Assembly: GCA_000010565.1 (NCBI GenBank)
Contig: AP009389.1
Coordinates: 62,001-126,000, forward strand
Direction: 5' to 3'
Origin: Pelotomaculum thermopropionicum SI
GTDB lineage: Bacteria > Bacillota > Desulfotomaculia > Desulfotomaculales > Pelotomaculaceae
DNA length: 64,000 nucleotides
Below the pieces are notes generated by a model. It saw nothing but the letters and a program-made list of their open reading frames with translations. It did no database searches and was not told the origin of the DNA. How positions within the stretch are numbered: position 1 is the stretch's first letter; the number at the start of each line of letters is the position of its first letter. The translations under genes were made by a program, and so were the position numbers. This document shows, one piece after another, positions 1-64,000 of this stretch.

Positions 1-212
1 CCCCGGCTCAAAGGGTTGCCCTGGAAGATGCGAAGGGCAGGGTTTGCGCCGAGATGGTAGCGGTTTACCCGCCGGGCATTCCCGCCGTGTGTCCGGGAGA
101 GGTAATAACGCCGGAAGTTCACGAATACCTGGTCTTGTTGAGTAAAATGAGGGTGCCCTGCCAGGGGGCCTCCGATCCGGAATTAAAAACAATTAAAGTT
201 GTGGTAGAATAG
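1..212 (+). CDS. Orn/Lys/Arg decarboxylase family, C-terminal end (partial)
   Basis: The window opens inside an open frame whose first whole codon is at base 3 and which stops with TAG at 210-212. The residues include PPGIPAVCPGE and end in TIKVVVE. This matches the C-terminal domain of PLP-dependent ornithine/lysine/arginine decarboxylases, where a Pro-Pro-Gly-Ile-Pro turn precedes the last helix. In many Firmicutes a decarboxylase of this family lies directly upstream of tmk, as here. The PLP lysine and the start lie outside the window, so the substrate cannot be told. Confidence 0.75.
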   Translation, partial: PAQRVALEDAKGRVCAEMVAVYPPGIPAVCPGEVITPEVHEYLVLLSKMRVPCQGASDPELKTIKVVVE

Positions 213-244
213 TATTGCAGATGCGTTGAAAGGGCTCATTCTTA

Positions 245-895
245 ATGAAAGGAAAATTTATTGTATTCGAGGGCGTTGACGGCTCCGGGAAGACCACCCA
301 GATCAAGCTGCTGGGGGAAAAGCTCGAGAGTATGGGCTGCCCGGTGGTCTATACCAGGGAGCCGGGCGGCACCAGGGTGGGAGAGCGGATCCGGGAAATT
401 CTTTTAAACCCGCTGTACGGTGAACTGGTTCCCTGGGCGGAAGCTCTCCTTTACGCGGCAGCGCGCGCCCAGCACGTGGCGCAGGTTATTTTGCCGGCGC
501 TGAGGGAAGGAAAAGTGGTGCTGTGCGACCGCTTTACCGATTCCAGCCTGGCCTATCAGGGCTACGGGCGGGGCGTGGATATAGAGATGCTGGAACAGGT
601 GAACCGGCCTGCGGCGGCCGGAGTGGTTCCCGATCTGGTGCTGGTGCTGGATTTTGACCGGGAAGGGCAGACAGAACGGATGGCCCGCTCCGGACGAAGT
701 GCCGATCGGATTGAGCGGGAGGCGCAGGAGTTTTACCGCCGGGTCCGGTCGGGCTACCTGGCCCTTGCCGCCCGCGCCCCGCGCCGCTACAGGGTGATAG
801 ACGCAAGCAGGGCGGAAAAACTGGTGCACCTGGATGTGCTGAAGGCGGCAGAGGAGGTGCTGGATGCTTTTCTTAAGGGAAATAGTAGGGCATAG
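245..895 (+). CDS. tmk: Thymidylate kinase
   Basis: Phosphorylates dTMP to dTDP with ATP in the cytoplasm, the last dTTP-specific step. The 216-residue length is normal for the family. The P-loop VDGSGKT is at about residues 11-17. The family signature TREPGGT is at 37-43 and the DR motif (CDRFTDSSLAYQG) near 94-106. An Arg-rich lid follows at about 143-157. The frame ends 32 bases inside the next gene, holB, so the two are translationally coupled. The small genes found between tmk and holB in Bacillus (yaaQ, yaaR) are absent. The Shine-Dalgarno before ATG 245 is weak (AAAGGG), but the start fits the conserved N-terminus. Confidence 0.95.
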   Translation: MKGKFIVFEGVDGSGKTTQIKLLGEKLESMGCPVVYTREPGGTRVGERIREILLNPLYGELVPWAEALLYAAARAQHVAQVILPALREGKVVLCDRFTDSSLAYQGYGRGVDIEMLEQVNRPAAAGVVPDLVLVLDFDREGQTERMARSGRSADRIEREAQEFYRRVRSGYLALAARAPRRYRVIDASRAEKLVHLDVLKAAEEVLDAFLKGNSRA

Positions 896-1871
896 GCAGA
901 TTACCGGAGCTCTGATGAATGCCGTTGCCTGCGGGCGGGTGGCCCATGCCTACCTCTTTGCCGGGCCTGCCGGAGTGGGAAAAAAAACAACGGCGCTGGC
1001 CTTTGCCCGGGCGTTGCTCTGCCCCGTTCCCGAAGGCGGGGACGCCTGCGGGACCTGCCGGCAGTGCCGGCAGGTGGAGCACCGGAACCATCCCGACCTT
1101 TATATCGTGAATCCTTCCGGGGCTACTATCAAAATCGAACAGATAAGAGAACTGCAGCACCGGGCACCCTACCGCCCCTACCAGGGCGGTCGGAAGCTGT
1201 TTTTAATCTGCCGGGCGGAGACAATGACTGCGGAAGCCGCAAACTGCCTGCTTAAAACCCTGGAAGAGCCTCCGCATGACACGGTGCTTATTCTTGTCTC
1301 CGACCAGCCCCAGAGCCTGCTGCCGACCGTTCTTTCCCGCTGCCAGCAGTGTTTTTTTAAGAGCATACCCCTTTCCGAGCTGTCCGGCAGCCTGACGGCA
1401 AGACACGGCCTGGCTCAGGAAGAGGCCCTGCTGGCTGCCGCCATGTCGGGCGGCAGTATGGGTAAGGCCCTGGCGTATGCCTCCGGCTCTCTGGCGGAAA
1501 GGCGCAATGCGGCCGGGGCGCTGGCCGGGGCGCTGAAGACGGCCGGCCCCCTGGAGGCCCTGGAGATGGCCGGAAAAATATCGGAAGACAGGGAGGAAGC
1601 CCTCTTAATCCTGGAAATGCTCATCTGCTGGTTTAGAGACCTGCTGGTTTACAGGGAAACGGAAGATGCTGCACTTTTGTTCAACGCCGACCGGGCCGGG
1701 CTTGTTAAAAAGGAGGCTCAAAGTTTTCAGCCCGGGCGCCTGGTGGAAATAATAGAGGATATTGAGGCCACTAGAAATAAGATTGAGGCCAACGCCAGCA
1801 CCAGGCTGGCCCTGGAGGCGCTTTTCCTGCGCCTGTCCGGCGGCGCTTGCGCGCAAGAGGCGCCGCCTTAA
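864..1871 (+). CDS. holB: DNA polymerase III delta-prime subunit
   Basis: Clamp-loader subunit that, with delta and tau/gamma, opens the beta ring onto primed DNA. At 335 residues it has the usual length. The AAA+ fold shows a Walker A-like GPAGVGKKT at about 34-42. The zinc module has Cys at 53, 62, 65 and 68 (ACGTCRQC). An SRC sensor motif (VLSRCQQC) follows. It starts inside the end of tmk and is followed by ricT nine bases or more later, as part of one transcript. The C-terminal collar domain is present but poorly conserved, as is common for this subunit. Confidence 0.92.
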   Translation: MLFLREIVGHRQITGALMNAVACGRVAHAYLFAGPAGVGKKTTALAFARALLCPVPEGGDACGTCRQCRQVEHRNHPDLYIVNPSGATIKIEQIRELQHRAPYRPYQGGRKLFLICRAETMTAEAANCLLKTLEEPPHDTVLILVSDQPQSLLPTVLSRCQQCFFKSIPLSELSGSLTARHGLAQEEALLAAAMSGGSMGKALAYASGSLAERRNAAGALAGALKTAGPLEALEMAGKISEDREEALLILEMLICWFRDLLVYRETEDAALLFNADRAGLVKKEAQSFQPGRLVEIIEDIEATRNKIEANASTRLALEALFLRLSGGACAQEAPP

Positions 1872-1888
1872 GAGGAGGTATGAGGAAA

Positions 1889-2782
1889 GTGGGATTGACG
1901 GTTGTAGGAGTCCGGTTTAAGAAAGCCGGCAAGATATATTATTTTGATCCCGATGAGCACCTTCTGGCCCCGGGCGACGGGGTAATTGTAGAAACTGCCA
2001 GGGGGGTCGAGTACGGGCAGGTGGTGTGCGGCCCCCTGCAAGTGGAGGAAGAAGAGGTTGTGGCACCGCTGAAAAAGGTCCTCCGCAAGGCCACGGAGCA
2101 GGACCGGCAGCGGCTTTCGGCAAACCGGGAAAAGGAAAAGAAGGCGTACCAGATAGGGCTGGAGAAAATAGCTGCCCACGGCCTGCCCATGAAGCTGGTG
2201 GACGTGGAGCTGACCTTTGACGGCAGTAAAATTATTTTTTACTTTACCGCAGACGGCAGGATAGACTTCCGGGAACTGGTCAAGGATCTGGCCGCCGTTT
2301 TCAGGACCAGGATAGAGCTCAGGCAGATTGGGGTGCGGGACGAGGCCAAAATGATCGGCGGGCTTGGCTGCTGCGGCAGGGAGCTATGCTGCGCCACCTG
2401 GCTTGCCGACTTTGCCTCCGTGTCCATCCGGATGGCAAAGGATCAGAACCTTTCCCTGAACCCGACCAAGATCTCCGGCATTTGCGGGAGGCTGATGTGC
2501 TGCCTGAAGTACGAGAACGAATCTTACGAACAGGCTAAGGAGGATTTTCCTGAAACGGGCAGTTGGGTGATCACACCCAACGGCGAGGGCAAGGTTACCG
2601 GTATAAATATTTTCAAGAATACAGTAAGCGTGGAGTTAAAGGAAAGCAAGTCGATCAAAGAATACAGCACCGGGGAAATAACCTTGAAAGAGGACCGGGT
2701 TAAGAACTGTAAGGGCCAGAAAAAAGAGTGCCCCAACCAGCCTGATGAGGAGAGAATTAAGTGCAGTCCCTTTATAAGCTAG
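1889..2782 (+). CDS. ricT: PSP1-domain protein RicT (YaaT)
   Basis: Homologue of Bacillus RicT/YaaT, a member of the RicA-RicF-RicT iron-sulfur complex, which helps RNase Y mature mRNAs and promotes entry into competence, biofilm formation and sporulation. The N-terminus (VVGVRFKKAGKIYYFDP) and the two Cys clusters (LGCCGRELCC and RLMCCLKYENE) are hallmarks; these cysteines bind [4Fe-4S] in the studied complex. Start choice: an AGGAGG lies at 1873-1878, only one base before ATG 1880 but ten before GTG 1889, so GTG 1889 is preferred. The frame could also open at ATG 1880. The end overlaps yabA by 22 bases. Confidence 0.9.
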   Translation: MGLTVVGVRFKKAGKIYYFDPDEHLLAPGDGVIVETARGVEYGQVVCGPLQVEEEEVVAPLKKVLRKATEQDRQRLSANREKEKKAYQIGLEKIAAHGLPMKLVDVELTFDGSKIIFYFTADGRIDFRELVKDLAAVFRTRIELRQIGVRDEAKMIGGLGCCGRELCCATWLADFASVSIRMAKDQNLSLNPTKISGICGRLMCCLKYENESYEQAKEDFPETGSWVITPNGEGKVTGINIFKNTVSVELKESKSIKEYSTGEITLKEDRVKNCKGQKKECPNQPDEERIKCSPFIS

Positions 2783-3102
2783 TAAAAGAAATGGAACTGA
2801 AGCTCCATGCTGTTCTTTCGGAAGCGCTGGAGCTGAAGAACAGGATTCAGGAGATGGAGGAGGAAAACGCCCTGCTCAGAAAGGAACTGGCTGCGGCATA
2901 CCGGAGAAACTGCTCCGGCCGGCCGCGCCCGGCCGGAGCGGACGTGCCCGGCCGGGGGTTCATTAACCTGCTTGAGCTTTACGATCAGGGTTTCCACATC
3001 TGCAACCTGTACTTCGGGCGCAAGCGGGCCGAGGAATGCCTTTTCTGCATGGCCTTTCTGAGAAAGGAGCAGGAGCCTGCCGCCGGCCGGCCGGAAGGTT
3101 GA
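2761..3102 (+). CDS. yabA: Replication initiation control protein YabA
   Basis: Negative regulator of replication initiation that bridges DnaA and the DnaN clamp in Firmicutes. The 113-residue protein has the expected build. An N-terminal leucine-rich coiled coil covers about residues 1-45 (tetramerisation). A basic linker is followed by a C-terminal zinc-binding tail with FHICNLYFG and ECLFCMAFL. The GTG start at 2761 is preceded by GAGGAGA at 2747-2753 with good spacing and lies inside the end of ricT. The linker is longer and richer in Arg, Pro and Gly than in Bacillus. The trmN6 and yazA genes that follow yabA in Bacillus are missing. Confidence 0.88.
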   Translation: MQSLYKLVKEMELKLHAVLSEALELKNRIQEMEEENALLRKELAAAYRRNCSGRPRPAGADVPGRGFINLLELYDQGFHICNLYFGRKRAEECLFCMAFLRKEQEPAAGRPEG

Positions 3103-3106
3103 GCCG

Positions 3107-4009
3107 GTGTCTGAAAACGGTTTTCATCGAGGTGGGAGCTTTTTGGCCGGAACAAAAGGGGTTCTCTACCTGTGCGCCACTCCAATCGGCAACCTGGAGG
3201 ATATAACCCTCCGGGCCTTGCGGGTGCTGCGGGAGGTCGACCTGATTGCTGCGGAGGACACCCGCCGCACCCGTAAGCTGCTCAGCCATTACGGCATTCA
3301 TACTCCACTGACCAGCTACCACCAGCATAACCGGCGGAAAAAGGGTGAATATCTGCTGGATATGCTGGAGTCGGGCAAAAATGTTGCCCTGGTAACCGAT
3401 GCGGGCCTGCCGGGCATTTCCGACCCAGGTTCGGAACTGGTGAAAGCAGCGCTGGAAAAGGGTATCCGGACGGTTCCGCTTCCCGGCCCCAGCGCAGGGA
3501 TCACCGCCCTGGTGGTTTCGGGCCTGCCGTCGGACCTTTTTGTTTTTGCCGGCTTCCTGCCATCTTCCAAAAAGAGCCGGGTAAAAGAACTGCAGGAACT
3601 GCGCCGGCAGCGCGGGACGCTGATCTTTTACGAGGCGCCCCACCGCCTTAAAGAGACGCTGGCCGATGTCCTTGAAGTGCTGGGCGACCGGCCGGCGGCG
3701 GCGGCCAGGGAACTGACCAAGGTGCATGAAGAAGTGCTGCGGGGGCCGCTGTCGAAGTTGCTGGAATACTTTAATGAGGTGGAGCCGCAGGGCGAGTTTA
3801 CCCTGGTAGTGGCAGGCGCGGAAGCCGGTGATGAGGCGGAGGGGGTGGCGGGAGCAGCCCGGCCCGGGCCGGACCCGGCCGCCCGCGTCGCCATGCTGGA
3901 AGCGGAAGGAATGGGGCGGAGGGAGGCCATTAAAGAAGTAGCCCGCCTGCTCGGCCTCTCGCGGCGGGAGGTGTACCGCCTGGTTGTCGAAGCAGGTGAG
4001 AAAAAATAA
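3107..4009 (+). CDS. rsmI: 16S rRNA 2'-O-ribose C1402 methyltransferase
   Basis: SAM-dependent methyltransferase of the tetrapyrrole-methylase fold that modifies C1402 in the 16S decoding centre. Recognised from TPIGNLEDITLRAL near the N-terminus, IAAEDTRRTRKLL, VTDAGLPGISDPG, and GPSAG with the following FVFAGFLP. A C-terminal helical segment resembles an HTH (GLSRREVYRLV). The frame opens at GTG 3107, four bases after yabA. A TTG at 3143, behind GAGGTGGGAG, is an alternative start that would give an N-terminus closer to the family norm. It ends the tmk-to-rsmI run and converges on abrB. Confidence 0.93.
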   Translation: MSENGFHRGGSFLAGTKGVLYLCATPIGNLEDITLRALRVLREVDLIAAEDTRRTRKLLSHYGIHTPLTSYHQHNRRKKGEYLLDMLESGKNVALVTDAGLPGISDPGSELVKAALEKGIRTVPLPGPSAGITALVVSGLPSDLFVFAGFLPSSKKSRVKELQELRRQRGTLIFYEAPHRLKETLADVLEVLGDRPAAAARELTKVHEEVLRGPLSKLLEYFNEVEPQGEFTLVVAGAEAGDEAEGVAGAARPGPDPAARVAMLEAEGMGRREAIKEVARLLGLSRREVYRLVVEAGEKK

Positions 4010-4010
4010 A

Positions 4011-4036
4011 AGAGAGAGAGAACTTTGTCTCTCTCG
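4011..4036 (-). terminator. Terminator of abrB
   Basis: GAGAGAGA and TCTCTCTC flank a seven-base loop. Read on the minus strand the stem is followed by TTTTATTTTTT, so it should end abrB transcription. On the plus strand there is no T tract, so it is a poorer stop for rsmI. Confidence 0.65.
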
Positions 4037-4044
4037 CTGGTTAG

Positions 4045-4299
4045 TTACATAGCTTTGGCATTTTCAAACATGGCTATGGCGCATTCGCGGCATACCATCT
4101 TGCCGCGGTAGTGCTGCACATCCGAAGCGTTGCCGCAAAAGACGCAGGCAGGTTCGTACTTCTTGAGGATTATTTTCTCGGCGTCCACGTAAATTTCCAG
4201 GGCGTCCTTCTCGTCAATTCCCAGGGTGCGCCTTAATTCGATGGGAATAACTACCCTGCCGAGCTCGTCCACTTTTCTGACAATGCCTGTAGACTTCAT
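4045..4299 (-). CDS. abrB: AbrB-family transition-state regulator with Cys-rich tail
   Basis: DNA-binding regulator of the AbrB/SpoVT swapped-hairpin family. Residues 1-48 (MKSTGIVRKVDELGRVVIP onward) are nearly those of Bacillus AbrB, a repressor of post-exponential genes. The tail differs: instead of the Bacillus oligomerisation segment it has Cys pairs at 52/55 and 70/73 (CVFC and CREC), spaced like a small zinc ribbon. At 84 residues it is slightly shorter than AbrB. The gene sits between rsmI and metG as in Bacillus, but on the opposite strand. It has its own promoter and a GGGAGGG ribosome site before ATG 4299. Metal binding is inferred from Cys spacing only. Confidence 0.9.
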   Translation of the reverse strand: MKSTGIVRKVDELGRVVIPIELRRTLGIDEKDALEIYVDAEKIILKKYEPACVFCGNASDVQHYRGKMVCRECAIAMFENAKAM

Positions 4300-4357
4300 C
4301 TTCTTTCCCTCCCTTTTCTACAAAAATCGACATAAAGTATGAATATCCTACAACTAA

Positions 4358-4386
4358 ATGGTACCAACGATTCCATTAAAAGTCAA
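4358..4386 (-). promoter_or_regulatory. Likely sigma-A promoter of abrB
   Basis: On the minus strand, TTGACT (4386-4381), a 17-base spacer and TACCAT (4363-4358) lie about 60 bases upstream of the abrB start. The -35 box is a near match and the -10 box a partial one. Confidence 0.5.
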
Positions 4387-4429
4387 TATTTTTTTAATAA
4401 ATTTTACATTTTTTGCTGAGGGGCTAAAC

Positions 4430-4459
4430 TTGACAATGCGGCCATGATTCGAGTAAAAT
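4430..4459 (+). promoter_or_regulatory. Sigma-A promoter of the metG T-box transcript
   Basis: TTGACA (4430-4435), an 18-base spacer and TAAAAT (4454-4459). Transcription would begin just before the T-box leader. It is divergent from the abrB promoter. Confidence 0.65.
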
Positions 4460-4469
4460 CAACGTGTTG

Positions 4470-4764
4470 GCAATGAACAGGGAAAGGCCGTGAAGGGGAA
4501 GAGTAGGCCAGCCGGATGTACCCGGACAGAGAGCGGGGTAAGGTGGAAGCCCGCCGGGGAAAACTGGCCGAACATGGCCCTGGAGCCGCGCTGCCGAAAG
4601 AGGAGTAGGCTGCGCCGGGTGAGCGCCGTTACCAGGCTTGGGTACCGGGAAGCATGTTTCCCCGTACCGGTGAGGCCGGCTCCGCGAGGAGCAGGTGAAC
4701 GAGGGTGGTACCGCGGGAGTTAAAACTTTCGCCCCTGGCAGAAGGCAGGGGCGGAAGTTTTTTG
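4470..4764 (+). promoter_or_regulatory. T-box leader (tRNA-Met sensing) of metG
   Basis: A T-box riboswitch that reads uncharged tRNA and lets transcription run into metG. The invariant antiterminator box AGGGTGGTACCGCG is at about 4702-4715. A Stem I with the AGTA motif lies near 4502, and the ACAGAGAGCGGGG stretch near 4527. The likely specifier triplet ATG (4574-4576) sits in GAAC-ATG-GCCCTGGAG, the usual specifier-loop setting, and agrees with the downstream methionyl-tRNA synthetase. A strong terminator (stem CGCCCCTG/CAGGGGCG within 4724-4758, then TTTTTT) overlaps the antiterminator box. Confidence 0.93.
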
Positions 4765-4794
4765 TTTAAAACAGGGGGGGTAGTTTGTTTGTCC

Positions 4795-6339
4795 ATGAGC
4801 AAGGGAACCTTTTACATTACCACGCCTATTTATTATCCCAGCGACAATCTGCACATCGGCCATGCTTACACCACGGTGGCGGCCGATGCCGTGGCCCGGT
4901 TTAAAAAAATGACCGGCTACGATACCCGTTTTCTGACCGGCACCGACGAGCACGGGCAGAAGATCGAAAGGGCGGCCAGGTCCAGGGGGGAGGACCCTCA
5001 GGAATTCGTCGATAAAATAGTGGCAGGCATTAAACTTCTCTGGCAGAAGCTGGAGGTTGACTACGACGACTTTATCCGCACCACCGAGCCGCGCCATAAG
5101 AAAGTCGTTTCTGCCTTTTTCCAGAAGCTGTACGAGCAGGGGGACATCTACAAGGCCGGCTACGAGGGATGGTACTGCACCCCGTGCGAGGCCTTTTGGG
5201 CGGAAAGCAGGCTGGAAGGGGGCAACTGTCCCGACTGCGGGCGCCCGGTGGAACTGCTCCGGGAGGAAAGCTACTTTTTCCGGATGTCTAAATACGCCGA
5301 AAGGCTTTTAAGGCATATAGAGGAACATCCGGAGTTCATCCAGCCTGCTTCCAGGCGCAACGAAATGGTGAGCTTCATTAAAAGCGGCCTGGAGGACCTG
5401 TGCGTTTCCAGGACGACTTTCAACTGGGGCATACCCGTTCCCTTTGATCCCGGGCATGTAATTTACGTCTGGGTGGACGCCCTGACCAACTACATCTCTG
5501 CCCTGGGATACGGCACGGAGGACGACAGCCTTTTTAAAAAGTACTGGCCCGCCGACGTGCACCTGATGGGTAAGGACATAGTCCGCTTCCACAGCGTGAT
5601 CTGGCCGATCCTTCTGATGGCGGCGGGGCTGGAACTGCCAAGGCAGGTGGTGGGCCACGGCTGGCTGCTGCTTGAGAGCGGCAAGATGTCCAAGTCCAAG
5701 GGGAATGTGGTGGACCCCCTGGTGCTGATTGACAAGTACGGGGTGGACGCCATCCGTTATTACCTGCTGCGGGAGCTTCCATTCGGTGCAGACGGCTACT
5801 ACAGCGAGGAGGCGCTGGTGGAGCGGATCAACAAGGACCTGGCCAACGACCTGGGCAACCTGGTCAGCCGCTCCATAGCAATGGTGGAGAAATATTTCCA
5901 AGGGAGGGTTCAGCCTCCCGGCCTTCCTGAAGGGCCCGACCGGGAGCTGATCGATCTTGCCGAGCAGACCCCGGCAGCGGTGGAGGAACTGATGGACAAA
6001 ATGGACCTTTCCGGCGCCCTGGCCGCCATCTGGCGCCTGGTGGGGCGGGCCAACAAGTACGTGGATGAAACTGCTCCCTGGGGTCTGGCCAAGGATCCTT
6101 CCAGGGCGGACAGGCTGGCCACGGTAATGTATAACCTGGCCGAGAGCCTGCGCTTCATTACGGTCATGGTCTCGCCCTTCATGCCCAAGCTGCCGGCCAG
6201 GGTATGGGCCCAGCTCGGGCTGGAAAACCGGCCTGAGCTGCATACCTGGGAGTCGCTTGTTTGGGGGAAATTGCCTGCGAATACCTGCGTTAAGCGCGGC
6301 CCGGCCCTGTTTCCGCGGATTGACACGGCGGGCAAGTAA
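4795..6339 (+). CDS. metG: Methionyl-tRNA synthetase
   Basis: Charges tRNA-Met using ATP and methionine. Class I motifs are seen: HIGH at residues 20-23 and KMSKSKGN at about 297-304. A four-Cys zinc knuckle has CTPC near 128 and CPDC near 145. The 514-residue protein ends after the anticodon-binding helical domain and lacks the C-terminal EMAP-like tRNA-binding domain found in Bacillus. The open frame extends back into the T-box terminator, so ATG 4795 is the sensible start; TTG 4789, better spaced from GGGGGGG at 4774-4780, is an alternative. Expression is controlled by the T-box upstream. tatD follows six bases later. Confidence 0.96.
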   Translation: MSKGTFYITTPIYYPSDNLHIGHAYTTVAADAVARFKKMTGYDTRFLTGTDEHGQKIERAARSRGEDPQEFVDKIVAGIKLLWQKLEVDYDDFIRTTEPRHKKVVSAFFQKLYEQGDIYKAGYEGWYCTPCEAFWAESRLEGGNCPDCGRPVELLREESYFFRMSKYAERLLRHIEEHPEFIQPASRRNEMVSFIKSGLEDLCVSRTTFNWGIPVPFDPGHVIYVWVDALTNYISALGYGTEDDSLFKKYWPADVHLMGKDIVRFHSVIWPILLMAAGLELPRQVVGHGWLLLESGKMSKSKGNVVDPLVLIDKYGVDAIRYYLLRELPFGADGYYSEEALVERINKDLANDLGNLVSRSIAMVEKYFQGRVQPPGLPEGPDRELIDLAEQTPAAVEELMDKMDLSGALAAIWRLVGRANKYVDETAPWGLAKDPSRADRLATVMYNLAESLRFITVMVSPFMPKLPARVWAQLGLENRPELHTWESLVWGKLPANTCVKRGPALFPRIDTAGK

Positions 6340-6345
6340 GAGATA

Positions 6346-7131
6346 ATGGGGTGGATGAAATTGGTTTTGTTCGATACCCATGCCCACCTGGACGACCGGA
6401 GTTTTGAGGCCGACCGGGAGGAGGTTGTCCGCCGCGCCCGGGAGGCCGGCGTGTCCTGTATTGTCAACGTCGGGTTTGATCTTGAGTCGTCGGCGCAGTC
6501 CATAGCGCTGGCGGAAAAGTACGGCATGGTTTACGCCGCGGTGGGGGTTCACCCGCACGATGCCGGGAAGGTCAAACCCGGCTATCTTAAAGAACTGGAA
6601 AAAATGGCCGCCCACCCCAGGGTGGTGGCGCTGGGCGAAATGGGGCTGGACTTTTACCGGGACCTTTCCCCGCGGCCGGCACAGCGCAGGGTTTTTCAGG
6701 AGCAGATGGCCCTCGCCAGGAAGCTGGAAAAGCCCGTAATTATTCACGACAGGGAAGCCCACGGCGAGATTATGAGCATTTTGCGCAGGGAAGGACCGGG
6801 GCCGGCCGGCGGCGTGCTGCACTGTTTTTCGGGCAGCTGGGAGATGGCCAGGGAGTGCCTGGCCATGGGTTTTTATATATCCATTGCCGGGCCGGTTACT
6901 TTTCCGAACGCCCCGCGGCTGAAGGACATAGCTTCCCGGGTGCCGCTGGACCGCCTGCTCATAGAAACCGACGCCCCTTATCTTGCCCCGGTGCCCCACC
7001 GGGGCCGGCGCAACGAGCCTGCTTACGTCGTTTTCACTGCTGAGGAAATTGCCAGGCTGAGGGGAATGAAAACCGAAGAACTGGCCAGGATATGCGCGGA
7101 AAACGGCAGGAAATTATTCCGGATAGGTTGA
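6346..7131 (+). CDS. tatD: TatD-family metal-dependent hydrolase
   Basis: Member of the TatD DNase family (YabD of Bacillus), TIM-barrel metal-dependent nucleases with 3'-5' exonuclease activity in studied members. Metal ligands are visible in order: DTHAHLDD near the N-terminus, GEMGLDFYRD, IIHDREAHGE, LHCFSG and ETDAPYLAP. Length is normal at 261 residues. The start may be ATG 6346 or ATG 6355 (MKLVLFDTHAH), the latter nearer the family N-terminus. It follows metG closely, the conserved Firmicutes order, and probably shares its transcript. The real substrate is not known from the sequence. Confidence 0.93.
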   Translation: MGWMKLVLFDTHAHLDDRSFEADREEVVRRAREAGVSCIVNVGFDLESSAQSIALAEKYGMVYAAVGVHPHDAGKVKPGYLKELEKMAAHPRVVALGEMGLDFYRDLSPRPAQRRVFQEQMALARKLEKPVIIHDREAHGEIMSILRREGPGPAGGVLHCFSGSWEMARECLAMGFYISIAGPVTFPNAPRLKDIASRVPLDRLLIETDAPYLAPVPHRGRRNEPAYVVFTAEEIARLRGMKTEELARICAENGRKLFRIG

Positions 7132-7188
7132 ATTGCAGGTATTATATAAATATAAAGACTTTTGCAAAAAAGAGCAAGGAGGGGCTTT

Positions 7189-7728
7189 ATGAAAAGCAGG
7201 CAGAAAAAGGGGCTGATCCTGGTCAATACCGGCAATGGCAAGGGCAAGACGACCGCTGCCCTGGGCATGGCCCTCAGGGCCTGGGGACAGGGCATGAGGG
7301 TGCTGGTGCTTCAGTTTATCAAGGGTGGGTGGAAATACGGCGAGTTAAAGGCGGCGGAAAAGCTGGCGCCCGGTTTTGAGATTCGCCAGATGGGCGAGGG
7401 GTTCATTAAAGGGGAGAATGACAGCGCTCTGGACGAACACCGGCATGCCGCCCAGCAGGCTTTAAAGGCCGCCGGGGAGGAAATCCTTTCCGGCAAATAC
7501 GATTTGATTATCCTGGATGAAATCCTTTACGCCCTGCATTTCGGGCTTGTTAGCCTGGACGACGTGCTGGCCCTGCTGGCCCAAAAACCGGAAGGCCTGC
7601 ATCTGGTTCTTACCGGGCGCAACGCCCCGCCGGAAATAATCGAAAGGGCCGATCTGGTTACCGAAATGCGGGAGGTCAAACACCATTTCACCAGCGGAGT
7701 TCCGGCCCAGAAGGGGATTGAATTTTAA
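7189..7728 (+). CDS. cobO: Cob(I)yrinic acid a,c-diamide adenosyltransferase (CobO/BtuR type)
   Basis: ATP:corrinoid adenosyltransferase of the CobA/CobO/BtuR family, which attaches the 5'-deoxyadenosyl group to cobalt in making or salvaging coenzyme B12. A P-loop variant NTGNGKGKTT lies at about 13-22. It is followed by VLQFIKGGWKYGE and the acidic LIILDEILYAL, all family hallmarks. The start ATG 7189 follows AAGGAGGGG at 7176-7184; the frame opens 27 bases earlier without a ribosome site. At 179 residues the length is typical. No other cobalamin gene is nearby, so this is a stand-alone copy. A role in propionate or other B12-dependent metabolism is only inferred from the likely lineage. Confidence 0.92.
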   Translation: MKSRQKKGLILVNTGNGKGKTTAALGMALRAWGQGMRVLVLQFIKGGWKYGELKAAEKLAPGFEIRQMGEGFIKGENDSALDEHRHAAQQALKAAGEEILSGKYDLIILDEILYALHFGLVSLDDVLALLAQKPEGLHLVLTGRNAPPEIIERADLVTEMREVKHHFTSGVPAQKGIEF

Positions 7729-7786
7729 GCTGCCTGGAGCTGTCTGAAAACCGCGCCAGCAATTTTAAAGCGATGGAGGTTTGCCG

Positions 7787-8227
7787 ATGCGCCAGGTGCC
7801 TGTTACTATTGCGTGGATGGTAAATGCTTTTGAAAACAGCAGCGAGCACTCCGAGTACTACCTGGATATGCAGACGGGCGACATAAAGTATTTTTCACCC
7901 ATGGACTTTCCCGAGCATGCGGAGCTGATAAAAAAGCTGGACAGGCAAACGGACCGGTATATCAGGCTACCGAAGCTGGACAGAGAGCTTTCCGTCAGGG
8001 TTGAGCGGGAATTTGCTGCCACCGTCCCGGATCCCAGCCTGAGAAGCCTGCTGGAAAACGCCCTGGCTAATGGATTAAAATTCCGGAATGCCCTGATGGA
8101 GCACGAAGAAGAGCGGCGCCGGTGGTATAAATTCCAGAACGAAAAGTACGAGGAATATTTAAGGCGGTGGTTTAGGGAAAAAGGGATAGAGCTGGTTGAC
8201 CGGCCGGCCGGAAACATCAGGGTGTAA
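7787..8227 (+). CDS. UPF0158-family protein
   Basis: Small soluble protein (146 residues) resembling the uncharacterised UPF0158 family. Its features are an N-terminal VNAFENSSEHSEYYLDMQTG stretch and a charged helical C-terminal half with many Arg, Glu and Trp residues (EERRRWYKFQNEKYEEYLRRW). No catalytic motif, signal peptide or membrane segment is seen. ATG 7787 is preceded by GGAGG at 7775-7779; TTG 7781 in the same frame is too close to that site. The gene stands alone between cobO and the convergent liv operon and has its own terminator. Function unknown. Confidence 0.8.
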   Translation: MRQVPVTIAWMVNAFENSSEHSEYYLDMQTGDIKYFSPMDFPEHAELIKKLDRQTDRYIRLPKLDRELSVRVEREFAATVPDPSLRSLLENALANGLKFRNALMEHEEERRRWYKFQNEKYEEYLRRWFREKGIELVDRPAGNIRV

Positions 8228-8235
8228 TGTAATAA

Positions 8236-8268
8236 GGCCGGGCAACTAATTAACCGGCCGTTTGATTT
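8236..8268 (+). terminator. Terminator of the UPF0158 gene
   Basis: GGCCGG (8236-8241), a 12-base loop, CCGGCC (8254-8259), then GTTTGATTTTTTT. Confidence 0.75.
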
Positions 8269-8304
8269 TTTTGGAAAACCCTGAAGGTATGTTTGCTTTT
8301 TACA

Positions 8305-8335
8305 AGGAAAAACCGGGGGCAAAAGCCGCCCGGTT
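8305..8335 (-). terminator. Terminator of the liv operon
   Basis: On the minus strand AACCGGGCGGC pairs with GCCCCCGGTT across a TTTT loop and is followed by a short T run. It lies 30 bases beyond the livF stop. Confidence 0.75.
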
Positions 8336-8364
8336 ATTTATCCGAGGGTTAATTCTAAAGACTG

Positions 8365-9090
8365 TCAGGCCTTATCCGCTTTTCCAATGCTGCCCAGGTA
8401 GGCGCTGCGGACCTGCGGGTCGGCCTGAAGTTCATAGGCCGGGCCGGAAATCATGATCCTGCCGGTTTCCAGGACGTAGGCGCGGCTGGCGATCTGCAGG
8501 GCCATAAAGGCGTTTTGCTCCACCAGCAGGACGGTGGTGCCGCCCCGGTTGATTTCCCGGATTATATTAAAGATTTCTTCAACCAAAATGGGGGACAGCC
8601 CCATGGAGGGCTCGTCCAGGATAAGAAGCTTAGGTTTGCACATCAGCCCGCGGCCCATTGCCAGCATTTGCTGCTCGCCGCCGGAGAGGGTGCCTGCCAC
8701 CTGCTTTTCCCGCTCCTTTAAACGGGGAAAGCGGGCAAAGACGTTTTCCAGGCTGGCCGCAATCTCGGCCTTGTCGGCCCGCGTGTAGGCGCCCATGAGC
8801 AGGTTTTCGCGCACGGTTAAATTGGGGAATATTTTTCTGCCCTCCGGAACGTGGGCGATGCCCATCTGGACGATTTTGTGGGCGGGCATTCTGGTTATAT
8901 CCTGTCCGTTAAATTCGATTTTGCCCTCCTTAGGCCGGATGAGGCCGGAGATGGTGCGCAGGGTGGTGGATTTGCCCGCGCCATTGGCCCCGATCAGGGT
9001 GACGATTTCTCCTTCCCTCACCTCGAAGGAAATGCCGTGCAGGGCCTGGATGGTGCCGTAAAAGACCTGGAGGTTGGTTACAGAAAGCAT
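8365..9090 (-). CDS. livF: Branched-chain amino acid ABC transporter, ATP-binding protein LivF
   Basis: One of the two cytoplasmic ATPases that power a high-affinity LIV-type uptake system. Walker A GANGAGKST, the Q-loop, signature LSGGEQQML, Walker B LLILDEPSMGL and the switch His (LVEQNA context) are all visible. The 241-residue length fits LivF. The start ATG overlaps the livG stop in a TGATG arrangement, so the two are translationally coupled. It is the last gene of the minus-strand livK-H-M-G-F operon and is followed by a terminator. Substrate (Leu, Ile, Val or a related compound) is inferred from the family. Confidence 0.94.
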   Translation of the reverse strand: MLSVTNLQVFYGTIQALHGISFEVREGEIVTLIGANGAGKSTTLRTISGLIRPKEGKIEFNGQDITRMPAHKIVQMGIAHVPEGRKIFPNLTVRENLLMGAYTRADKAEIAASLENVFARFPRLKEREKQVAGTLSGGEQQMLAMGRGLMCKPKLLILDEPSMGLSPILVEEIFNIIREINRGGTTVLLVEQNAFMALQIASRAYVLETGRIMISGPAYELQADPQVRSAYLGSIGKADKA

Positions 9091-9863
9091 CAGGCAACGG
9101 TCACCCCCTTGCCCAGGTAGGCCTCCAGCACCTTCTGGTTGGTGCGGACCTCCTCCGGCAGGCCGGTGGCTATTACTTCGCCGAAGTCAAGGACCACCAG
9201 CCGCTCGCAGACGTTCATGACCACGCCCATCTGGTGCTCGATTAAGAGTATGGTCAACTTGAAGCGGTCTCGTATAAACCTGATCAAATCGACCAGGGCG
9301 CTCGCCTCGGCCGGATTCATCCCGGCGGCGGGCTCGTCCAGCAGCAAGAGCCTGGGCTCACCGGCCAGGGCGCGGGCTATCTCAAGCCGGCGCTGGTCGC
9401 CGTAAGGCAGGCTGGCGGCGGTCATTCCGGCCCGGTCGGCCAGATTCATGGTTTCCAGCAGTTCCATGGATTTGGCGTAAATCTGTTCCTCCCCGGCGGA
9501 GTACCGCGGCGTGTGAAGGAAGGCGTCGAGCAAACCGTAGCCGGTCCTGGAATGAAAGACCGCCCGGACGTTGTCAAGCACGCTGCACTGCTTGAAAAGC
9601 CTGATGTTCTGGAAGGTCCTGGCTATTCCGAGCCGGTTGATTTTAAAGGGTTTCATTCCCAGGATATTCTTGCCCATGAATTCTATGGAGCCTGAAGACA
9701 CCGGGAATACGCCGGTAATCAGGTTAAAAACCGTCGTTTTGCCCGCCCCGTTGGGCCCGATCAGCCCGACTATTTCGTTTTCGGCAAGGGTCAGGCTGAA
9801 ATTGGACAGTGCCCTTAAGCCGCCGAAGTTTTTGCTAAGGCCTTTAATTTCCAGAACCGGCAT
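9090..9863 (-). CDS. livG: Branched-chain amino acid ABC transporter, ATP-binding protein LivG
   Basis: Second ATPase of the LIV transporter. Walker A GPNGAGKTT lies near the N-terminus. A long insertion before the signature region holds RTFQNIRLF, typical of LivG. LPYGDQRRLEIARAL replaces the canonical LSGGQ, as is normal in this subfamily. Walker B is LLLLDEPAAGM, with the following NPAEA also a LivG hallmark. At 257 residues its length is normal. It begins 20 bases inside the end of livM and overlaps livF by one base. It should pair with LivF on the cytoplasmic side of LivH/LivM. Confidence 0.94.
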   Translation of the reverse strand: MPVLEIKGLSKNFGGLRALSNFSLTLAENEIVGLIGPNGAGKTTVFNLITGVFPVSSGSIEFMGKNILGMKPFKINRLGIARTFQNIRLFKQCSVLDNVRAVFHSRTGYGLLDAFLHTPRYSAGEEQIYAKSMELLETMNLADRAGMTAASLPYGDQRRLEIARALAGEPRLLLLDEPAAGMNPAEASALVDLIRFIRDRFKLTILLIEHQMGVVMNVCERLVVLDFGEVIATGLPEEVRTNQKVLEAYLGKGVTVA

Positions 9864-10869
9864 GCTCCCCCTCCTTTCCAGGTACGGCCGGACGCGCCCT
9901 GGGCGGCGTGAAAATGCCTAGCTCTTTGCCGCCGAAAATCCCCTGCGGACGCGACAGGATGGTAATGACGAGGATGAGGGCGTATATAACGCCGCGAAAC
10001 TCGATAAACTGCTGACCCAGCACGAAACGCAGACCTTCCAGCAGGAAGACCCACCCTATTGCGGTGATCACTGTGCCGGTCATGCTGCCCAGCCCGCCTA
10101 GAACCACTATAAGCAGGAAATCGAAGGACTTTAAAAAGTCGAAGCTCGACGGGTGGATAAATGGGTAGCGGTGGGCGTACAGGGCCCCGGCCAGCCCGGC
10201 CAGGGCGCAGCCGAAGACGAAAGCCAGCACCTTGGACCTGGTGGTGTCGATGCCCATGATGTCGGCGGCAATTTCGTCGTCGCGAATGGCCTTGCAGGAC
10301 CTGCCGTAACTGGAGTGGATAAAATTGCGGACCAGAAGGACGGATATAACCGCAAAAAGAAAGATGAAGTCAAAAGTTGCCACCTGCGGCAGTCCTGCCA
10401 TGCCGGTAGCCCCGCCCAGAACTGGAAACAGCTTGTTGGAATTATCCATACCCACTTTAACAATTATGCCGAAACCAAGGGTGGCAATGCCCAAGTAGTC
10501 CGAACGGAGACGCAGGATGGGCAGGCCGATCAAAAAAGCCACCAGCGCCGCCGCCAGCATCCCGGCAGGAAGGGCGGCAATAAACCAGGCCAGGCTGCCG
10601 TGCCCCAGCAGTTTACTGATTGTCCCGGCGGTATAGGCGCCGAGGCCGTAGAAGGCGGCGTGTCCCAGGGAGAACTGGCCGGCAAAGCCGTAGATGATGC
10701 ACAGCCCGAGGGCACCGATGGTGGTTATTAAAGCCTGGTCCAGCACCAAAAGCCAGTAGGGCGTCAGCAGGCCGCTTAAGGCCAGAATTTTTACGGCTGT
10801 GTAAATTGCTGCCGCCAGAAGTAAAAGGGCAGCGGTTTGGCGGGAATTGTTCAATGCTCTTTTGCCCAT
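9844..10869 (-). CDS. livM: Branched-chain amino acid ABC transporter permease LivM
   Basis: Integral membrane subunit with about eight to ten hydrophobic segments over 341 residues. LivM hallmarks are seen: YGFAGQFSLGHAAFYGLGAY near the front, RLRSDYLGIATLGFG, and GRSCKAIRDDEIAADIMGI, the cytoplasmic coupling loop that contacts the ATPases. The start ATG 10869 lies nine bases after livH. The end overlaps livG. Together with LivH it forms the translocation pore. Confidence 0.93.
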   Translation of the reverse strand: MGKRALNNSRQTAALLLLAAAIYTAVKILALSGLLTPYWLLVLDQALITTIGALGLCIIYGFAGQFSLGHAAFYGLGAYTAGTISKLLGHGSLAWFIAALPAGMLAAALVAFLIGLPILRLRSDYLGIATLGFGIIVKVGMDNSNKLFPVLGGATGMAGLPQVATFDFIFLFAVISVLLVRNFIHSSYGRSCKAIRDDEIAADIMGIDTTRSKVLAFVFGCALAGLAGALYAHRYPFIHPSSFDFLKSFDFLLIVVLGGLGSMTGTVITAIGWVFLLEGLRFVLGQQFIEFRGVIYALILVITILSRPQGIFGGKELGIFTPPRARPAVPGKEGEHAGSGN

Positions 10870-10878
10870 TTTATCTAC

Positions 10879-11763
10879 CTAGACTTTCTCAGGATTGGTT
10901 TTTCCGAGGATTCCGGCCGGCCGCACCATCAGCACTATGATTAAGACGGCAAAGGCAATGGCATCTCTTAACTGGGAAGACAGGAAAGCCGCCGTAAGGG
11001 TTTCCACCTGGCCCATGATCAGGGCTCCCAGGACGGCGCCCGGGATGATTCCGATCCCCCCCAGAACGGCTGCCGTGAAAGCCTTAAGGCCGGGCATAAT
11101 GCCCATGAAGGGCTGGATCTGGGGATAGGCAATGGCGTAAAGCACCCCACCGGCGGCGGCCAGGGCCGACCCGATGGCAAAGGTGATGGAAATCACGCTG
11201 TCAACGTTAACGCCCATCAGGCGCGCCGCGTCGTGATCGTAAGACACGGTGCGCATGGCCATGCCGATTTTGGTGCGGTAAATCAAGTACTGGAGCATTA
11301 AAAGCATTACAATCACCACTGCGGCCACCATTACCTGAATGTTGGTTACGGTAACCCCGCCCAGCGACCAGTGCACTTCTTCGAAAGGCCTCTGCACGAC
11401 GCGGTAGTTGGGGCCGAAAACAAAGCGGAGGCTGCAGAAGTATTCCAGGAAAAGCGACACGCCCAGCGCGCTGATCAGGATGGAAATGGTGGGAGCGTAA
11501 CGGAGCGGGCGATAGGCAATTTTTTCTATAATCATGCCCAAAACGGCGCAGGCGGCCATGGCCGTGATTACTGCCAGGGGCAGCGGCAGGCCCCATTGGG
11601 CAAAGCCGAAATACCCGATAAAGGCCCCTACCATAAAAACATCGCCGTGGGCGAAGTTGATTAATTTAATTATCCCGTAGACCATGGTGTAGCCTAAGGC
11701 AATCAGGGCGTACATGAAGCCGAGCTGGAGACCGTTGATTACTTGATCGAGAAAATGTTCCAA
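10879..11763 (-). CDS. livH: Branched-chain amino acid ABC transporter permease LivH
   Basis: Integral membrane subunit of 294 residues with about eight hydrophobic segments. Hallmarks are QVINGLQLGFMYALIALGYT at the start, IKLINFAHGDVFMVGAF, and the coupling-loop sequence TVSYDHDAARLMGV. It partners LivM. Its start lies about 110 bases downstream of the binding-protein gene, and the gap holds a stable hairpin. The C-terminal RPAGILGK is also characteristic of the family. Confidence 0.93.
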   Translation of the reverse strand: MEHFLDQVINGLQLGFMYALIALGYTMVYGIIKLINFAHGDVFMVGAFIGYFGFAQWGLPLPLAVITAMAACAVLGMIIEKIAYRPLRYAPTISILISALGVSLFLEYFCSLRFVFGPNYRVVQRPFEEVHWSLGGVTVTNIQVMVAAVVIVMLLMLQYLIYRTKIGMAMRTVSYDHDAARLMGVNVDSVISITFAIGSALAAAGGVLYAIAYPQIQPFMGIMPGLKAFTAAVLGGIGIIPGAVLGALIMGQVETLTAAFLSSQLRDAIAFAVLIIVLMVRPAGILGKTNPEKV

Positions 11764-11805
11764 ATAGGGTCATCTCCCTGAAAAAGCGTTTGCAGCAGTT
11801 AATCA

Positions 11806-11834
11806 GGGAAGGGAGTGGTGCCACTCGCCTTCCC
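11806..11834 (-). promoter_or_regulatory. Intercistronic hairpin between livK and livH
   Basis: A 13-base stem (GGGAAGG-GAGTGG against CCACTCGCCTTCCC, one bulge, two-base loop) lies in the only sizeable gap of the liv operon. On the minus strand no long T run follows. It may protect the 3' end of the binding-protein message or cut down read-through, giving more binding protein than permease. The role is inference. Confidence 0.5.
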
Positions 11835-11876
11835 CGCCAGTTTTATTCCGGTTTATTTTAAAAAAAAGTTAAATGC

Positions 11877-13034
11877 CTACGGGTTAACCGTGGTAACGTA
11901 GTTGTACTTCTTGTCTTCCCTGACCTGCAGGATGGTGATGGCCTTGGTCGGGTTGCCGTCTTTATCAAACGAGATCTTGCCGCTTACGGCCGGGAAGTCC
12001 TTGGTATCCTTTAAAATGTCCTTGATTTTGGTTGTGTCGTCGCTGTTGGCTTTGGCAATGGCATTTAACAGCAGCTTGGTGGCGTCGTAGGAAAGGGCGG
12101 CGCAAAACTCGGGAGTGGTGTTGTATTTAGCTTTATATTTCTCCACGAAGCTTTTAACCTCCGGCCTGGGGTCGTCGGCCGAGAAATGGTTGGTGAAATA
12201 GCCGCCGCTCATGGTGGCGAAATCAAGGTCCGGCGAATCCCATCCGTCGCCGCCTAAGAAGATCGCCTTAATGCCTTTCTCGCGCGCCTGCTTGCCGATT
12301 ATGCTGACCTTCTGGTGGTAATCGGGCAAGTAGAGCAGGTCGGGGTTTTTCCTGGCAATGTTGGTCAGCACCGCCGAGAAGTCTTTGTCGTCTTTTGAAT
12401 AGGCCTCAAAGGCTACTATCTCGCCGCCGCCTTTAGTAAAGTTGTCCTTGAAGTAGTTGGCCAGGCCGATGGTGTAGTCGTTGGTCTGGTCATAAAGCAC
12501 GGCTGCAGTTTTCGCCTTCAGGGTATCCAGGGCAAACTTGGCGCCGATGGTGCCCTGGAACGGGTCGATGAAGCAGGCCCGGAAGACGTATTCCTTGCGC
12601 TTGCCGTCGGCCACCGTGACCTTTTCGTTGGTGGCAGTGCTGGCAATCATGACCACCTTGTTGCTGTTGGCGATGTCAGAAACCGGTATGGCCGACCTGG
12701 TGGTGACCGGACCGATGATGGCCTTTACCTTGTCCTGGGAAACCAGCTTGGTGGCGACGTTTGCCCCCTCGTTGGCGTCGTTGCGGTCGTCCACGATAAC
12801 CGGTTCGATTTTGTAGTCGCCGGCTTTGTAACCTGCTTCTTCAAGCGCCAGCAGGAAGCCGTTTTTGGTGTATTCGCCGAAGCTCTGGACGTCTCCGGTC
12901 AGCGGGGCAACAAGGCCGACTTTGATTACTTTTTCGCCGGATTTAGCCGGTTCCTTGCCGCCGCAGCCGGCCGCAACAAGGACCAGGCCCAGGGCCAGGA
13001 TCAGCAGGACCGGACCCCACTTGTTTTTGAACAT
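11877..13034 (-). CDS. livK: Branched-chain amino acid-binding lipoprotein (LivK/LivJ type)
   Basis: Periplasmic-binding-protein-like type I receptor of the LIV transporter, tethered to the outer face of the membrane. A signal peptide with lipobox VAAGCGG places the lipidated Cys at 24. The mature part begins KVIKVGLVAPLTGDVQSFG. It continues with VIVDDRNDANEGANVATKL and GPVTTRSAIPVSDIA, family landmarks of the ligand cleft. Length 385 is normal. AAGGAGGGA precedes ATG 13034. It is the first gene of the operon and is separated from livH by a hairpin. Ligand identity cannot be told from the sequence. Confidence 0.93.
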   Translation of the reverse strand: MFKNKWGPVLLILALGLVLVAAGCGGKEPAKSGEKVIKVGLVAPLTGDVQSFGEYTKNGFLLALEEAGYKAGDYKIEPVIVDDRNDANEGANVATKLVSQDKVKAIIGPVTTRSAIPVSDIANSNKVVMIASTATNEKVTVADGKRKEYVFRACFIDPFQGTIGAKFALDTLKAKTAAVLYDQTNDYTIGLANYFKDNFTKGGGEIVAFEAYSKDDKDFSAVLTNIARKNPDLLYLPDYHQKVSIIGKQAREKGIKAIFLGGDGWDSPDLDFATMSGGYFTNHFSADDPRPEVKSFVEKYKAKYNTTPEFCAALSYDATKLLLNAIAKANSDDTTKIKDILKDTKDFPAVSGKISFDKDGNPTKAITILQVREDKKYNYVTTVNP

Positions 13035-13461
13035 AAAAAAATCCCTCCTTAAAGAATTACCATTTCGACAAAAAACTTTTAGGCATATCGTTCTTTAGCG
13101 TAAGAGCGCCGGTGCTAGCTGCCCGCCGGCAAAACAGCATTACCACCCCCTAAAAAATGAGGTAAATCACAAACAGGCAAAAATGTGAATCAGGAAAATG
13201 TTCGTCAAATCTATAGATTTTCCTTCTTGTTATACCGCCCGGAAATATTAATTATTTTTGGTCGTTTTTTAACCGATCAAAAGCAACAAAAATAAAGTCT
13301 ACCCAAAACCGCCAACTTGTAGTAAAATAAAAGTGTGCTAGGAAATTGCCGGCACGGCAGCCATTAAGCATAATATGGAAGAAAGCTTTAGCAGCATATA
13401 AAAATTGCGGCAGGTGATTAATGCATTTAAAGTGCCGGACTTTTTTACTGGGAGGCATTGA
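13035..13461. other. Divergent intergenic region, liv operon / G5-3D gene
   Basis: Holds no gene. It carries the livK ribosome site, then on the minus strand a long leader with a GC-rich imperfect hairpin at about 13109-13134 (GCCGGCGGG against CACCGGC). Farther up there is a TTGACG (13208-13203) without a good -10 partner. Toward the plus-strand gene it is AT-rich, with TAGTAAAATAAAAG near 13320. No operator or riboswitch was recognised. Confidence 0.4.
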
Positions 13462-14481
13462 ATGAACTGGAGCGCATTGTTGAAACCGGCCGGCGGAGAA
13501 GACGGCTGCAGCGCAGGGGAACCCCGGAAGCGGGGTATTTTGTTCTTGTGGGCGGCGGTTTTTTGCGCCGTGTTTCTTCTGGCGGCCGGGGGCTATGCCT
13601 GGGCTAAAAAGTCGGTGGTGCTGGTTGTTGACGGGAAGAGAACCGAGGTGCGGACTTTTTCCCGCACGGTAGGGGGAGTTCTTAAAAAACTGAATATTGT
13701 GCTGCTGGATAAGGACACGGTGGACCCGCCGCCGGAGACACCGCTGAGAGAAGGTATGGTGGTGACGGTGGAGCGGGCCAGGGAGGTTTGCGTGGCCGTT
13801 GACGGCGGTGAAGTTCAGGTCAGGACAAGAGGGCAGACGGTGGGGGACGTGCTTGCCGAATGCGGCATTGTCCTGGGGCCGGAGGACGAGGTGACGCCGG
13901 GGAGAGAGGCGGCAGTTGTCCAGGGCACGAAGATAGTTGTGTCCAGGGTAAATACCGCTCTGGAAGTGGAAGAGGTCCCGCTGGCGTATGAGGTAAAAAG
14001 GAGGTACACCGTTGCCCTGCCGCAGGGTGCCACCCGGATAGCGCAGGAGGGGCGGGAAGGAACGGAGCGCCGCACCTGGCAGGTCACATACCGGGACGGC
14101 AGGGAGGTGAGCCGCCAGCTTGCTTCCGCTGAGGTAATTGCGCCGCCGGTGGATAAGGTGGTCATGGTCGGCAGCGGGATGGTGGTTTCCAGGGGCGGTG
14201 AAAATATCAGGTACTCCGAATGCATTGAAATGCTGGCTTCGGGCTATACCTTCACCGGCCATAACACGGCCATGGGAATATATCCCAGCTACGGAGTGGC
14301 CGCGGTCGATCCCGGCAGGATTCCCATGGGGACCCGGCTTTACGTGGAGGGCTACGGTTACGCCACGGCCCTGGACCGGGGCAGCGCAATAAAGGGAGAC
14401 AGAATCGACCTCTTTTTTGAGTCCAGGGAGGAAGCCATGAACTGGGGTCTAAAGAGGGTAAAAGTTTATGTTTTGAATTAG
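13462..14481 (+). CDS. YabE-like cell-wall protein: DUF348 pair, G5 domain, 3D domain
   Basis: A 339-residue protein anchored by one membrane segment at about 24-46. Two DUF348 repeats follow (VVLVVDGKRTEVRTFSRTV at about 51-69 and VCVAVDGGEVQVRTRGQTV near 110). A G5 domain covers about 165-235. A C-terminal 3D domain has GVAAVDPGRIPMGTRLYVEG and DRGSAIKGDRIDLFF, whose three aspartates name the domain. The 3D domain is shared with MltA and Rpf/Sps-type peptidoglycan hydrolases, so a muralytic role at the cell surface or in germination is likely. GGGAGG precedes ATG 13462. The position before rsmA is that of yabE; rnmV, usually in between, is missing. Confidence 0.9.
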   Translation: MNWSALLKPAGGEDGCSAGEPRKRGILFLWAAVFCAVFLLAAGGYAWAKKSVVLVVDGKRTEVRTFSRTVGGVLKKLNIVLLDKDTVDPPPETPLREGMVVTVERAREVCVAVDGGEVQVRTRGQTVGDVLAECGIVLGPEDEVTPGREAAVVQGTKIVVSRVNTALEVEEVPLAYEVKRRYTVALPQGATRIAQEGREGTERRTWQVTYRDGREVSRQLASAEVIAPPVDKVVMVGSGMVVSRGGENIRYSECIEMLASGYTFTGHNTAMGIYPSYGVAAVDPGRIPMGTRLYVEGYGYATALDRGSAIKGDRIDLFFESREEAMNWGLKRVKVYVLN

Positions 14482-14485
14482 TCGC

Positions 14486-14512
14486 AAAAGGGCTGAAAAG
14501 CCCTTTTTTGTT
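14486..14512 (+). terminator. Terminator after the G5/3D gene
   Basis: AAAAGGGCT, GAAA loop, AGCCCTTTTTT. A perfect nine-base stem with a T run. Confidence 0.9.
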
Positions 14513-14597
14513 TTAGCATTAAAAGGGGAATAATAAAAGGAAAGAACGGACTGCGTGTCGAAATAGGGAAAGAAACTTTATTAGCGGGGGCAGGGGC

Positions 14598-15485
14598 TTG
14601 ATTGTAGTCGCTTCGCCGGCAGTTGTGCGGGAAATCATGCGGCGCCACGGGATCAGCCCGAGGAAAAGCCTGGGGCAAAATTTTTTAATAGACCTGAATA
14701 TTATAGATAAGATAATAAAGGCCGCGGATCTGACGCCGGCAGACCTGGTCGTGGAAATAGGCCCCGGCCTGGGGGCCCTTACCGCGCGGGCCGCGGCCAG
14801 GGCCGGGAAGGTGCTGGCCGTGGAAGTGGACCGCGGGCTGCTGCCCGCCCTGGCCGAAGTGCTGGAAGGAGCTGGAAACGTCGAAATAATCCGGGGAGAC
14901 GCGCTGGACGTTGATTTCGACCGGCTGGCCGGGGAAAAAACGGACGGCGCTTTCGGGCGCGGCGGAAAAAAGTATAAGCTTTTGGCCAACCTGCCCTACT
15001 ATCTGACCGGCCCTCTTTTATTGCGCCTGCTGCTGGAACGGTTTAATTTTGCGCTGATGGTGGTTATGGTCCAGCTTGAGGTGGCCTTCCGTCTGACGGC
15101 CTCTCCCGGCACCGCCGACTACGGCGCCTTAAGCGTTGCCGTCCAGTATTTTACCGAGCCAAAGGTTCTTTTCCGGGTGCCCAGGACGGTATTTTACCCT
15201 CCGCCGGGGGTGGATTCGGCGGTGGTGCGGCTGGCCCTGCGGCCGGCTCCGGCCGTTACAGTGAGAAATGAGGACGTCTTCTTCCAGGTGGTGCGGGCGG
15301 CTTTCGGTTTTCGCAGAAAAACGCTGCTGAATTCCCTGGCCGCCTCCGGCCTGGGTCCCGGCAGGGAGGCCTGGCTAGAGGTGCTAAAACGCGCCGGGAT
15401 TGACCCGCAGCGGCGGGGCGAAACCTTGAGCCTGAGTGAATTTGCCTCTATTGCGGACAGCTTTTTGGATGCCGGCGGTCAGTAG
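14598..15485 (+). CDS. rsmA: 16S rRNA dimethyladenosine transferase
   Basis: KsgA/RsmA dimethylates A1518 and A1519 near the 3' end of 16S rRNA as a late check in small-subunit assembly. SAM-binding motif VEIGPGLGALT, catalytic NLPYYLTGP and the N-terminal GISPRKSLGQNFLID are clear. The 295-residue length is normal. The frame opens at TTG 14598 behind GGGGCAGGGG, which fits the usual N-terminus; ATG 14637 would cut into the conserved region. The gene has its own leader after the upstream terminator and is followed at once by the YkuK-type gene. Confidence 0.94.
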   Translation: MIVVASPAVVREIMRRHGISPRKSLGQNFLIDLNIIDKIIKAADLTPADLVVEIGPGLGALTARAAARAGKVLAVEVDRGLLPALAEVLEGAGNVEIIRGDALDVDFDRLAGEKTDGAFGRGGKKYKLLANLPYYLTGPLLLRLLLERFNFALMVVMVQLEVAFRLTASPGTADYGALSVAVQYFTEPKVLFRVPRTVFYPPPGVDSAVVRLALRPAPAVTVRNEDVFFQVVRAAFGFRRKTLLNSLAASGLGPGREAWLEVLKRAGIDPQRRGETLSLSEFASIADSFLDAGGQ

Positions 15486-15509
15486 TTTGGGGAGAAAGGA
15501 GGAGGGGCC

Positions 15510-15980
15510 GTGTATTTTATCAGCCCTTCCAAGGGCCGGATGGACTTTAAGGAAATGATGAGAGACATCGTTGCCTATATTAAGGGGCTTCCCACCTCCT
15601 CTTATAAAATCATCATCGGTTCTGACTCCCAGGTAAAAAGCGATACCAGCTTTGTTACGGCGGTTATTGTGCACCGCCTGGGGAAAGGGGCTCGCTATTA
15701 CTACCGCAAGAAAACGCAGCGGAAAATCAAAAGCCTGCGCCAGAAGATTTTTTATGAAACCGCCCTGAGCCTGGAAGTAGGGGGCATGGTGCACAGGTAT
15801 TTCGCGGAAAGCGGGTTTGACGACTTGAGCGTGGAAATCCACATTGATATCGGTGCTTACGGGGAAAGCAAGGATTTAATCCGCGAGGTTGTGGGCATGG
15901 TCACCGGCAGCGGCTTCAGGGCCAAAATAAAGCCGGAAGCCTACGGCGCCTCCAGCGTAGCGGACAAACACACCAAGTAA
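15510..15980 (+). CDS. YkuK-type protein (DUF458, RNase H-like)
   Basis: A 156-residue soluble protein of the DUF458/YkuK family, predicted to have an RNase H-like fold. Landmarks are the N-terminal YFISPSKGRMDFKEM, IIIGSDSQV (an acidic residue in an RNase H-like first strand), and the later IHIDIGAYGESKDLI. In Bacillus ykuK lies elsewhere and is linked to general stress; its function is unproven. The GTG start at 15510 has a strong AAGGAGGAGGGG site. It follows rsmA by 24 bases and probably shares its transcript. A hairpin then separates it from the convergent glycosyltransferase. Confidence 0.82.
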   Translation: MYFISPSKGRMDFKEMMRDIVAYIKGLPTSSYKIIIGSDSQVKSDTSFVTAVIVHRLGKGARYYYRKKTQRKIKSLRQKIFYETALSLEVGGMVHRYFAESGFDDLSVEIHIDIGAYGESKDLIREVVGMVTGSGFRAKIKPEAYGASSVADKHTK

Positions 15981-15981
15981 A

Positions 15982-16013
15982 GGGCCCGGTTACAATCAAA
16001 CCGGGCCTCTTTG
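15982..16013. terminator. Convergent terminator hairpin
   Basis: GGCCCGGTT (about 15983-15991), six-base loop, AACCGGGCC, then TCTTT on the plus strand and CTTTACTT on the minus strand. It can serve both flanking genes. Confidence 0.65.
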
Positions 16014-16052
16014 GTGCGCTGGCGGGGGCGGTTCACTGCCAAAACGCCGGGG

Positions 16053-16880
16053 TTAAGCCTGTTCCGGCGCTGCAACGACCTTGTCCGGGCCTGCCTGCCC
16101 CAGAAAGTCGTCCAGCAGGTCCCAGCGCCTGCAACTGTTATAGCCGTTGTACTCCACTGCGCCCAGCGAGCGGTGGCGCTTTTTGTTTTTGTAGACGCGG
16201 ATTGCCTCCAGGCAGTCTCCGATGATGGTTTCGGCAATCCGCTCGGAGTGAGCCGGGTCTTTGTCAGGGGAACCCAGGGCCCTGTGGGGAACGGCTGTGC
16301 CCACGCAGACGCTAAGCCCCTTTTTTGCCGCAAGTGCCAGCGTTACCGGCGGCATGGCCACCTCTTTAAGCGGGATGGACAGAAGCAGACGGCGCGAGAC
16401 GGCGTGCGGTCCGTGGCTGGGCGAGGCCGCTCCGATGACATGCTCCAGGTTTATTTCCCGGTTCAGCTTGCTGCGTACTTTCAGCACGAAGGAAGCCAGC
16501 AGGGACGTTCTCACCTGGTATTCGCCCGGGTAACAGTTGGTTAAGGCCATGTCGGCACCGTTGTTTACTTTTGCGATTAGTTCGGCCAGGCTTGCGGCAA
16601 TATCTCCGTCCATGTCCCCGTCCAGAAAGAGAACTGCCGTGGCGCCTTTGTCCAGAGCGGCTTTAGCCCCCATCGCCCTGGGAACGTCGATGCCCAGGGG
16701 CTCTTTAAAGTAAAGAGGCGCAACCCGCGGGGATTTAATCTGCATCACGATTCCGTATGAATTATCGGTGCACCCGTTTATTACCGGAATAATCAGGTCA
16801 AAGGGAAGCCCCAGAAGGGTGTCGATAATTTTTTTTATGCTTTTTTCCTCGTTTCTGGCCGGGACAACGGCGGCAAGCAT
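16053..16880 (-). CDS. Family 2 glycosyltransferase
   Basis: A 275-residue cytoplasmic glycosyltransferase with the GT-A fold. The nucleotide-sugar site begins VVPARNEEKSIKKI. VINGCTDNSYGIV follows and the metal-binding DxD is in LFLDGDMDGD (about 90-99). HRALGSPDKDP lies in the C-terminal half. It resembles single-domain GT2 enzymes such as glucosyl-3-phosphoglycerate synthases but has no diagnostic substrate motif. ATG 16880 follows GAGGGGG; the frame opens 15 bases earlier without a ribosome site. It stands alone, convergent with the YkuK-type gene and divergent from yabG. Donor and acceptor are unknown. Confidence 0.8.
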   Translation of the reverse strand: MLAAVVPARNEEKSIKKIIDTLLGLPFDLIIPVINGCTDNSYGIVMQIKSPRVAPLYFKEPLGIDVPRAMGAKAALDKGATAVLFLDGDMDGDIAASLAELIAKVNNGADMALTNCYPGEYQVRTSLLASFVLKVRSKLNREINLEHVIGAASPSHGPHAVSRRLLLSIPLKEVAMPPVTLALAAKKGLSVCVGTAVPHRALGSPDKDPAHSERIAETIIGDCLEAIRVYKNKKRHRSLGAVEYNGYNSCRRWDLLDDFLGQAGPDKVVAAPEQA

Positions 16881-16949
16881 TTTATTCCCCCTCAATCAGT
16901 CTCTAAGTAATATATGGAAAAAATGAAGAAGAGTTGCCAGTTTAAAAAC

Positions 16950-16978
16950 ACAACCGGGCCGCCTCCTTACATATGATG
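16950..16978 (+). promoter_or_regulatory. Possible mother-cell (sigma-K/E) promoter of yabG
   Basis: CATATGATG at 16970-16978 resembles the -10 box of sigma-E/K promoters, with an AC 18 bases upstream as a weak sigma-K -35. It lies 29 bases before the yabG start. Bacillus yabG is known to be sigma-K dependent. Confidence 0.45.
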
Positions 16979-17006
16979 TTGTAAAAGGAAAAAGGGGTTT
17001 CTTTAA

Positions 17007-17894
17007 ATGGGCGAAATCAGGAAAGGAGACATAGTGGGGCGCAAATCGTACAACTGCGACATTTTTTTTAAGGTCAAGGATTTTTACAGCAACGCCGAGG
17101 GAAAGGTTTTCGTGGTTTTAAAGGGCATTCACATGCGCCTGTGCGCTGATGCCCCCCTGGACGACCTGGTCAGGATCGATCCGGGCGATCTGGCCGCCTA
17201 CCTGCGCGAGCAGGCCGTTAAGAGCAGCGAGCACATGAGCCGCATTTTTGCCAGGCGGGAAAAGGAACGGGAGTACGTTTTCGGCCGGGCGGTGCACCAG
17301 AATAAGAACGGCAACGCCGGCCAGGTGGACGGTTTTGATGTGCCCGGCACGGTCCTGCATATTGACGGCGACGGGGACTACCTGGACCTGTGCCTGACCA
17401 CCTACAAGCAGCTTCAGATCCCGGCCGACGGCTACTGCATTGACGAAGAGCAGCAGCCCAAGATGGTGGAGGAACTGCTCAGGAAACACACCCCGGACCT
17501 GCTTGTGCTTACCGGGCACGACGGCTTTATCAAGGGGAGGGAGGATTTCAGGGACCTCAACAACTATTACTCCTCCAGGTATTTCGTGGAAGCCGTCAGG
17601 GCTGCCCGGCGCTATGAAAAAAGCAGGGACGACCTGGTTATCTTTGCCGGGGCCTGCCAGTCGCATTACGAAGCAATTCTTGCCGCCGGCGCCAACTTTG
17701 CCAGTTCGCCCCAGCGGGTAATGATCCATGCCTACGACCCCGTCTTCGTGGTGGAAAAAATTGCCTACACTTCCATTTACGACCCCATTTCCATAAAGGA
17801 CATCATTGCCGGTACGATAACGGGCTTCGACGGCATCGGCGGGCTGGAGACCCGCGGCAAGTACCGCATGGGCATACCTAAATCGCCGTACTGA
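17007..17894 (+). CDS. yabG: Sporulation-specific protease YabG
   Basis: Cysteine-type peptidase that trims spore-coat proteins (and prepro-cortex lytic enzymes in clostridia) during late sporulation. The 295-residue protein matches YabG along its length, for example GEIRKGDIVGRKSYNCDIFF, VPGTVLHIDGDGDYLDLC, LVLTGHDGF, NYYSSRYFVEAVRAAR and VIFAGACQSHYEAILAAGA. The family catalytic His and Cys fall in the HDG and GACQSHYE regions. ATG 17007 follows a weak AAAGGGG. It is transcribed away from the glycosyltransferase. In Bacillus veg, sspF and ispE follow; here a 10-kb accessory block begins instead. Confidence 0.95.
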   Translation: MGEIRKGDIVGRKSYNCDIFFKVKDFYSNAEGKVFVVLKGIHMRLCADAPLDDLVRIDPGDLAAYLREQAVKSSEHMSRIFARREKEREYVFGRAVHQNKNGNAGQVDGFDVPGTVLHIDGDGDYLDLCLTTYKQLQIPADGYCIDEEQQPKMVEELLRKHTPDLLVLTGHDGFIKGREDFRDLNNYYSSRYFVEAVRAARRYEKSRDDLVIFAGACQSHYEAILAAGANFASSPQRVMIHAYDPVFVVEKIAYTSIYDPISIKDIIAGTITGFDGIGGLETRGKYRMGIPKSPY

Positions 17895-17923
17895 TGGCGG
17901 CGTGCCCTTTTTTACGGATGCTG

Positions 17924-17933
17924 CATATGATGA
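17924..17933 (+). promoter_or_regulatory. CATATGATGA box upstream of the protease gene
   Basis: The same CATATGATGA that precedes yabP, and CATATGATG that precedes yabG, lies 63 bases before the trypsin-like protease. No convincing -35 partner is seen, so this is only a candidate sporulation promoter. Confidence 0.3.
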
Positions 17934-17995
17934 AATGAATGAGAAACTGGTTAAAAGCACCGGCGGGAAATGTTCCCGGTTAAGGGAGGGCAGGC

Positions 17996-19003
17996 ATGGA
18001 ACGGTATTTCAGGGCTTTTAAGAAAACCAGGGCGAAACTGTTAAGCCTGGAAAACGTGGTGGGGATTGGGGTGGGCTACAAGCAGACAGGGGGGGAAAAC
18101 ACCGGTGAGCCGGCATTTATAATTTATGTGGAGAAGAAGATGCCGGCCGCCGGCCTGGCCAGGGGCAGCGTCATCCCGAAGAGGATCGACGGCCTGATTA
18201 CTGACGTTATTGAGATCGGCCGAGTTAAAATGCTGGGCGTGCGAACCTCGCGGGAAAGGCCCTGCCAGCCCGGCGTGAGCGTCGGTCACTACCAGTCTAC
18301 GGCCGGCACTCTGGGGGCGGTGGTCAGGGACAGGGAAACAAAGAAGTTGATGATTTTGTCCAACAACCACGTCCTGGCCAACGGCTCCAGCGAAAGCGAG
18401 GCCAAAGCCAAACAGGGGGATCCCATTTTGCAGCCCGGGCCGTATGACGGAGGGACGCTTAAAGACCGGATCGGAGTCCTGGACCGCTACGTACCCCTGG
18501 TCAAAAGCGCGGTCAAAGCGGACTGCCCGGTGGCGGCGGCGGTGGCCAGGGGAGGGACCAGGCTTTTAAACATCTTTAAACAGAATTACGAGGTTCGCTT
18601 CTATAAGCGGCTGTACGGCGAGAACACCGTCGACTGCGCCCTGGCCAGGCTTGATTCGGAGGATCTTGTTAAAGCTACCATTCTGGACATAGGCGATATA
18701 ACCGGAGTATCCGAGGCCGGGCCGGGCGACCTGGTGCAGAAAAGCGGCAGGACCACCGGCCTGACCAGCGGGGTGGTGAAATCGGTCAACACGACTTTGC
18801 AGGTGGAAATGAAGGATGACGAAAAACTCTGGTTTTCCGACCAGGTTGTAGCAGACATGGTGTCACAGCCGGGCGACAGCGGCTCCCTGGTGGTCGACCA
18901 GGAGCGGAAGGTAGTCGGGCTGTTGTTTGCGGGCTCGGACAAATTGACCATATTCAACCGCATCAGCAACATTATGGACTGCCTCGGAATTGACTTTATC
19001 TAA
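17996..19003 (+). CDS. Trypsin-like serine protease, leaderless
   Basis: A 335-residue protein with a chymotrypsin-fold triad: His125 (LSNNHVLANG), Asp213 (TVDCALARL) and Ser295 (QPGDSGSLVV). GRTTGLTSG around 251-259 is typical of a trypsin-like subgroup seen in soil and spore-forming bacteria. No signal peptide or membrane anchor is present, so it would act inside the cell or be packed into the spore. A roughly 100-residue N-terminal part precedes the protease core and contains VVGIGVGYK. AGGGAGGGC precedes ATG 17996. It sits right after yabG, another sporulation protease, behind a CATATGATGA box. A coat-processing role is inference. Confidence 0.8.
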   Translation: MERYFRAFKKTRAKLLSLENVVGIGVGYKQTGGENTGEPAFIIYVEKKMPAAGLARGSVIPKRIDGLITDVIEIGRVKMLGVRTSRERPCQPGVSVGHYQSTAGTLGAVVRDRETKKLMILSNNHVLANGSSESEAKAKQGDPILQPGPYDGGTLKDRIGVLDRYVPLVKSAVKADCPVAAAVARGGTRLLNIFKQNYEVRFYKRLYGENTVDCALARLDSEDLVKATILDIGDITGVSEAGPGDLVQKSGRTTGLTSGVVKSVNTTLQVEMKDDEKLWFSDQVVADMVSQPGDSGSLVVDQERKVVGLLFAGSDKLTIFNRISNIMDCLGIDFI

Positions 19004-19099
19004 ACTGACGGTTTGCCGCCGGGCGGCCTCCCGTTTTAAAAAGCCGCTTCACCTTTGTCTTAATCTGCCCATATATTAATAAGCGAGGAGGCCTGCCGT

Positions 19100-19540
19100 A
19101 TGGCATACCGATCAATTGTCTCGGGAGATGTGGCGCTGGCTTTTCTTGGGGACAGCATCCCCGCCATCGGCCCGGTGTTTAAAGACAGGGAGGAGGCCGT
19201 AAAGTCGGCCCGCCGCTATCTGGAGGGTATCAGCAAGCTGACCGGGGGAATGCGCGAAACGCCGGTGCAGATTGCCTTGAACAGGCAGCCCGACGGGCGA
19301 TATTCGCTGGTGGTAGAAAGTACCTGCCAGTCCGTGGGGAGATTAAACAACCTTGATGAGCTGTTCTTAAAGCGGTTTTACAAGGGGCTGAAAAAAAGGT
19401 TATTTATTTTAACCTGTTTTGTAGAAGAAACCAATGGCCTGGACTGCCTGGTGCTTACCGAGGGTTTGGGAGCGGTAATTTATGCCCCCAATGCCGGGAA
19501 AAACTGGCTTGCCCTCAGGCCGGGGCGCAGGCGCCAGTAA
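19100..19540 (+). CDS. Conserved hypothetical protein
   Basis: Not recognised. A 146-residue soluble protein with no signal peptide or membrane segment. It has an N-terminal half with FLGDSIPAIGPVFKDREEAVKSARRYLE, a mixed alpha/beta look, and a basic end (RPGRRRQ). A good GAGGAGG site precedes ATG 19100. It lies between the trypsin-like protease and the Gly-aromatic repeat gene, all on the plus strand, with about 100 and 65 bases between them. Codon use looks like its neighbours. No function can be assigned. Confidence 0.65.
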   Translation: MAYRSIVSGDVALAFLGDSIPAIGPVFKDREEAVKSARRYLEGISKLTGGMRETPVQIALNRQPDGRYSLVVESTCQSVGRLNNLDELFLKRFYKGLKKRLFILTCFVEETNGLDCLVLTEGLGAVIYAPNAGKNWLALRPGRRRQ

Positions 19541-19606
19541 AAATGCAATGTGCGCCTTAAGGAGCATATATTATGACTGGTAGAAGCAAAATATCGGGAA
19601 AGGGCG

Positions 19607-20023
19607 GTGTCCATGGGCGGAAATGCTTATGATGCCGGTGGCGGGGGCTCTGCCCGTGGCCCGCTGCAGGAGCGCCGGGCGGAGAGGAAAAAGGCTGAAG
19701 AAGAGGTCTTCCTGGCCGGCAAAAACCTCGGCTATCACCTGGGATACAGCCTGGGCTTCGAATCGGGGTTTGAAAAAGGGTACGCCGAGGGAAGCACCTT
19801 TGGTTATAACAACGGTTTTCTGGCTGCGCTGAAGCTGGGGGAGGGGGAGCCGCCTTCTTCTGAAAAACCGCCTGAAATCTATTTCTGCCGGGCCTTGCAA
19901 AAACTTGTCGCCGGCGGTCTGGCCAGGGTATTCCTGGCCGGGTGTGCCGCCAGGGAAGCGGAGGCGCTGTTTAAGATTCTCAATATAAGCGTTGCCGTTC
20001 TGGACAAAGAAATAAATATCTAG
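19607..20023 (+). CDS. Hypothetical protein with eight GxxxG-type Gly-aromatic repeats
   Basis: A 138-residue protein with a striking strict four-residue period from 42 to 71: Gly at 42, 46, 50, 54, 58, 62, 66 and 70, nearly each followed by Tyr or Phe (LGYHLGYSLGFESGF and so on). A charged segment rich in Arg, Glu and Lys precedes it and a Leu/Ala-rich C-terminus follows. Comparable GX3 runs occur in eukaryotic Yae1/Lto1 adaptors and in FliH, where the helix faces pack closely, so a helix-packing or partner-binding role is likely. GTG 19607 follows GAAAGGGCG; ATG 19613 is possible. Function unknown. Confidence 0.65.
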   Translation: MSMGGNAYDAGGGGSARGPLQERRAERKKAEEEVFLAGKNLGYHLGYSLGFESGFEKGYAEGSTFGYNNGFLAALKLGEGEPPSSEKPPEIYFCRALQKLVAGGLARVFLAGCAAREAEALFKILNISVAVLDKEINI

Positions 20024-20158
20024 GTTCCCACATTTTAGCATTGGCTATAAAAATAGAGTTAAATTCAAGTTCTAGAAGAACGCTGCCATATCTGTTAAAA
20101 TTGCGAGTTGTGCGCTGAAATTGCCGGCTTTGCCACCCCAATCCATTTTAAGTTATAT

Positions 20159-20192
20159 TAGGCTTGTACAATATTTGTACAGGCCTTTTTTA
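20159..20192 (+). terminator. Terminator after the repeat-protein gene
   Basis: GGCTTGTACAA, a three-base loop, TTGTACAGGCC, then TTTTTT. It lies just upstream of the c-di-AMP riboswitch and separates it from the gene before. Confidence 0.8.
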
Positions 20193-20202
20193 CCTGTCCT
20201 TA

Positions 20203-20402
20203 AAAAGCCGAATCCCCAAAGCTGCTTTGGGGTACGGAGGAACCATTTTTTGGGGTGAATCGAATTCAGAAGTCAGAGGTTAGGAGTTAGAATTCCATGG
20301 AATTCAAAGCCGAATTCCGGCAACTAATTCGATGACCGGCTACTGAAATCGTAGGGTTATCTTTTACCGAACCCGTCAGCTAACTCCGGAGGCGTAAAAG
20401 AA
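20203..20402 (+). promoter_or_regulatory. Cyclic di-AMP riboswitch (ydaO/yuaA class)
   Basis: Conserved aptamer pieces occur in order: AAAAAGCCGAATCC, GGTACGGAGGAACCA, TTTTTTGGGGTGAATC, then after a variable stem TAGGGTTATC, ACCGAACCCGTCAGCTAAC and CCGGAGGCGTAAAAG. This is the ydaO consensus, which binds two c-di-AMP molecules and usually turns genes off. The variable arm (about 20262-20335) carries an insert with GAATTC repeats. No terminator lies between the aptamer and the start, only about 15 bases including the ribosome site AAAGGGGA, so control may act on translation. The regulated gene encodes a double CAP-domain exported protein, a common class of ydaO targets. Confidence 0.92.
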
Positions 20403-20414
20403 AGGGGAAATTTA

Positions 20415-21362
20415 ATGAGATTGTTTAGAGGACATAAGTTTTGCTGTGTTGCAACCTTACTGGTAATTGCCGTTCTTGCCTTTTTGGGGGCGGCTTGGCC
20501 TGCCGGGGCGGAAGCGGCTGCCGTTACCCTGACGGCGGACGAGAAGCAGATGGTGGACCTGGTCAACCAGGCCAGGGCGCAGGCCGGTCTGGCCCCGCTG
20601 GCCGCCGACCCGGTCCTTACCGGCCTGGCCCGGATAAAGGCCCAGGACATGGCCTCCGGCGGCTATTTCGGCCATTATTCGCCCACCTACGGCTCACCCT
20701 TCGACATGATGAAGAAGGCCGGAGTGCGGTACCGCTACGCCGGGGAAAACCTGGCCAGGGCGTCATCGGTCAGCTCGGCCTTTAAGGCTTTGATGAATTC
20801 CAGCGGCCACCGGTCCAATATGCTCAGCCGGAATTACGACCGGATAGGCGTAGGAATTGTCAGTAAGGGTTCATATATGATAGTCGTCCAGATGTTTACC
20901 GGCGGCCAAAAAGTCACCGCACCATCACCGCAGCTGCAGCCCCAGCCCCAGCCCCAGCCCCAGCCCCAGCCCGCCGGCAGCCTCAATGCCGATGAGCAAA
21001 AAATGTTTGATCTGGTCAACCAGGAGCGGGCAAAGGCGGGCCTGAGCCCGCTGCAAATAGACATGAACCTGGTTAAACTGGCCAGAATGAAGGCGCAGGA
21101 CATGATTGACAGGGGGTACTTCGGCCATAATTCACCCACTTACGGGTCGCCTTTTGACATGATGAAGGCATACGGCGTGCGCTACAGCTATGCCGGGGAG
21201 AACCTGGCCGGCGCTCCCACCGTAGAAAGCGCCCATAGCAGCTTGATGAACTCTTCAGGCCATCGCGCCAACATCCTCAACGCCAATTATACTAAAGCCG
21301 GAATTGGTGTTGTCAGCGGGGGACCTTACGGTAAGATGTTTGTTCAGATGTTTACAGGTTAA
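20415..21362 (+). CDS. Secreted protein with two CAP/SCP domains
   Basis: Exported protein of 315 residues with a signal peptide (hydrophobic core about 12-34, likely cleavage near AEAAA). Two CAP domains cover about 38-165 and 190-315. Each copy carries the same landmarks: LVNQARAQAGLAPL or LVNQERAKAGLSPL, SGGYFGHYSPTYGSPF or DRGYFGHNSPTYGSPF, YAGENLA, and MNSSGHRSNML or MNSSGHRANIL. They are joined by a Pro-Gln linker of about ten residues. The domains are clear duplicates. The c-di-AMP riboswitch ties it to wall and osmotic homeostasis. Bacterial CAP proteins of this YkwD class are found in walls and spores, but the activity is unproven. Confidence 0.93.
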   Translation: MRLFRGHKFCCVATLLVIAVLAFLGAAWPAGAEAAAVTLTADEKQMVDLVNQARAQAGLAPLAADPVLTGLARIKAQDMASGGYFGHYSPTYGSPFDMMKKAGVRYRYAGENLARASSVSSAFKALMNSSGHRSNMLSRNYDRIGVGIVSKGSYMIVVQMFTGGQKVTAPSPQLQPQPQPQPQPQPAGSLNADEQKMFDLVNQERAKAGLSPLQIDMNLVKLARMKAQDMIDRGYFGHNSPTYGSPFDMMKAYGVRYSYAGENLAGAPTVESAHSSLMNSSGHRANILNANYTKAGIGVVSGGPYGKMFVQMFTG

Positions 21363-21444
21363 TTAAATTATTTTATTAAATAGGCAGGTAAAAAGGCCGG
21401 CCCGGGCAGATACAAAAAAAGTTATTGCTAGTAAGATAAGGAAT

Positions 21445-21470
21445 AGGACTGAGGTCCTTTTTTTTTGTTT
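21445..21470 (+). terminator. Terminator after the CAP-domain gene
   Basis: AGGAC, TGAG loop, GTCCT, then a run of nine T. Confidence 0.85.
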
Positions 21471-21496
21471 TTTGCTGGCTGGCTGCACTTTTTGGT

Positions 21497-21523
21497 ACAT
21501 TTTCATATCACACTCATATATTA
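21497..21523 (+). promoter_or_regulatory. Sigma-K-type promoter of the SipL-like gene
   Basis: AC at 21497-21498, 16 bases, then CATATATTA at 21515-21523, an exact match to the CATANNNTA -10 box of the late mother-cell sigma factor. It sits 31 bases before the start codon. Sigma-E control is possible, as the boxes are alike. Confidence 0.6.
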
Positions 21524-21553
21524 GTATAGAAAAGCTTGAAAGGAGGATTAAAT

Positions 21554-23095
21554 ATGGCTGGAACCGAACGGCTTAAGGTCAATCTGGTCCAGGGTGAAAA
21601 TAGAGTCCAGACCGTTGTCAGGGGACAGATTGAAGTTCCTCAAGCCAAGCCGGAAATTGAAAAAATCCTGTCCAAAGACGCCAAAGCCAGGACAAGAAAC
21701 GTAAGCATTGTTCCCGATAAGGTTATCGTAGACGGTACGCTGTCTCTGCAAGTGACCTATGTCGCCTTTAAGCCGGATCAATCTGTTCACTCTATGGAGG
21801 GCGACGTTAACTTCACCGCCTTTGTAGATGTGGAAGGCGCAATGCCGGGGATGGATGCCGTGGTAGAGCTTACCGTGGAGGATGTGAGCCTGACTCCGAG
21901 CAAAAGAGACCCCTTAAAATTCGACGTTGCGGCTGTGCTCAGCACTTTTGTCAAGGTGACGGAGCTGGATGAGCTTGAAATACTTACATCGGTCCCGGAG
22001 GGGAACGAGGCTCTGGAAACCCAGGACATCGCCGTGGAGCACATGATCGGCGACAAGGCCGCCAAGCAGGTAATTGTCAGCGATCAGTTCGAGGTGCCGG
22101 AAGAAAAGCCCGATGTCGAAAAAGTCCTGGCTTCAAAAGCCGAAGTGGAAATAACCGGTACCAAAGTCCTTGCGGGCAAGGTCATCGTGGACGGGGAAGT
22201 AAGGCTTCAGATTCTGTACTCGGCGATGGACCCCAGGCAGACGGTCCACGACCTGCACCACACCATCAAGTTCAGCGACTTCGTGGAGGTTCCCGAAGCC
22301 CAGCCCGGCATGAACGTGCAGGTGCGGGCCGAAGTGGAGGATGCTGACGTTCAGCCCGTGATTGACCCTAAGCTCACGGCGGACGCCGTCATTAAGCTTA
22401 CCGTTTTTGTTTCTGAGACCAGAACGCTCAAGGACGTCCCCACCAAGCTCAAAAACGAGGAAGGCTTTGAAAAGAGAAGGCTCAAGGTGGACCGGGAGAT
22501 AGGCACGGGGGTCACCCAGGTGGTATTGCGGGAAACCGCTGCGGTTCCCGAAGAAAAGCCGGATATCGCCAAGGTTATCGAAACCATGGTGGATAAGACG
22601 GAAGTTACCGAGACCAACATTCTGAAAGGAAAGGTCCTGATCAGGGGCTATACGGACGTGGAAGTAGTGTACGTCAGCACCAAGCCTGCCCAGGATGTCC
22701 ACGCCCTCCACCAGCGCCTGAACTTCCGCACTTTTGTACCGGTTGCCGGGGCCGAGCCGGATATGGACGTCAAGGTAAGCGTGGAACCGGAATTTGTCAG
22801 CGTGGATCAGCTTGGAGCAGACGTGCATACCGAGGCGGTGCTCAGGGTCAAGGCTACCGTTACCGAAATTACCCAGCCCAACGTATACGTGCCGACAGGC
22901 GCGGCCCCCACCGCGGCGCCTACTCCCTGCCCGCCCACCGACTATGTGGTCAAGGCGGGTGACACCTTGAGTAAGATTGCGGCAGCCCACGGAGTAAGCG
23001 TGCAGGCAATTCTCGACATTAACCCGCAGATTACCAATCCCGATGTTATCGACGTAGGCCAGGTAATTAAAATCCCCTGCCCGGCCAAAGGCTGA
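21554..23095 (+). CDS. SipL-like spore-coat morphogenesis protein: three SPOCS domains and LysM
   Basis: A 513-residue protein with three tandem SPOCS (DUF3794) repeats, each with a motif such as KVIVDGTLSLQVTYV, KVIVDGEVRLQILYS and KVLIRGYTDVEVVYV, each followed by a VH-hydrophobic-F element. A Pro/Ala linker leads to a C-terminal LysM (DYVVKAGDTLSKIAAAHGVS to the end). This matches SipL of Clostridioides, which uses its LysM to bind SpoIVA and set the coat base layer. ATG 21554 follows AAAGGAGG. The gene has its own sigma-K-like promoter. The next gene also holds a SPOCS domain. Sporulation function is strongly inferred. Confidence 0.88.
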   Translation: MAGTERLKVNLVQGENRVQTVVRGQIEVPQAKPEIEKILSKDAKARTRNVSIVPDKVIVDGTLSLQVTYVAFKPDQSVHSMEGDVNFTAFVDVEGAMPGMDAVVELTVEDVSLTPSKRDPLKFDVAAVLSTFVKVTELDELEILTSVPEGNEALETQDIAVEHMIGDKAAKQVIVSDQFEVPEEKPDVEKVLASKAEVEITGTKVLAGKVIVDGEVRLQILYSAMDPRQTVHDLHHTIKFSDFVEVPEAQPGMNVQVRAEVEDADVQPVIDPKLTADAVIKLTVFVSETRTLKDVPTKLKNEEGFEKRRLKVDREIGTGVTQVVLRETAAVPEEKPDIAKVIETMVDKTEVTETNILKGKVLIRGYTDVEVVYVSTKPAQDVHALHQRLNFRTFVPVAGAEPDMDVKVSVEPEFVSVDQLGADVHTEAVLRVKATVTEITQPNVYVPTGAAPTAAPTPCPPTDYVVKAGDTLSKIAAAHGVSVQAILDINPQITNPDVIDVGQVIKIPCPAKG

Positions 23096-23226
23096 CGAAT
23101 GCGGGTTTAACCTTCGGTTGCCCCGGCTTGCCGGAAATCTGGCAATAATTTCGGAGGGTCTGGTAAAGGTAAAAACTTTTATAAGGTTTTTTATATAAAA
23201 AATAAAGTTTTAAGGAGGTTTAATAA

Positions 23227-24282
23227 ATGCCTGTAGAGTTTTTCTTTACGGAAACGCAGCCGGTCAGATGCATTGAAATAAAGGTACCGGTGGTGGTTGC
23301 CGAATCAGACGTGGAAGTGGTGGTTGACAGCGTTATCACCCTGCCTGAACTGGCGATGAAGGTTGACAAGATCATTGCCTCGGTGCGCGACCTTAGAGGA
23401 ACCCCGGTATTTGTGGAAGAAGAGGAGCAGCCGACGGGCCCCATTACCGTTGTAGAGCTGGGGGAAATGGAGCCCAGGCGCGTGGTCGTGAAGAAGGTGG
23501 TTGTAAGCGGCACGCTGCACAAGCAGATCTTTTACGTCAACAAAAATAACGAGGTAAAGCATACCAGCGAGGATCTCACCTTCAGCAAGCTGGTCGAGCT
23601 GAAAGAGCCGAAAAGGGTGCACAAGAGAAGGGAAGTCTTTATTGAATTCAAGAATATAGACATCGACGTCAACTTTGAGCTCCAGCGGGCCAGCCGCCTG
23701 CACCAGACCGCAGTTCTGTCGGTAATCGCCAAGGCCGTGGAGGACCGCCAGATTTTCGTTCAGACCTGCCCGAGGCCGAGAGAATGCCCGGCCGGCAACC
23801 TGGTCAGGGACGGCGGCATAGAGGCCTGGGCCGACGCCACCCATCCGGTGTTCTGGGGCGCCAGCAACGTGGCGCAGACCACGATGACCCATTCCGGCTC
23901 GTTTGCCGCCGAAATCGGAAGGCTCAACCCGGCCCTGCCCGGCTCCCTGTTCCAGATGGTGACCAGGGGAATTGTGGGCGGCCGTCAGTACCGCCTGACC
24001 TTCTGGACTATGGAAGACGTATTTGGCGCCAACGTCAGCGCCTTTACCCTGAACGCCGAAGTAGTGTTCTACGATCACAACGGCGTCCAGGTCGGGATCG
24101 GCACGCAGTCCCTGGCCAGCACGGCCATACCGGATACGGCCTACAGCCAGGTCCAGTTCACCACGCCTGTTACCGATGCCAATGTGGCCTCCGCCCTGGT
24201 CCGTTTCTCCTTTACTCCTGCCGCCGGTAACACCAATACGGTCAAGATCGACAGCGTCATGCTGGAATGCGTGCCCTTATAA
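23227..24282 (+). CDS. SPOCS-domain protein with C-terminal carbohydrate-binding-like module
   Basis: A 351-residue protein. Residues 1-180 form a SPOCS-like (DUF3794) unit with KKVVVSGTLHKQIFYV and HTSEDLTFSKLVELKE. A short Pro/Cys hinge (TCPRPRECPAG) follows. The rest (about 190-351) looks like a beta-sandwich of the CBM type: NLVRDGGIEAW, FWGASNVAQTT, GSFAAEIG, YRLTFWTMED and the closing IDSVMLECV. Such modules bind sugars in other proteins. No signal peptide is seen, as expected of a coat protein made in the mother cell. AAGGAGG precedes ATG 23227. It follows the SipL-like gene by 131 bases and ends at a strong terminator. A coat or exosporium role is inference. Confidence 0.75.
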   Translation: MPVEFFFTETQPVRCIEIKVPVVVAESDVEVVVDSVITLPELAMKVDKIIASVRDLRGTPVFVEEEEQPTGPITVVELGEMEPRRVVVKKVVVSGTLHKQIFYVNKNNEVKHTSEDLTFSKLVELKEPKRVHKRREVFIEFKNIDIDVNFELQRASRLHQTAVLSVIAKAVEDRQIFVQTCPRPRECPAGNLVRDGGIEAWADATHPVFWGASNVAQTTMTHSGSFAAEIGRLNPALPGSLFQMVTRGIVGGRQYRLTFWTMEDVFGANVSAFTLNAEVVFYDHNGVQVGIGTQSLASTAIPDTAYSQVQFTTPVTDANVASALVRFSFTPAAGNTNTVKIDSVMLECVPL

Positions 24283-24296
24283 AATCTGCCGGCAAT

Positions 24297-24328
24297 AAAA
24301 AAAGCTGTTTTCTAACAGCTTTTTTTTT
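24297..24328 (+). terminator. Terminator after the SPOCS pair
   Basis: AAAAGCTGTT, four-base loop, AACAGCTTTTTTTTT. Confidence 0.9.
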
Positions 24329-24405
24329 GGCAGGGCCAAACTTTTCGGCCTGATGGTGAATATATTGATTATGAATTTCAAAAAGCGCAGAAAGGGGGAA
24401 AACCG

Positions 24406-24708
24406 TTGATAAACAACATGGGTGCCATTCTCACCGAGGTGCAGAGGCTGCAGCAGGAGCTGAAAAATAAGACCATCGAGGTGAGCGAAGGGGAGGGAGC
24501 ATTCCGGGTGATAATAAACGGCCACCAGGAGGTGCTAGACGCCAGATTCAGCCCTTCTGTTTTAAGTCCGGAAAAAGCGGATGAACTGCGGGCAATTGTG
24601 GTAAGGGCCGTAAACAGGGCTATTAACGAGTCCAAACAGATGATCAAAAGCGAACTCGGCAAGTTAACGGGCGGCCTGAATTTGCCCGATATTTCCGGGC
24701 TATTTTAG
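24406..24708 (+). CDS. YbaB/EbfC-family nucleoid-associated protein
   Basis: A 100-residue protein of the YbaB/EbfC family, dimeric DNA-binding proteins that coat the nucleoid. It shows the usual N-terminal helix (MGAILTEVQRLQQELKNKTIEVSEG), the beta segment FRVIINGHQEVLDARFSPSVL and the C-terminal helix ADELRAIVVRAVNRAINESKQ. The normal site of this gene is dnaX-ybaB-recR; here it lies beside spore-coat-like genes, so it may be a second copy. TTG 24406 follows AAAGGGGG with good spacing; ATG 24418 is the alternative. It runs into the next gene with a ten-base gap. Confidence 0.85.
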   Translation: MINNMGAILTEVQRLQQELKNKTIEVSEGEGAFRVIINGHQEVLDARFSPSVLSPEKADELRAIVVRAVNRAINESKQMIKSELGKLTGGLNLPDISGLF

Positions 24709-24717
24709 AGGTTTGGA

Positions 24718-25341
24718 GTGATGCTGTTGGCTGAAGAAATTAAGCCGGGCGGCGCACAGGATGATCCGGTCAGCCGGATTCTGGCGCTGCAGGCCAGGTA
24801 CGGGATGGATCAGGAAACCATGCTGATATACATCAGTTCGGTCAATTTAATGAGCATCTTGAACCTGATCGGCAGGCGCTACGGGGGCGATGTGAACCTG
24901 TCCGTGAACGCCCCGGCAGCGGCCCCGGCGCTTCCGCCGCTGACCGCGGGAAGCGCGGCAGGGGGCGGTCCGGCCCTGGAAAACCTGGCCGGCATGTTAA
25001 TGAAGATGCTCGGCAGCCAGGGCGGCGGTTTACCCGGAACCCAGGGAATTAATCCGGCCCTTTTGATGAATCTGCTGGGGGTGCTCGGAGGACAGAATAT
25101 GGATCTGGGAAAGCTGGCGGGCATGCTGGCGGGGCTTATGGGAGCAGGTGTCAAGCCCGCTCCGAAGCCGGAGCAGGACGGCGCTTTACCGGCCTCGTCC
25201 GGAGGCGCCGCGGATTTGGGCCAGGAGGCCGGGGGCGGGGGAGTTAATAATCTGAAGGCTTGCGCGGATGAAAAGGCTGTCAGGCGTGAAACTCCTAAAA
25301 TAATGAAATGGGACCAGCTTGATGACCGGAAAAAAGCTTAA
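24718..25341 (+). CDS. Gly/Leu/Met-rich hypothetical protein
   Basis: Not recognised. 207 residues. The first 65 form a folded-looking part (DDPVSRILALQARYGMDQETMLIYISSVNLMS). A long low-complexity middle rich in Ala, Gly, Leu and Met follows, with repeated LAGMLMKMLG/LAGMLAGLMG and LLMNLLGVLGG motifs. A charged tail ends MKWDQLDDRKKA. No clear signal peptide. It is coupled to the YbaB-type gene upstream (ten-base gap, same strand). The start could be GTG 24718, ATG 24721 or TTG 24727. The stop lies inside a direct repeat that flanks the structured repeat element downstream. Such compositions are seen in spore-coat-associated proteins, but that is only a hint. Confidence 0.6.
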   Translation: MMLLAEEIKPGGAQDDPVSRILALQARYGMDQETMLIYISSVNLMSILNLIGRRYGGDVNLSVNAPAAAPALPPLTAGSAAGGGPALENLAGMLMKMLGSQGGGLPGTQGINPALLMNLLGVLGGQNMDLGKLAGMLAGLMGAGVKPAPKPEQDGALPASSGGAADLGQEAGGGGVNNLKACADEKAVRRETPKIMKWDQLDDRKKA

Positions 25342-25356
25342 GGCGCATTAAAGCTG

Positions 25357-25580
25357 CCGGTGGCTGAAGACGCTGCTCTGTTGCGTAGCGCCGTTAGGTG
25401 AACTTGGCGAAACTGAGGTTGCGGAATTGGGGGCGCGGACAGGACGTCCGCGCCAGCCCTCACCGAGCCAGGACGGTGAGTTGAGGGCGTCCCAATTCCG
25501 CCCGAAGCGAGCCATAGTTCACCCGGCGCGGAGCATTCTGAGCCAAGCGTTTTCAGCCACCGGGGGACTTTGTCAACAGC
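25357..25580. repeat. Structured dispersed repeat, copy A
   Basis: About 220 bp, nearly identical to the copy at 55982-56200. It folds as nested inverted repeats. An outer stem joins GGTGGCTGAA (25359-25368) and TTCAGCCACC (25552-25561). Inside it GCGCCG plus AGGTGAACT (25388-25404) pairs with AGTTCACC plus CGGCGC (25516-25529), and GCGGAATTGGG (25421-25431) pairs with CCCAATTCCGC (25491-25501). The head holds two hairpins, GGCGCGGAC/GTCCGCGCC and CTCACCG/CGGTGAG. Its 3' tail reads GGGGGACTTTGTCAACA. A 12-base direct repeat, AGCTTAAGGCGC, flanks it at 25335-25346 and 25584-25595. No coding frame fits. Confidence 0.9.
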
Positions 25581-25584
25581 TTGA

Positions 25585-25612
25585 GCTTAAGGCGCCGTAA
25601 GGCGCCTTAAGC
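25585..25612. repeat. Perfect palindrome next to repeat copy A
   Basis: GCTTAAGGCGCC, GTAA loop, GGCGCCTTAAGC: a perfect 12-base stem without a T run. Its left arm shares AGCTTAAGGCGC with the other side of the repeat element. Confidence 0.75.
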
Positions 25613-25669
25613 CGTACCGGCAAAGCCGTGGATGAATGCGGCAGGCCTGATTCGAATTTATTCATTATT

Positions 25670-25954
25670 TTAGTTGCCGGGCTGCTCTGCGGGAGGCAGT
25701 TGAATGACGGGTTCCTCGCCGGCTTCCGCCGGTTCCGGGGAGGGTTCCTGGGCCGGCGGGGCCTGGGAAGGCTTTGGTTTTGTCACGGTGGGGGCCATCT
25801 TCAAAACGTTGGCGTGAAAACTTTCTATCCCGTTTTTAATGTTTTTTACCGATTCGGTGGTTGCCTGCAGGAAGGACATTATAAGATCCATGCTTTTATC
25901 AACCTCAGGCATGTTTGCCATTAAAAAAAGAATGGGGTTTAACAGGCGCTTCAA
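25670..25954 (-). CDS. Small hypothetical protein, paralogue of the gene upstream
   Basis: A 94-residue protein. The first 55 residues align with the gene upstream on this strand (25975-26208): RLL, LFL-A, PE-DK-M, SF--AT-ESV--IKNG-E-FH. The rest is a Pro/Glu-rich disordered tail (PPAQEPSPEPAEAGEEP). A short hydrophobic start (LLNPILFLMANM) could be a weak membrane anchor. The start is TTG 25954 behind GGAGGTGAT. Function unknown; the domain is not one I recognise. Tandem duplication makes both likely to be real genes. Confidence 0.6.
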   Translation of the reverse strand: MKRLLNPILFLMANMPEVDKSMDLIMSFLQATTESVKNIKNGIESFHANVLKMAPTVTKPKPSQAPPAQEPSPEPAEAGEEPVIQLPPAEQPGN

Positions 25955-25974
25955 AACAAATCACCTCCGTTGGG

Positions 25975-26208
25975 TTAGCGGAAATTATTTTCCTCACCGC
26001 CTGGCGGCCGGCCGGCGGCCTGCCCGGTTTTCCCGGATGAAAAGGACTTCATTAAAGGGACCGCTGCCGAATGAAAGTTTTCCAGGCCGTTTTTAATGCT
26101 TGCCACTGATTCTTTGGTGGCCATTATAAAGGAGTTGAAGTTTTCCATCTTTTTATCGGATTCCGGGCTGATTGCCAGTAAAAAGAGAAATGGCAGCAAG
26201 CGGTACAA
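25975..26208 (-). CDS. Small hypothetical protein, paralogue of the gene downstream
   Basis: A 77-residue protein. Its core (SPESDKKMENFNSFIMATKESVASIKNGLENFH) is about half identical to that of the gene that follows on this strand. It begins with a short hydrophobic stretch (LLPFLFLLAI) and ends in a Gly/Pro-rich tail. The start is TTG 26208 behind AAAGGAG with longish spacing. The two genes form a small minus-strand operon ending toward repeat copy A. The amphipathic ATKESVxSIKNGLExFH unit suggests a helix for partner binding or assembly. Function unknown. Confidence 0.6.
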   Translation of the reverse strand: MYRLLPFLFLLAISPESDKKMENFNSFIMATKESVASIKNGLENFHSAAVPLMKSFSSGKTGQAAGRPPGGEENNFR

Positions 26209-26400
26209 GCTGTTTACATCTCCTTTCTTGCTAATTTCTGGCGTTTGGCTTTTGATTTATTTTATGTCGGCACCGGCCATTCTGTTACAGGAAAAGGCCG
26301 GCCCCTTGTCCGGCACCGTCACCAGGCCGCGCCTTAGGACCGGCCTGCCTGGAATAATGGCAGGGCTGGGGGAAAGAATAAGACGGGAGGTGGATTGGAA

Positions 26401-26847
26401 ATGGCACAAAAACTTTTGCCCCTGGCCATAGCCGCGCTTTCCGGGATTGCCATGGCCGTACAGGGCTCGCTTAACTCCGCCCTGGGCAAGGTGGTCGGCC
26501 TGTGGGAAACCACCTTTATAGTCCACGTAACGGGGCTTGTGCTGGTTTCATTGCTGCTTCTGGTTTGCAGGGACGGTGACGGCAGCCTGGCTAACGTATT
26601 TCAGGCGCCCTGGTACACCTTTCTGGGCGGCGTGCTGGGAGTTATGATAGTGTACGCCGTTATCCGCAGCATGCCCAGGGTCGGCGTGGCGCCGGCCACA
26701 ACCGCCATTATTCTGGGGCAGGTTTTTACGGCGGGGCTGGTGGATCACTTCGGCCTTTTCGGAATGAACAAAATTCCCTTCAGCCTGTACAACGTGCTGG
26801 GGACCTTGTTGATGGCAGGAGGGGCCTGGCTGATTCTTAAAAGATAA
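26401..26847 (+). CDS. DMT-superfamily membrane protein (DUF606/YdcZ type)
   Basis: A 148-residue membrane protein with about five hydrophobic segments, matching the half-size DUF606 (YdcZ) members of the drug/metabolite transporter superfamily. Landmarks: GIAMAVQGSLNSALGKVVG, FLGGVLGVMIVYAVIRSMPRVGVA, and LLMAGGAWLILKR at the end. Such proteins often work as pairs, but no partner gene is adjacent. ATG 26401 follows GGGAGGTG; TTG 26395 in frame is too close to that site. It converges on the ZIP gene and their 3' ends overlap by 11 bases. Substrate unknown. Confidence 0.82.
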   Translation: MAQKLLPLAIAALSGIAMAVQGSLNSALGKVVGLWETTFIVHVTGLVLVSLLLLVCRDGDGSLANVFQAPWYTFLGGVLGVMIVYAVIRSMPRVGVAPATTAIILGQVFTAGLVDHFGLFGMNKIPFSLYNVLGTLLMAGGAWLILKR

Positions 26848-27556
26848 GGCCAAGGGCCATGATGGCGGCGGCGCCGGCAGCCATGCCCAGGCAGGCCATG
26901 AACTTGCTGTTGCGGCGCGATTGGGGCGCCAGCTCGCGGAGAATGATATAGGTCATGGCCCCGGCGGCGAAGGCCAGGAGAAGGCCGATCAAGCCGCCGG
27001 ATACTTTAACAGCGGCCAGGCCGAGCAATACGCCGAGAGGGGTTACCAGGCTGATCGCCGCATTGATGGCCAGAATCAGCCCCGTACTGAGGCCGCCGTA
27101 CTTGAGCGGGGCGGCGCAGGCCATTCCTTCAGGAATGTTGTGCAGGCCGATGGCAAACGCCAGAAGCGGCCCCAGGTCCTTTGCGGCGGCATAGCCGGCC
27201 GCGATGGCCAGGCCCTCCGGAAAGTCGTGCAGGGCAATGCCTGCTGCAATCAGAAAACCCATTTTCAAAAAGCTTCCCGGCCGGGCGGAGGAGGGGGAAA
27301 AAAAGATGAAGGCCAGGTCGAGTATGGCCATAAGCCCGGCGCCGCTTAAAAAACCGGCCAGGGCGGCGGGCAGGCTGCCGTACCGGAGCGAGGAAGGAAC
27401 CAGGTCGATTACGATAACAGCCGCCATTATGCCTGCCGCCAAGCCCAGCAGGAAGGAAAAGACGCCGGGGCGCGGCCGGCCGGGCAGGGCGACCAGCAGC
27501 GCCCCCAGGCATGTTCCAAGACCGGCAATCAGTCCCATTAAAACAATAGCAGCCAA
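26837..27556 (-). CDS. ZIP-family metal transporter
   Basis: A 239-residue membrane protein with about eight hydrophobic segments, of the ZIP (ZupT-like) divalent-metal family. The two metal-binding half-sites HDFPEGLAIA and HNIPEGMACA are diagnostic, each placing His, Pro, Glu and Gly in the transport helices. Zinc is the usual substrate, with iron or manganese in some members. The frame opens at TTG 27556 close behind AGGTGAGG; ATG 27538 is an alternative start. It is transcribed toward the DMT-type gene, with overlapping ends, and away from the L,D-transpeptidase by a short gap, so the two minus-strand genes may be one unit. Confidence 0.88.
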   Translation of the reverse strand: MAAIVLMGLIAGLGTCLGALLVALPGRPRPGVFSFLLGLAAGIMAAVIVIDLVPSSLRYGSLPAALAGFLSGAGLMAILDLAFIFFSPSSARPGSFLKMGFLIAAGIALHDFPEGLAIAAGYAAAKDLGPLLAFAIGLHNIPEGMACAAPLKYGGLSTGLILAINAAISLVTPLGVLLGLAAVKVSGGLIGLLLAFAAGAMTYIILRELAPQSRRNSKFMACLGMAAGAAAIMALGLIF

Positions 27557-27600
27557 GGCCTCACCTGCCTAGCAGAAAGATAATTTCCCGGCACGGCTTT

Positions 27601-28158
27601 TTAAGAAGGAATAATTATGGTCTGGCCGGGGTAAATGAGATCGGGGTTGGCCATGTTGTTGGCGGCAATTATGGATTCCAGGCTTTTCCCGTACCTTCTG
27701 GCTATCTCCCAGAGGCTTTCCCCCGGCAGCACCGTATGCCGCTTTGCCCCGTCCTGCGCGCCGGCCTGGATATTTTCAGGCTGCGAGCCGGTACCCGGAA
27801 TAATCTCCACCGGAGTCCCAATCTCGACCTTTGCGAAAAGCTCCTCAACGTCCTCGTTAAACATCCTGATGCAGCCGTTCGAGACGTAGCCGCCGATGGA
27901 CGAGGGATTGTTGGTGCCGTGAATGCCGTACCGCCCGCCGGGGATGGAAAGGCCCATCCAGCGGGTTCCCAGCACTCCGCCGGGGTTCATTATCTTTTCA
28001 ATTATGGAATATTTGCCCGTTGGTGTGGGTGTTGAAGGCTTGCCCACGCCCACCGGGTAAGTGTTCATCAGGCGGCTGCCCTCAAAATAAGAAAGCTGCC
28101 GGGTGGCAAGGTTGATTAAAATATGGCTGCCGTAGGTGCGCCCGCGGTTTTCGCCCAT
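27601..28158 (-). CDS. L,D-transpeptidase (YkuD) with C-terminal LysM
   Basis: A 185-residue peptidoglycan-linking enzyme. The YkuD catalytic domain (about 1-120) has the His motif GIHGTNNP and the nucleophile Cys in GYVSNGCIRM, which form 3-3 cross-links or attach proteins. A LysM (HTVLPGESLWEIARRYGKS to the end) binds glycan. In Bacillus YkuD the order is reversed, LysM first. No signal peptide is seen, which fits enzymes like YkuD that associate with the spore. ATG 28158 follows AGGAGGG with good spacing; the frame opens far upstream without a ribosome site. Divergent from ispE. Confidence 0.9.
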   Translation of the reverse strand: MGENRGRTYGSHILINLATRQLSYFEGSRLMNTYPVGVGKPSTPTPTGKYSIIEKIMNPGGVLGTRWMGLSIPGGRYGIHGTNNPSSIGGYVSNGCIRMFNEDVEELFAKVEIGTPVEIIPGTGSQPENIQAGAQDGAKRHTVLPGESLWEIARRYGKSLESIIAANNMANPDLIYPGQTIIIPS

Positions 28159-28264
28159 GTTTTTTACCCTCCTGTTACAGACCGTTCTTTTAAATTTTAT
28201 GAGGCATAAAGGAATTTTAGCTTTTGCAACTAACTTATACCGTTGGAGAAATGAGGGGAGTGCC

Positions 28265-29128
28265 ATGGTAATAACGGCCCTGGCCAGGGCGAAAATTAAC
28301 CTTACCCTGGATGTGCTGGGGAAAAGGCCTGACGGATATCACGAGGTGGAAATGGTGATGCAGTCCATCGAACTGCACGACCGCCTGGAATTCAGGCCCT
28401 GCGCCGCCGGCGGGATATCCCTCGCCGTGGAAGGCGCCGATCTTCCGCCGGGAAAGGAAAATCTGGTTTATCGCGCCGCAGAGCTGCTCCGGGCGGCGGG
28501 CGGGGTCAGGGCCGGGGCGGAAATCCGGCTGAAAAAGGCCATTCCGGTGGCTGCAGGGCTGGGCGGGGGGTCGGCGGACGCTGCGGCTGCGCTGGTAGCC
28601 TTAAATGAAATGTGGAATACCGGCTTTTCACCGGCTGGGCTGATGGAACTGGCGGAACAACTGGGGTCGGATGTGCCTTTTGGCCTCATGGGCGGCACGG
28701 CCCTGGCGCGCGGCCGGGGCGAGCGGCTTGAGCGGCTGTTTCCCTGCCCGCCGCTGGGCCTGGTTCTGGTAAAGCCGCCTTTCGGCGTTTCCACCGCGGA
28801 GGTTTACCGCGCTTTTAAGCCGGGCCTAAATCCGAAAAAAGCGGACGCTCAGGCCATGGTGAGAGCAATAAAAAAAGGGGACGCGGCGGATATTGCCGCC
28901 TGTCTTGGAAACGCTCTGGAGCCCGTTACCGTTAAGATGTACCCGGAAGTGGCGGAAATAAAGAAAAAGCTAATGGAGGCCGGAGCCCTGGGTGCCCTTA
29001 TGGCCGGCAGCGGCCCCACCGTTTTCGGGCTTACGGCAGACCTGGAATCTGCCCGGCAGGTGGCCGCCCGCTACCGGAGGACGGACGAACAGATTCTGGT
29101 TACCCGCACTTTTAATCCCCGGCTCTGA
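28265..29128 (+). CDS. ispE: 4-diphosphocytidyl-2-C-methyl-D-erythritol kinase
   Basis: GHMP-family kinase of the MEP isoprenoid pathway; it phosphorylates the 2-hydroxyl of CDP-ME with ATP. The N-terminal ARAKINLTLDVLGKRPDGYHEVEMVMQ and the glycine-rich ATP loop PVAAGLGGGSADAAA (near residue 90) are diagnostic, as is MAGSGPTVFGL near the C-terminus. The 287-residue length is normal. ATG 28265 follows GAGGGGA. The frame opens 129 bases upstream over the divergent gene. In Bacillus it follows sspF and precedes purR; here a FadR-type regulator takes that place. Confidence 0.95.
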   Translation: MVITALARAKINLTLDVLGKRPDGYHEVEMVMQSIELHDRLEFRPCAAGGISLAVEGADLPPGKENLVYRAAELLRAAGGVRAGAEIRLKKAIPVAAGLGGGSADAAAALVALNEMWNTGFSPAGLMELAEQLGSDVPFGLMGGTALARGRGERLERLFPCPPLGLVLVKPPFGVSTAEVYRAFKPGLNPKKADAQAMVRAIKKGDAADIAACLGNALEPVTVKMYPEVAEIKKKLMEAGALGALMAGSGPTVFGLTADLESARQVAARYRRTDEQILVTRTFNPRL

Positions 29129-29212
29129 AAACTGGGCACTTGCAGCGGCAGGTAAGCGGGATTAAAATAAAGGTAGTTTTTCTAAAACCTTTTTACCGGG
29201 GAGGCACGGAAA

Positions 29213-29893
29213 ATGAAACAGCCCAGACTGGTGCCGATCAAGCTGGACAATTACAAGCCATTGAGGGAAATGGTTTTCGAGTCCCTCCGGGAAGCAATAA
29301 TTCTCGGCAGGCTTAAACCCGGAGAGCGTTTAATGGAAATTCAACTGGCAGAAGAAATGGGTGTCAGCCGTACGCCGGTCCGGGAGGCGATCCGCAAGCT
29401 GGAGCTGGAAGGGTTTGTGGTGATGGTGCCCCGCAAGGGAGCCTACGTAGCCGGCATTTCCCTTAAGGACATTGCCGATGTTTTTGAAGTGCGGGCCGCC
29501 CTGGAAGGGCTGGCCGCCGGCCTGGCAGCAGAGCGGATTACCGAAGAGGAAATGGATGAACTCGAGCGCTCCCTGCTTAAGATCAGCACGGGCGTAGAAG
29601 AAGACTTCAACGCCATAGTGGAAGGGGACTCTTCTTTTCACGACCTGATTTACAAGGCTTCGCGGAACCAGCGCCTTGTCAGCATTATAACCCACCTGAA
29701 AGAACAGATTCACCGCTTTAGAATGACCTCCCTGTCTCAGCCGGGCCGGACCAAAATAGCCCTGGACGAACATAAAATGATTGTGGAAGCCATTTGCGAC
29801 CGGAACGTGGAACTGGCCCAGACCCTGGCCAGGGAGCACGTGGAAAACGCCGAGCAAAGCCTTTTGAACGCTTTGAGAGAGGAAGGAAGTTGA
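29213..29893 (+). CDS. GntR-family regulator with FCD domain (FadR type)
   Basis: A 226-residue transcription factor. The winged helix-turn-helix covers about 16-78 (LREAIILGRLKPGERLMEIQLAEEMGVSRTPVREAIRKLE). An all-helical FCD effector domain follows (about 90-215), with metal- or ligand-site residues in FHDLIY and the final EHV. FCD regulators respond to small organic acids. Its stop overlaps the start of the nucleotidyltransferase (TGATG), so the two are coupled. It occupies the place of purR in Bacillus. Targets unknown. Confidence 0.9.
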   Translation: MKQPRLVPIKLDNYKPLREMVFESLREAIILGRLKPGERLMEIQLAEEMGVSRTPVREAIRKLELEGFVVMVPRKGAYVAGISLKDIADVFEVRAALEGLAAGLAAERITEEEMDELERSLLKISTGVEEDFNAIVEGDSSFHDLIYKASRNQRLVSIITHLKEQIHRFRMTSLSQPGRTKIALDEHKMIVEAICDRNVELAQTLAREHVENAEQSLLNALREEGS

Positions 29894-30654
29894 TGGTAGA
29901 CGCCGTTGTTCTGGCCGGGAGCACCAACGACGGCCCCTTAAAGGAATGCAGCCCGGCCTGCTTTGAGGCGTTGATCCGGATTGGCCGCAAGGCCATGGTG
30001 GAGTATGTGGTGGAAGCCCTGCTGGCGGCCGGCGGGGTCCGCAGGGTGCTGGTAGTCGGCCCCGCTGCCGAACTGTCGGATTTGCTGGCGGGGGAAAGGG
30101 TGACCGTGGCCGGTTCCGCCGGCGGCATAATGGATAACATCGAAGCAGGTCTGAACCTATTGTCCGGAGAAAAAAGAGTGCTTCTGGCCACTTCGGACAT
30201 TCCCATGCTGACCCCTCAGGCCGTTGACGATTTTTTAAACCTGTGCGGAGACATGTCCGGCGATCTTTATTATCCGGTTATATCAAGGCAGGCGGTGGAA
30301 AAAAAGTTCGGTTCTTCCAAACGCACTTATGTTAATTTAAAAGAAGGGGTTTTCACAGGGGGAAATCTTTTTCTAATTAACCCGGCAAAATTTAAAAAGT
30401 GCATGGAAAACGGAAAAAAGCTGGTTAGCCTCCGCAAGAGCCCGCTGGGGCTTTGCCGCCTCCTGGGCTTAAGCTTTGTCGTAAAGTTTCTTATGCACAC
30501 GCTTACCCTGGGCGAAGTAGAAAAAAAGGTTTCACAATTGCTGGACGTAAAAGGAGTGGTGGTTATTTCGGAGTTTCCAGAAATCGGCGTAGATGTGGAT
30601 AAACCGGGCGACCTTGAGCTGGCTCAAAAAATGATTGAAGTGCGTCGTTATTAA
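29893..30654 (+). CDS. MobA-like nucleotidyltransferase
   Basis: A 253-residue protein with an N-terminal NTP-transferase (Rossmann-like) fold: VDAVVLAGSTNDGPLKEC replaces the usual Gly-rich pyrophosphorylase loop. RKAMVEYVVEALLAAGGVRRVLVVG and the metal-site aspartate in LLATSDIPMLTP follow. The C-terminal part is less conserved. It belongs with the MobA/IspD/GlmU-type transferases, but the substrate is not evident. ATG 29893 overlaps the GntR stop and is the natural start; the open frame extends back inside that gene. It lies in a region also holding glmU. A terminator follows. Confidence 0.75.
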   Translation: MVDAVVLAGSTNDGPLKECSPACFEALIRIGRKAMVEYVVEALLAAGGVRRVLVVGPAAELSDLLAGERVTVAGSAGGIMDNIEAGLNLLSGEKRVLLATSDIPMLTPQAVDDFLNLCGDMSGDLYYPVISRQAVEKKFGSSKRTYVNLKEGVFTGGNLFLINPAKFKKCMENGKKLVSLRKSPLGLCRLLGLSFVVKFLMHTLTLGEVEKKVSQLLDVKGVVVISEFPEIGVDVDKPGDLELAQKMIEVRRY

Positions 30655-30655
30655 C

Positions 30656-30680
30656 CGGCTTGTCAGCCGATTTTTTATTT
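30656..30680 (+). terminator. Terminator after the nucleotidyltransferase
   Basis: CGGCT, TGTC loop, AGCCG, then ATTTTTTATTT. Confidence 0.7.
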
Positions 30681-30735
30681 GTAGCAAGGGGCGGCCCGCC
30701 GGCATAACCTGTAAGAGCAAGAGGGGGCAGCTGCC

Positions 30736-31773
30736 GTGGCCGTTGAAGTGGTGCAAGCCGCATCAGAGGAGGCAATGAAGGTGTTTAACGCCTTTCCCGG
30801 GGCGATATACCGGAATTTTTTCAGGGCGCCCCGCTTTCCCGTGATGGACAGGTCAAGCCCGCATTACGACCCCATGTTTGGCCGGGCTGAAGCCCAGCCT
30901 TTCCTGGCGCTGAGAAACGGGCTGGTGATGGGAAGGATTGCCGCCTGTATTAACCATGCCCTGCCGGATAAACAGACCGGCTTTTTCGGCTATTTTGAAT
31001 CATTTGACGATCCGGCGGTGGCCGGGGCGTTGCTTAGCGCTGCTGCCGGCTGGCTTTATGCCAGGAAGAGAAACAGAATGATCGGCCCGGTTGACCTGAC
31101 CCCGCATGAGCGCCTGGGACTGCTGGTGGAGGGCTTTGGGGGGCGGCACCAGCCCGGCCTGCCCTATAATCCGCCTTACTACGCCGCCCTGCTGGAGCGG
31201 TGCGGCCTGAAGACGGAAATGAACCTTTACGCTTACCGCTGCGGCATTGGCCCTCCCTATCCGGAAAAACTGGTCAGGGTGGCGGCCCGCGCCGGCCGGA
31301 ACGAAAACCTTTTGTTAAGGCAGTTAAATTTTAATGATCTGGAGGGCGAGGGAGAAATCTTTTCTGAGCTCCATAACGGCGCGATGGCCGAAATCTGGGG
31401 GTTTGTGCCGCTGTCGCCGGAGGAAGGGACGGCAATTTTGCAAAGGCTGAAAGGCATTTACGACCCAGGCCTGGTCCTGGTGGCCGAAGTGGACGGCAGG
31501 CCGGCCGGCCTCTGCCTGGCGCTGCACCCGGGCAGCAGGATTCCCTTTGCCAGGCCCGATGCCCGGCTGGCCGTCCTGGCGGTATTGCCCCGGTTCCGTT
31601 TTAGAGGGCTGGAGGCCGCCCTGATTCTGGAATGCGCCCGGCGCGCCTGGCGCAGGGGGATAACCGGCATGGAGTTTTCCCTGGTATCTGAAAACAACTG
31701 GATGATGAACAATATTATTCAAAGTATGGAAAGAGCAAGGAAGAACAGAGTTTACAGGGTTTATAAATTATAG
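30736..31773 (+). CDS. GNAT-like N-acetyltransferase family protein
   Basis: A 345-residue soluble protein that resembles the large uncharacterised acetyltransferase-like group (two GNAT-related halves). Visible landmarks are FLALRNGLVMGRIAACINHA with FFGYFES early on (an acyl-CoA-fold beta-bulge region), PYNPPYY in the middle, and VLVAEVDGRPAGLCLAL with LAVLPRFRFRGLEAALILECARRAWRRG in the second half, which look like GNAT motif A. GTG 30736 is preceded by AGAGGGGG. Upstream lies a terminator, so it likely starts its own unit with the histidine kinase. Substrate unknown. Confidence 0.75.
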   Translation: MAVEVVQAASEEAMKVFNAFPGAIYRNFFRAPRFPVMDRSSPHYDPMFGRAEAQPFLALRNGLVMGRIAACINHALPDKQTGFFGYFESFDDPAVAGALLSAAAGWLYARKRNRMIGPVDLTPHERLGLLVEGFGGRHQPGLPYNPPYYAALLERCGLKTEMNLYAYRCGIGPPYPEKLVRVAARAGRNENLLLRQLNFNDLEGEGEIFSELHNGAMAEIWGFVPLSPEEGTAILQRLKGIYDPGLVLVAEVDGRPAGLCLALHPGSRIPFARPDARLAVLAVLPRFRFRGLEAALILECARRAWRRGITGMEFSLVSENNWMMNNIIQSMERARKNRVYRVYKL

Positions 31774-31815
31774 TATTATTTACTAATAGGTGAATTTCAC
31801 GAAGTTTGCCGCAAG

Positions 31816-32943
31816 TTGAATCTGCCGTTTAATTATAACGGACATACGAGCATTGTTAAGGTGGGATTTCAGGTGGAGGACGTCGCTTACCTTAAGGCGC
31901 TCATAAGAGTATGCAATGCTGCCGTGGTGGCGGTTGACGAGAACATGACGGTGAAGGTGATCAGCCCTGCTGCGGAAAGACTTTTAAACATAAAGGCCGG
32001 GGAATACGTCGGCCGGCACTTGAAGAATTGCCCCCTTTTAGGACGGACAAGCCTGAAAAACCTTGAAAACACCCTGAAGGCAGGAGTGGAGCAGGAGTTT
32101 GATTTCTGCCTCTGCGGCAAGAATGACGGCAAAACGATGTTCAGACTTTTCACCCGCAGGCTGAGCGACAGCAAGGGCAAGACGCTGGGGGCGGCCTTGC
32201 TGATCGAAGTGATCGACCTGAATGGTGACATGGAAAGATTTATTAGAAACGAAAAGATTAAGTTAATTAAGCAGATGTCTATCGGTATAGCCCACCATAT
32301 CAGAAACCCCCTCACAGCGGTCAGGGGGTTTATCCAGATCATGCGGGAAAAAAGCGGCGGGGACTGCGTAACGGGCTTTAACGAGTTCACCAGCATAGCC
32401 CTGAAGGAGCTTGACCGGGTAAACGAAGTGATCGGCAACCTTTTGCTCCTGGCCGATTCCTCCGAACTGAAAAGGGAGGCCGTTAACGTCAACAACCTTT
32501 TAAAAAACGTTCTTTTTTTTATCAAGGGCAAGGCGGCCCTGTCCGGCATTATAGTGGTGGAGGAGCTTTCCCCCGACCTGCCCAGCGTTTTTGTGAACCA
32601 GGTCCAGATCGTCCACGTGCTTTTCAACATTCTGGACAATGCCATCAAGTTCATGCCCGACGGCGGACGGCTGAAGCTGCGGTCCTACACCGTGCCGGCA
32701 GAGAGCAAGGTTTGCATTGAAGTGTCCGACACCGGGGCAGGAATCCCGCCGGCCAATATCAATAAAATTTTCAACCCTTTCTTCACCACCAGGGAAGACG
32801 GAATGGGATTCGGGCTGGCCCTGGCAAACAAGATAATTCACGATCACGGGGGAGAAATCAGGGTGGGCAGCGAGGAAGGGAAGGGATCGACATTTTTTGT
32901 CTACCTGCCCGTCAAGAACGCCAGGCTGACCGTTCTGGAATAA
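31816..32943 (+). CDS. PAS-domain sensor histidine kinase
   Basis: A 375-residue soluble kinase with a PAS domain at about 28-130, a dimerisation/phosphoacceptor helix and a GHKL ATPase domain. The H-box reads GIAHHIRNPLTAVRGF, with phosphoacceptor His160. The acidic residue that normally follows it (Glu in the sporulation kinases KinA-KinE) is His161. The N-box (ILDNAIKFMPDG), G1 (DTGAGIPP), F-box and G2 (GMGFGLALANKI) are intact. No response regulator is nearby, as for orphan sporulation kinases that feed Spo0F or Spo0A. The TTG start at 31816 lacks a clear ribosome site, so the exact start is unsure. Confidence 0.88.
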   Translation: MNLPFNYNGHTSIVKVGFQVEDVAYLKALIRVCNAAVVAVDENMTVKVISPAAERLLNIKAGEYVGRHLKNCPLLGRTSLKNLENTLKAGVEQEFDFCLCGKNDGKTMFRLFTRRLSDSKGKTLGAALLIEVIDLNGDMERFIRNEKIKLIKQMSIGIAHHIRNPLTAVRGFIQIMREKSGGDCVTGFNEFTSIALKELDRVNEVIGNLLLLADSSELKREAVNVNNLLKNVLFFIKGKAALSGIIVVEELSPDLPSVFVNQVQIVHVLFNILDNAIKFMPDGGRLKLRSYTVPAESKVCIEVSDTGAGIPPANINKIFNPFFTTREDGMGFGLALANKIIHDHGGEIRVGSEEGKGSTFFVYLPVKNARLTVLE

Positions 32944-33014
32944 AGCAGCACCCGAATAAAAATACGGCGGAAGCTCCATAATATCCTGGTAGGCATCAGG
33001 CAAGGAGGTTTTCG

Positions 33015-33743
33015 ATGAAGCCTGCAGGGAGAACGCAGATTTTCGCCGTTTTTATTTTGCTTGTTGTGCTGCTGGCCGGCATCTGGCCTAATCCGGCTTT
33101 TGCCGCAGCGGAAGACAGGGAAAACATCCTGGTTTTCTGGACGGAAGGAGAGCGCCTCAAAGCTGTAACCCTGGTGTGCGTGCAGGGCTCCCGCGGGCCG
33201 CTGGGCATTGTGGCCATTCCGGTGCACGTCCGCCTTGACGGCGGCGGCACCGGGTGGACTGTTGCGGAGGCTTATGCAAAGCTGGGCAGGGAAGGGCTTA
33301 CGGCCCAATTGGAATATCTTTTTAGAACGCCCATTAGCAGGTATTTGTCGGTGGATCAGGCTACCCTGGATAAAGTCAGCAGCATTATAGGACCGGTCAT
33401 GATGGGGGACAGGCCGGCCACAATGGCCGAGGTCTTCGAGGGAACCTATACCGGCGGCGAGATTGAACCCCAGGCAGAAATCAGGTGCCTGGCCGCCCGG
33501 CTGACAGAGCCGCGGGTGGTGGTCAAAGCGCCGCAACTGGTCTGGCTCTTTTCTTCGGAGGTTAAGACCAACCTGGGTTACAGAAATATCTGGAACATTT
33601 ACCGCGCGGTGGCGGAGAAAGGGCCGGGCATTCTGAACAAAAAGGCCCTTACCGGAAAGGACTGCTGGGCCGGCAGCCGCAGGTACCGGGAGGTGCCGCC
33701 CGAGGCCTGGGTGAACGTACTGAACGAGGTAAGCCGGGCCTAA
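33015..33743 (+). CDS. Exported protein with short LytR-CpsA-Psr-like domain
   Basis: A 242-residue protein with a signal peptide (core about 9-30, cleavage near AFAAA). The mature part begins ENILVFWTEGERLKAV. It then shows GPLGIVAIPVHVRLD, a stretch like the opening of LCP domains, and an ISRYLSVDQATLDKVSSIIGPV element close to the LCP motif for the central helix. The Arg cluster that binds the polyprenyl-phosphate head is not evident, and the domain is shorter than true LCP ligases. It may be a reduced, possibly non-catalytic relative. AAGGAGG precedes ATG 33015. Repeat elements follow. Assignment is tentative. Confidence 0.55.
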   Translation: MKPAGRTQIFAVFILLVVLLAGIWPNPAFAAAEDRENILVFWTEGERLKAVTLVCVQGSRGPLGIVAIPVHVRLDGGGTGWTVAEAYAKLGREGLTAQLEYLFRTPISRYLSVDQATLDKVSSIIGPVMMGDRPATMAEVFEGTYTGGEIEPQAEIRCLAARLTEPRVVVKAPQLVWLFSSEVKTNLGYRNIWNIYRAVAEKGPGILNKKALTGKDCWAGSRRYREVPPEAWVNVLNEVSRA

Positions 33744-33774
33744 AAAGCAGCTTTGTTAAACTGTTGCCGGTAAA

Positions 33775-33823
33775 GAGCATTCTGAACCAGGCGGTTTCAA
33801 CCGCCGGTGGGACTTTGTCAACA
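33775..33823. repeat. Fragment of the structured repeat (3' tail)
   Basis: GAGCATTCTGAACCAGGCGG, TTCAACCGCCGG, GGGACTTTGTCAACA: these match the last 50 bases of copies A and B with substitutions. The left half is missing here, so it is a truncated copy. Confidence 0.7.
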
Positions 33824-33829
33824 ACTGGC

Positions 33830-33889
33830 CGGCGCGGGGCACCGGAGCGGCGGTGATAATGCGCCGCCCGGCAAAAGCATTTTCTTGCC
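33830..33889 (+). repeat. Direct repeat, left copy
   Basis: A 60-base unit that recurs at 34108-34166 with few changes. Shared landmarks are CGGCGCGG, GCACCGGAG, AATGCGCCGCCCGGCAAAAG and CTTGCC. The two copies bracket repeat copy C. Confidence 0.8.
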
Positions 33890-33967
33890 GCCCGCCTGTG
33901 ACATTTTATTGAAATTTAGCAAGTAAAAACGTGTGGGGCGGTGCTTTGTCAAAAGCGAACGACTTGC

Positions 33968-34130
33968 GGAGCGCCGGTAACAGCACTCTGCGCAGCGAGG
34001 TTGCGAAATTGAGGGTGCGGACAGGGAAGTCCGCACCAGCCCGAACCGAGCCAGGATGGTGAGTTGAGGGCGGCTCAATTTCGCCCGAAGCAAGCAGTAA
34101 GTACTGTCGGCGCGGAGCACCGGAGTGAGC
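33968..34130. repeat. Structured dispersed repeat, diverged copy C
   Basis: Same architecture as copies A and B but with many changes that keep pairing. The inner stem is GCGAAATTGAG/CTCAATTTCGC (GCGGAATTGGG/CCCAATTCCGC in A and B), and the first hairpin is GGTGCGGAC/GTCCGCACC (GGCGCGGAC/GTCCGCGCC in A and B). The head loops CGAGCCAGGA and GAGTTGAGGGC are conserved. The outer stem is not clearly kept. Confidence 0.8.
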
Positions 34131-34166
34131 GTGGCAATGCGCCGCCCGGCAAAAGCATATCTTGCC
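34108..34166 (+). repeat. Direct repeat, right copy
   Basis: Second copy of the 33830-33889 unit. It ends 14 bases before the ilvA start, so the ilvA leader and probably its promoter context include repeat sequence. Confidence 0.8.
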
Positions 34167-34180
34167 AGGAAGGTAGGGCG

Positions 34181-35401
34181 ATGGTTGAAAGCAAGCTGAC
34201 CCTGGAAAAAATTGAGGAGGCCAGGCACCGCCTGGCCGGGGTGGCCCACCGCACCCCGCTGGATTTTTCCGCCACCTTCAGCGAAATGACGGGAAACGAC
34301 GTTTTTCTGAAGCTGGAGAACATGCAGAAAACAGGTTCATTTAAAATCCGCGGTGCTTACAACAAGGTCATGAGCCTGGACGAAAAAGACAGGGGGCGCG
34401 GGGTAATTGCAGCCTCCGCCGGAAACCACGCCCAGGGGGTGGCCTACGCCGCCGCCAGGGCGGGCCTTCCCTGCACCATTGTAATGCCCGCGGGGGCCCC
34501 CATTTCCAAGATTGCAGCAACTCGCGGCTACGGCTCCGAAGTAGTTCTGGCCGGGGGCGGCTATGACGAGGCCTACCGGCTGGCCGTCGAGCTGCGGGAA
34601 AAAAGCGGGGCCGCCTTCATACACGGCTTTGACGACGTGGACGTAATTGCCGGGCAGGCCACCATAGCCCTTGAGATTTTGGAGGATCTGCCCGGCGTCG
34701 AGGCGGTGCTGGTGCCGGTTGGCGGCGGGGGACTGATTGCGGGTATATCGTTTGCGCTGAAAACGCTCAGGCCGGAGGTGCGTGTCGTCGGGGTGCAGGC
34801 CGCGGGTGCCCCGGCCATGCTGCTTTCCTGGAGGAAAGGCAGGCTGGTCGAGACCGCCCATGCCAGTACTTTTGCCGACGGCATTGCCGTCCGCAGGCCG
34901 GGCCGGGTAGCCTTTGGCATAATCAGGCAATGCGTTGACGAAATTGTAACGGTTGACGATGAAGAAACGGCCGGCGCGATCCTTATGCTCCTGGAAAGGT
35001 CCAAACTCGTGGTGGAAGGGGCCGGGGCGGTAGGCCTGGCCGCCCTGGTTTACCAAAAGACGGCGTTAAGAAACGCCAGGACGGTTGTCGTTTTAAGCGG
35101 GGGCAATATCGACGTGAACATCCTCTCAATTATTATAGAGCGCGGGCTGGTCAAAACAGGCCGCTATGCCCGCCTGCGGGCGGTCCTTTCGGACGAGCCG
35201 GGCAATCTGGGCAAACTGCTGGCGGCGGTGGCTAGGACCAGGGCCAACGTAATTTCGGTGGCCCACAACCGGATCAGGCCCGGCGTCCCGCTAAAGCAGG
35301 CCGAAGTAGAACTGTCCTTGGAAACCAGGAACAAAGAGCATATCGGGCAGATCCTGGAAGTGCTGGCCAGGGCCGGTTACCGTCCGGAAATTATTGCATA
35401 A
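34181..35401 (+). CDS. ilvA: Threonine ammonia-lyase
   Basis: PLP enzyme that deaminates threonine to 2-oxobutyrate, the entry to isoleucine or to threonine breakdown. The PLP lysine is in GSFKIRGAYNKV. The substrate/cofactor loop SAGNHAQG and the glycine-rich phosphate clamp VPVGGGGLIAG follow. The 406-residue size with one C-terminal ACT-like segment (ARLRAVLSDEPGNLGKLLAAVA) is that of the TdcB/IlvA single-ACT type. ATG 34181 follows GGAAGG. The frame opens upstream inside the repeat. It stands alone, not with other ilv genes. Confidence 0.94.
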   Translation: MVESKLTLEKIEEARHRLAGVAHRTPLDFSATFSEMTGNDVFLKLENMQKTGSFKIRGAYNKVMSLDEKDRGRGVIAASAGNHAQGVAYAAARAGLPCTIVMPAGAPISKIAATRGYGSEVVLAGGGYDEAYRLAVELREKSGAAFIHGFDDVDVIAGQATIALEILEDLPGVEAVLVPVGGGGLIAGISFALKTLRPEVRVVGVQAAGAPAMLLSWRKGRLVETAHASTFADGIAVRRPGRVAFGIIRQCVDEIVTVDDEETAGAILMLLERSKLVVEGAGAVGLAALVYQKTALRNARTVVVLSGGNIDVNILSIIIERGLVKTGRYARLRAVLSDEPGNLGKLLAAVARTRANVISVAHNRIRPGVPLKQAEVELSLETRNKEHIGQILEVLARAGYRPEIIA

Positions 35402-35505
35402 AAAAGAATTATTTTCTCAAAAATCTGGAAATCAGAAGGAAAATTCCAAGTGCTGGAGAAAGTAAGATCAAAAGACGGTAACCAGGCTGGGAAGGTGGTG
35501 ATTTC

Positions 35506-35760
35506 ATGGAAGTTACCGACGTAAGAGTGCGTAAGATTTTAACGGAAGGAAAGATGAAGGCGATAGTATCGGTAACTTTAGATAATTCCTTTGTTATTCA
35601 TGATGTTAAAGTGGTGGAAGGGCAAAACGGGCTGTTTGTGGCAATGCCGAGCAGAAAAACCCCGGACGGGGAGTACCGCGACATAGCGCACCCGATTACC
35701 GCCTCGGCCCGCGAGTTAATTCAAACGGCCGTGCTGCAGGCTTACGCCGAGGCAACCTGA
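35506..35760 (+). CDS. spoVG: Septation / RNA-binding regulator SpoVG
   Basis: An 84-residue protein nearly identical in layout to Spo[13 protein letters not shown], the [16 protein letters not shown] core, [21 protein letters not shown] and a short C-terminal helix. SpoVG binds nucleic acids and affects asymmetric septation and many developmental genes. GGAAGGTGGTGA precedes ATG 35506. Upstream, AGAAGGAAAATT at 35434-35445 is reminiscent of a sigma-H -35 box, but no good -10 is seen. It precedes glmU-prs as in Bacillus, with a terminator in between. Confidence 0.95.
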
Positions 35761-35798
35761 AGCGGGAGCGCCTTTTTTACCGTGCTTGCAGAAAAGCT

Positions 35799-35823
35799 GA
35801 GAGCTTAGAGCTCTCTTTTTTTT
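35799..35823 (+). terminator. Terminator after spoVG
   Basis: GAGAGCT, TAG loop, AGCTCTC, then a run of T (35816-35823). Confidence 0.9.
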
Positions 35824-35983
35824 ATGGAAGGTTTTAAAGGAAATAAAAATTTTTTGTTGAATAGACAAATAATATTAAGGCAATTAGCCGGAAATATACC
35901 CCGTAAATTCCGTACAAGGCGCTTATTTGCGCTGTTATTACCAACTTTATACCGGTTATTTACATTGCAAAGGAGGTCGCCGG

Positions 35984-37357
35984 ATGGATCTGGCGGCGGT
36001 TATACTTGCGGCCGGCCGGGGCACCAGGATGAAATCAAAGCTGCCCAAGGTGCTTCACAGGGTATGCGGCAGGCCGATGCTGTCTTACATTGTAAACGCT
36101 GTTGCGGCCGCCGGTATTAAAAAGATAGTGGTGGTGGCCGGCTACGGTGCCGAGCAGGTTGCCCGCGAGGTGGAGGGCCTGGCGCAGGTTGCCCTGCAGG
36201 CCGAGCAACTGGGAACGGCCCACGCGCTGCTGCAGGCCGGCCCTTTTTTAAGCGGCTTTGCCGGGAAAGTGCTTGTCCTGTGCGGCGACACGCCGCTGAT
36301 AGAAGCCGGGACGCTGGCTAAACTGGCCGGATTTCACAGAACCGCCGGGGCGGCGGCAACACTGCTGACTGCCGAACCGGACGACCCGGCCGGCTACGGG
36401 CGGGTAATCCGGGACGGGCGGGGCAATGTAATTAAAATTGTGGAAGAAAAGGACGCCTCGCCGGCTGAAAAACTAATTCGGGAAATCAATACCGGCATAT
36501 ACTGCTTTGAGGCTGCCGGGCTTTTTGATGCCCTGAAAGGGATAAGGCCTGCCAACGCCCAGGGCGAGTATTACCTTACGGACATTGTGGAAATTTATGT
36601 CCGGGCCGGTCTTGCCGTGGCGGCCTTTAAGCTGGAAAACCCGGTGGAAGTAACGGGAATAAACGACCGCAGGCAGTTGGCCGAAGTGGAAAAGTACCTG
36701 CGCCGCCGGGTGCTTGAAGATTTAATGCAGTCCGGAGTAACCGTGCTGGATCCGGCCTCAACCTTTGTGGACGGCACGGTCCGGGTGGGGCGGGATACGG
36801 TGATTTATCCCTTTACTTTTCTGGAGGGCAGCACTATAATTGGTGAAGACTGCGTCATCGGGCCCGGATCGCGGCTGGTTAACGCCGTTGTGGGCAACGG
36901 CGTTTCCGTCCAGAATTCCGTAGTAATAGAAAGTCAGATCGGAGACTGCTGCTCCATCGGCCCCTTTGCCTACCTGCGCCCGGAGACAAGGCTGGGCCGG
37001 AACGTTAAGGTGGGCGATTTTGTGGAAATAAAGAAGTCGGTAATCGGGGACGGGAGCAAGGTTCCCCATTTGAGCTATGTGGGCGACGCTACCGTAGGCG
37101 CAGGGGTGAACATCGGCTGCGGCACCATTACCTGCAATTACGACGGCCGGAACAAATGGCCCACCCGCATTGGCGACGGAGCGTTTATCGGAAGCAACAC
37201 CAACCTGGTTGCCCCGGTGGAAATTGGAGCGGGCGCGGTTACCGGGGCCGGCTCCACCATTACCAAAAACGTGCCCGACGGCGCGCTGGCCGTGGAAAGG
37301 GCCAGGCAGGTGCTGGTGCCGGACTGGGCCGCAAAGAAAAGGGACAAAAAGGTTTGA
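35984..37357 (+). CDS. glmU: Bifunctional UDP-GlcNAc pyrophosphorylase / GlcN-1-P acetyltransferase
   Basis: Makes UDP-GlcNAc, the precursor of peptidoglycan and wall polymers, by acetylating glucosamine-1-P and then transferring UMP. The N-terminal pyrophosphorylase begins [22 protein letters not shown] and has the metal motif LCGDTPL. The C-terminal left-handed beta-helix carries hexapeptide repeats ([34 protein letters not shown]) and the acetyl-site His/Tyr segment. 457 residues, normal. ATG 35984 follows AAAGGAGGT; the frame opens further up without support. glmU-prs is a conserved pair. Confidence 0.96.
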
Positions 37358-37401
37358 TCGGCATACGTTTTCATGCACAACAGGTTTGGAGGTAGTCGGG
37401 A

Positions 37402-38349
37402 ATGTCAACGCGCAGCAAGAGACTCAGGATCTTTTCGGGCAACGCCAACCCCGCACTGGCTGAAGAGATAGCGCAGTACCTGGGCGTCACCGTTGGGGAG
37501 GCTAAAGTTTCCCGGTTTTCCGACGGTGAGATTCATGTAAAAATCAATGAAAGCGTCAGGGGTGCGGATGTCTTCATCATCCAGCCGACGTGTTCGCCGA
37601 TCAACGAACACCTGATGGAACTCCTGATCATGATAGATGCCCTGCGGCGCGCTTCTGCCAGGCGGATAACGGCCGTCCTGCCCTATTACGGGTATGCCAG
37701 GCAGGACCGCAAGACCAGGGCGCGCGATCCCATTACCGCCAAGCTTGTCGCCAACCTGCTGACGGCCAGCGGGGCAAGGCGGGTTCTCTGCATGGACCTG
37801 CATGCCGGGCAGATCCAGGGCTTTTTCGATATACCGGTCGATCACCTGCCGGGAGTGCCCATCCTGGCCGAATATTTTTTACAAAGCGGCCTGAAGAACG
37901 TCGTGGTAGTTTCGCCCGATCTGGGCGGGGTGACCCGGGCGCGGGACCTTGCCGAGCGCATCGGCGCCTCCATTGCTATTATTGACAAGCGCCGGCCCGA
38001 GCCCAACGTGGCCGAGGTTACCAACATCATCGGCGCCATTAACGGCAAGACCGTTGTAATGATTGACGACATCATCGATACGGCCGGCACCATTACCAAG
38101 GGGGCAGAGGCCCTGAAAAAATGGGGGGCCAGCGAAATTTACGTCTGCTGCACCCACCCGGTCCTGTCCGGGCCGGCCGTCAGCCGGCTGGCAGAAGCTC
38201 CCATAAAGGAAGTCATCGTCACCAATACCATTCCCGTACCGAAAGAAAAGATGATCGATAAGATCAAGGTGCTTTCCGTGGCTCCCCTTCTCGGCGAGGC
38301 CATCATCCGCATCCATGAGGACCTGTCGGTGAGCAAATTATTTGATTAG
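37402..38349 (+). CDS. prs: Ribose-phosphate pyrophosphokinase
   Basis: Transfers the beta,gamma-pyrophosphate of ATP to ribose-5-phosphate, giving PRPP for nucleotide, His and Trp synthesis. Class I landmarks are present: [20 protein letters not shown], the flexible-loop [29 protein letters not shown] and the PRPP-binding loop [11 protein letters not shown]. 315 residues, normal. TTTGGAGGT precedes ATG 37402, 45 bases after glmU. An AT-rich tract follows. Confidence 0.96.
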
Positions 38350-38395
38350 CAGGCATGCCGGATTAAAAGTGCAGATTTGTTTTTTGTGCATACAC

Positions 38396-38460
38396 GGGAC
38401 ACATGCGGTCCCTATATTATTATTTATTTATATATATATTTTTATATATAATTTTCAGAT
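38396..38460 (+). other. AT-rich tract after prs with a short hairpin
   Basis: GGGAC, seven-base loop, GTCCC at 38396-38412, then about 45 bases made almost only of A and T (TATTATTATTTATTTATATA and so on). The hairpin could end prs; the tract, unusual in this GC-rich window, could also act as an UP-like element for the MFS gene. Confidence 0.4.
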
Positions 38461-38517
38461 GGTATTTTTAAGGCGGTGTTTTTTGAATTATTGAATGCAA
38501 GAGGTGTTGATTCAAAG

Positions 38518-39909
38518 GTGAACGGAGACGGATCGGTAAAAAAATATGCTTTAATTACGGTTTCCCTGGCCTCTTTTTTAACTCCTTTCATGGGCAGTTC
38601 CATTAACCTGGCCGTGCCATCGATTGGCAGGGAATTCGACAGCGGCGCCGTCCTGCTGAGCTGGGTGGTCAGCAGCTACATCCTGGCCTCGGCGGCCTTT
38701 CTGCTGCCGTTTGGTAGGCTTGCCGACATTTTCGGGAGAAAGAAAATATTCGTTATAGGCCTTTTGGCCTTCACCCTGTTTTCCCTGCTGTGCGGCCTTT
38801 CCTGGTCCATAGAGGCGCTGATTGCCTTCAGGGTGCTGCAGGGCATCGGCGGGGCCATGATCTTCGGCACGGCCGTGGCCATTTTAACTTCGGTTTTCCC
38901 TCCCCAGGAGAGGGGCAAGGTGCTGGGGATAAACGTTGCCACGGTGTATACCGGCCTTTCCCTGGGGCCGGTGCTGGGCGGCGCGATGAACCAGCAGCTG
39001 GGCTGGCCCTCTATTTTTTATTTCAACGCCGCCCTGGGCCTGTTTGTGGTACTGTTGACCGCCTTGAAATTAAAGGGAGAGTGGGCCGGCGCCCGGGGAG
39101 AAAAATTCGACCTGGGCGGGGCGGTTTTATACGCAGCCGGGCTGGTGGCGTTCATGTACGGTTTTTCCTCCCTTGCCACATCAACGCCGGCAAAGTTCAT
39201 TCTTGCCGCCGGCCTGCTGTTGATTGCCGTATTTGTCGGCCATGAGGCCAGGGAGGAGCAGCCCATGCTGGACATGAGGCTATTGAGCAAAAACGTTCCG
39301 TTTGCCTTTTCGAACCTGGCCGCCCTCATCAACTACAGCGCCACGTTTGCCGTGGGTTTCCTGCTTTCCCTGCACCTTCAGGTGGTGATGGGGTACAGCT
39401 CTCAAACGGCGGGGCTGATCCTGCTTTTCCAGCCCGTCGTAATGGCTCTGCTCTCCCCCCTGGCCGGCACCCTTTCCGACCGTATAGAGCCGCGCATTGT
39501 GGCTTCCTGGGGAATGGGGCTGACCGCCCTGGGGCTGGCGGTGTTTGCCTTTTTAAGCGCAAGCACGCCGGTATGGCTTATCGTTCTTAACCTGATGCTG
39601 CTGGGCACCGGCTTCGCCCTCTTTTCCTCCCCGAACAGCAATGCCATTATGGGATCGGTAGAGAAAAAATTCTACGGCGTGGCATCCTCCACTATGGGCA
39701 CGATGAGGCTCATCGGGCAGTCTGTGAGCATGGCCATTGCCACCTTAATTATCGACCTGCATATCGGCAGCGCGCAGCTCAGTCCGGCCATCGCTGGATT
39801 AATCGTAACGAGTGTTAAAATGTCGTTTGCAATCTTTGCGGTGACCTGCCTGGGAGGTGTCTTTGCTTCTTTGGCCAGGGGAAATGTAAACGCCGGTGAG
39901 AAGGCGTGA
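38518..39909 (+). CDS. MFS multidrug exporter, DHA2 family (14 TM)
   Basis: Proton-driven exporter of the EmrB/QacA type with about 14 membrane segments. Motif A LPFGRLADIFGRKKIF and the motif C region GLSLGPVLGGAMNQQLGW are clear. The start is uncertain: GTG 38518 follows AAGAGGTG and gives the usual N-terminus (KKYALITVSLASFLTPFMGSS), while the frame opens at GTG 38476 with a poor site. It overlaps the second MFS gene by four bases (GTGA), so the two are co-translated. Substrates unknown. Confidence 0.88.
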   Translation: MNGDGSVKKYALITVSLASFLTPFMGSSINLAVPSIGREFDSGAVLLSWVVSSYILASAAFLLPFGRLADIFGRKKIFVIGLLAFTLFSLLCGLSWSIEALIAFRVLQGIGGAMIFGTAVAILTSVFPPQERGKVLGINVATVYTGLSLGPVLGGAMNQQLGWPSIFYFNAALGLFVVLLTALKLKGEWAGARGEKFDLGGAVLYAAGLVAFMYGFSSLATSTPAKFILAAGLLLIAVFVGHEAREEQPMLDMRLLSKNVPFAFSNLAALINYSATFAVGFLLSLHLQVVMGYSSQTAGLILLFQPVVMALLSPLAGTLSDRIEPRIVASWGMGLTALGLAVFAFLSASTPVWLIVLNLMLLGTGFALFSSPNSNAIMGSVEKKFYGVASSTMGTMRLIGQSVSMAIATLIIDLHIGSAQLSPAIAGLIVTSVKMSFAIFAVTCLGGVFASLARGNVNAGEKA

Positions 39910-41174
39910 ACGGCCTGAAAATAGCCCTCCGTTCCTTTCAATACAGGAACTACCGCCTTTTTTTCGGGGGACAGAGCATTTCCCTGATCGGAACCTGGCT
40001 TCAGAATATTGCCATGAGCTGGCTGGTGTACCGCCTCACCAATTCGGCGCTGCTGCTTGGTGTGGTTGGGTTTGCCGGCCAGTTCCCCGCCCTTTTTTTA
40101 ACCCCTTTTGCCGGCGTGCTGGCAGACAGGTGGGACCGCCGCTCAATACTGGTCATCACCCAGACTCTTTTCATGATTCAGGCCTTTACTTTGGCCTGCC
40201 TGGTGCTGACCGGCCACATATCGATCCGCCATATCATCCCCTTAAGCGTTTTTTCAGGCCTCGTCAGCGCTTTCGACGTACCTGCCCGCCAGTCATTTGT
40301 GGTGGAAATAGTAGAAAAAAAAGAAGACCTGGTAAACGCCATTGCCCTGAACTCCTCAATGTTTAACGGCGCCCGGCTGATCGGGCCGTCCGTAGCAGGC
40401 ATACTGATTTCCGCCGTGGGTGAGGGTTTTTGCTTTCTCCTTAACGGCATAAGCTACCTGGCCGTTATAACGGCCCTGCTGGCCATGCGGGTAAGGCTGA
40501 AAAAGCCGGCAAAGGGCGGCCCGGGCGTGCTGCAGGGAATGAGGGAAGGCTTTGCCTACGCTTTCGGCAATAGGCCAATCCGCTACATTATCCTGCTCCT
40601 TGCGCTGGTCAGCCTGGTAGGCATGCCCTACTCGGTGCTGATGCCTGTTTTCGCCGGGGAAATCCTGCACGGCGGGCCTCATACCCTTGGCTTCCTGGTG
40701 GGGTTTTCCGGGATGGGGGCGATCTCCGGCGCTGTTTACCTGGCTTCGCGTAAAGACGCCGGCGGCCTGATACGGATTATCCCGCTGGCAGCGGGAATTT
40801 TTGGGGCCGGGCTGGCTGTTTTTTCCCGGTCCGGCATCCTGTGGCTTTCTCTTTTTCTGATGCTGTTCACCGGCTTCGGCATGATGGTTCAAATGGCCTC
40901 GAGCAACACAGTTTTGCAGACCATTGTGGACGACGACAAGCGCGGCAGGGTGATGAGCTTTTTCTCAATGTCATTTATGAGCATCAGCCCCTTTGGCAGC
41001 TTACTGGCGGGCAGCCTGGCCAGCCGGATAGGTGCCCCGGATACGCTGCTTATAGGAGGGGCTTGCTGTATTTTAGGCGCCATTGTCTTTGCCGCAAAGC
41101 TGCCGGTGCTGAAGGAGGCTTTAGTGCTGCAGGGCAATATCCGGGGTTGCAGCGATAAAGATTATTCCCCCTGA
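39906..41174 (+). CDS. MFS exporter, EntS-like
   Basis: A 422-residue, 12-segment member of the EntS/MFS_3 group, which export siderophores and drugs. It opens with FQYRNYRLFFGGQSISLIGTW, the usual N-terminus. Motif A is FAGVLADRWDRRSILVITQ; ARLIGPSVAGILI lies in the fifth helix. GTG start, coupled to the DHA2 exporter upstream by a four-base overlap. Two different exporters in one unit suggests a shared efflux job or a recent joint acquisition. No regulator gene lies beside them. Confidence 0.88.
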   Translation: MNGLKIALRSFQYRNYRLFFGGQSISLIGTWLQNIAMSWLVYRLTNSALLLGVVGFAGQFPALFLTPFAGVLADRWDRRSILVITQTLFMIQAFTLACLVLTGHISIRHIIPLSVFSGLVSAFDVPARQSFVVEIVEKKEDLVNAIALNSSMFNGARLIGPSVAGILISAVGEGFCFLLNGISYLAVITALLAMRVRLKKPAKGGPGVLQGMREGFAYAFGNRPIRYIILLLALVSLVGMPYSVLMPVFAGEILHGGPHTLGFLVGFSGMGAISGAVYLASRKDAGGLIRIIPLAAGIFGAGLAVFSRSGILWLSLFLMLFTGFGMMVQMASSNTVLQTIVDDDKRGRVMSFFSMSFMSISPFGSLLAGSLASRIGAPDTLLIGGACCILGAIVFAAKLPVLKEALVLQGNIRGCSDKDYSP

Positions 41175-41312
41175 AAGGTTTGTACCTAAAAAACTTGCGA
41201 ATAATGTTAAATTTTTACTAAAAACGGCACCTGCCGGTAGGACATTGGCAAAGTCCTGTCGAAAAGTTTCTGTAAAAGCCAGCGTAAAGCAAGAAAAGGA
41301 GTGAAGAGGCTG

Positions 41313-41879
41313 ATGGCCTTCACCATCTCCGGCAGCTTTTACGACGGCCGCAGTCAAACCTGGGAATTGATCAAGTCTTTCGGCGAGGCGGTGCGCTTCC
41401 AGGAGCAGGGCGGCGCAGCCTGCCTGTTGGTTTTTCTGGCGGGCGTGCTGATCATGCTGGCGGTAATGTGCTTTTTAAACTATCGCCGCAGGGAGGACTT
41501 TGTCCTTTTTACCGAAACGGCTGCGGGGGAGCAAAAAAGGGAATGGTTCCGCCTGAGGCTCGACCGGGACGTGCTGTACGCGCCGGAAAACAGCACCGAT
41601 TTCAGCAGAGGGAAAATCAGGGATCTGAGCGCCGGTGGAATTCAGTTTGCGGCCGGCCGGGAGCTGAAGGCAAACGACATGCTGCAGCTTGTTATTGATC
41701 TAAGCCCCTACATGAAACTAAACCTTGCCGGGCGGGTGGTCTGGACCGCGGAAAACCCCGAAGGAGGGGAAAACAGCCGCTTTCTGACGGGCGTGCAGTT
41801 CGTCGGCATGACGCCGGCGGAGCAGGACAGGCTGGCCAGGATCATCTTGTGGGAGCAGCAGGCGCAGATGCAAAAATAG
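41313..41879 (+). CDS. Membrane-anchored PilZ-domain protein
   Basis: A 188-residue protein with one membrane segment (about 36-56, ACLLVFLAGVLIMLAVMCFL) and a cytoplasmic PilZ domain. The c-di-GMP-binding signature is present as an Arg-rich EWFRLRLDRD motif and, about 25 residues on, DLSAGGIQF (the D/N-x-S-x-x-G motif). It is likely a c-di-GMP receptor acting at the membrane, as in YpfA-like proteins. Start: ATG 41313 behind AAAGGAG at about 41295-41301; GTG 41301 overlaps that site. It follows the MFS pair after a 140-base gap. Confidence 0.85.
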   Translation: MAFTISGSFYDGRSQTWELIKSFGEAVRFQEQGGAACLLVFLAGVLIMLAVMCFLNYRRREDFVLFTETAAGEQKREWFRLRLDRDVLYAPENSTDFSRGKIRDLSAGGIQFAAGRELKANDMLQLVIDLSPYMKLNLAGRVVWTAENPEGGENSRFLTGVQFVGMTPAEQDRLARIILWEQQAQMQK

Positions 41880-42003
41880 AAAAATGGTTTTCGGGCGGTG
41901 TATAAGCTGGCCGGGGAAAAGGAGGCCACGAAGGCTATTGTAGTATCCGCAAGGACAGATGGGGAGGTTTGCTTACCGGCACGAAAAAGGGTGAAAAGCT
42001 AAG

Positions 42004-42045
42004 AAGGGCTGTCCATCAAGCTAAAGCGATGGCAGCCCTTAATTT
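42004..42045 (+). terminator. Strong hairpin between the PilZ gene and htpG
   Basis: AAGGGCTGTCCATC pairs with GATGGCAGCCCTT across a ten-base loop (one mismatch), then AATTTTT on the plus strand. The base of the stem reaches the htpG stop. It may serve both strands. Confidence 0.7.
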
Positions 42046-43914
42046 TTAGCGGTCTACCAGAGTGCTCTCCAGGATCCGGTAGATCCTTTCAACCATGTCC
42101 CGCGGGTTGACGGCAAGGCCGGCGGAAATAACGGCGTTGTCGTAAATCTGCTCGGCCACGCAGCCTGCCAGTCCGGGGTTTTCCTTCCGCAGCGAGGCCA
42201 GGCGCTTGATCAGCCTGTGCCGCGGGTTAATCTCAAAAGCCTTCCGGCCGGCGGCCCGGAAATCCTTGTTGACCGCCTGCATCACCCGCTCCATGCTGCT
42301 GGTCATGTGCCCGTCCAGGTTTGTCAGAATGGCCGGGCTGTCCGAAAGGCGCCGGGAGCTTTTAACCTCGCCGGCCTTATCGCCCAGCACTTCTTTAAGC
42401 CAGGTTATGAGGGACTGCAGTTCGTTTCCGTCCAGCGGTTCCTCCTGCCCGCCGTCCAGGGCCGGCAGCTCCAGTGCGGCATTGTCTGCTGACAACAGCT
42501 TTTTGCCTTCAAATTCGCCCAGGGTGCTGAGGACAAAGTCGTCCACCGGCTCATAAGTGTAGATGACCTCAAAGCCGCAGGCCCGGAAAGCTTCAAGGTA
42601 CGGCCCGCATTCAATGGCCTCCCGCGAGGGGCCGTTTATGAAGTAAATGTCCTTCTGGCCATCCTTCATTCTTTCAACGTATTCGGAAAGCGAGGTCAAT
42701 TTTCCGGGTTCCGTTTCCGATGACTCAAAGCGCAGCAGCTTGGCCAGGTCGTTGCGGTGGGTGAAATCGGATACCGTCCCTTCCTTCAGAAATATGCCGA
42801 AGGTATTCCAGAACTCCGAATACTTTTCGGGATCTTCCCGGGCCTGTTCGCTCAAGAATTTGAGAAAGCGGCCGGTGATCACTTTTTGCAGCCTGGCTGC
42901 CAGGGCGCTGTCCTGCATGGTTTCGCGGGAGATGTTAAGCGGTATGTCTTCGCTGTCGATCACGCCTTTTAAAAAGCGCAGCCAGTCCGGCAGCAGCCCT
43001 TCCGGGTGCTGCTGGATCAGAACCTTGCGGCAGTAAAGGTTAACCCCCGGCTCCAGCCGGCCGAAGCCGAACCGCTCCAGGTTTTGCTTCGGGACGTACA
43101 AAAGGGCGTTTATGGTCAGGGGCGCGTCCGCGGTAAAGTGCAGGCGGTAAAGCGGCTCGTCGAACGCCCCGGCTATATACTTGTAAAACTCTTTATACTC
43201 TTCTTCCGTCACCTCGTTCTTGTTGCGCATCCAGATGGCCTGGACGGTATTTACCTGCTCCCCGTTGACCTTGATAGGGAAGGGCACAAAGCTGGAATAC
43301 TGCCGGATGATTTCCTTGACTTTTTCCGCGCCGGTAAATTCGCGGGCGTCTTCTTTGAGCTCCAGGATAACCCTGGTGCCCCGCCGCAGGCCTTCCGCCG
43401 GCCCCAGTTCATAGCTGCCGCTGCCGTCGGAAATCCATTCGCAGCCGTCCGCACCGGGGCGGTATGAACGGGTGAGGACGCGGACCCTTTTGGCCACCAT
43501 AAAGGCAGAATAAAAGCCCACGCCGAACTGACCGATCAGGTTTACGTCCTTTTTGCCGTTCTCCTTTAACTCCCGGATGAATTGTTTTGAGCCCGAGTGC
43601 GCTATTGTGCCCAGGTTTTCCACAAGCTCTTCCCTGGTCATGCCGATTCCGGTGTCGGCTACGGTAAGGGTGTTTTCCCTGCCGTCGAGTTCAATGGAAA
43701 TTTCCAGCGGCAGGTCTTCCCCGCCCGCGGCCTCCCGGTTGACCAGGCTTTCGTAGCGGAACTTCTCCAGCGCGTCGGCGCTGTTTGAAATCAGCTCCCG
43801 CAAAAAGATTTCGCGCTCGGTGTAAAGAGAATTTACCACAATGTCAAGCAGTTGCTTGACCTCAGCCTGAAATTCCCTGGTTTCAAATTGCTCTTTTAAT
43901 GGATTGGCCGGCAA
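42046..43914 (-). CDS. htpG: Chaperone HtpG (bacterial Hsp90)
   Basis: ATP-dependent dimeric chaperone. The N-terminal ATPase has ELISNSADALEK, DTGIGMTREELVENLGTIA and the lid glycines GQFGVGFYSAF. The middle and C-terminal domains follow to a normal total of about 622 residues. Start: a perfect AGGAGG lies eight bases before TTG 43914, whereas GTG 43923 overlaps that site, so TTG is preferred. It stands alone on the minus strand between hairpins. No CIRCE or other heat-shock operator was noticed upstream. Confidence 0.95.
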   Translation of the reverse strand: MPANPLKEQFETREFQAEVKQLLDIVVNSLYTEREIFLRELISNSADALEKFRYESLVNREAAGGEDLPLEISIELDGRENTLTVADTGIGMTREELVENLGTIAHSGSKQFIRELKENGKKDVNLIGQFGVGFYSAFMVAKRVRVLTRSYRPGADGCEWISDGSGSYELGPAEGLRRGTRVILELKEDAREFTGAEKVKEIIRQYSSFVPFPIKVNGEQVNTVQAIWMRNKNEVTEEEYKEFYKYIAGAFDEPLYRLHFTADAPLTINALLYVPKQNLERFGFGRLEPGVNLYCRKVLIQQHPEGLLPDWLRFLKGVIDSEDIPLNISRETMQDSALAARLQKVITGRFLKFLSEQAREDPEKYSEFWNTFGIFLKEGTVSDFTHRNDLAKLLRFESSETEPGKLTSLSEYVERMKDGQKDIYFINGPSREAIECGPYLEAFRACGFEVIYTYEPVDDFVLSTLGEFEGKKLLSADNAALELPALDGGQEEPLDGNELQSLITWLKEVLGDKAGEVKSSRRLSDSPAILTNLDGHMTSSMERVMQAVNKDFRAAGRKAFEINPRHRLIKRLASLRKENPGLAGCVAEQIYDNAVISAGLAVNPRDMVERIYRILESTLVDR

Positions 43915-44080
43915 AGTAAACACCTCCTGCTTCAGCCCGTTGACCTTTGCTGACCATAAGTATAAGGCCGGGGCAGGCCGGTGTCAAGAAGCCGGCGGGG
44001 ATGCTAAAGGAACAAAAGCGCGACGAAAGGGGATAGGGCCGGTTATGTGAACCAAAGCGGCTGGTGGCTTTGGAACAATA

Positions 44081-44119
44081 AAAAAGCATAAATTCGTCGG
44101 CGCTGCGAATTCATGCTTA
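44081..44119 (-). terminator. Terminator of the PRC-barrel gene
   Basis: On the minus strand AAGCATGAATTCG pairs with CGAATTTATGCTT, followed by TTTTTATTG. Confidence 0.85.
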
Positions 44120-44172
44120 AAATGCCGGGCCGCTCATGATTTTCCCGGACGGACCCTTTCCGGCAGGGCCGG

Positions 44173-44955
44173 CTAAACGTCCTTCCGGGCCTCGCCGTTG
44201 CTTCCCGGGGGAGGTGCGCTTTCGGCGGGATCGTGGGCCGGGGCGGAACTTTCAGGGCTTTTTTGTTCCTCTCCGGACCCTGCTTGCGGCGGAGTTTCTT
44301 CCTTCGGACGGAATCCAAACCTCCTGTCTTTTTTTACCTTTTCAAGGGATTTATTGATGCTGGTGCTTATTTCTCTGGTTTTTTGCACCGTGTTCTCCCA
44401 GAGCTGGCCGGTGGATTCCCTGATGGTCTTGACGGTTTCCTGAAGGCCTCCTTCCAGTTTAAAAATATTGTTGAGACCTTCGTTGGTAACCACCACCACT
44501 TCTTTGCCCAGGGTGCGGACATAGGCAATGTCCAGAAAGGCGCGCCCCTTGATCACGCTGTTCAGGAAGTTGCCCGAAAACTCAAGCCCGGCTATGGTTC
44601 CGGTATCAAGGTCGACGTAGTACTCGTCGACATACCCCAGCACCGTTCCGTTTTCGGCAACCAGCCTGGCGCCGGTGACGGTCACCTTTTCTTTTAAAAG
44701 TTTTATTATCTCTGGCAGGCCGGCGGCCTTTTCCACTCCGGATGTTTTTTCAATGGTTATGGCATCGGTGCCCGTGCTGTGGATTTTATTGTAAGGTACG
44801 TACCTGTGTTCCTTAAACCAGCCCTTTTGCTCGATGATCAGCGCGGCCACCTTTTTTGCGGCGGGGTCCACCACCAGCCCTTTGACGGTTCCTATCTGCC
44901 GGCCTTCCTCCAGGCTGATAACCGGCATGGAGGCAAATTTTTTGCTTTTCCGCAA
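44173..44955 (-). CDS. PRC-barrel domain protein (two barrels)
   Basis: A 260-residue soluble protein. Two PRC-barrel-like units lie at about 1-75 (VISLEEGRQIGTVKGLVVDP) and 92-165 (LVAENGTVLGYVDEYYVDLDTG). A helical region (about 170-215, LQETVKTIRESTGQLWENT) and a disordered Pro/Ser/Glu tail follow. PRC barrels occur in photosynthetic reaction centres and in RimM, and as stand-alone proteins in Firmicutes (YlmC/YmxH type), where the role is not settled. TTG 44955 follows AAGGGGG. It is divergent from ctc and monocistronic. Confidence 0.82.
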   Translation of the reverse strand: MRKSKKFASMPVISLEEGRQIGTVKGLVVDPAAKKVAALIIEQKGWFKEHRYVPYNKIHSTGTDAITIEKTSGVEKAAGLPEIIKLLKEKVTVTGARLVAENGTVLGYVDEYYVDLDTGTIAGLEFSGNFLNSVIKGRAFLDIAYVRTLGKEVVVVTNEGLNNIFKLEGGLQETVKTIRESTGQLWENTVQKTREISTSINKSLEKVKKDRRFGFRPKEETPPQAGSGEEQKSPESSAPAHDPAESAPPPGSNGEARKDV

Positions 44956-45065
44956 CTACTGGCCCCCTTTTCAGCCATAATGTTTCTTAGCTAATTCATA
45001 TTCCCGGCGCAGAATGTTTATGACAAATAAAGGGAATAATAGAGCAAAAGGGGGTTTAAAGGCAA

Positions 45066-45695
45066 ATGACAGCGGAATTAGAAGCACAGGCAAGGACGGA
45101 GAAGACCAGAAGCTTTACTCACAGCCTGAGGGAGAAGGGAATGATCCCGGCCGTCGTATACGGGAAGAACGTGGGCAGCCTGTCGATTGCCGTTGATGCC
45201 GGGGAACTGCAAAAGATCCTGGAAGGAGCCGGCTCGAACGCCCTGATCAGGATGAAAATAAAGGAAAACGGAAAAATAAGAAAGCACAACGTGCTGGTAA
45301 AGGAGGTCCAGCGCGACCCGGTGCGGCGCGAGCTGATCCATGCTGATTTTCACCAGGTTTCGCTTAAAGACAGGGTGCACGCCACCGTGCCGGTCCATCT
45401 GACCGGCTCTGCCGCGGGGACGGTCGAAGGCGGGGTGCTCACGCCGCTGCTCCGGCGGGTTGAGATGGAGTGCCTGGCTTCGGAAATTCCGGAAGCAATA
45501 ACGGTGGATGTATCGGGACTGCGGATTGGGGATACAATTACTGTAGCTGATTTGCCCCTGCCGCCCGGGGTAAGGGCGCTGGAGGACCCGGAGGCTCCGG
45601 TTGTGACCGTAACCGCCGGGGAGAGGCCGGCGGCTGAACCGGCCGCCGCACCCGGTGCGGCACCGGCGGCAGGGCCTGAAGAAGCGGAGGAATAA
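45066..45695 (+). CDS. ctc: 50S ribosomal protein L25 / general stress protein Ctc
   Basis: Long form of L25 (TL5/Ctc), which binds 5S rRNA. The N-terminal L25 barrel (GMIPAVVYGKN, FHQVSLKDRVHATVPV) is followed by the C-terminal beta domain (GVLTPLLRRVEMECLASEIPE). It ends in an Ala/Pro/Glu-rich tail of about 25 residues. 209 residues fits. AAAGGGGG precedes ATG 45066. It lies between prs and pth, as in Bacillus. In that lineage ctc is under sigma-B, but no such promoter was seen here. Confidence 0.93.
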   Translation: MTAELEAQARTEKTRSFTHSLREKGMIPAVVYGKNVGSLSIAVDAGELQKILEGAGSNALIRMKIKENGKIRKHNVLVKEVQRDPVRRELIHADFHQVSLKDRVHATVPVHLTGSAAGTVEGGVLTPLLRRVEMECLASEIPEAITVDVSGLRIGDTITVADLPLPPGVRALEDPEAPVVTVTAGERPAAEPAAAPGAAPAAGPEEAEE

Positions 45696-45776
45696 GGCCG
45701 GGCCGGGCAAAATGGCACTTCCATCTGAAAACCGGCCGGGGTAAAATAGTTCCAGACCGGCCTTGGAGGTGCAGCA

Positions 45777-46342
45777 ATGAAGCTGATTGTGGGTCTTGGA
45801 ACCCGGGCGGGGAGTATGCCGGAACAAGGCATAACGCGGGATTCATGGTTATCGACCGCCTGGCCCCGGCTCTGGGGATAACGGTGGGGAAGAGGATGTT
45901 TAAAGCCCTTGTGGGCCAGGGGCGGATTGACGGGGAAAAGGTCGTGCTGGCCAAGCCCCAGACCTACATGAATTTAAGCGGGGAGGCGGTGGGTGCCCTG
46001 TTGAACTGGTACGGGCTGACCCCTGCCGACCTGATTGTCGTATACGATGACCTGGACCTGCCGCCCGGCAAGCTGCGCCTGCGCGCCGGGGGCGGTGCGG
46101 GCGGCCACAAAGGGGTTCAGTCCGTCATCCGGGTGTTGGGAACCGAAAATTTTGCCAGGGTCAGGGTTGGTATCGGCAGGCCGGCGGAACCGGGCCTCGA
46201 TCCGGCCGGTTACGTGTTAAGCCGCTTTGACCGCGATGAAGTTGAAATAATGAGAGAGGCCCTGGATCTGGCGGCGGCGGCCGTGCTGTGCATGGTCCGC
46301 GACGGCGTGGACCGGGCCATGAACCTCTATAACGGCAGGTAA
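45777..46342 (+). CDS. pth: Peptidyl-tRNA hydrolase, frameshifted in this sequence
   Basis: Recycles peptidyl-tRNA that falls off the ribosome. The correct start is ATG 45777, 4 bases after GGAGGTGCA, and reads MKLIVGLG. One base is then missing near 45800-45803: restoring an A gives GLGNPGGEYAGTRHNAGFMV, the invariant family N-terminus with the catalytic His of RHNAGF. As written, the frame is lost, and the unbroken part runs only from ATG 45845 (MVIDRLAPAL) to 46342, without the His. The rest (PQTYMNLSGEAV, VVYDDLDLPPGK, GGAGGHKGVQSVI) is intact. pth is normally essential, so a sequence error is more likely than a real defect. Confidence 0.93.
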
Positions 46343-46409
46343 GGCAATTTTCCGGGAAATTGCCCCGGTTGGGCCGGCGGGAAAGGCCGGGGAGGAGCGT
46401 TCTCTTGCG

Positions 46410-46811
46410 ATGCTGATGTCCCTTGTCCTGGCGGTGCCGGCGGCGGTTCTGGCATGGCTGGCAAACTGCCTGCTGGGCGGGCTGCCCCTGAAAAAAAAGG
46501 TCATCGTGGCTTCCTTTGTTGAGGAAGCCCTCAAGACCCTGCCGGCAGCATTTTTTTCCGCCAGCATTTTTCTGACCCACCTGTTTTTCGGGGCGGCGGA
46601 GGGAATATGGGAAATTCTTGCGGGGCGCCGCAACGGTTTCTACGCAGGCCTGTCCGCCCTGGCCAGCCATTCGCTGTTTGGCTGCATCACCTTATTTGCC
46701 TGCGATTTTTACGGTGTGGTACCCGCCCTGGCGGCCGGGTATCTGGCTCATGCCTTATGGAATTACGCCGTGCTTGAGTACCTGCCGGCCCGGCGGGACG
46801 GCAGGCGGTGA
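46410..46811 (+). CDS. Small PrsW-like membrane protein
   Basis: A 133-residue protein with about four hydrophobic segments. The order of motifs EEALK (about 36-40), FFGAAEGIWEI (E near 63), ASHSLFG (His near 85) and AHALWN (His near 113) matches the PrsW family of glutamic-type intramembrane proteases. These cleave anti-sigma factors in Bacillus and pro-sigma or other targets elsewhere. It is shorter than full PrsW, which has more helices. It lies between pth and fin, on the same strand, and so may belong to the sporulation-linked unit. ATG 46410 follows GGGGAGGAG with a long spacer. The catalytic role is inferred from motif order only. Confidence 0.6.
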   Translation: MLMSLVLAVPAAVLAWLANCLLGGLPLKKKVIVASFVEEALKTLPAAFFSASIFLTHLFFGAAEGIWEILAGRRNGFYAGLSALASHSLFGCITLFACDFYGVVPALAAGYLAHALWNYAVLEYLPARRDGRR

Positions 46812-46838
46812 AAAGCACAAAAACGGAGGAGGCCGGCT

Positions 46839-47072
46839 TTGAAGCTGCTTTACGTATGCGAGTGCTGCGATGCCGTTGTCGGCGAACTGAGCCTGCCGGT
46901 CCCGCCGGCAGGCGGTGCCCCGGCCGGCTTGACTGGTCTGGACCGGGAGGGTATAATAAAACCGGGTGAAGAAGGGGAAAGGGTCATCCTGACTTCCCTT
47001 TGCGACGACTGCAGGGAAACATTGTACGGCGGCCCCGGAAGCACCTTTTTTAACGGGCCTGCGCTGCACTGA
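46839..47072 (+). CDS. fin: Anti-sigma-F factor Fin family protein
   Basis: A 77-residue zinc-ribbon-like protein with N-terminal CECC (Cys7, 9, 10) and C-terminal CDDC (Cys55, 58). In Bacillus Fin (YabK) binds sigma-F to help switch the forespore to sigma-G, and its gene lies between pth and mfd, exactly the position here. The N-terminal YVCECCDAVVGEL and the SLCDDCRETLY end match that family. TTG 46839 follows GGAGGAGG. The middle is a longer Gly/Ala/Pro stretch than in Bacillus. Assignment rests on position and Cys pattern. Confidence 0.78.
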   Translation: MKLLYVCECCDAVVGELSLPVPPAGGAPAGLTGLDREGIIKPGEEGERVILTSLCDDCRETLYGGPGSTFFNGPALH

Positions 47073-47109
47073 AACTGTACTGCTAAGAGGTTAAACGGCT
47101 GCGTTGCTC

Positions 47110-47144
47110 AGAGCTTTGGCCTTGCTATGCTAAAGCTCTTTTTG
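47110..47144 (+). terminator. Terminator after fin
   Basis: AGAGCTTT (47110-47117), 14-base loop, AAAGCTCT (47132-47139), then TTTT. Confidence 0.75.
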
Positions 47145-47169
47145 TAATGGGCAAAAATGGAGGGATTGG

Positions 47170-48795
47170 ATGCGCGGTCTGCTCAAGCCGCTGCAGGCGG
47201 TGCCGGAGTTTATCGGCCTGATCCGCGGTCTTGAAAATAATTTCAGGCAACAGGCTGTTTTCGGCCTTTCGGGATCCCAGACAAGCTACCTGTATGCCGG
47301 GCTGGCCGGGGTAGCCGCACCGCTGCCGGTACTTGTGGTAACGCCGGGGGAGCGGGAGGCCTGCCAGATGGCAGACGAGATTGCCGGCCTCTTGCCGGGA
47401 GCGGCGGTAAAACTTTTCCCCGTGTGGCAGCTTTTGCCTTTTCAGATTATCGCCCACAGCAAAGAAGTTGAAGCCCAGCGCCTGCAGGTGCTGGAAAGCC
47501 TGGTCAGGGGTGAGCGGGCGGTGGTTATCGCTCCGGCGGAGGCCGTTTTAAGGCGTCTGGTTCCTCCCCAAATCTTTGGCAGGGCTGCTTTGCGCCTGGC
47601 CACAGGCGAGCGCGCCGGGCGCGATGATTTAATCCGCCGGCTGCTGGCCATGGGCTACGAGCGGGTCGGCCTGGTGGAGGGGCGGGGCCAGTTCTGCCTG
47701 CGGGGCGGGATTCTGGATGTATTCCCCATGACGGCGCACAGGCCGGTTCGCATCGAGTTTTTTGACGACGAGGTTGATTCAATCCGCCGCTTCAATGCCG
47801 CCACCCAGCGTTCCGAGGAAAAGATTGATGAAGTGGAAATAGGCGCGGCCAGGGAATTGATAGTCGAAGATAAAGCCTGGGAGAATTTCAGGCGCGCCTT
47901 GAAAAAAGAATACAGGGCCCAGGCGCTTAAACTGGAAAAGGCCGGCGAAACCGGGGCGGCCCGGCAGCTTGCCGAGAAATTCGCCGAAACGGCGGAAGGC
48001 GCCTGCGGCTATTTCAACGGCATAGAAAACTTCCTCCCCTATTTTTACCGGGAAGTAATAACCATTCTGGATTACCTCCCGGCCGGGGCACCTGTCATTG
48101 TGGACGACCCGGTGCGGGTGAAGGAAATGATCGATTCCATCCAGCGGGAACGGATGGAGACTTACAGCGACCTTTTGAGCCGGGGAAGGGTTCTTCCCTC
48201 CCAGTTTCTGGCTTACGCCGGCTGGAGCGATATTCAGGGCGGCCTTTCCCGGCATCCCGTCATTTACAGTTCGCTGCTGCCGCGGCAGCCGGATTTTGTG
48301 AGGCCGCAGCAAACCTTCAGCCTTCCCTGGAAGGCGATGCCCAGTTTCCTGGGCAACCTGAAAATGCTTGCGGAGGAAATCCGCCACTGGCGCAAATCTG
48401 GCTATGCTACCGTTATTCTCGTATCCAGCCACCACCGGGCGCAGCAGATCCTTTCATCTTTAAAGGATCACGGGGTTGACGCCTTTTATGCCAGTTCCCC
48501 CGAAGGGCATGTGAGAAGCGGCAACGTGCTGGTTGCCGTCGGCAGTTTGAGCGGCGGCTTTGAACTTCCCGATTGCCGGTTGGCCGTCGTTACCGAGCGG
48601 GACATTTACGGCCAGTTCAGAAGGGTTAAAAGGGAGCGCAAGCGTGTCGGGCGGATGGCCCCCTTTGTCGATTTAAGAGTGGGCGACTACGTGGTCCATG
48701 CCAATCACGGCATCGGGCAGTATCTTGGCGTGGTTCCCCTGACCATCGGGGGGCATTCCCAAGAAAAGGGAATAACCCTGCTTGGGTCCAAGTAA
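47170..48795 (+). CDS. mfd: Transcription-repair coupling factor Mfd, N-terminal part (frame broken)
   Basis: Mfd removes stalled RNA polymerase at lesions and recruits UvrA. This frame holds the UvrB-homology domains (GSQTSYLYAGLAGVA, FPVWQLLPFQIIAHSKE, GQFCLRGGILDVFP) and the start of the polymerase-interacting domain (VGDYVVHANHGIGQYLGV). After that the reading frame goes wrong: the last 20 or so residues to the stop at 48795 are not Mfd-like. The rest of the protein follows in another frame from 48995. ATG 47170 lies behind GGAGG with good spacing. Length 541 here plus 592 gives a normal total for Mfd. Confidence 0.9.
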   Translation: MRGLLKPLQAVPEFIGLIRGLENNFRQQAVFGLSGSQTSYLYAGLAGVAAPLPVLVVTPGEREACQMADEIAGLLPGAAVKLFPVWQLLPFQIIAHSKEVEAQRLQVLESLVRGERAVVIAPAEAVLRRLVPPQIFGRAALRLATGERAGRDDLIRRLLAMGYERVGLVEGRGQFCLRGGILDVFPMTAHRPVRIEFFDDEVDSIRRFNAATQRSEEKIDEVEIGAARELIVEDKAWENFRRALKKEYRAQALKLEKAGETGAARQLAEKFAETAEGACGYFNGIENFLPYFYREVITILDYLPAGAPVIVDDPVRVKEMIDSIQRERMETYSDLLSRGRVLPSQFLAYAGWSDIQGGLSRHPVIYSSLLPRQPDFVRPQQTFSLPWKAMPSFLGNLKMLAEEIRHWRKSGYATVILVSSHHRAQQILSSLKDHGVDAFYASSPEGHVRSGNVLVAVGSLSGGFELPDCRLAVVTERDIYGQFRRVKRERKRVGRMAPFVDLRVGDYVVHANHGIGQYLGVVPLTIGGHSQEKGITLLGSK

Positions 48796-49000
48796 TGCCC
48801 GGCGAAAGGATAAGCTTCTTACGTCCCCGTTGGAACCAGATCGGGCTGATCCAGAAATAACCTGGGCAGCGAAGGCGAGGCGCCGCGGCTGTCCCGCCTG
48901 GGCGGCGGCGAATGGGCCAGGGTAAAGGGAAGGGTTAAGGAAGCGGTCACGAGATGGTCCAGGAACTGCTGGCCCTGTATGCGGCCAGGAAACCATGCGC
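48748..49000 (+). other. Cluster of small indels inside mfd
   Basis: The conserved Mfd peptide can be followed only by changing frame repeatedly: GIPK near 48753, DKLYVPV near 48810, QIGLIQK near 48838, GSEGEAPRLSRLGGGEWARV at 48867-48926, and ALYAARETMRGH near 48972-49002. Many one- or two-base gains and losses lie at short runs of one base (GGGGGG, AAAA, TAA, GGAA). This is the pattern of poor sequence data, not of one mutation. Confidence 0.75.
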
Positions 49001-50773
49001 GGCCACGCTTTCGGGCCGGACACCGTCTGGCAGAAGGAGCTTGAGGAAGCCTTTCCTTATGAGGAAACGCCCGACCAGTTGCGTGCGGTGGAAGAGGTAA
49101 AGGCCGACATGGAGCGCCCCCGTCCGATGGACCGGCTGCTCTGCGGCGACGTGGGCTACGGCAAGACGGAGGTTGCCCTGCGGGCGGCCTTTAAGGCGGT
49201 CATGGACGGGAAGCAGGTTGCCATCCTGGTGCCCACGACCATCCTGGCCCAGCAGCATTACACCACCTTCCGGGAGCGGCTGGCCCGCTTCCCGGTTAAC
49301 ATAGAGGTTTTGAGCCGCTTCAGGACGGCGCGCGAGCAGCGCCAGGTGCTGCAGGGGCTGGAGCAGGGAACGGTGGATATAGTCATCGGGACCCACCGGC
49401 TGCTTCAGGACGACGTGCGTTTTAAAGCCCTTGGCCTTTTGGTGGTGGATGAGGAGCAGCGTTTCGGCGTGGCCCACAAGGAGCGGCTGAAAATGATCCG
49501 CAAGGACGTGGACGTCCTTACCTTAACGGCCACTCCCATCCCGCGCACCCTGCACATGTCCCTGATCGGGGTGCGGGACACCAGCATCCTGGAAACACCG
49601 CCGGAGGACCGGTACCCGGTGCAGACCTACGTTCTGGAGGAGGACCCGGTTTTGATCCGCGAAGCCATCCGCAGGGAAATGAACCGGGGCGGGCAGGTGT
49701 TTTTCGTTTATAACCGGATCATGGACCTGGACCAGGTGGCGCTATGGCTGCAGGAACTGGTTCCCGAGGCCAGGATTGCGGTGGCCCACGGACAGATGAA
49801 AGAGGATGAACTGGAGCAGGTAATGCTGGATTTTATAGACAGGCGGTACGATGTCCTGGTCTGCACCACCATCATTGAAAACGGGCTGGATATTTCCAAT
49901 GTAAACACCCTTCTGGTCAAGGACGCCAACATGATGGGCCTGGCCCAGCTCTACCAGCTCCGGGGGCGGGTGGGCCGTTCCAACCGCCTGGCCCACGCCT
50001 ACTTTACCTTCCGCAAGGACAGGGTGCTGGGCGAAGCTGCGGAAAAACGGCTGGCCGCAATCCGTGAATTTACCGAGCTGGGGTCGGGGTTTAAGATCGC
50101 CATGCGCGACCTGGAGATAAGGGGTGCCGGGAACATTCTGGGCGCCGAGCAGCACGGCCACATTGCGGCGGTGGGCTTCGACCTGTACTGCCGCCTGCTG
50201 GAGGAAGCCATCCGGGAGGCCAGGGGCATCGATACGGTCCAGCCGGTGGAAACTTCCATAGAACTGCCGGTGGAGGCCTATATACCCGACAGCTACGTCC
50301 CCGACGTCAACCAGAAGGTGGAAATTTATAAGAGAATTGCCGGCCTGGTTTCCCTGGACGAACTGTCCGACTTGGCCGAAGAACTGGTAGACCGCTTCGG
50401 GGATTTGCCGCCGGCGGTGGAGAACCTGCTGGCGGTGGCCAAGGTCAAGGTTCTGGCCGGCCGGTTCAAGATAAAGGCAATCAGCCTGCTGCCCGGCCAG
50501 TTGCGGCTGCTTTTTGCCCCCGGGCATCCCCTGACCGGCGAGGTTCTGGTGGCGTTGAGCGAAAAGTACCGGAACATGGTTAAATTCAACAATGCCGGCG
50601 ATGAGTTTGAAATAAAGCTGAAGGTGGCCGGGGGCTGCCAGCGGGAGCCGGCCAGCCTGCTGGGCAGGCTGGAGCGTTTTCTGCTCGATCTGGAAGGCCG
50701 CGAGGATCATTTAAGCGCCGCAAGCGGGGCCGGCAGCGCCCCCGTCCAGAAGATACCGCCCAGTTTTGCTTGA
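48995..50773 (+). CDS. mfd: Transcription-repair coupling factor Mfd, C-terminal part (frame broken)
   Basis: Carries the RecG-like translocase motor. Walker A GDVGYGKTEVALRAAF, the DEEQRFG box, TATPIPRTLHMSL (motif III), QLRGRVGRSNRLAHAYF (motif VI) and the TRG region are all intact, as is the C-terminal regulatory domain. The preceding N-terminal part is in a different frame up to 48795. As given, this part would begin at ATG 48995 or nearby, but no ribosome site supports separate translation, so it is one gene split by errors. prsA follows with its own promoter at the very end of this gene. Confidence 0.9.
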   Translation: MRGHAFGPDTVWQKELEEAFPYEETPDQLRAVEEVKADMERPRPMDRLLCGDVGYGKTEVALRAAFKAVMDGKQVAILVPTTILAQQHYTTFRERLARFPVNIEVLSRFRTAREQRQVLQGLEQGTVDIVIGTHRLLQDDVRFKALGLLVVDEEQRFGVAHKERLKMIRKDVDVLTLTATPIPRTLHMSLIGVRDTSILETPPEDRYPVQTYVLEEDPVLIREAIRREMNRGGQVFFVYNRIMDLDQVALWLQELVPEARIAVAHGQMKEDELEQVMLDFIDRRYDVLVCTTIIENGLDISNVNTLLVKDANMMGLAQLYQLRGRVGRSNRLAHAYFTFRKDRVLGEAAEKRLAAIREFTELGSGFKIAMRDLEIRGAGNILGAEQHGHIAAVGFDLYCRLLEEAIREARGIDTVQPVETSIELPVEAYIPDSYVPDVNQKVEIYKRIAGLVSLDELSDLAEELVDRFGDLPPAVENLLAVAKVKVLAGRFKIKAISLLPGQLRLLFAPGHPLTGEVLVALSEKYRNMVKFNNAGDEFEIKLKVAGGCQREPASLLGRLERFLLDLEGREDHLSAASGAGSAPVQKIPPSFA

Positions 50774-50798
50774 TGCGGCCGCTGCCTTACGGTATAAT
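50770..50798 (+). promoter_or_regulatory. Sigma-A promoter of prsA
   Basis: TTGATG (50770-50775), 17-base spacer, TATAAT (50793-50798, perfect). It overlaps the mfd stop. Confidence 0.7.
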
Positions 50799-50828
50799 AA
50801 GGGCATGCCTGAAAAAGGAGATGAGGCA

Positions 50829-51803
50829 GTGGGCAAAAGCACCAGGCAATTTATCGCGGCAGCGGTGTTCCTTGTCATTGTGGCCGTGCTGTCCGGCTGC
50901 AGCAGCAGGGCGGTGGCTACAGTCAACGGCGAGAAAATTACCGCCGGCGAGCTGTCCCAGCGGCTCGAGGAGATAAAGTCCAATCTTGAGAAACAGGGCT
51001 TTGATTTTAGCGGCGACAAAGGCAAGGCCTTCATGGAATCGCTTCGCCAGGAGACCCTGGAGCAGATGATCAACACCAGGCTGATGCTGCAGGAAGCGAA
51101 AAAACTGGGGCCTCTTACCCCGGAACAGGTCCAGGAGATAATAAAGCCCTTGAAGGAGCAGTTTTCCTCCGCTGAGGAGTACCAGGACTTCCTTGCCCAG
51201 ATAAAAATGAGCGAGGAAGAAGCGGCCTACATTTTAAACCTGCAGGAGCAGGTGACCGGGGACGTGGCTCCCCCTGCGGAGGCCGACATTAAAAAGTATT
51301 ACGATGAACACCTGGAAGAGTTCAGCCGGCCCGAACAGCTTCAGGTGCGTCACATCCTGTTTTTTGTTGACGGGGGGGACAAAGGCTATCCGGTGCAGCA
51401 CACCGATGCCGAGGCCAGGGAAATGGCAGAGGAAGCCATAGCCCAGTTAAAAGCGGGCAAAGATTTTGCCGAACTGGCCAGGGAGAAGTCGGAGGACAGC
51501 GGCACCAGGGCGGACGGCGGTCTCTACACCTTCAGCCGGGACGAGGCCGTAAAGGAGTTTGCCGACGCGGCTTATGCCCTGAAGGTGGGCGAGTATACCG
51601 CCGACCCGGTGAAAACGGAATACGGGTACCACATAATCAAGCTGGAAAAGAAAATACCGGCCAGGCAGGATCCCTTTGAAGAGGTCAGGCAGGACATTGC
51701 CGGCCTGTTGCTGGAGCAGGCCAGGCAGGAGAAGTTCGGCGAGTTTATGCAGCAGGCAAAAGACAGGGCGGAAATAGTTAACAAGCTGGCCGGAAAAGAA
51801 TAA
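50829..51803 (+). CDS. prsA: PrsA-type peptidyl-prolyl isomerase lipoprotein
   Basis: Extracytoplasmic foldase that helps exported proteins mature. A signal peptide with lipobox LSGC gives a lipidated Cys at 24. A helical chaperone part (SurA_N-like, VNGEKITAGELSQRLEEI) precedes a parvulin domain (about 165-275, QVRHILFFVDGG, FAELAREKSEDSG, YGYHIIKL). 324 residues from GTG 50829, which follows AAAGGAGATGAGG; the frame opens upstream inside mfd. The mfd-prsA-spoVT order is conserved in clostridia. Confidence 0.9.
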   Translation: MGKSTRQFIAAAVFLVIVAVLSGCSSRAVATVNGEKITAGELSQRLEEIKSNLEKQGFDFSGDKGKAFMESLRQETLEQMINTRLMLQEAKKLGPLTPEQVQEIIKPLKEQFSSAEEYQDFLAQIKMSEEEAAYILNLQEQVTGDVAPPAEADIKKYYDEHLEEFSRPEQLQVRHILFFVDGGDKGYPVQHTDAEAREMAEEAIAQLKAGKDFAELAREKSEDSGTRADGGLYTFSRDEAVKEFADAAYALKVGEYTADPVKTEYGYHIIKLEKKIPARQDPFEEVRQDIAGLLLEQARQEKFGEFMQQAKDRAEIVNKLAGKE

Positions 51804-51864
51804 GGCATAAAGAAAAAGAAACAGGGCGAAAGCTGAAAATATTTTTTTGCTATTGGAAAAAAAT

Positions 51865-51894
51865 GAATAATTGCCCCCTTCCCGATATATACTA
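51865..51894 (+). promoter_or_regulatory. Sigma-G-type promoter of spoVT
   Basis: GAATA (51865-51869), 18-base spacer, TATACTA (51888-51894). This is close to the sigma-G consensus (GHATR, N18, CATWHTA). It lies 53 bases before the start. Bacillus spoVT is a known sigma-G gene. Confidence 0.7.
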
Positions 51895-51947
51895 TCATAG
51901 AAAGTTTAATCCGTGAATTTAGCCGAGAAGGAGGGAAGGGTAGGTAC

Positions 51948-52508
51948 ATGAAAGCAACGGGCATAGTCCGCCGTATTGATGATCTTGGAAGGGTTGTCAT
52001 ACCGAAAGAAATCAGGAGGACTTTGCGGATTCGCGAAGGAGATCCCCTTGAGATCTTTGTTGACAGGGAAGGTGAGGTAATCCTTAAAAAGTATTCACCA
52101 ATCGGTGAGCTTGGGGATTTTGCCAAAGAATACGCCGATTCCTTATATGAAGCTCTTGGTCATATAACCTGTATTGCCGACCGGGACATAATTATTGCCG
52201 TTTCCGGCGCCCCCAAAAAAGAATTTTTAAACAAGCCCGTCGGGGCTGCTGTTGAAAAAGCCATGGAAGAGCGCAAGGCCGTGGTCATCAATAATCCGGG
52301 GGAGGATCCCTTCTGCAAGGATTGTATGATTGTTGAAGACGGTGAGTGCAAGTATTCTTCCGAAGTTATTGCCCCGATTATCGCCGAAGGCGACCCTATC
52401 GGCGCCGTCATTCTTGCCTCCAAGGAGCCCAATGTGAAGATGGGCGAAATGGAACTTAAGCTGGCCGAGACCGCAGCCGGTTTTCTGGCCAAACAAATGG
52501 AGCAGTAG
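51948..52508 (+). CDS. spoVT: Stage V sporulation regulator SpoVT
   Basis: Forespore regulator that tunes sigma-G genes. The N-terminal AbrB-type swapped-hairpin DNA-binding domain (MKATGIVRRIDDLGRVVIPK) is followed by a GAF-like domain (about 55-186) with IAVSGAPKKEFLNKPVG and ASKEPNVKMGEMELKLAETAAGFLAKQ. 186 residues, a little longer than in Bacillus. GAGGGAAGGG precedes ATG 51948. It has its own sigma-G-like promoter, and no terminator is seen before the MazG gene. Confidence 0.96.
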   Translation: MKATGIVRRIDDLGRVVIPKEIRRTLRIREGDPLEIFVDREGEVILKKYSPIGELGDFAKEYADSLYEALGHITCIADRDIIIAVSGAPKKEFLNKPVGAAVEKAMEERKAVVINNPGEDPFCKDCMIVEDGECKYSSEVIAPIIAEGDPIGAVILASKEPNVKMGEMELKLAETAAGFLAKQMEQ

Positions 52509-52624
52509 CCGGGGTGGCCTGTGAGGGCCACTTTCCTCTTTTATTTTCCTTTTTGGGAGCCGGTTTTCCCGGCCTTTTCTGCACGAATGAAACCTGTTTT
52601 TTCGAAAGGAGACTGTCTGCCGTT

Positions 52625-54262
52625 ATGCCCCTTCAAGCGAGGATAACCATAGCAGGGCTGGGCGCCGGGTCGCCCGGGGAGATTACCTTGGGCGTGTGGG
52701 AGGCGCTGAAATTTTCCCCGCTCACCTTTTTCCGCACGGAAAGGCATCCTGTGGTGAGATGGCTGCGCGAGAAGGGCATATCCTTTTCCACCTTCGATTA
52801 CATTTACGAGGAGGAACAGAGCTTTCAACAGGTTTACCGCCGCATTGCGGAGAAGGTGCTGGAGGCGGCGCGCCGGGGCCAGGTGCTGTACGCCGTGCCG
52901 GGGCACCCGCTGGTGGCCGAGGAGTCGGTGCACCTGATCGTTGAACAGGCCGAGCAGGACGGTTTAAGCGTGCACATTCTGCCGGCGGCAAGCTTTCTGG
53001 ATGCCCTTTGCACGGCCCTCCGGCTGGACCCGGGCAGGGGCCTGCAGGTTGTTGACGGGCTGACCCTTGACAGGAGACGTCCGTCTCCCGGTATGGCGGC
53101 CGTGGTGACCCAGGTATATAGCCCTCTTGTGGCTTCGGATGTTAAACTATCCCTGCTTGAGATTTATCCTGCCGGGCATCCCGTAACGGTGGTGAGGGGG
53201 GCGGGCATACCGGGCGAAGAGAGGATCCGGACGGTGCCCCTCTTTGAGCTGGACAGGCTGGACGGCATAGATCACCTGACCAGCGTTTTTGTCCCGCCGC
53301 TGGCCCCTCAGGCGGAGGTAGCCGGAGACGGTGGTCAAGCTTCAGGAGGCCGGGAGGGCCCGGAAGAGCCGCAGGAGGTGGAGGTCATCAGAACCTGTGA
53401 GAAAAGCATCCTTGACCCGGCGGAAGACGGTGTTGAGGAAGGTTGTCCTGCCCCGGATGGTGACGGCGGTTGCCGTTTTCCCCTTGACCCGCTGGTTGAC
53501 ATAATGGCCCGGCTGCGCGGCGAAAACGGCTGCCCCTGGGACCGGGAGCAGGACCACCGCACCTTAAAGCCTTATCTCCTCGAGGAGGCTTACGAAGTAA
53601 TAGAGGCCCTGGACGAGGAAGATATGTATAAAACATGTGAAGAATTGGGAGACTTATTACTGCAAATAGTATTTCACGCCCAGATAGCCGCCGAGAACCG
53701 GCATTTTGACATAAACGACGTCATTGCCGGGATCAGCGAAAAAATGATTCGCCGGCATCCGCACGTTTTCGGTTCGGCTAGGGTGCGCGACAGCGGCGAA
53801 GTGATAAGGAACTGGGAGAGAATCAAGGCAAAGGAAAAAGGAAGGCGTGAAAGCATTTTAGCCGGTGTGCCGGCCTTTCTTCCGGCCCTGGTGCGCGCGG
53901 AGAAGCTGCAGGAAAAGGCGGCCGAAGCCGGGTTCGACTGGCCTGATTACCGGGGAGCCCTGGAAAAGGTCCGCGAAGAGCTGGACGAGATCGGCGCTGT
54001 TGTTTCGGCCGGAAATAAGGCGCAGATTGAAAAGGAAGTGGGCGACCTTATTTTTTCCGTGGTAAACCTGGCCAGGCTGCTGGGGGTGAATCCCGAGGCG
54101 GCTCTGACGGGGGCCTGCGGAAAATTTGTCAGGCGCTTCCAGCATATTGAGGAAATGGCCCGGGCGGCCGGCAGGGATCTCTCGCTTTGCACCCTGACGG
54201 AGCTGGATGAATGGTGGGAGGAGGCTAAAGAGCTAGAAAATCAAGAAAAAAATAAAGGATAA
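52625..54262 (+). CDS. yabN: YabN: tetrapyrrole methylase-like / MazG pyrophosphohydrolase fusion
   Basis: A 545-residue two-domain protein. The N-terminal half (about 1-220) has the SAM-dependent tetrapyrrole-methylase fold (GLGAGSPGEITLG, YAVPGHPLVAE). The C-terminal half is a MazG NTP pyrophosphohydrolase, which hydrolyses non-canonical NTPs. Its metal-site glutamates are in LLEEAYEVIEAL, EELGDLLLQIVFHA and a second repeat (KEVGDLIFSVVNLARLLG). A long Glu/Pro/Gly-rich linker lies between. The ATG 52625 start is the first with the conserved N-terminus; AAAGGAG lies 13 bases before it. spoVT-yabN-hup is the clostridial order. Confidence 0.92.
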   Translation: MPLQARITIAGLGAGSPGEITLGVWEALKFSPLTFFRTERHPVVRWLREKGISFSTFDYIYEEEQSFQQVYRRIAEKVLEAARRGQVLYAVPGHPLVAEESVHLIVEQAEQDGLSVHILPAASFLDALCTALRLDPGRGLQVVDGLTLDRRRPSPGMAAVVTQVYSPLVASDVKLSLLEIYPAGHPVTVVRGAGIPGEERIRTVPLFELDRLDGIDHLTSVFVPPLAPQAEVAGDGGQASGGREGPEEPQEVEVIRTCEKSILDPAEDGVEEGCPAPDGDGGCRFPLDPLVDIMARLRGENGCPWDREQDHRTLKPYLLEEAYEVIEALDEEDMYKTCEELGDLLLQIVFHAQIAAENRHFDINDVIAGISEKMIRRHPHVFGSARVRDSGEVIRNWERIKAKEKGRRESILAGVPAFLPALVRAEKLQEKAAEAGFDWPDYRGALEKVREELDEIGAVVSAGNKAQIEKEVGDLIFSVVNLARLLGVNPEAALTGACGKFVRRFQHIEEMARAAGRDLSLCTLTELDEWWEEAKELENQEKNKG

Positions 54263-54342
54263 ATTTTCTTGGTGGAAGGAAATATAAGAATTTTCTCGAA
54301 TAATTAGAGAACTAATATTACTAACTTGTTAGGAGGGTTTAT

Positions 54343-54618
54343 ATGAACAAGGCTGAATTGATTTCGAATGTTGCCGAGAAAACGGAATTAACCAAAAAAG
54401 ATGCCGAAAAAGCCATCAGCGCGTTCTTGGACACCGTTGGGGAAGCCCTGGCAAGGGGCGACAAGGTTCAGTTGGTCGGCTTCGGAACATTTGAAATCAG
54501 GGAGAGGGCAGCCCGCAAGGGGAGAAATCCGCAGACCGGCGAGGAAATCAATATAGCCGCCGCCCGGGTGCCTGTCTTTAAGGCGGGGAAAGCGCTCAGG
54601 GACGCGGTGTTAAAATAA
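54343..54618 (+). CDS. hup: DNA-binding protein HU
   Basis: A 91-residue histone-like nucleoid protein, dimeric and DNA-bending. The sequence [22 protein letters not shown], the beta-arm [30 protein letters not shown] and [20 protein letters not shown] are diagnostic. TAGGAGGG precedes ATG 54343. An AT-rich upstream stretch separates it from the MazG gene. A perfect terminator follows. Confidence 0.96.
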
Positions 54619-54629
54619 ATTACGGTGAG

Positions 54630-54658
54630 AATCAGACTGCAAAGTCTGATTTTTTTTC
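54630..54658 (+). terminator. Terminator after hup
   Basis: AATCAGACT, GCAA loop, AGTCTGATT, then TTTTTTT. Confidence 0.92.
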
Positions 54659-54685
54659 AGATTCCGCAAAGGTGGTGGCTTTAAG

Positions 54686-54940
54686 TTGCGCCTGGACAAG
54701 TTTCTCAAGGTGTCCCGGGTAATCAAGCGGCGCACGCTGGCCAAAGAGGTCTGCGACAGAGGGCAGGTGGAGGTGAACGGGCGGCCGGCAAAGGCAGGCA
54801 CGGAAATAAAGCCGGGCGACGTGCTGGCCATTAATTTCGGCCACCGCCTGCTCAGGCTGGAGATTTTGTCGGTTCAGGAAAACGTGCCGGCCAAGCTGGC
54901 GGCGGAACTGTACCGGGTTGTTGAGGACAGGGTTACATAA
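54686..54940 (+). CDS. rqcP: S4-domain ribosome-quality-control protein RqcP (YabO)
   Basis: An 84-residue S4-type RNA-binding protein. MRLDKFLKVSRVIKRRTLAKEVCDRG and VNGRPAKAGTEIKPGDVL match RqcP, which with RqcH adds Ala tails to stalled chains on the 50S subunit. TTG 54686 follows AAAGGTGGTGG. It lies between hup and spoIID, as in many Firmicutes (hup-yabO-yabP-yabQ). Confidence 0.9.
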   Translation: MRLDKFLKVSRVIKRRTLAKEVCDRGQVEVNGRPAKAGTEIKPGDVLAINFGHRLLRLEILSVQENVPAKLAAELYRVVEDRVT

Positions 54941-54990
54941 ATTGCAATCCTCCCGCTAAAAATAAAAGAAAAAGCGGGAGGGACTGCTTC

Positions 54991-55935
54991 ATGTCACGTT
55001 ACCCACTGGCAAAGACGGCGCTGATTCTGCTGGCGGCCTGTCTTTTAACAGCGGGCTGCGCCAAAAGGCCGGCCCCGGCGCCCAAGCCGGCGCTGCAGGA
55101 GGAGCCCACCATATCCCTGTACGACAACAAGACCGGCGAGAAGAAGAACATTAAGATCGAAGAATACATACAGGGCGTGGTGGCGGCCGAAATGGACACC
55201 AAATGGCCGGTAAACGCCCTGGCCGCCCAGGCGATACTGGCCCGTACCTTTACCATGGAAAACATAAAGGCGGGCCGGGTCAGGCAGCTGCACGGCACCG
55301 ACGCTTCCACCAGCGTGGAGGAGTTTCAGGCCTACGAGCCGTCCAAGATTAACGACAACGTCCGGCAGGCGGTGGAACGGACCAGGGGCGAGGTGATAAC
55401 CCACGGCGACGGCTTTATCCATGCCTGGTTTTCAGCCTGTGACGGCGGAATTTCGGCCACGGCGGAAGAGGGGCTGGCCTACACCAGGGAGCCTACCCCT
55501 TATGTCAAGGGAGGCGTTCAGGACGGCTGCCTGTCCATAACCGAGCCGCAGAACAGGGCCTGGGAGGCCCGGATACCGGCGGAGCAGGTCAGGGCGGCGG
55601 TAAAAAAAATAACGGGACAGGACCCCGGGCCGCTTACCTCTGCCTCCATTGTAAAGAAGGGGCCATCGGGGAGGGCCGAGCAGATTAAGATCGGCAACGC
55701 CACCGTCGGCGGGCCGGCCCTGAGGCTGGCGCTGGGCAGCGAGAAAATGCGTTCCACGCTCCTTTCAGAGATCCGCGTGGAGGGAGGACGGGTTGTTTTT
55801 AAAGGCAAGGGCTTCGGCCACGGAGTGGGAATGTGCCAGTGGGGAGCCAGGCTGATGGCGGAGCAGGGCAAGTCGCCGGAGGACATAATCAACTTTTACT
55901 TTAAAGACATAAAAATAGAGCGGCAGTGGAAGTAG
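54991..55935 (+). CDS. spoIID: SpoIID/LytB-domain protein, lipoprotein form
   Basis: Peptidoglycan lytic transglycosylase that acts in forespore engulfment with SpoIIP and SpoIIM. The SpoIID domain has EEYIQGVVAAEM (catalytic Glu), ARTFTMENI, HAWFSACDGG and the final FGHGVGMCQWGARLMAEQGKSPEDII. Unlike Bacillus SpoIID, which has a plain membrane anchor, it starts with a lipoprotein signal with lipobox LTAGC (Cys23). 314 residues. GGGAGGG precedes ATG 54991. Here the gene lies between rqcP and yabP, not in its Bacillus location, so it might be a paralogue. Repeat copy B follows. Confidence 0.88.
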   Translation: MSRYPLAKTALILLAACLLTAGCAKRPAPAPKPALQEEPTISLYDNKTGEKKNIKIEEYIQGVVAAEMDTKWPVNALAAQAILARTFTMENIKAGRVRQLHGTDASTSVEEFQAYEPSKINDNVRQAVERTRGEVITHGDGFIHAWFSACDGGISATAEEGLAYTREPTPYVKGGVQDGCLSITEPQNRAWEARIPAEQVRAAVKKITGQDPGPLTSASIVKKGPSGRAEQIKIGNATVGGPALRLALGSEKMRSTLLSEIRVEGGRVVFKGKGFGHGVGMCQWGARLMAEQGKSPEDIINFYFKDIKIERQWK

Positions 55936-55981
55936 CAGGGGACTTTGGCCTTTAAGTGAAGACAAATTACCGTTAAAGGCA

Positions 55982-56200
55982 ACGGTGGCTGAAAACGCTG
56001 CTCTGTTGCGTAGCGTCGTTAGGTGAACTTGGCGAAACTGAGGTTGCGGAATTGGGGGCGCGGACAGGACGTCCGCGCCAGCCCTCACCGAGCCAGGACG
56101 GTGAGTTGAGGGCGTCCCAATTCCGCCCGAAGTGAGCCGTAGTTCACCCGACGCGGAGCATTCTGAGCCAAGCGGCTTCAGCCACCGGGGCTTTATCAAT
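55982..56200. repeat. Structured dispersed repeat, copy B
   Basis: About 220 bp, nearly identical to copy A at 25357-25580, including both head hairpins and the 3' tail. One stem differs by a compensatory pair: GCGTCG/CGACGC here, GCGCCG/CGGCGC in A. The outer closing stem GGTGGCTGAA/TTCAGCCACC is intact. It lies between spoIID and the yabP promoter. No coding frame fits. Confidence 0.9.
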
Positions 56201-56230
56201 AATCTGAAGCCTTTGGGCTCTCTTTTTTTG

Positions 56231-56258
56231 GCATAAAACCGGCGGCGTCACATATGAT
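56231..56258 (+). promoter_or_regulatory. Sigma-E-type promoter of yabP
   Basis: GCATAAA (56231-56237), 13-base spacer, CATATGAT (56251-56258). It lies about 35 bases before yabP. yabP and yabQ are sigma-E genes in Bacillus. The -10 core is the one also seen before yabG and the protease. Confidence 0.6.
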
Positions 56259-56292
56259 GAAATAAAAGCCAGGCTTTGTGAAGGTGATGGTC

Positions 56293-56565
56293 ATGGTCGA
56301 GCAGGCCGCTCACAGCATCTCCATAAACGGCCGCAAACAACTGGTCCTGGAAGGGGTCAGGCACGTCGGCAGCTTTGACGAGTCCGAGATAGTGCTCGAA
56401 ACCAGCATGGGCGCCTTGATTCTTAAAGGCGAGGGGCTGCACATTACCCACCTCAACCTGGAGACGGGAAGCTTTGCCGCGGAGGGATTTTTCAATTCCG
56501 TTCAGTATGTGGAAAGCAGGGAAAAAGGCAAAGGAAAGAGCCTGTTAAAGAGAATTTTAAAGTAA
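56293..56565 (+). CDS. yabP: Sporulation protein YabP
   Basis: A 90-residue protein of the YabP/YqfC family, made in the mother cell during cortex and coat formation. HSISINGRKQLVLEGVRHVGSFDESEIVLETSMGALILKGEGLHITHLNLETG is the whole family pattern. AAGGTGAT at 56281-56288 supports ATG 56293; GTG 56278 in the same frame lacks a site. A terminator-like hairpin lies between it and yabQ. Confidence 0.93.
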   Translation: MVEQAAHSISINGRKQLVLEGVRHVGSFDESEIVLETSMGALILKGEGLHITHLNLETGSFAAEGFFNSVQYVESREKGKGKSLLKRILK

Positions 56566-56573
56566 AAAAATTT

Positions 56574-56597
56574 CAAGCGCTTTCAAGCGCTTTTTTT
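56574..56597 (+). terminator. Hairpin between yabP and yabQ
   Basis: AAGCGCTT, TC, AAGCGCTT, then a T run. It reaches the 5' end of yabQ, so read-through would be needed for co-transcription, or yabQ has little expression. Confidence 0.6.
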
Positions 56598-57168
56598 GCA
56601 GGGGGTGGTTTTTCTGGAATCCCTGGCCGGTCAGGTGAAATCTTTTGCAGCCACCGTTGCGGCGGGGGCGGCGGCCGGTTTTTGCTATGACTACTACAGG
56701 GCGGTCAGAAAAGCGTTCAGGCTAAAAAAGGCCGGTTCTTTGCTGGGGGATGCTTTGTTCTGGCTTGCCGTCACCGCCGTGGTTTTTCTCATGCTGCTCT
56801 GGGGAAACTGGGGCGAGGTGCGCCTGTACGTTTTTATCGGCCTGGGCCTGGGCGCCCTGGCTTACTTTCGCCTGCTCGGCAGCACGGCCCGCCGCCTGAT
56901 GCATTACAAATTTTTTTTGCTTTTCAAAGCCTGGAAGCTTCTGACCAGGGCGGTGCTGCTTTTGTGGGCAGCCACCCTTTTCCCTTTCCGCCTGCTTGCC
57001 CTGATTCTGTCGTACCCCCTGAAATGTTTGAGGGGGCCCTCCGTTAAGGCCAGAAGCAGGCTGAAATCCGCTTTCCACAGAGTGGCCGCTAAAGGCGCCG
57101 GGCCGGCCGGCCGGCTTAAAGCCCGGTTTTCCCGGCTGGCGTTCTGGAAAAGAAATAAGCAAATTTAA
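56596..57168 (+). CDS. yabQ: Spore cortex biosynthesis protein YabQ
   Basis: Membrane protein needed for spore cortex in Bacillus, with about four segments in the N-terminal 110 residues. The GFCYDYYRAVRKAF region after the first segment matches the family (DxYR), and the C-terminal part is basic. The start is unclear: TTG 56596 lacks a ribosome site, GTG 56605 overlaps AGGGGG, and CTG 56614 lies eight bases after AGGGGG. At 185-190 residues length is typical. The divIC gene that usually follows is missing. Confidence 0.85.
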   Translation: MQGVVFLESLAGQVKSFAATVAAGAAAGFCYDYYRAVRKAFRLKKAGSLLGDALFWLAVTAVVFLMLLWGNWGEVRLYVFIGLGLGALAYFRLLGSTARRLMHYKFFLLFKAWKLLTRAVLLLWAATLFPFRLLALILSYPLKCLRGPSVKARSRLKSAFHRVAAKGAGPAGRLKARFSRLAFWKRNKQI

Positions 57169-57311
57169 TGCGCCCGGCGCCTTGTTATTGAAGTATTTTA
57201 TTGCAGGCATAAACATTCTTGCTATCCTTAGAAAAGAAGTTTAATATTGCTTGTAGTATTACCTGCAACATTTACCGGCATGGGTCAAAGCCGGCCTGCA
57301 AGAGGGCTGAC

Positions 57312-58244
57312 ATGATTAGAGGCGCGTCGACACAGGCGGAAAGGGTTTCAGGGATTAACCTGCCCCTGAAATTTTACTTAAAGCTAATAATCAGCGCGGG
57401 ATTGCTAGCCTGGGTTTTGAGCAGGGTTCCGTTGCCGTCCCTGTGGAACGCCGTGAACGGATGCGGTTGGCCCTGGATCGTTCTGTCCTTTGCCGTGGTC
57501 AATGCCTGCATGCTCGTAAGCGCCCTCAAATGGCAGCTTTTGTTAAACGCCCAGCATATCCGGCTTTCTTTTACCAGGGTGCTGTCGTTTTATTACGTGG
57601 GCCTTTTTGCCAATAATTTTCTGCCGTCCAGCATCGGCGGCGACGCCATGCGGATTTACGACGCGGCCAGAGCCTCCGGCAAAGCCGGGGAGGCGGCAGC
57701 CTCGGTGGTTATGGAGCGCCTTCTGGCTTCCCTGGCCCTGGCCTTTACCGCCGCTGTGGCCGTAATGCTCAGGCCGGATTACAGGGGCAACGGCCTTTTC
57801 CTCTGGCTGACCGGCGGGATCGCGGTGTTTTGTCTGGCTGCAACTGTCATCCTGTTTGCCTGGCCGTTTAATGAAAACGGACCGGTAGGGCGGTGGCTGT
57901 GCCGCTTAAGCAGGTATAAGAAAGAACCACAGGTGCTTTTTGGAGTGATGCTTCTTTCTTTTCTGTTTCAGGGCCTGCTGGTGGTATCAAACATTTTTAT
58001 TTTTAAGGCTTTTGGCGTGGACATCCCCTTGCCGGTACACTTCTTTTACATCCCGCTAATCATGGCCGCAACGATGCTGCCGGCATCGGTTAACGGAATC
58101 GGGATTAGAGAAGGGATGTATGCAATGCTCTACGGCCTGGCCGGGGTCGAACCGGCCACGGCGGTGGCCTGTTCGCTGCTTTTTTGGGCTTTGGTGACAG
58201 TTGCCAGTCTGGCCGGCGGAATTATTCTGGCCGCAAGGAAATAA
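57312..58244 (+). CDS. Lysylphosphatidylglycerol synthase TM region / UPF0104 membrane protein
   Basis: A 310-residue membrane protein with about eight segments, of the YbhN/AglD (UPF0104, DUF2156-lacking) family that includes the flippase part of MprF. Hallmarks: LLVSALKWQLLL-type start (VSALKWQLLL), LFANNFLPSSIGGDAMRIYDAAR, and LPASVNGIGIREGMYAML. ATG 57312 is the likely start (site GAGGG). It lies between yabQ and the C_GCAxxG_C_C gene. Lipid or polyprenyl-linked substrate handling is inferred from the family. Confidence 0.85.
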   Translation: MIRGASTQAERVSGINLPLKFYLKLIISAGLLAWVLSRVPLPSLWNAVNGCGWPWIVLSFAVVNACMLVSALKWQLLLNAQHIRLSFTRVLSFYYVGLFANNFLPSSIGGDAMRIYDAARASGKAGEAAASVVMERLLASLALAFTAAVAVMLRPDYRGNGLFLWLTGGIAVFCLAATVILFAWPFNENGPVGRWLCRLSRYKKEPQVLFGVMLLSFLFQGLLVVSNIFIFKAFGVDIPLPVHFFYIPLIMAATMLPASVNGIGIREGMYAMLYGLAGVEPATAVACSLLFWALVTVASLAGGIILAARK

Positions 58245-58257
58245 CGGAGGTGGAGCC

Positions 58258-58710
58258 GTGCAGGATTTATACGAAGAAGTGCGCAGCAGGGCCGGCAGGT
58301 ATTTTGACGAGGGGTACAACTGCGCCCAGGCCGTGGCGCTAAGCAACATCGAGGCGCTGAAAGGCCGGGCGGACGGCGTGAGGCAACTGGCCGCCGGCTT
58401 TGGGCGGGGGATGAACGCAGGCTGCGCCTGCGGGGCCGTTTGTGGGGGGATCCTGGCCATCGGCTGCCTGCTGGCCGGGCCTGAGACAAAAGGTTTTGAT
58501 GAAACGGTTGAAGAGGCCGCCGCCGAACTGCACCGGAGGTTTGCTGCCGAGTTCGGCCTGGTTTGCTGCAAGGGGCTGCGCAAGAAGCTGTCACCCTTTA
58601 AAAATGCCCGGTGCAGGAACATTACCGTAACCGCCGCCGCCATTACTTTAGACCTGCTCCTGGCCAGGAAAAAGCCGTCACCGGCGCCGGTCGGTGTACA
58701 TGCTCTTTAA
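58258..58710 (+). CDS. C_GCAxxG_C_C family redox protein
   Basis: A 150-residue protein with the signature of this family: GYNCAQAVAL near residue 20, GCACGAVCGGILAIG near 60, and later CC (VCCKGLRKK) and CRNI. The conserved cysteines suggest a metal or iron-sulfur redox role; function is unproven. GTG 58258 follows GGAGGTGGAG, the only good site, although the frame extends upstream into the previous gene. Its 3' end overlaps the convergent glycosyltransferase by 33 bases. It lies next to the rSAM/selenodomain cluster. Confidence 0.88.
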   Translation: MQDLYEEVRSRAGRYFDEGYNCAQAVALSNIEALKGRADGVRQLAAGFGRGMNAGCACGAVCGGILAIGCLLAGPETKGFDETVEEAAAELHRRFAAEFGLVCCKGLRKKLSPFKNARCRNITVTAAAITLDLLLARKKPSPAPVGVHAL

Positions 58711-59370
58711 CCGGGAAGGGCTTACCCCTAAAATATAAAGAATTTTTATTTTGTGCATGAGCCAGGTGGTGCGCCACCTGCCGTAAATCAGCCAGCGCCT
58801 GGCGGAGGTGGTGACCGGCCCGGGCAGCAGCACGGTCTTTCCAACCTGCCGCAGCCTGCGGGAAAACTCCCAGTCCTCCATCAGTTCGATGGGAGGGTAG
58901 CCGCCGGCCTCGAAAAATGCCTCGCGCCGGGCGAAGATGGCCTGGTCGCCGAAATAAATGCCGGTGAGGGAAGCCCGCAGGTTTGAGCCAAGGGCGGTCA
59001 GGGCAAAGAACAGGCCGGGCTGGTCGAATTTCACCTTGAATGCGCCGCCTGCCACCTGCCGGTCGGACAGGGCAAGTTCAATCTGCCTTGAAAAATCGTC
59101 CGGCAGGCTGGTATCGCTGTGCAGAAAAAGCAAAACATCGCCCGCAGCCGCTCTGGCGCCGGCGTTCATCTGGCTGGCCCTGCCCCGGGGGGCGCGGAGC
59201 AGTTGCACGCCCTTGCCGGCCAGGGCCGGGGTGCCGTCGGTGCTTCCGCCGTCCACCACAATTATTTCGTGCACGTCCCGCCTGGCTTTCAGGTGCCCGG
59301 TGGTCCGGCCGATGGTTGCGGCTTCGTTATAGGTTGGAATGATCACGCTGATTTTAAGGTCACTGGCCAT
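58678..59370 (-). CDS. rSAM/selenodomain-associated transferase 2 (GT2-like)
   Basis: A 230-residue glycosyltransferase-like protein, TIGR04283 type. It has the GT-A start ISVIIPTYNEAATIGRT, VVDGGSTDGTP, the metal site FLHSDTSLP, and GIYFGDQAIFARREAFFEAGGYPPIELMEDWEFSRRLRQVGK typical of the group. It pairs in genomes with transferase 1 and the rSAM protein found just downstream on the other strand. ATG 59370 lacks a strong site. Sugar donor and acceptor unknown; arsenosugar or a related compound is inferred from context. Confidence 0.85.
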   Translation of the reverse strand: MASDLKISVIIPTYNEAATIGRTTGHLKARRDVHEIIVVDGGSTDGTPALAGKGVQLLRAPRGRASQMNAGARAAAGDVLLFLHSDTSLPDDFSRQIELALSDRQVAGGAFKVKFDQPGLFFALTALGSNLRASLTGIYFGDQAIFARREAFFEAGGYPPIELMEDWEFSRRLRQVGKTVLLPGPVTTSARRWLIYGRWRTTWLMHKIKILYILGVSPSRLKSMYTDRRR

Positions 59371-59469
59371 GCAATATTTTTCTTCCGGTTTTTCATAAAT
59401 CCTTGTGCAGGCATAAAAATATTTTCGGCCGGTTAAAGGCGTTATTTATTTCGTTAACGGAGTGAGAAG

Positions 59470-60138
59470 ATGGACAGGCCGGCTCTGGTAATCATGTCCA
59501 GGGTTCCCTCGCCGGAAGGCAAAAGCCGCCTGAGCGGAATTTTAACGCCGGAGCAGAGGGAGCTGTTACAATGGGCCTTCCTGCTGGACACGCTGGACAA
59601 GGTCCGGACCGTGCAGGGGGCAGTAGCCTTTATTGCCGCTGCCCCGGCAGACCGCCTGGAGGAGCTGAGGCGGGCCGTTGGAGGCAAAGCGGAAGTTGTT
59701 CTCCAGCCGGCGGGCGATCTGGGCGGGCGCATGCTGGCAGTAAGCAGGCATATATTTAACCTTGGCTATTCGCCGGTTGTCCTGATAGGAGCGGATGTCC
59801 CGGCCCTGCCGCCGGCCTGTCTTAGCCGGGCAATTGAGCTGCTGGGCCGGTACCAGATGGTTTTTGGCCCGTCGCCGGACGGCGGCTATTACCTGGCCGG
59901 CGCGCGGCATCCGGAGGAAAGGATCTTTAAAGATATTGACTGGGGCAGCGGGAGCGTCCTGGAAAAGACCCTTGCCGTCTGTAAACGGTGCGGCCTGACC
60001 TGGTGCCTGCTGGAGCCGCTGGAGGACGTTGACCGCCCGGCAGACCTTCTCGAGCTGGCCGGACGGGTCAAGAGAGGCCAGTTTGCGCCCGGTGCGGAGC
60101 CTTTCAGGACAATTAAATTTATAAAAGAAAATTTTTAA
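59470..60138 (+). CDS. rSAM/selenodomain-associated transferase 1 (DUF2064)
   Basis: A 222-residue transferase of the TIGR04282 (glycosyltransferase/CofC-like) type. It has the N-terminal ALVIMSRVPSPEGKSRLS, GADVPALPP (metal-site Asp) and PSPDGGYYLAGARHP, all group hallmarks. It is the first plus-strand gene of the cluster, 22 bases before the peroxidase-like gene. ATG 59470 follows GGAGTGAGA. The product likely makes a sugar-type precursor together with the other transferase. Confidence 0.87.
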   Translation: MDRPALVIMSRVPSPEGKSRLSGILTPEQRELLQWAFLLDTLDKVRTVQGAVAFIAAAPADRLEELRRAVGGKAEVVLQPAGDLGGRMLAVSRHIFNLGYSPVVLIGADVPALPPACLSRAIELLGRYQMVFGPSPDGGYYLAGARHPEERIFKDIDWGSGSVLEKTLAVCKRCGLTWCLLEPLEDVDRPADLLELAGRVKRGQFAPGAEPFRTIKFIKENF

Positions 60139-60159
60139 AAAGAAGAGGAGGAATCTGCG

Positions 60160-60492
60160 GTGGACAGTTATTACAACCCGGCCGACCTGGCCAGGTTTGC
60201 CACGGTGGGTGAAGAAGCCCCGCATTTGTGGGAAAAGTTTATGGCTTATTACAGTGCTGTGTTCGAAGAGGGGGCCCTGAGCGCGCGGGAGAAAGCGCTT
60301 ATAGCCCTTGCCGTGGCCCATGCTTTGCAGTGCCCTTACTGCATAGAGGCCTACACTCAGGATGCCCTGGAGAAGGGTTCGAACCAGGAGCAGATGACGG
60401 AAGCAGTCCATGTGGCTGCCGCTATCAGAGGGGGAGCCGCCCTGGTGCACGGCGTGCAGATGAAAAATGTCTGCAACAAACTCGGTTTTTAA
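60160..60492 (+). CDS. Arsenosugar-cluster peroxidase-like protein (AhpD/CMD fold)
   Basis: A 110-residue carboxymuconolactone-decarboxylase/AhpD-type protein. The redox pair is CPYC (Cys58, Cys61) in HALQCPYCIEAYTQDALEKG; some homologues carry selenocysteine at the first position, but here it is an ordinary Cys codon. This group (TIGR04169) is defined by its place next to the rSAM/selenodomain protein. GTG 60160 follows AAGAGGAGGA. The stop is followed 16 bases later by the rSAM gene. Confidence 0.85.
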   Translation: MDSYYNPADLARFATVGEEAPHLWEKFMAYYSAVFEEGALSAREKALIALAVAHALQCPYCIEAYTQDALEKGSNQEQMTEAVHVAAAIRGGAALVHGVQMKNVCNKLGF

Positions 60493-60507
60493 ACGCTGGA
60501 GGTCAAT

Positions 60508-61557
60508 ATGAGCCATGGTTTAAAGAGGCAGCGGCAGTTGCCCGGCGGTGCCGCCACCCAGCTTTACCGCCTGAGAAACATCGGCAGACTGGTTCCGTTT
60601 AAGCAGAGGATGATAAAGGCCGGGCTTTTTCCCTTGAAAAGCACCGGCATATCGGTTTTGCAGGTCAATATCGGAAGGGTGTGCAACCTTTCCTGCAGGC
60701 ACTGCCATGTGGAAGCCGGGCCGGACAGGACGGAGCTGATGAGCCGGGAGACCATTTTGAGCTGCCTGGAGGCGCTGGCCGGCGCGGACATTCCCGTTCT
60801 GGACATCACCGGCGGTGCGCCCGAATTGAACCCTCACCTGCCCTGGCTTATTGAGGAGGCCGCAAGGCTGGGGCGCAGGGTGATGGTCAGAACCAACCTG
60901 ACCGTGCTTGATGCGGATGAATTTGCCCACCTGGCGGAGTTTTACGCTTTTCACAGGGTCGAGGTGGTGGCTTCACTGCCGTACTACCTGGAGAAAAACA
61001 CGGACCGCCTGCGCGGCCGGGGTGTGTTCGAGGTTTCTGTAAAGGTCCTGCGCCGTTTAAACCGGCTCGGGTACGGCCGGGAAAACAGGCTGCAGTTAAA
61101 CCTGGTCTATAACCCCGGCGGGGCTTTCCTGCCGCCCGGCCAGCATGCCATTGAGCAGGAGTTCCGCCGGGAATTGCTGCGCCGCTACGGAATAGTATTT
61201 AACCGGCTTTTTACCATAACAAATGTTCCGGTGGGGCGGTTTCTGGACTTCCTGCAGGCTTCGGGAAACCTGGAAAGGTATATGGAGCGCCTGGCCGGGC
61301 TCTTTAACCCGGCGGCGGCCGCCCGCGTCATGTGCCGGGACCAGGTCTCGGTGGGCTGGGACGGCCGCCTCTATGACTGCGATTTTAACCAGATGCTCGG
61401 CCTGACATGCTCTCCGGAGGCTCCCGGAAGGATAAGCGAATTTGACCGGGCAGCCCTGCAGAACCGCCGCATAGTAATGGAAAACCACTGTTACGCCTGC
61501 ACCGCCGGGGCCGGTTCCAGTTGCGGCGGCGCCCTGGCGGGCGGCGGAAAGGCCTGA
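60508..61557 (+). CDS. arsS: Radical SAM protein ArsS type (rSAM/selenodomain)
   Basis: A 349-residue radical SAM enzyme of the TIGR04167 type, linked to arsenosugar synthesis in other bacteria. The [4Fe-4S] motif CNLSCRHC (Cys59, 63, 66) opens the SAM-radical barrel. DITGGAPELNPHLPWLI follows. The C-terminal Cys-rich segment has MCRDQVSVGWDGRLYDCDFNQM and the final HCYACTAGAGSSCGGA, the 'selenodomain', where Cys stands at the site that is Sec in some homologues. GGAGGT precedes ATG 60508. The arsM methyltransferase that usually supplies the methylated arsenic is not in this window. Confidence 0.88.
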   Translation: MSHGLKRQRQLPGGAATQLYRLRNIGRLVPFKQRMIKAGLFPLKSTGISVLQVNIGRVCNLSCRHCHVEAGPDRTELMSRETILSCLEALAGADIPVLDITGGAPELNPHLPWLIEEAARLGRRVMVRTNLTVLDADEFAHLAEFYAFHRVEVVASLPYYLEKNTDRLRGRGVFEVSVKVLRRLNRLGYGRENRLQLNLVYNPGGAFLPPGQHAIEQEFRRELLRRYGIVFNRLFTITNVPVGRFLDFLQASGNLERYMERLAGLFNPAAAARVMCRDQVSVGWDGRLYDCDFNQMLGLTCSPEAPGRISEFDRAALQNRRIVMENHCYACTAGAGSSCGGALAGGGKA

Positions 61558-61587
61558 AGTAAAATAAAAGCTGGAGGACGCAGGCAA

Positions 61588-62310
61588 ATGAAAGAATTCA
61601 ACCGTACGGCCTGGCTGAAAGCCGGCATTCTTGCGGTACTGGCGGCGCTTTATTTTTTCGTGGAACCGCTGCAGGCCGCGGTGAAGCGGGTCGTATTCAT
61701 CCTTTCGACGGTTGACGTTGCAGCCGTGAAGCACTACATCCTTTCCTTTGGAATATGGGCGCCGGTTGCCTCTTTTACCCTGATGGTGTTCCAGTCCGTA
61801 ATGGCCCCTTTGCCGGCCTTTGTCATTACTTTTGCCAACGCGGCCCTTTTCGGCTGGGCCAGGGGGGCCGTCCTGTCCTGGTCCAGCGCCATGTGCGGCG
61901 CGGCCGTATGTTACTGGATCGCCCGTTTTTACGGGAGGTCTGCTGTGGAAAGGCTTACCAGCAAGCTTGCCCTGGAAGAGGTTGACCGCTTTTTTGAGCG
62001 TTACGGCAAATACGCTATTATCGTAGCGCGCCTTTTGCCCTTTGTCTCATTTGACGTGGTCAGCTACGCGGCAGGGCTTACCTCAATTGGCTTTTGGGAA
62101 TTTTTCTGGGCCACCGGCCTGGGCCAGCTGCCGGCCACCCTGGTGTATTCATATGTTGGAGACATGCTGGTGGGCAGCGTGCGCACCTTCGTGTTCGGGC
62201 TGTTAACCTTGTTCTCGCTCGGCATTGTCGCAGCCGCGGCAAGAAAATTCTACCGGGACAGGCACAACAGGCAGCCCGCCCGGGTGGCCGAATCGCCCGG
62301 CGAAAAGTAA
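61588..62310 (+). CDS. TVP38/TMEM64-family membrane protein (VTT domain)
   Basis: A 240-residue membrane protein with about six segments, of the DedA/VTT-like TVP38/TMEM64 family. The G-rich segment FANAALFGWARGAVLSW and FYGRSAVERL, and the long central FERYGKYAIIVARLLPFVSFDVVSYAAGLTSIGFWEFFWATGLGQLP, are the core VTT pattern; studied relatives are lipid scramblases. GGAGGA precedes ATG 61588, 30 bases after arsS. It often accompanies rSAM/selenodomain clusters. Role there is unknown. Confidence 0.87.
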   Translation: MKEFNRTAWLKAGILAVLAALYFFVEPLQAAVKRVVFILSTVDVAAVKHYILSFGIWAPVASFTLMVFQSVMAPLPAFVITFANAALFGWARGAVLSWSSAMCGAAVCYWIARFYGRSAVERLTSKLALEEVDRFFERYGKYAIIVARLLPFVSFDVVSYAAGLTSIGFWEFFWATGLGQLPATLVYSYVGDMLVGSVRTFVFGLLTLFSLGIVAAAARKFYRDRHNRQPARVAESPGEK

Positions 62311-62327
62311 GGATGCCGTTTGGACCT

Positions 62328-62681
62328 ATGAGCAGAAAATTCCAAAAAGAACAAAGAATTCTCGGCAATTCCTTTTGGGGAGGCCTGCCAGCTTTTTTCC
62401 TGTCGGTAGCGGGGTTTGTAGCCGGCTCCCTATACGCTTATGCCGCAGGCCTGGTTTTGGGCTTGATCCCGTCGAACCTGGGCTGGTTCAGAGCGGAAAG
62501 GGTGGAGAGTTTTATTTCCGGGTACGGGCACTACGCCGCCCTTTTGTTTTACGCAATTCCCTTCCCGCCTCTGGGCCTGGTAAGTTATCTGGCCGGGTTT
62601 CTGGCCCTGGATATTAAAAAATTCCTGCTGGCATGTATTATTGGGCAAATTCTGGGGTATTTCTGGTGCCTGCGCCTTTAA
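62328..62681 (+). CDS. Short TVP38/VTT-like membrane protein
   Basis: A 117-residue protein with about three hydrophobic segments. It has FISGYGHYAALLFYAIPFPPLGLVSYLAGFLALDIKKFLLACIIGQILG, which aligns with the core VTT half of the gene just upstream. It looks like a half-size paralogue: the last half of the family without the N-terminal part. The start may be ATG 62328 or ATG 62313. It overlaps nothing and follows the longer gene by 17 bases. It may work with the long protein as a two-part unit or be a decaying duplicate. Confidence 0.65.
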   Translation: MSRKFQKEQRILGNSFWGGLPAFFLSVAGFVAGSLYAYAAGLVLGLIPSNLGWFRAERVESFISGYGHYAALLFYAIPFPPLGLVSYLAGFLALDIKKFLLACIIGQILGYFWCLRL

Positions 62682-62805
62682 AACCGGCGCAGTTCAGATA
62701 TCTGCCATGAATTCTCTGGCCGGTAAGAGGGGGTGAAGTATTTAATGTTTTAAAAACCGGTTTTTGCCATAAAAAATAAATTTTACAAGCAAGGGAGTGC
62801 AAAAT

Positions 62806-63768
62806 GTGAACAGGTTGTTAAGAATGAGCAAAAACAGGCGTATTTTTGTTTATCTGGCGGTTATCGGCGTCTTGTTGTTCCTGGTCCTTGTTGCGGCCGG
62901 TTGCGGCGGCAAAACTGCAGGCACTGCGCCGCCCAAAGAAGTCAAGCCGCTGGACAAGGAGATGGAGCCGTACTATGTGGACGTCGCCTGGCTGAAGGAA
63001 AATTTGAGCAAGGTTGTGGTTTTAGATGCCAGGTCGGAAAAAGAGTATAACGAGGGGCACATACCGGGGGCCATAAATGTGACCTGGCAGTCCCTGTCGA
63101 ACATGACCCCGAAGCAAGGTGAAGTCGGCTGGGGAGTAGTTCTGCCACAGGAGGAACTGGCCAAGAAAATTGGCAGTTTTGGCATAGACGGGAGCAAGCC
63201 CGTCATCATCTATAACGATCCCAAAGGCCTGGGCGAAGAGGGCAGGGTTCTCTGGATGCTCAGAATTGCCGGTTTAAAAGACTCCAGAATGCTGAACGGC
63301 GGCTTCCCCGCCTGGAAGGCGGGCGGCGGGGAAATAAGCAAAGAAGTTCCCGCCGTCAAGCCGGTTGATTTTAAGATTACCTCGCCCGACAACTCTTTGC
63401 TGGCCACAACGGATTATATCCGGAACAACATGTCAAAAATCAAGCTGGTCGACGCCCGTTCCATCGAAGAGTACACCGGTAAAACCAATCATGGAGAAAA
63501 GGCGCTCGGCCACATTCCGGGGGCGATAAGCATACCCTACAATAATGCCTATAACAGCGACGGCACCATTAAGAGCATTGCCGAACTGAAGGAGATATTC
63601 AGCAAAGCCGGTTTGGACCCGTCCGACGATATCGTGGTCTACTGCACCGTGGGCATCCGTTCTGGTTTTTTGACGGAAATTTTGCGCATGTGCGGCTATG
63701 AGAAGGCCAAGAACTATAACGCATCGTTCAGCGAGTGGGCCGGGCTCGGACTTCCTGTAGAAAAATAA
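62806..63768 (+). CDS. Double-rhodanese lipoprotein (thiosulfate sulfurtransferase-like)
   Basis: A 320-residue exported lipoprotein. The signal has lipobox VAAGCGG. Two rhodanese domains follow. The first (about 55-165, VVVLDARSEKEYNEGHIPGAINV) lacks the catalytic Cys: the loop reads IIYNDPKG. The second (about 195-320) has VVYCTVGIRSG, an intact active-site Cys. This inactive-plus-active pair is the rule for thiosulfate and mercaptopyruvate sulfurtransferases. GTG 62806 is eight bases behind AGGGAG; GTG 62797 overlaps that site. It acts outside the membrane, perhaps in sulfur transfer or cyanide detoxification. Substrate unknown. Confidence 0.9.
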   Translation: MNRLLRMSKNRRIFVYLAVIGVLLFLVLVAAGCGGKTAGTAPPKEVKPLDKEMEPYYVDVAWLKENLSKVVVLDARSEKEYNEGHIPGAINVTWQSLSNMTPKQGEVGWGVVLPQEELAKKIGSFGIDGSKPVIIYNDPKGLGEEGRVLWMLRIAGLKDSRMLNGGFPAWKAGGGEISKEVPAVKPVDFKITSPDNSLLATTDYIRNNMSKIKLVDARSIEEYTGKTNHGEKALGHIPGAISIPYNNAYNSDGTIKSIAELKEIFSKAGLDPSDDIVVYCTVGIRSGFLTEILRMCGYEKAKNYNASFSEWAGLGLPVEK

Positions 63769-63774
63769 AAATAA

Positions 63775-63817
63775 CAAGAGGCCTTAAAAAGCTATTTTAA
63801 GGCCTCTTGCTTTTTTT
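63775..63817 (+). terminator. Terminator after the rhodanese gene
   Basis: CAAGAGGCCTTAAAA pairs with TTTTAAGGCCTCTTG across a five-base loop, then CTTTTTTT. Confidence 0.92.
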
Positions 63818-63882
63818 GTCTTGCGGGGTTACATCCTCTGCGGCGCCGCCCCGGCGCGCCGGACCGGCCGGGAGGGCGCTGC

Positions 63883-64000
63883 CTAAAGCGGCACGGCGCC
63901 CTTTAAAAGACCCCGGGCGAAGGGGCTCTTTTCCAGTTCGTCCGGCGTATAGGCAAATATATCCACTCCCACGGGAAAGCCGCCCGGCAGTTAGAGCGGT
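63883..64000 (-). pseudogene. Nucleotidyltransferase-domain fragment (window edge)
   Basis: On the minus strand a short frame ending at 63883 reads GGFPVGVDIFAYTPDELEKSPFARGLLKGAVPL, close to the C-terminal end of small MNT/pol-beta-type nucleotidyltransferases. An in-frame TAA at 63993-63991, just before it, means the frame is not open to the edge. It could be a remnant, a frameshifted gene or a sequence error. The rest lies outside the window. Confidence 0.45.

Follow-up and report, generated by a model that had tools for sequence, protein, structure and literature searches.

The two adjacent genes described here, A and B, could form one mother-cell unit in which the product of B docks through its SPOCS domain and displays a module of CBM16 fold in the outer coat or exosporium, a reading to which we assign a probability of about one half. 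Both genes lie in a stretch of 64,000 nucleotides of Pelotomaculum thermopropionicum SI, in the following referred to simply as the window, and a genome-wide search of the 3,025,375 bases returned A and B as the only SPOCS genes. SPOCS is the abbreviation given in PMC10867305 for SpoVID-CotE-SipL. The pair amounts to a SipL-type unit with a partner that combines SPOCS and a predicted CBM16 fold. The coordinates of the features are collected in Table 1.

Table 1. Features of the A-B region, in window positions
Feature	Position	Strand	Description and basis
Terminator-like hairpin and T run, 5' of the A-B unit	21445..21467	+	Read in the sequence; site count in the region not above shuffles
Putative sigma-K-type promoter, AC-N16-CATATATTA	21497..21523	+	57 bases 5' of the start codon of A; conservation
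Gene A	21554..23095	+	513 aa; three SPOCS domains and LysM, SipL-like (Pfam)
SPOCS matches of gene A	21653-21895, 22112-22354, 22562-22807		Pfam PF12673
C-terminal LysM of A	22943..23077	+	Residues 464-508; PF01476, E 2.3e-16
Gene B	23227..24282	+	351 aa; single SPOCS and tail of predicted CBM16 fold
SPOCS domain of B	23269..23763	+	Residues 15-179; six long beta strands (Pfam and model)
Tail of B	23782..24276	+	Residues 186-350, the modelled beta-sandwich covering about 189-350; predicted CBM16-like, remote NTTRR-F1 relative
Hairpin AGCTGTT-TTCT-AACAGCT and T run, 3' of B	24297..24329	+	Read in the sequence; absent from the terminator scan listing

Gene A has the architecture expected of a SipL protein. 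PF12673 (SipL, SPOCS domain) matches it three times (E 1.3e-64, Pfam), and with the C-terminal match to PF01476 this bears out the original prediction of a first gene with three SPOCS units and a LysM as in SipL. In the case of Clostridioides difficile SipL, the Fig. 1 legend of PMC6436350 gives the same layout, i.e. three DUF3794/SPOCS domains followed by a C-terminal LysM. The lengths are also alike, as the SipL residues named in that paper reach at least position 516. Altogether, the domain architecture read from the sequence supports the assignment of A as SipL-like. The LysM of SipL is described as mediating its binding to SpoIVA (PMC6436350), and this partner is encoded in the same genome (PF09547, E 1.8e-119). 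A difference was detected at W475 of SipL, a residue on which, according to PMC6436350, strong binding to SpoIVA depends in C. difficile. When the position is numbered from Y466 and G471 (section 9 of the same paper), A has Ser473 instead. Counting near-duplicates, 54 of the 91 A sequences have an aromatic residue (Y, F or W) at the equivalent position. For the species of the window, the serine makes the LysM-SpoIVA step less well supported.

The genes around the pair are, in order, ksgA, g15510, yabG, g17996, g19100, g19607, a double-CAP gene of YkwD type, A, B, a YbaB-like gene, g24718, ispE and a GntR-type regulator. The assignment of yabG comes from PF05582 (E 1.1e-121), and the names ksgA, ispE and GntR from reading the sequence rather than from a family search. 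The two-CAP protein (YkwD-type spore protein, 20415-21362) directly 5' of A stays beside A in many relatives.

Upstream of A stands the motif AC-N16-CATATATTA, which we take to be of sigma-K type on the basis of the consensus. The strict form of this motif was present in 31 of 63 distinct A upstream regions, whereas dinucleotide shuffles predict 0.07. For a relaxed form the count was 61 of the 63, where 4.0 were expected and the highest of 100 shuffles gave 10. Control upstream regions (ispE, gntR, yabG and SCP) showed promoter counts near expectation. It is through this conservation that the claim of a good sigma-K-type promoter before the first gene is supported, and the motif fits the sigma-K type of the mother cell. 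A promoter of its own was considered for B and rejected, with the strict form in 0 of 86 upstream regions and the relaxed form in 11 (4.5 expected, shuffle maximum 9); this slight excess of the relaxed motif may come partly from separate second copies of B. A scan for sigma-70 promoters from 21300 to 24420 gave one site, under the shuffle mean of 1.5.

The pairing of the two genes was counted wherever 2.5 kb or more of DNA was available 5' of B, in the named loci and the window. In 49 of these 59 cases, gene A is the immediate 5' neighbour of B and shares its strand. The gaps between the two range from 23 to 131 bases, 36 of the 49 being below 50, and the window itself has the gap of 131. For the ten unpaired B genes, the fetched DNA was without any A gene. 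In two additional loci, both of one family (L062 and L063), B lies nearby on the opposite strand.

The second gene had been predicted to join one SPOCS unit to a carbohydrate-binding-like beta-sandwich, and both a structure model and a sequence profile agree with this description. PF12673 matches B once (Pfam), with E 1.4e-5 and a score of 25.6 bits where the cut-off is 23.6. The AlphaFold2 model of B, built with 57 sequences, has two domains (pLDDT 90.4, pTM 0.56), and because of this pTM their mutual orientation is uncertain. A search of solved structures with the SPOCS part of the model (pLDDT 89) gave nothing clear, the best match being alpha-crystallin at Z 5.2 over 76 residues, and the best Foldseek match reached only E 0.048. 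Thus the fold of this domain is not named here; it possibly belongs to a family outside those listed. A profile of the B SPOCS domain gave no match to gene A of the window alone, although PF12673 matches both. Hydrophobicity resembling a signal peptide or membrane span was found in neither A nor B with a crude Kyte-Doolittle window. Within B (23227-24279), the G+C content is 62.7% in the tail part and 53.5% in the SPOCS part.

By analogy, B would be a single-SPOCS partner of A that carries a folded CBM16-like module in place of the acidic tail of CotE. The likeness to CotE of Bacillus consists of the single SPOCS domain, the C-terminal extension and the proposed docking on a SPOCS-LysM scaffold. 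For B. subtilis, PMC10867305 describes binding of CotE by the SpoVID SPOCS domain. According to PMC11980541, CotE consists of one folded N-terminal domain followed by a disordered tail, and it assembles into trimers and a meshwork; this disordered, acidic end differs from the folded, CBM16-like end of B. B as a CotE homologue in the Pfam sense was ruled out: a search of the whole genome with PF10628 (CotE) gave no match up to E 1, and B was therefore not filed as CotE. A further, weak likeness of the B SPOCS domain is to CsxC (NF045794), which matches residues 19-145 at E 5.4e-5 and 23.3 bits, below the cut-off of 135, and does so weakly in 23 of 34 members. In PMC4942563, CsxC is an exosporium protein of Clostridium sporogenes with 273 aa and 14 cysteines, whereas B has four. 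Of the cysteines in B, Cys15 is invariant and Cys181 is kept in 53 of 57 sequences.

In the case of the tail, structure prediction gave the carbohydrate-binding-like fold that had been anticipated. The best match among solved structures was CBM16 (2zey, Z 17.3, rmsd 2.4, 138 aligned), and CBM61 (2xon, Z 15.3, rmsd 2.3, 136 aligned) and CBM4 (CBM4-2, 2y64, Z 15.0, rmsd 2.3, 144 aligned) came next among the named CBM families. As modelled, the tail of B thus has a CBM16 fold. At the sequence level, the approximately 165 C-terminal residues of B in the window obtained no Pfam name and nothing above noise, and a sequence search of the PDB gave only noise for B alone and only E 0.04 for a narrow tail profile. 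Because single-sequence and narrow-profile searches were too weak, a broad profile was needed for naming the tail. With this profile (A4, from 32 tail relatives of the broad family), CBM16 2zex was recovered at the sequence level with E 9.8e-9. Additionally, the uncharacterised NCBI domain family NTTRR-F1 (NF033675, NCBIfam) matches 21 of 27 tails with E values of at most 0.1, the best being 2e-12. The tail of the window scores E 5.1e-5 and 23.5 bits against it, below the cut-off of 70, and was consequently classed as a remote NTTRR-F1 relative only. In B, this domain stands C-terminal to SPOCS.

To describe a candidate sugar site, the tail was aligned with CBM16 at the residue level. Two tryptophans of CBM16, W20 and W125, stack on the sugar. 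In the 2008 work of Bae, the ligand residues are reported to be W20, Q21, Q81, Q93, Q121 and W125. In the HMM alignment, W20 corresponds to W210 of B, which is invariant (57 of 57), and W125 to S328, a position with serine in 22 and threonine in 17 of the 57 sequences. Q81 corresponds to E278, where 46 of the 57 sequences have Glu and 6 have Gln; Q21 corresponds to G211 and Q121 to L324, and Q93 falls in a gapped stretch. The CBM16 ligand set as a whole is not retained in B. N214 is invariant as well, R326 is present in 50 of 57, and W210, N214, E278 and R326 are all located on or near the ligand face of CBM16. W210 may be a core or structural residue, since it is invariant across the whole broad tail family. 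Compared to the CBM16 of the Caldanaerobius polysaccharolyticus mannanase (2zew-2zez, 3oea, 3oeb), which has the same fold and a remote sequence likeness, B has replaced the second stacking tryptophan and Gln121 and is without a catalytic partner. Judged from these alignments, a glycan site is possible in the tail of B, but with the second tryptophan replaced only one half of the stacking platform remains.

The same replacement would also suit a different role. B could be a coat protein whose tail has retained the CBM16 fold but no longer binds sugar, and instead serves in protein-protein contacts or cross-linking by which B is packed into the coat lattice. Most members have Ser or Thr at the second stacking position, the fold is common to non-sugar proteins such as the HpiC1 cyclases (Z about 14), and the conserved Cys15 and Cys181 would suit cross-linking. 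Opposed to this is the conservation of W210, N214, E278 (or Gln) and R326 on or near the ligand face, and we consider the loss of sugar binding possible but on balance doubtful.

The distribution of the fusion was obtained from one scan of 84,980 species genomes, from which 80 loci were fetched. SPOCS and tail are joined in one protein in 60 of these, 19 have SPOCS without the tail, and one (L130) is cut at a contig end. The fusion records belong mostly to Pelotomaculum, Desulfotomaculum, Desulfofundulus, Desulfovirgula, Desulfoscipio, Desulfotruncus, Desulforamulus and kin, and the full-length identity to B of the window falls to 32%. The original prediction had presented the fusion as one not met before. 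The fusion is real, but it is a conserved two-gene unit of a lineage and not a local novelty; in the open-licence literature, a description of the SPOCS-tail fusion was not found, nor anything on NTTRR-F1. Among 112 near relatives, 103 have SpoIVA and 85 have the tail at E 1e-12 or better, which indicates that the A-B system is frequent in the order without being universal and that B is dispensable for sporulation in general. Several SpoIVA-bearing families of the order are without B, as would be expected if an ordinary SipL stood beside an unrelated neighbour and the fusion were a chance joining in one lineage. Given the 60 fusion loci, their divergence and the strict A-B pairing, such a coincidence appears extremely unlikely. 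Since the pair is kept in related soil and sediment bacteria, it is probably a genuine component of the spore shell.

Several side observations were made in these loci. Separate second B copies (L119-L122, L124, L128) are longer than the operon copies, and in two aligned examples of such copies (L057, L058) a proline- and cysteine-rich insert precedes the last strand of the tail. The A-B unit also occurs in MAGs titled Deltaproteobacteria, Armatimonadetes and Actinobacteria (L090, L097 and L131, respectively), which are probably misnamed or misbinned. Outside the order, four loci (L138, L139, L140, L142) contain pairs of neighbouring proteins in tandem, and each of these proteins matches the SPOCS profile three to five times.

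Tail relatives were also detected with other partners. In a sample of 398 genomes of the phylum, they occur in 41 (E 1e-4 or better), and in the 18 loci opened outside the order SPOCS was found in none of the tail-relative ORFs. The partners include BsuPI (L166) and collagen-like repeats, the latter above the Pfam cut-off in L173 and L169, just under it in L172 and recognised by eye in L174; L169 lies inside the order. Tandem copies of the tail also occur in the opened loci. The genome of P. thermopropionicum itself has a second tail copy (1922640-1923113, minus strand) in a 365-aa LysM-BsuPI-tail protein (L006, L075) that is conserved in the order, its LysM and BsuPI labels coming from reading and from likeness to L166, where BsuPI matched. 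AC-N15-18-CATA is present in 7 of the 10 inspected upstream regions of LysM-BsuPI-tail genes, that of this genome included, a count made without a chance control.

The tail relatives that end collagen-like repeats (L169, L172, L173, L174) have a layout resembling surface filaments, and plant or host glycan binders make up many of the best solved matches of the tail. Both observations would be consistent with B being an adhesin of the mature spore, its outward tail binding environmental polysaccharide, e.g. of biofilm or sediment, and not spore glycan. The SPOCS partner of the tail argues instead for placement within the coat, which makes an adhesin a rather unlikely role for B.

Returning to the preferred reading of a mother-cell unit with a displayed CBM16-fold module, the arrangement can be proposed as follows. 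A and B would be expressed as a single mother-cell transcription unit. A would act as a SipL-type scaffold, with its LysM end close to the basement layer of SpoIVA and the three SPOCS domains directed outward. The SPOCS domain of B would dock on A and/or on other copies of B, as suggested by the SpoVID-CotE pair. The C-terminal module would thereby be displayed in the outer coat or exosporium and would most likely hold a polysaccharide or glycoprotein there.

The spore coat is organised by SPOCS proteins. To our knowledge, little is known of coat building beyond SpoIVA and SipL in spore formers other than Bacillus and C. difficile. The conserved unit of SipL and B offers a concrete outer-coat candidate for Desulfotomaculum-type bacteria, and it links a domain family of uncharacterised role with the spore envelope, so that the function of this family becomes testable. 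On a wider scale, the NTTRR-F1-related domain of CBM16 fold might be a general glycan-binding module of the Bacillota spore envelope, carried on at least three anchors (SPOCS, LysM with BsuPI, and collagen-like filaments), an idea that we put forward tentatively and consider somewhat unlikely. If true, B would be a glycan-holding counterpart of CotE, providing a sugar-bearing outer layer atop SipL in lineages without CotE.
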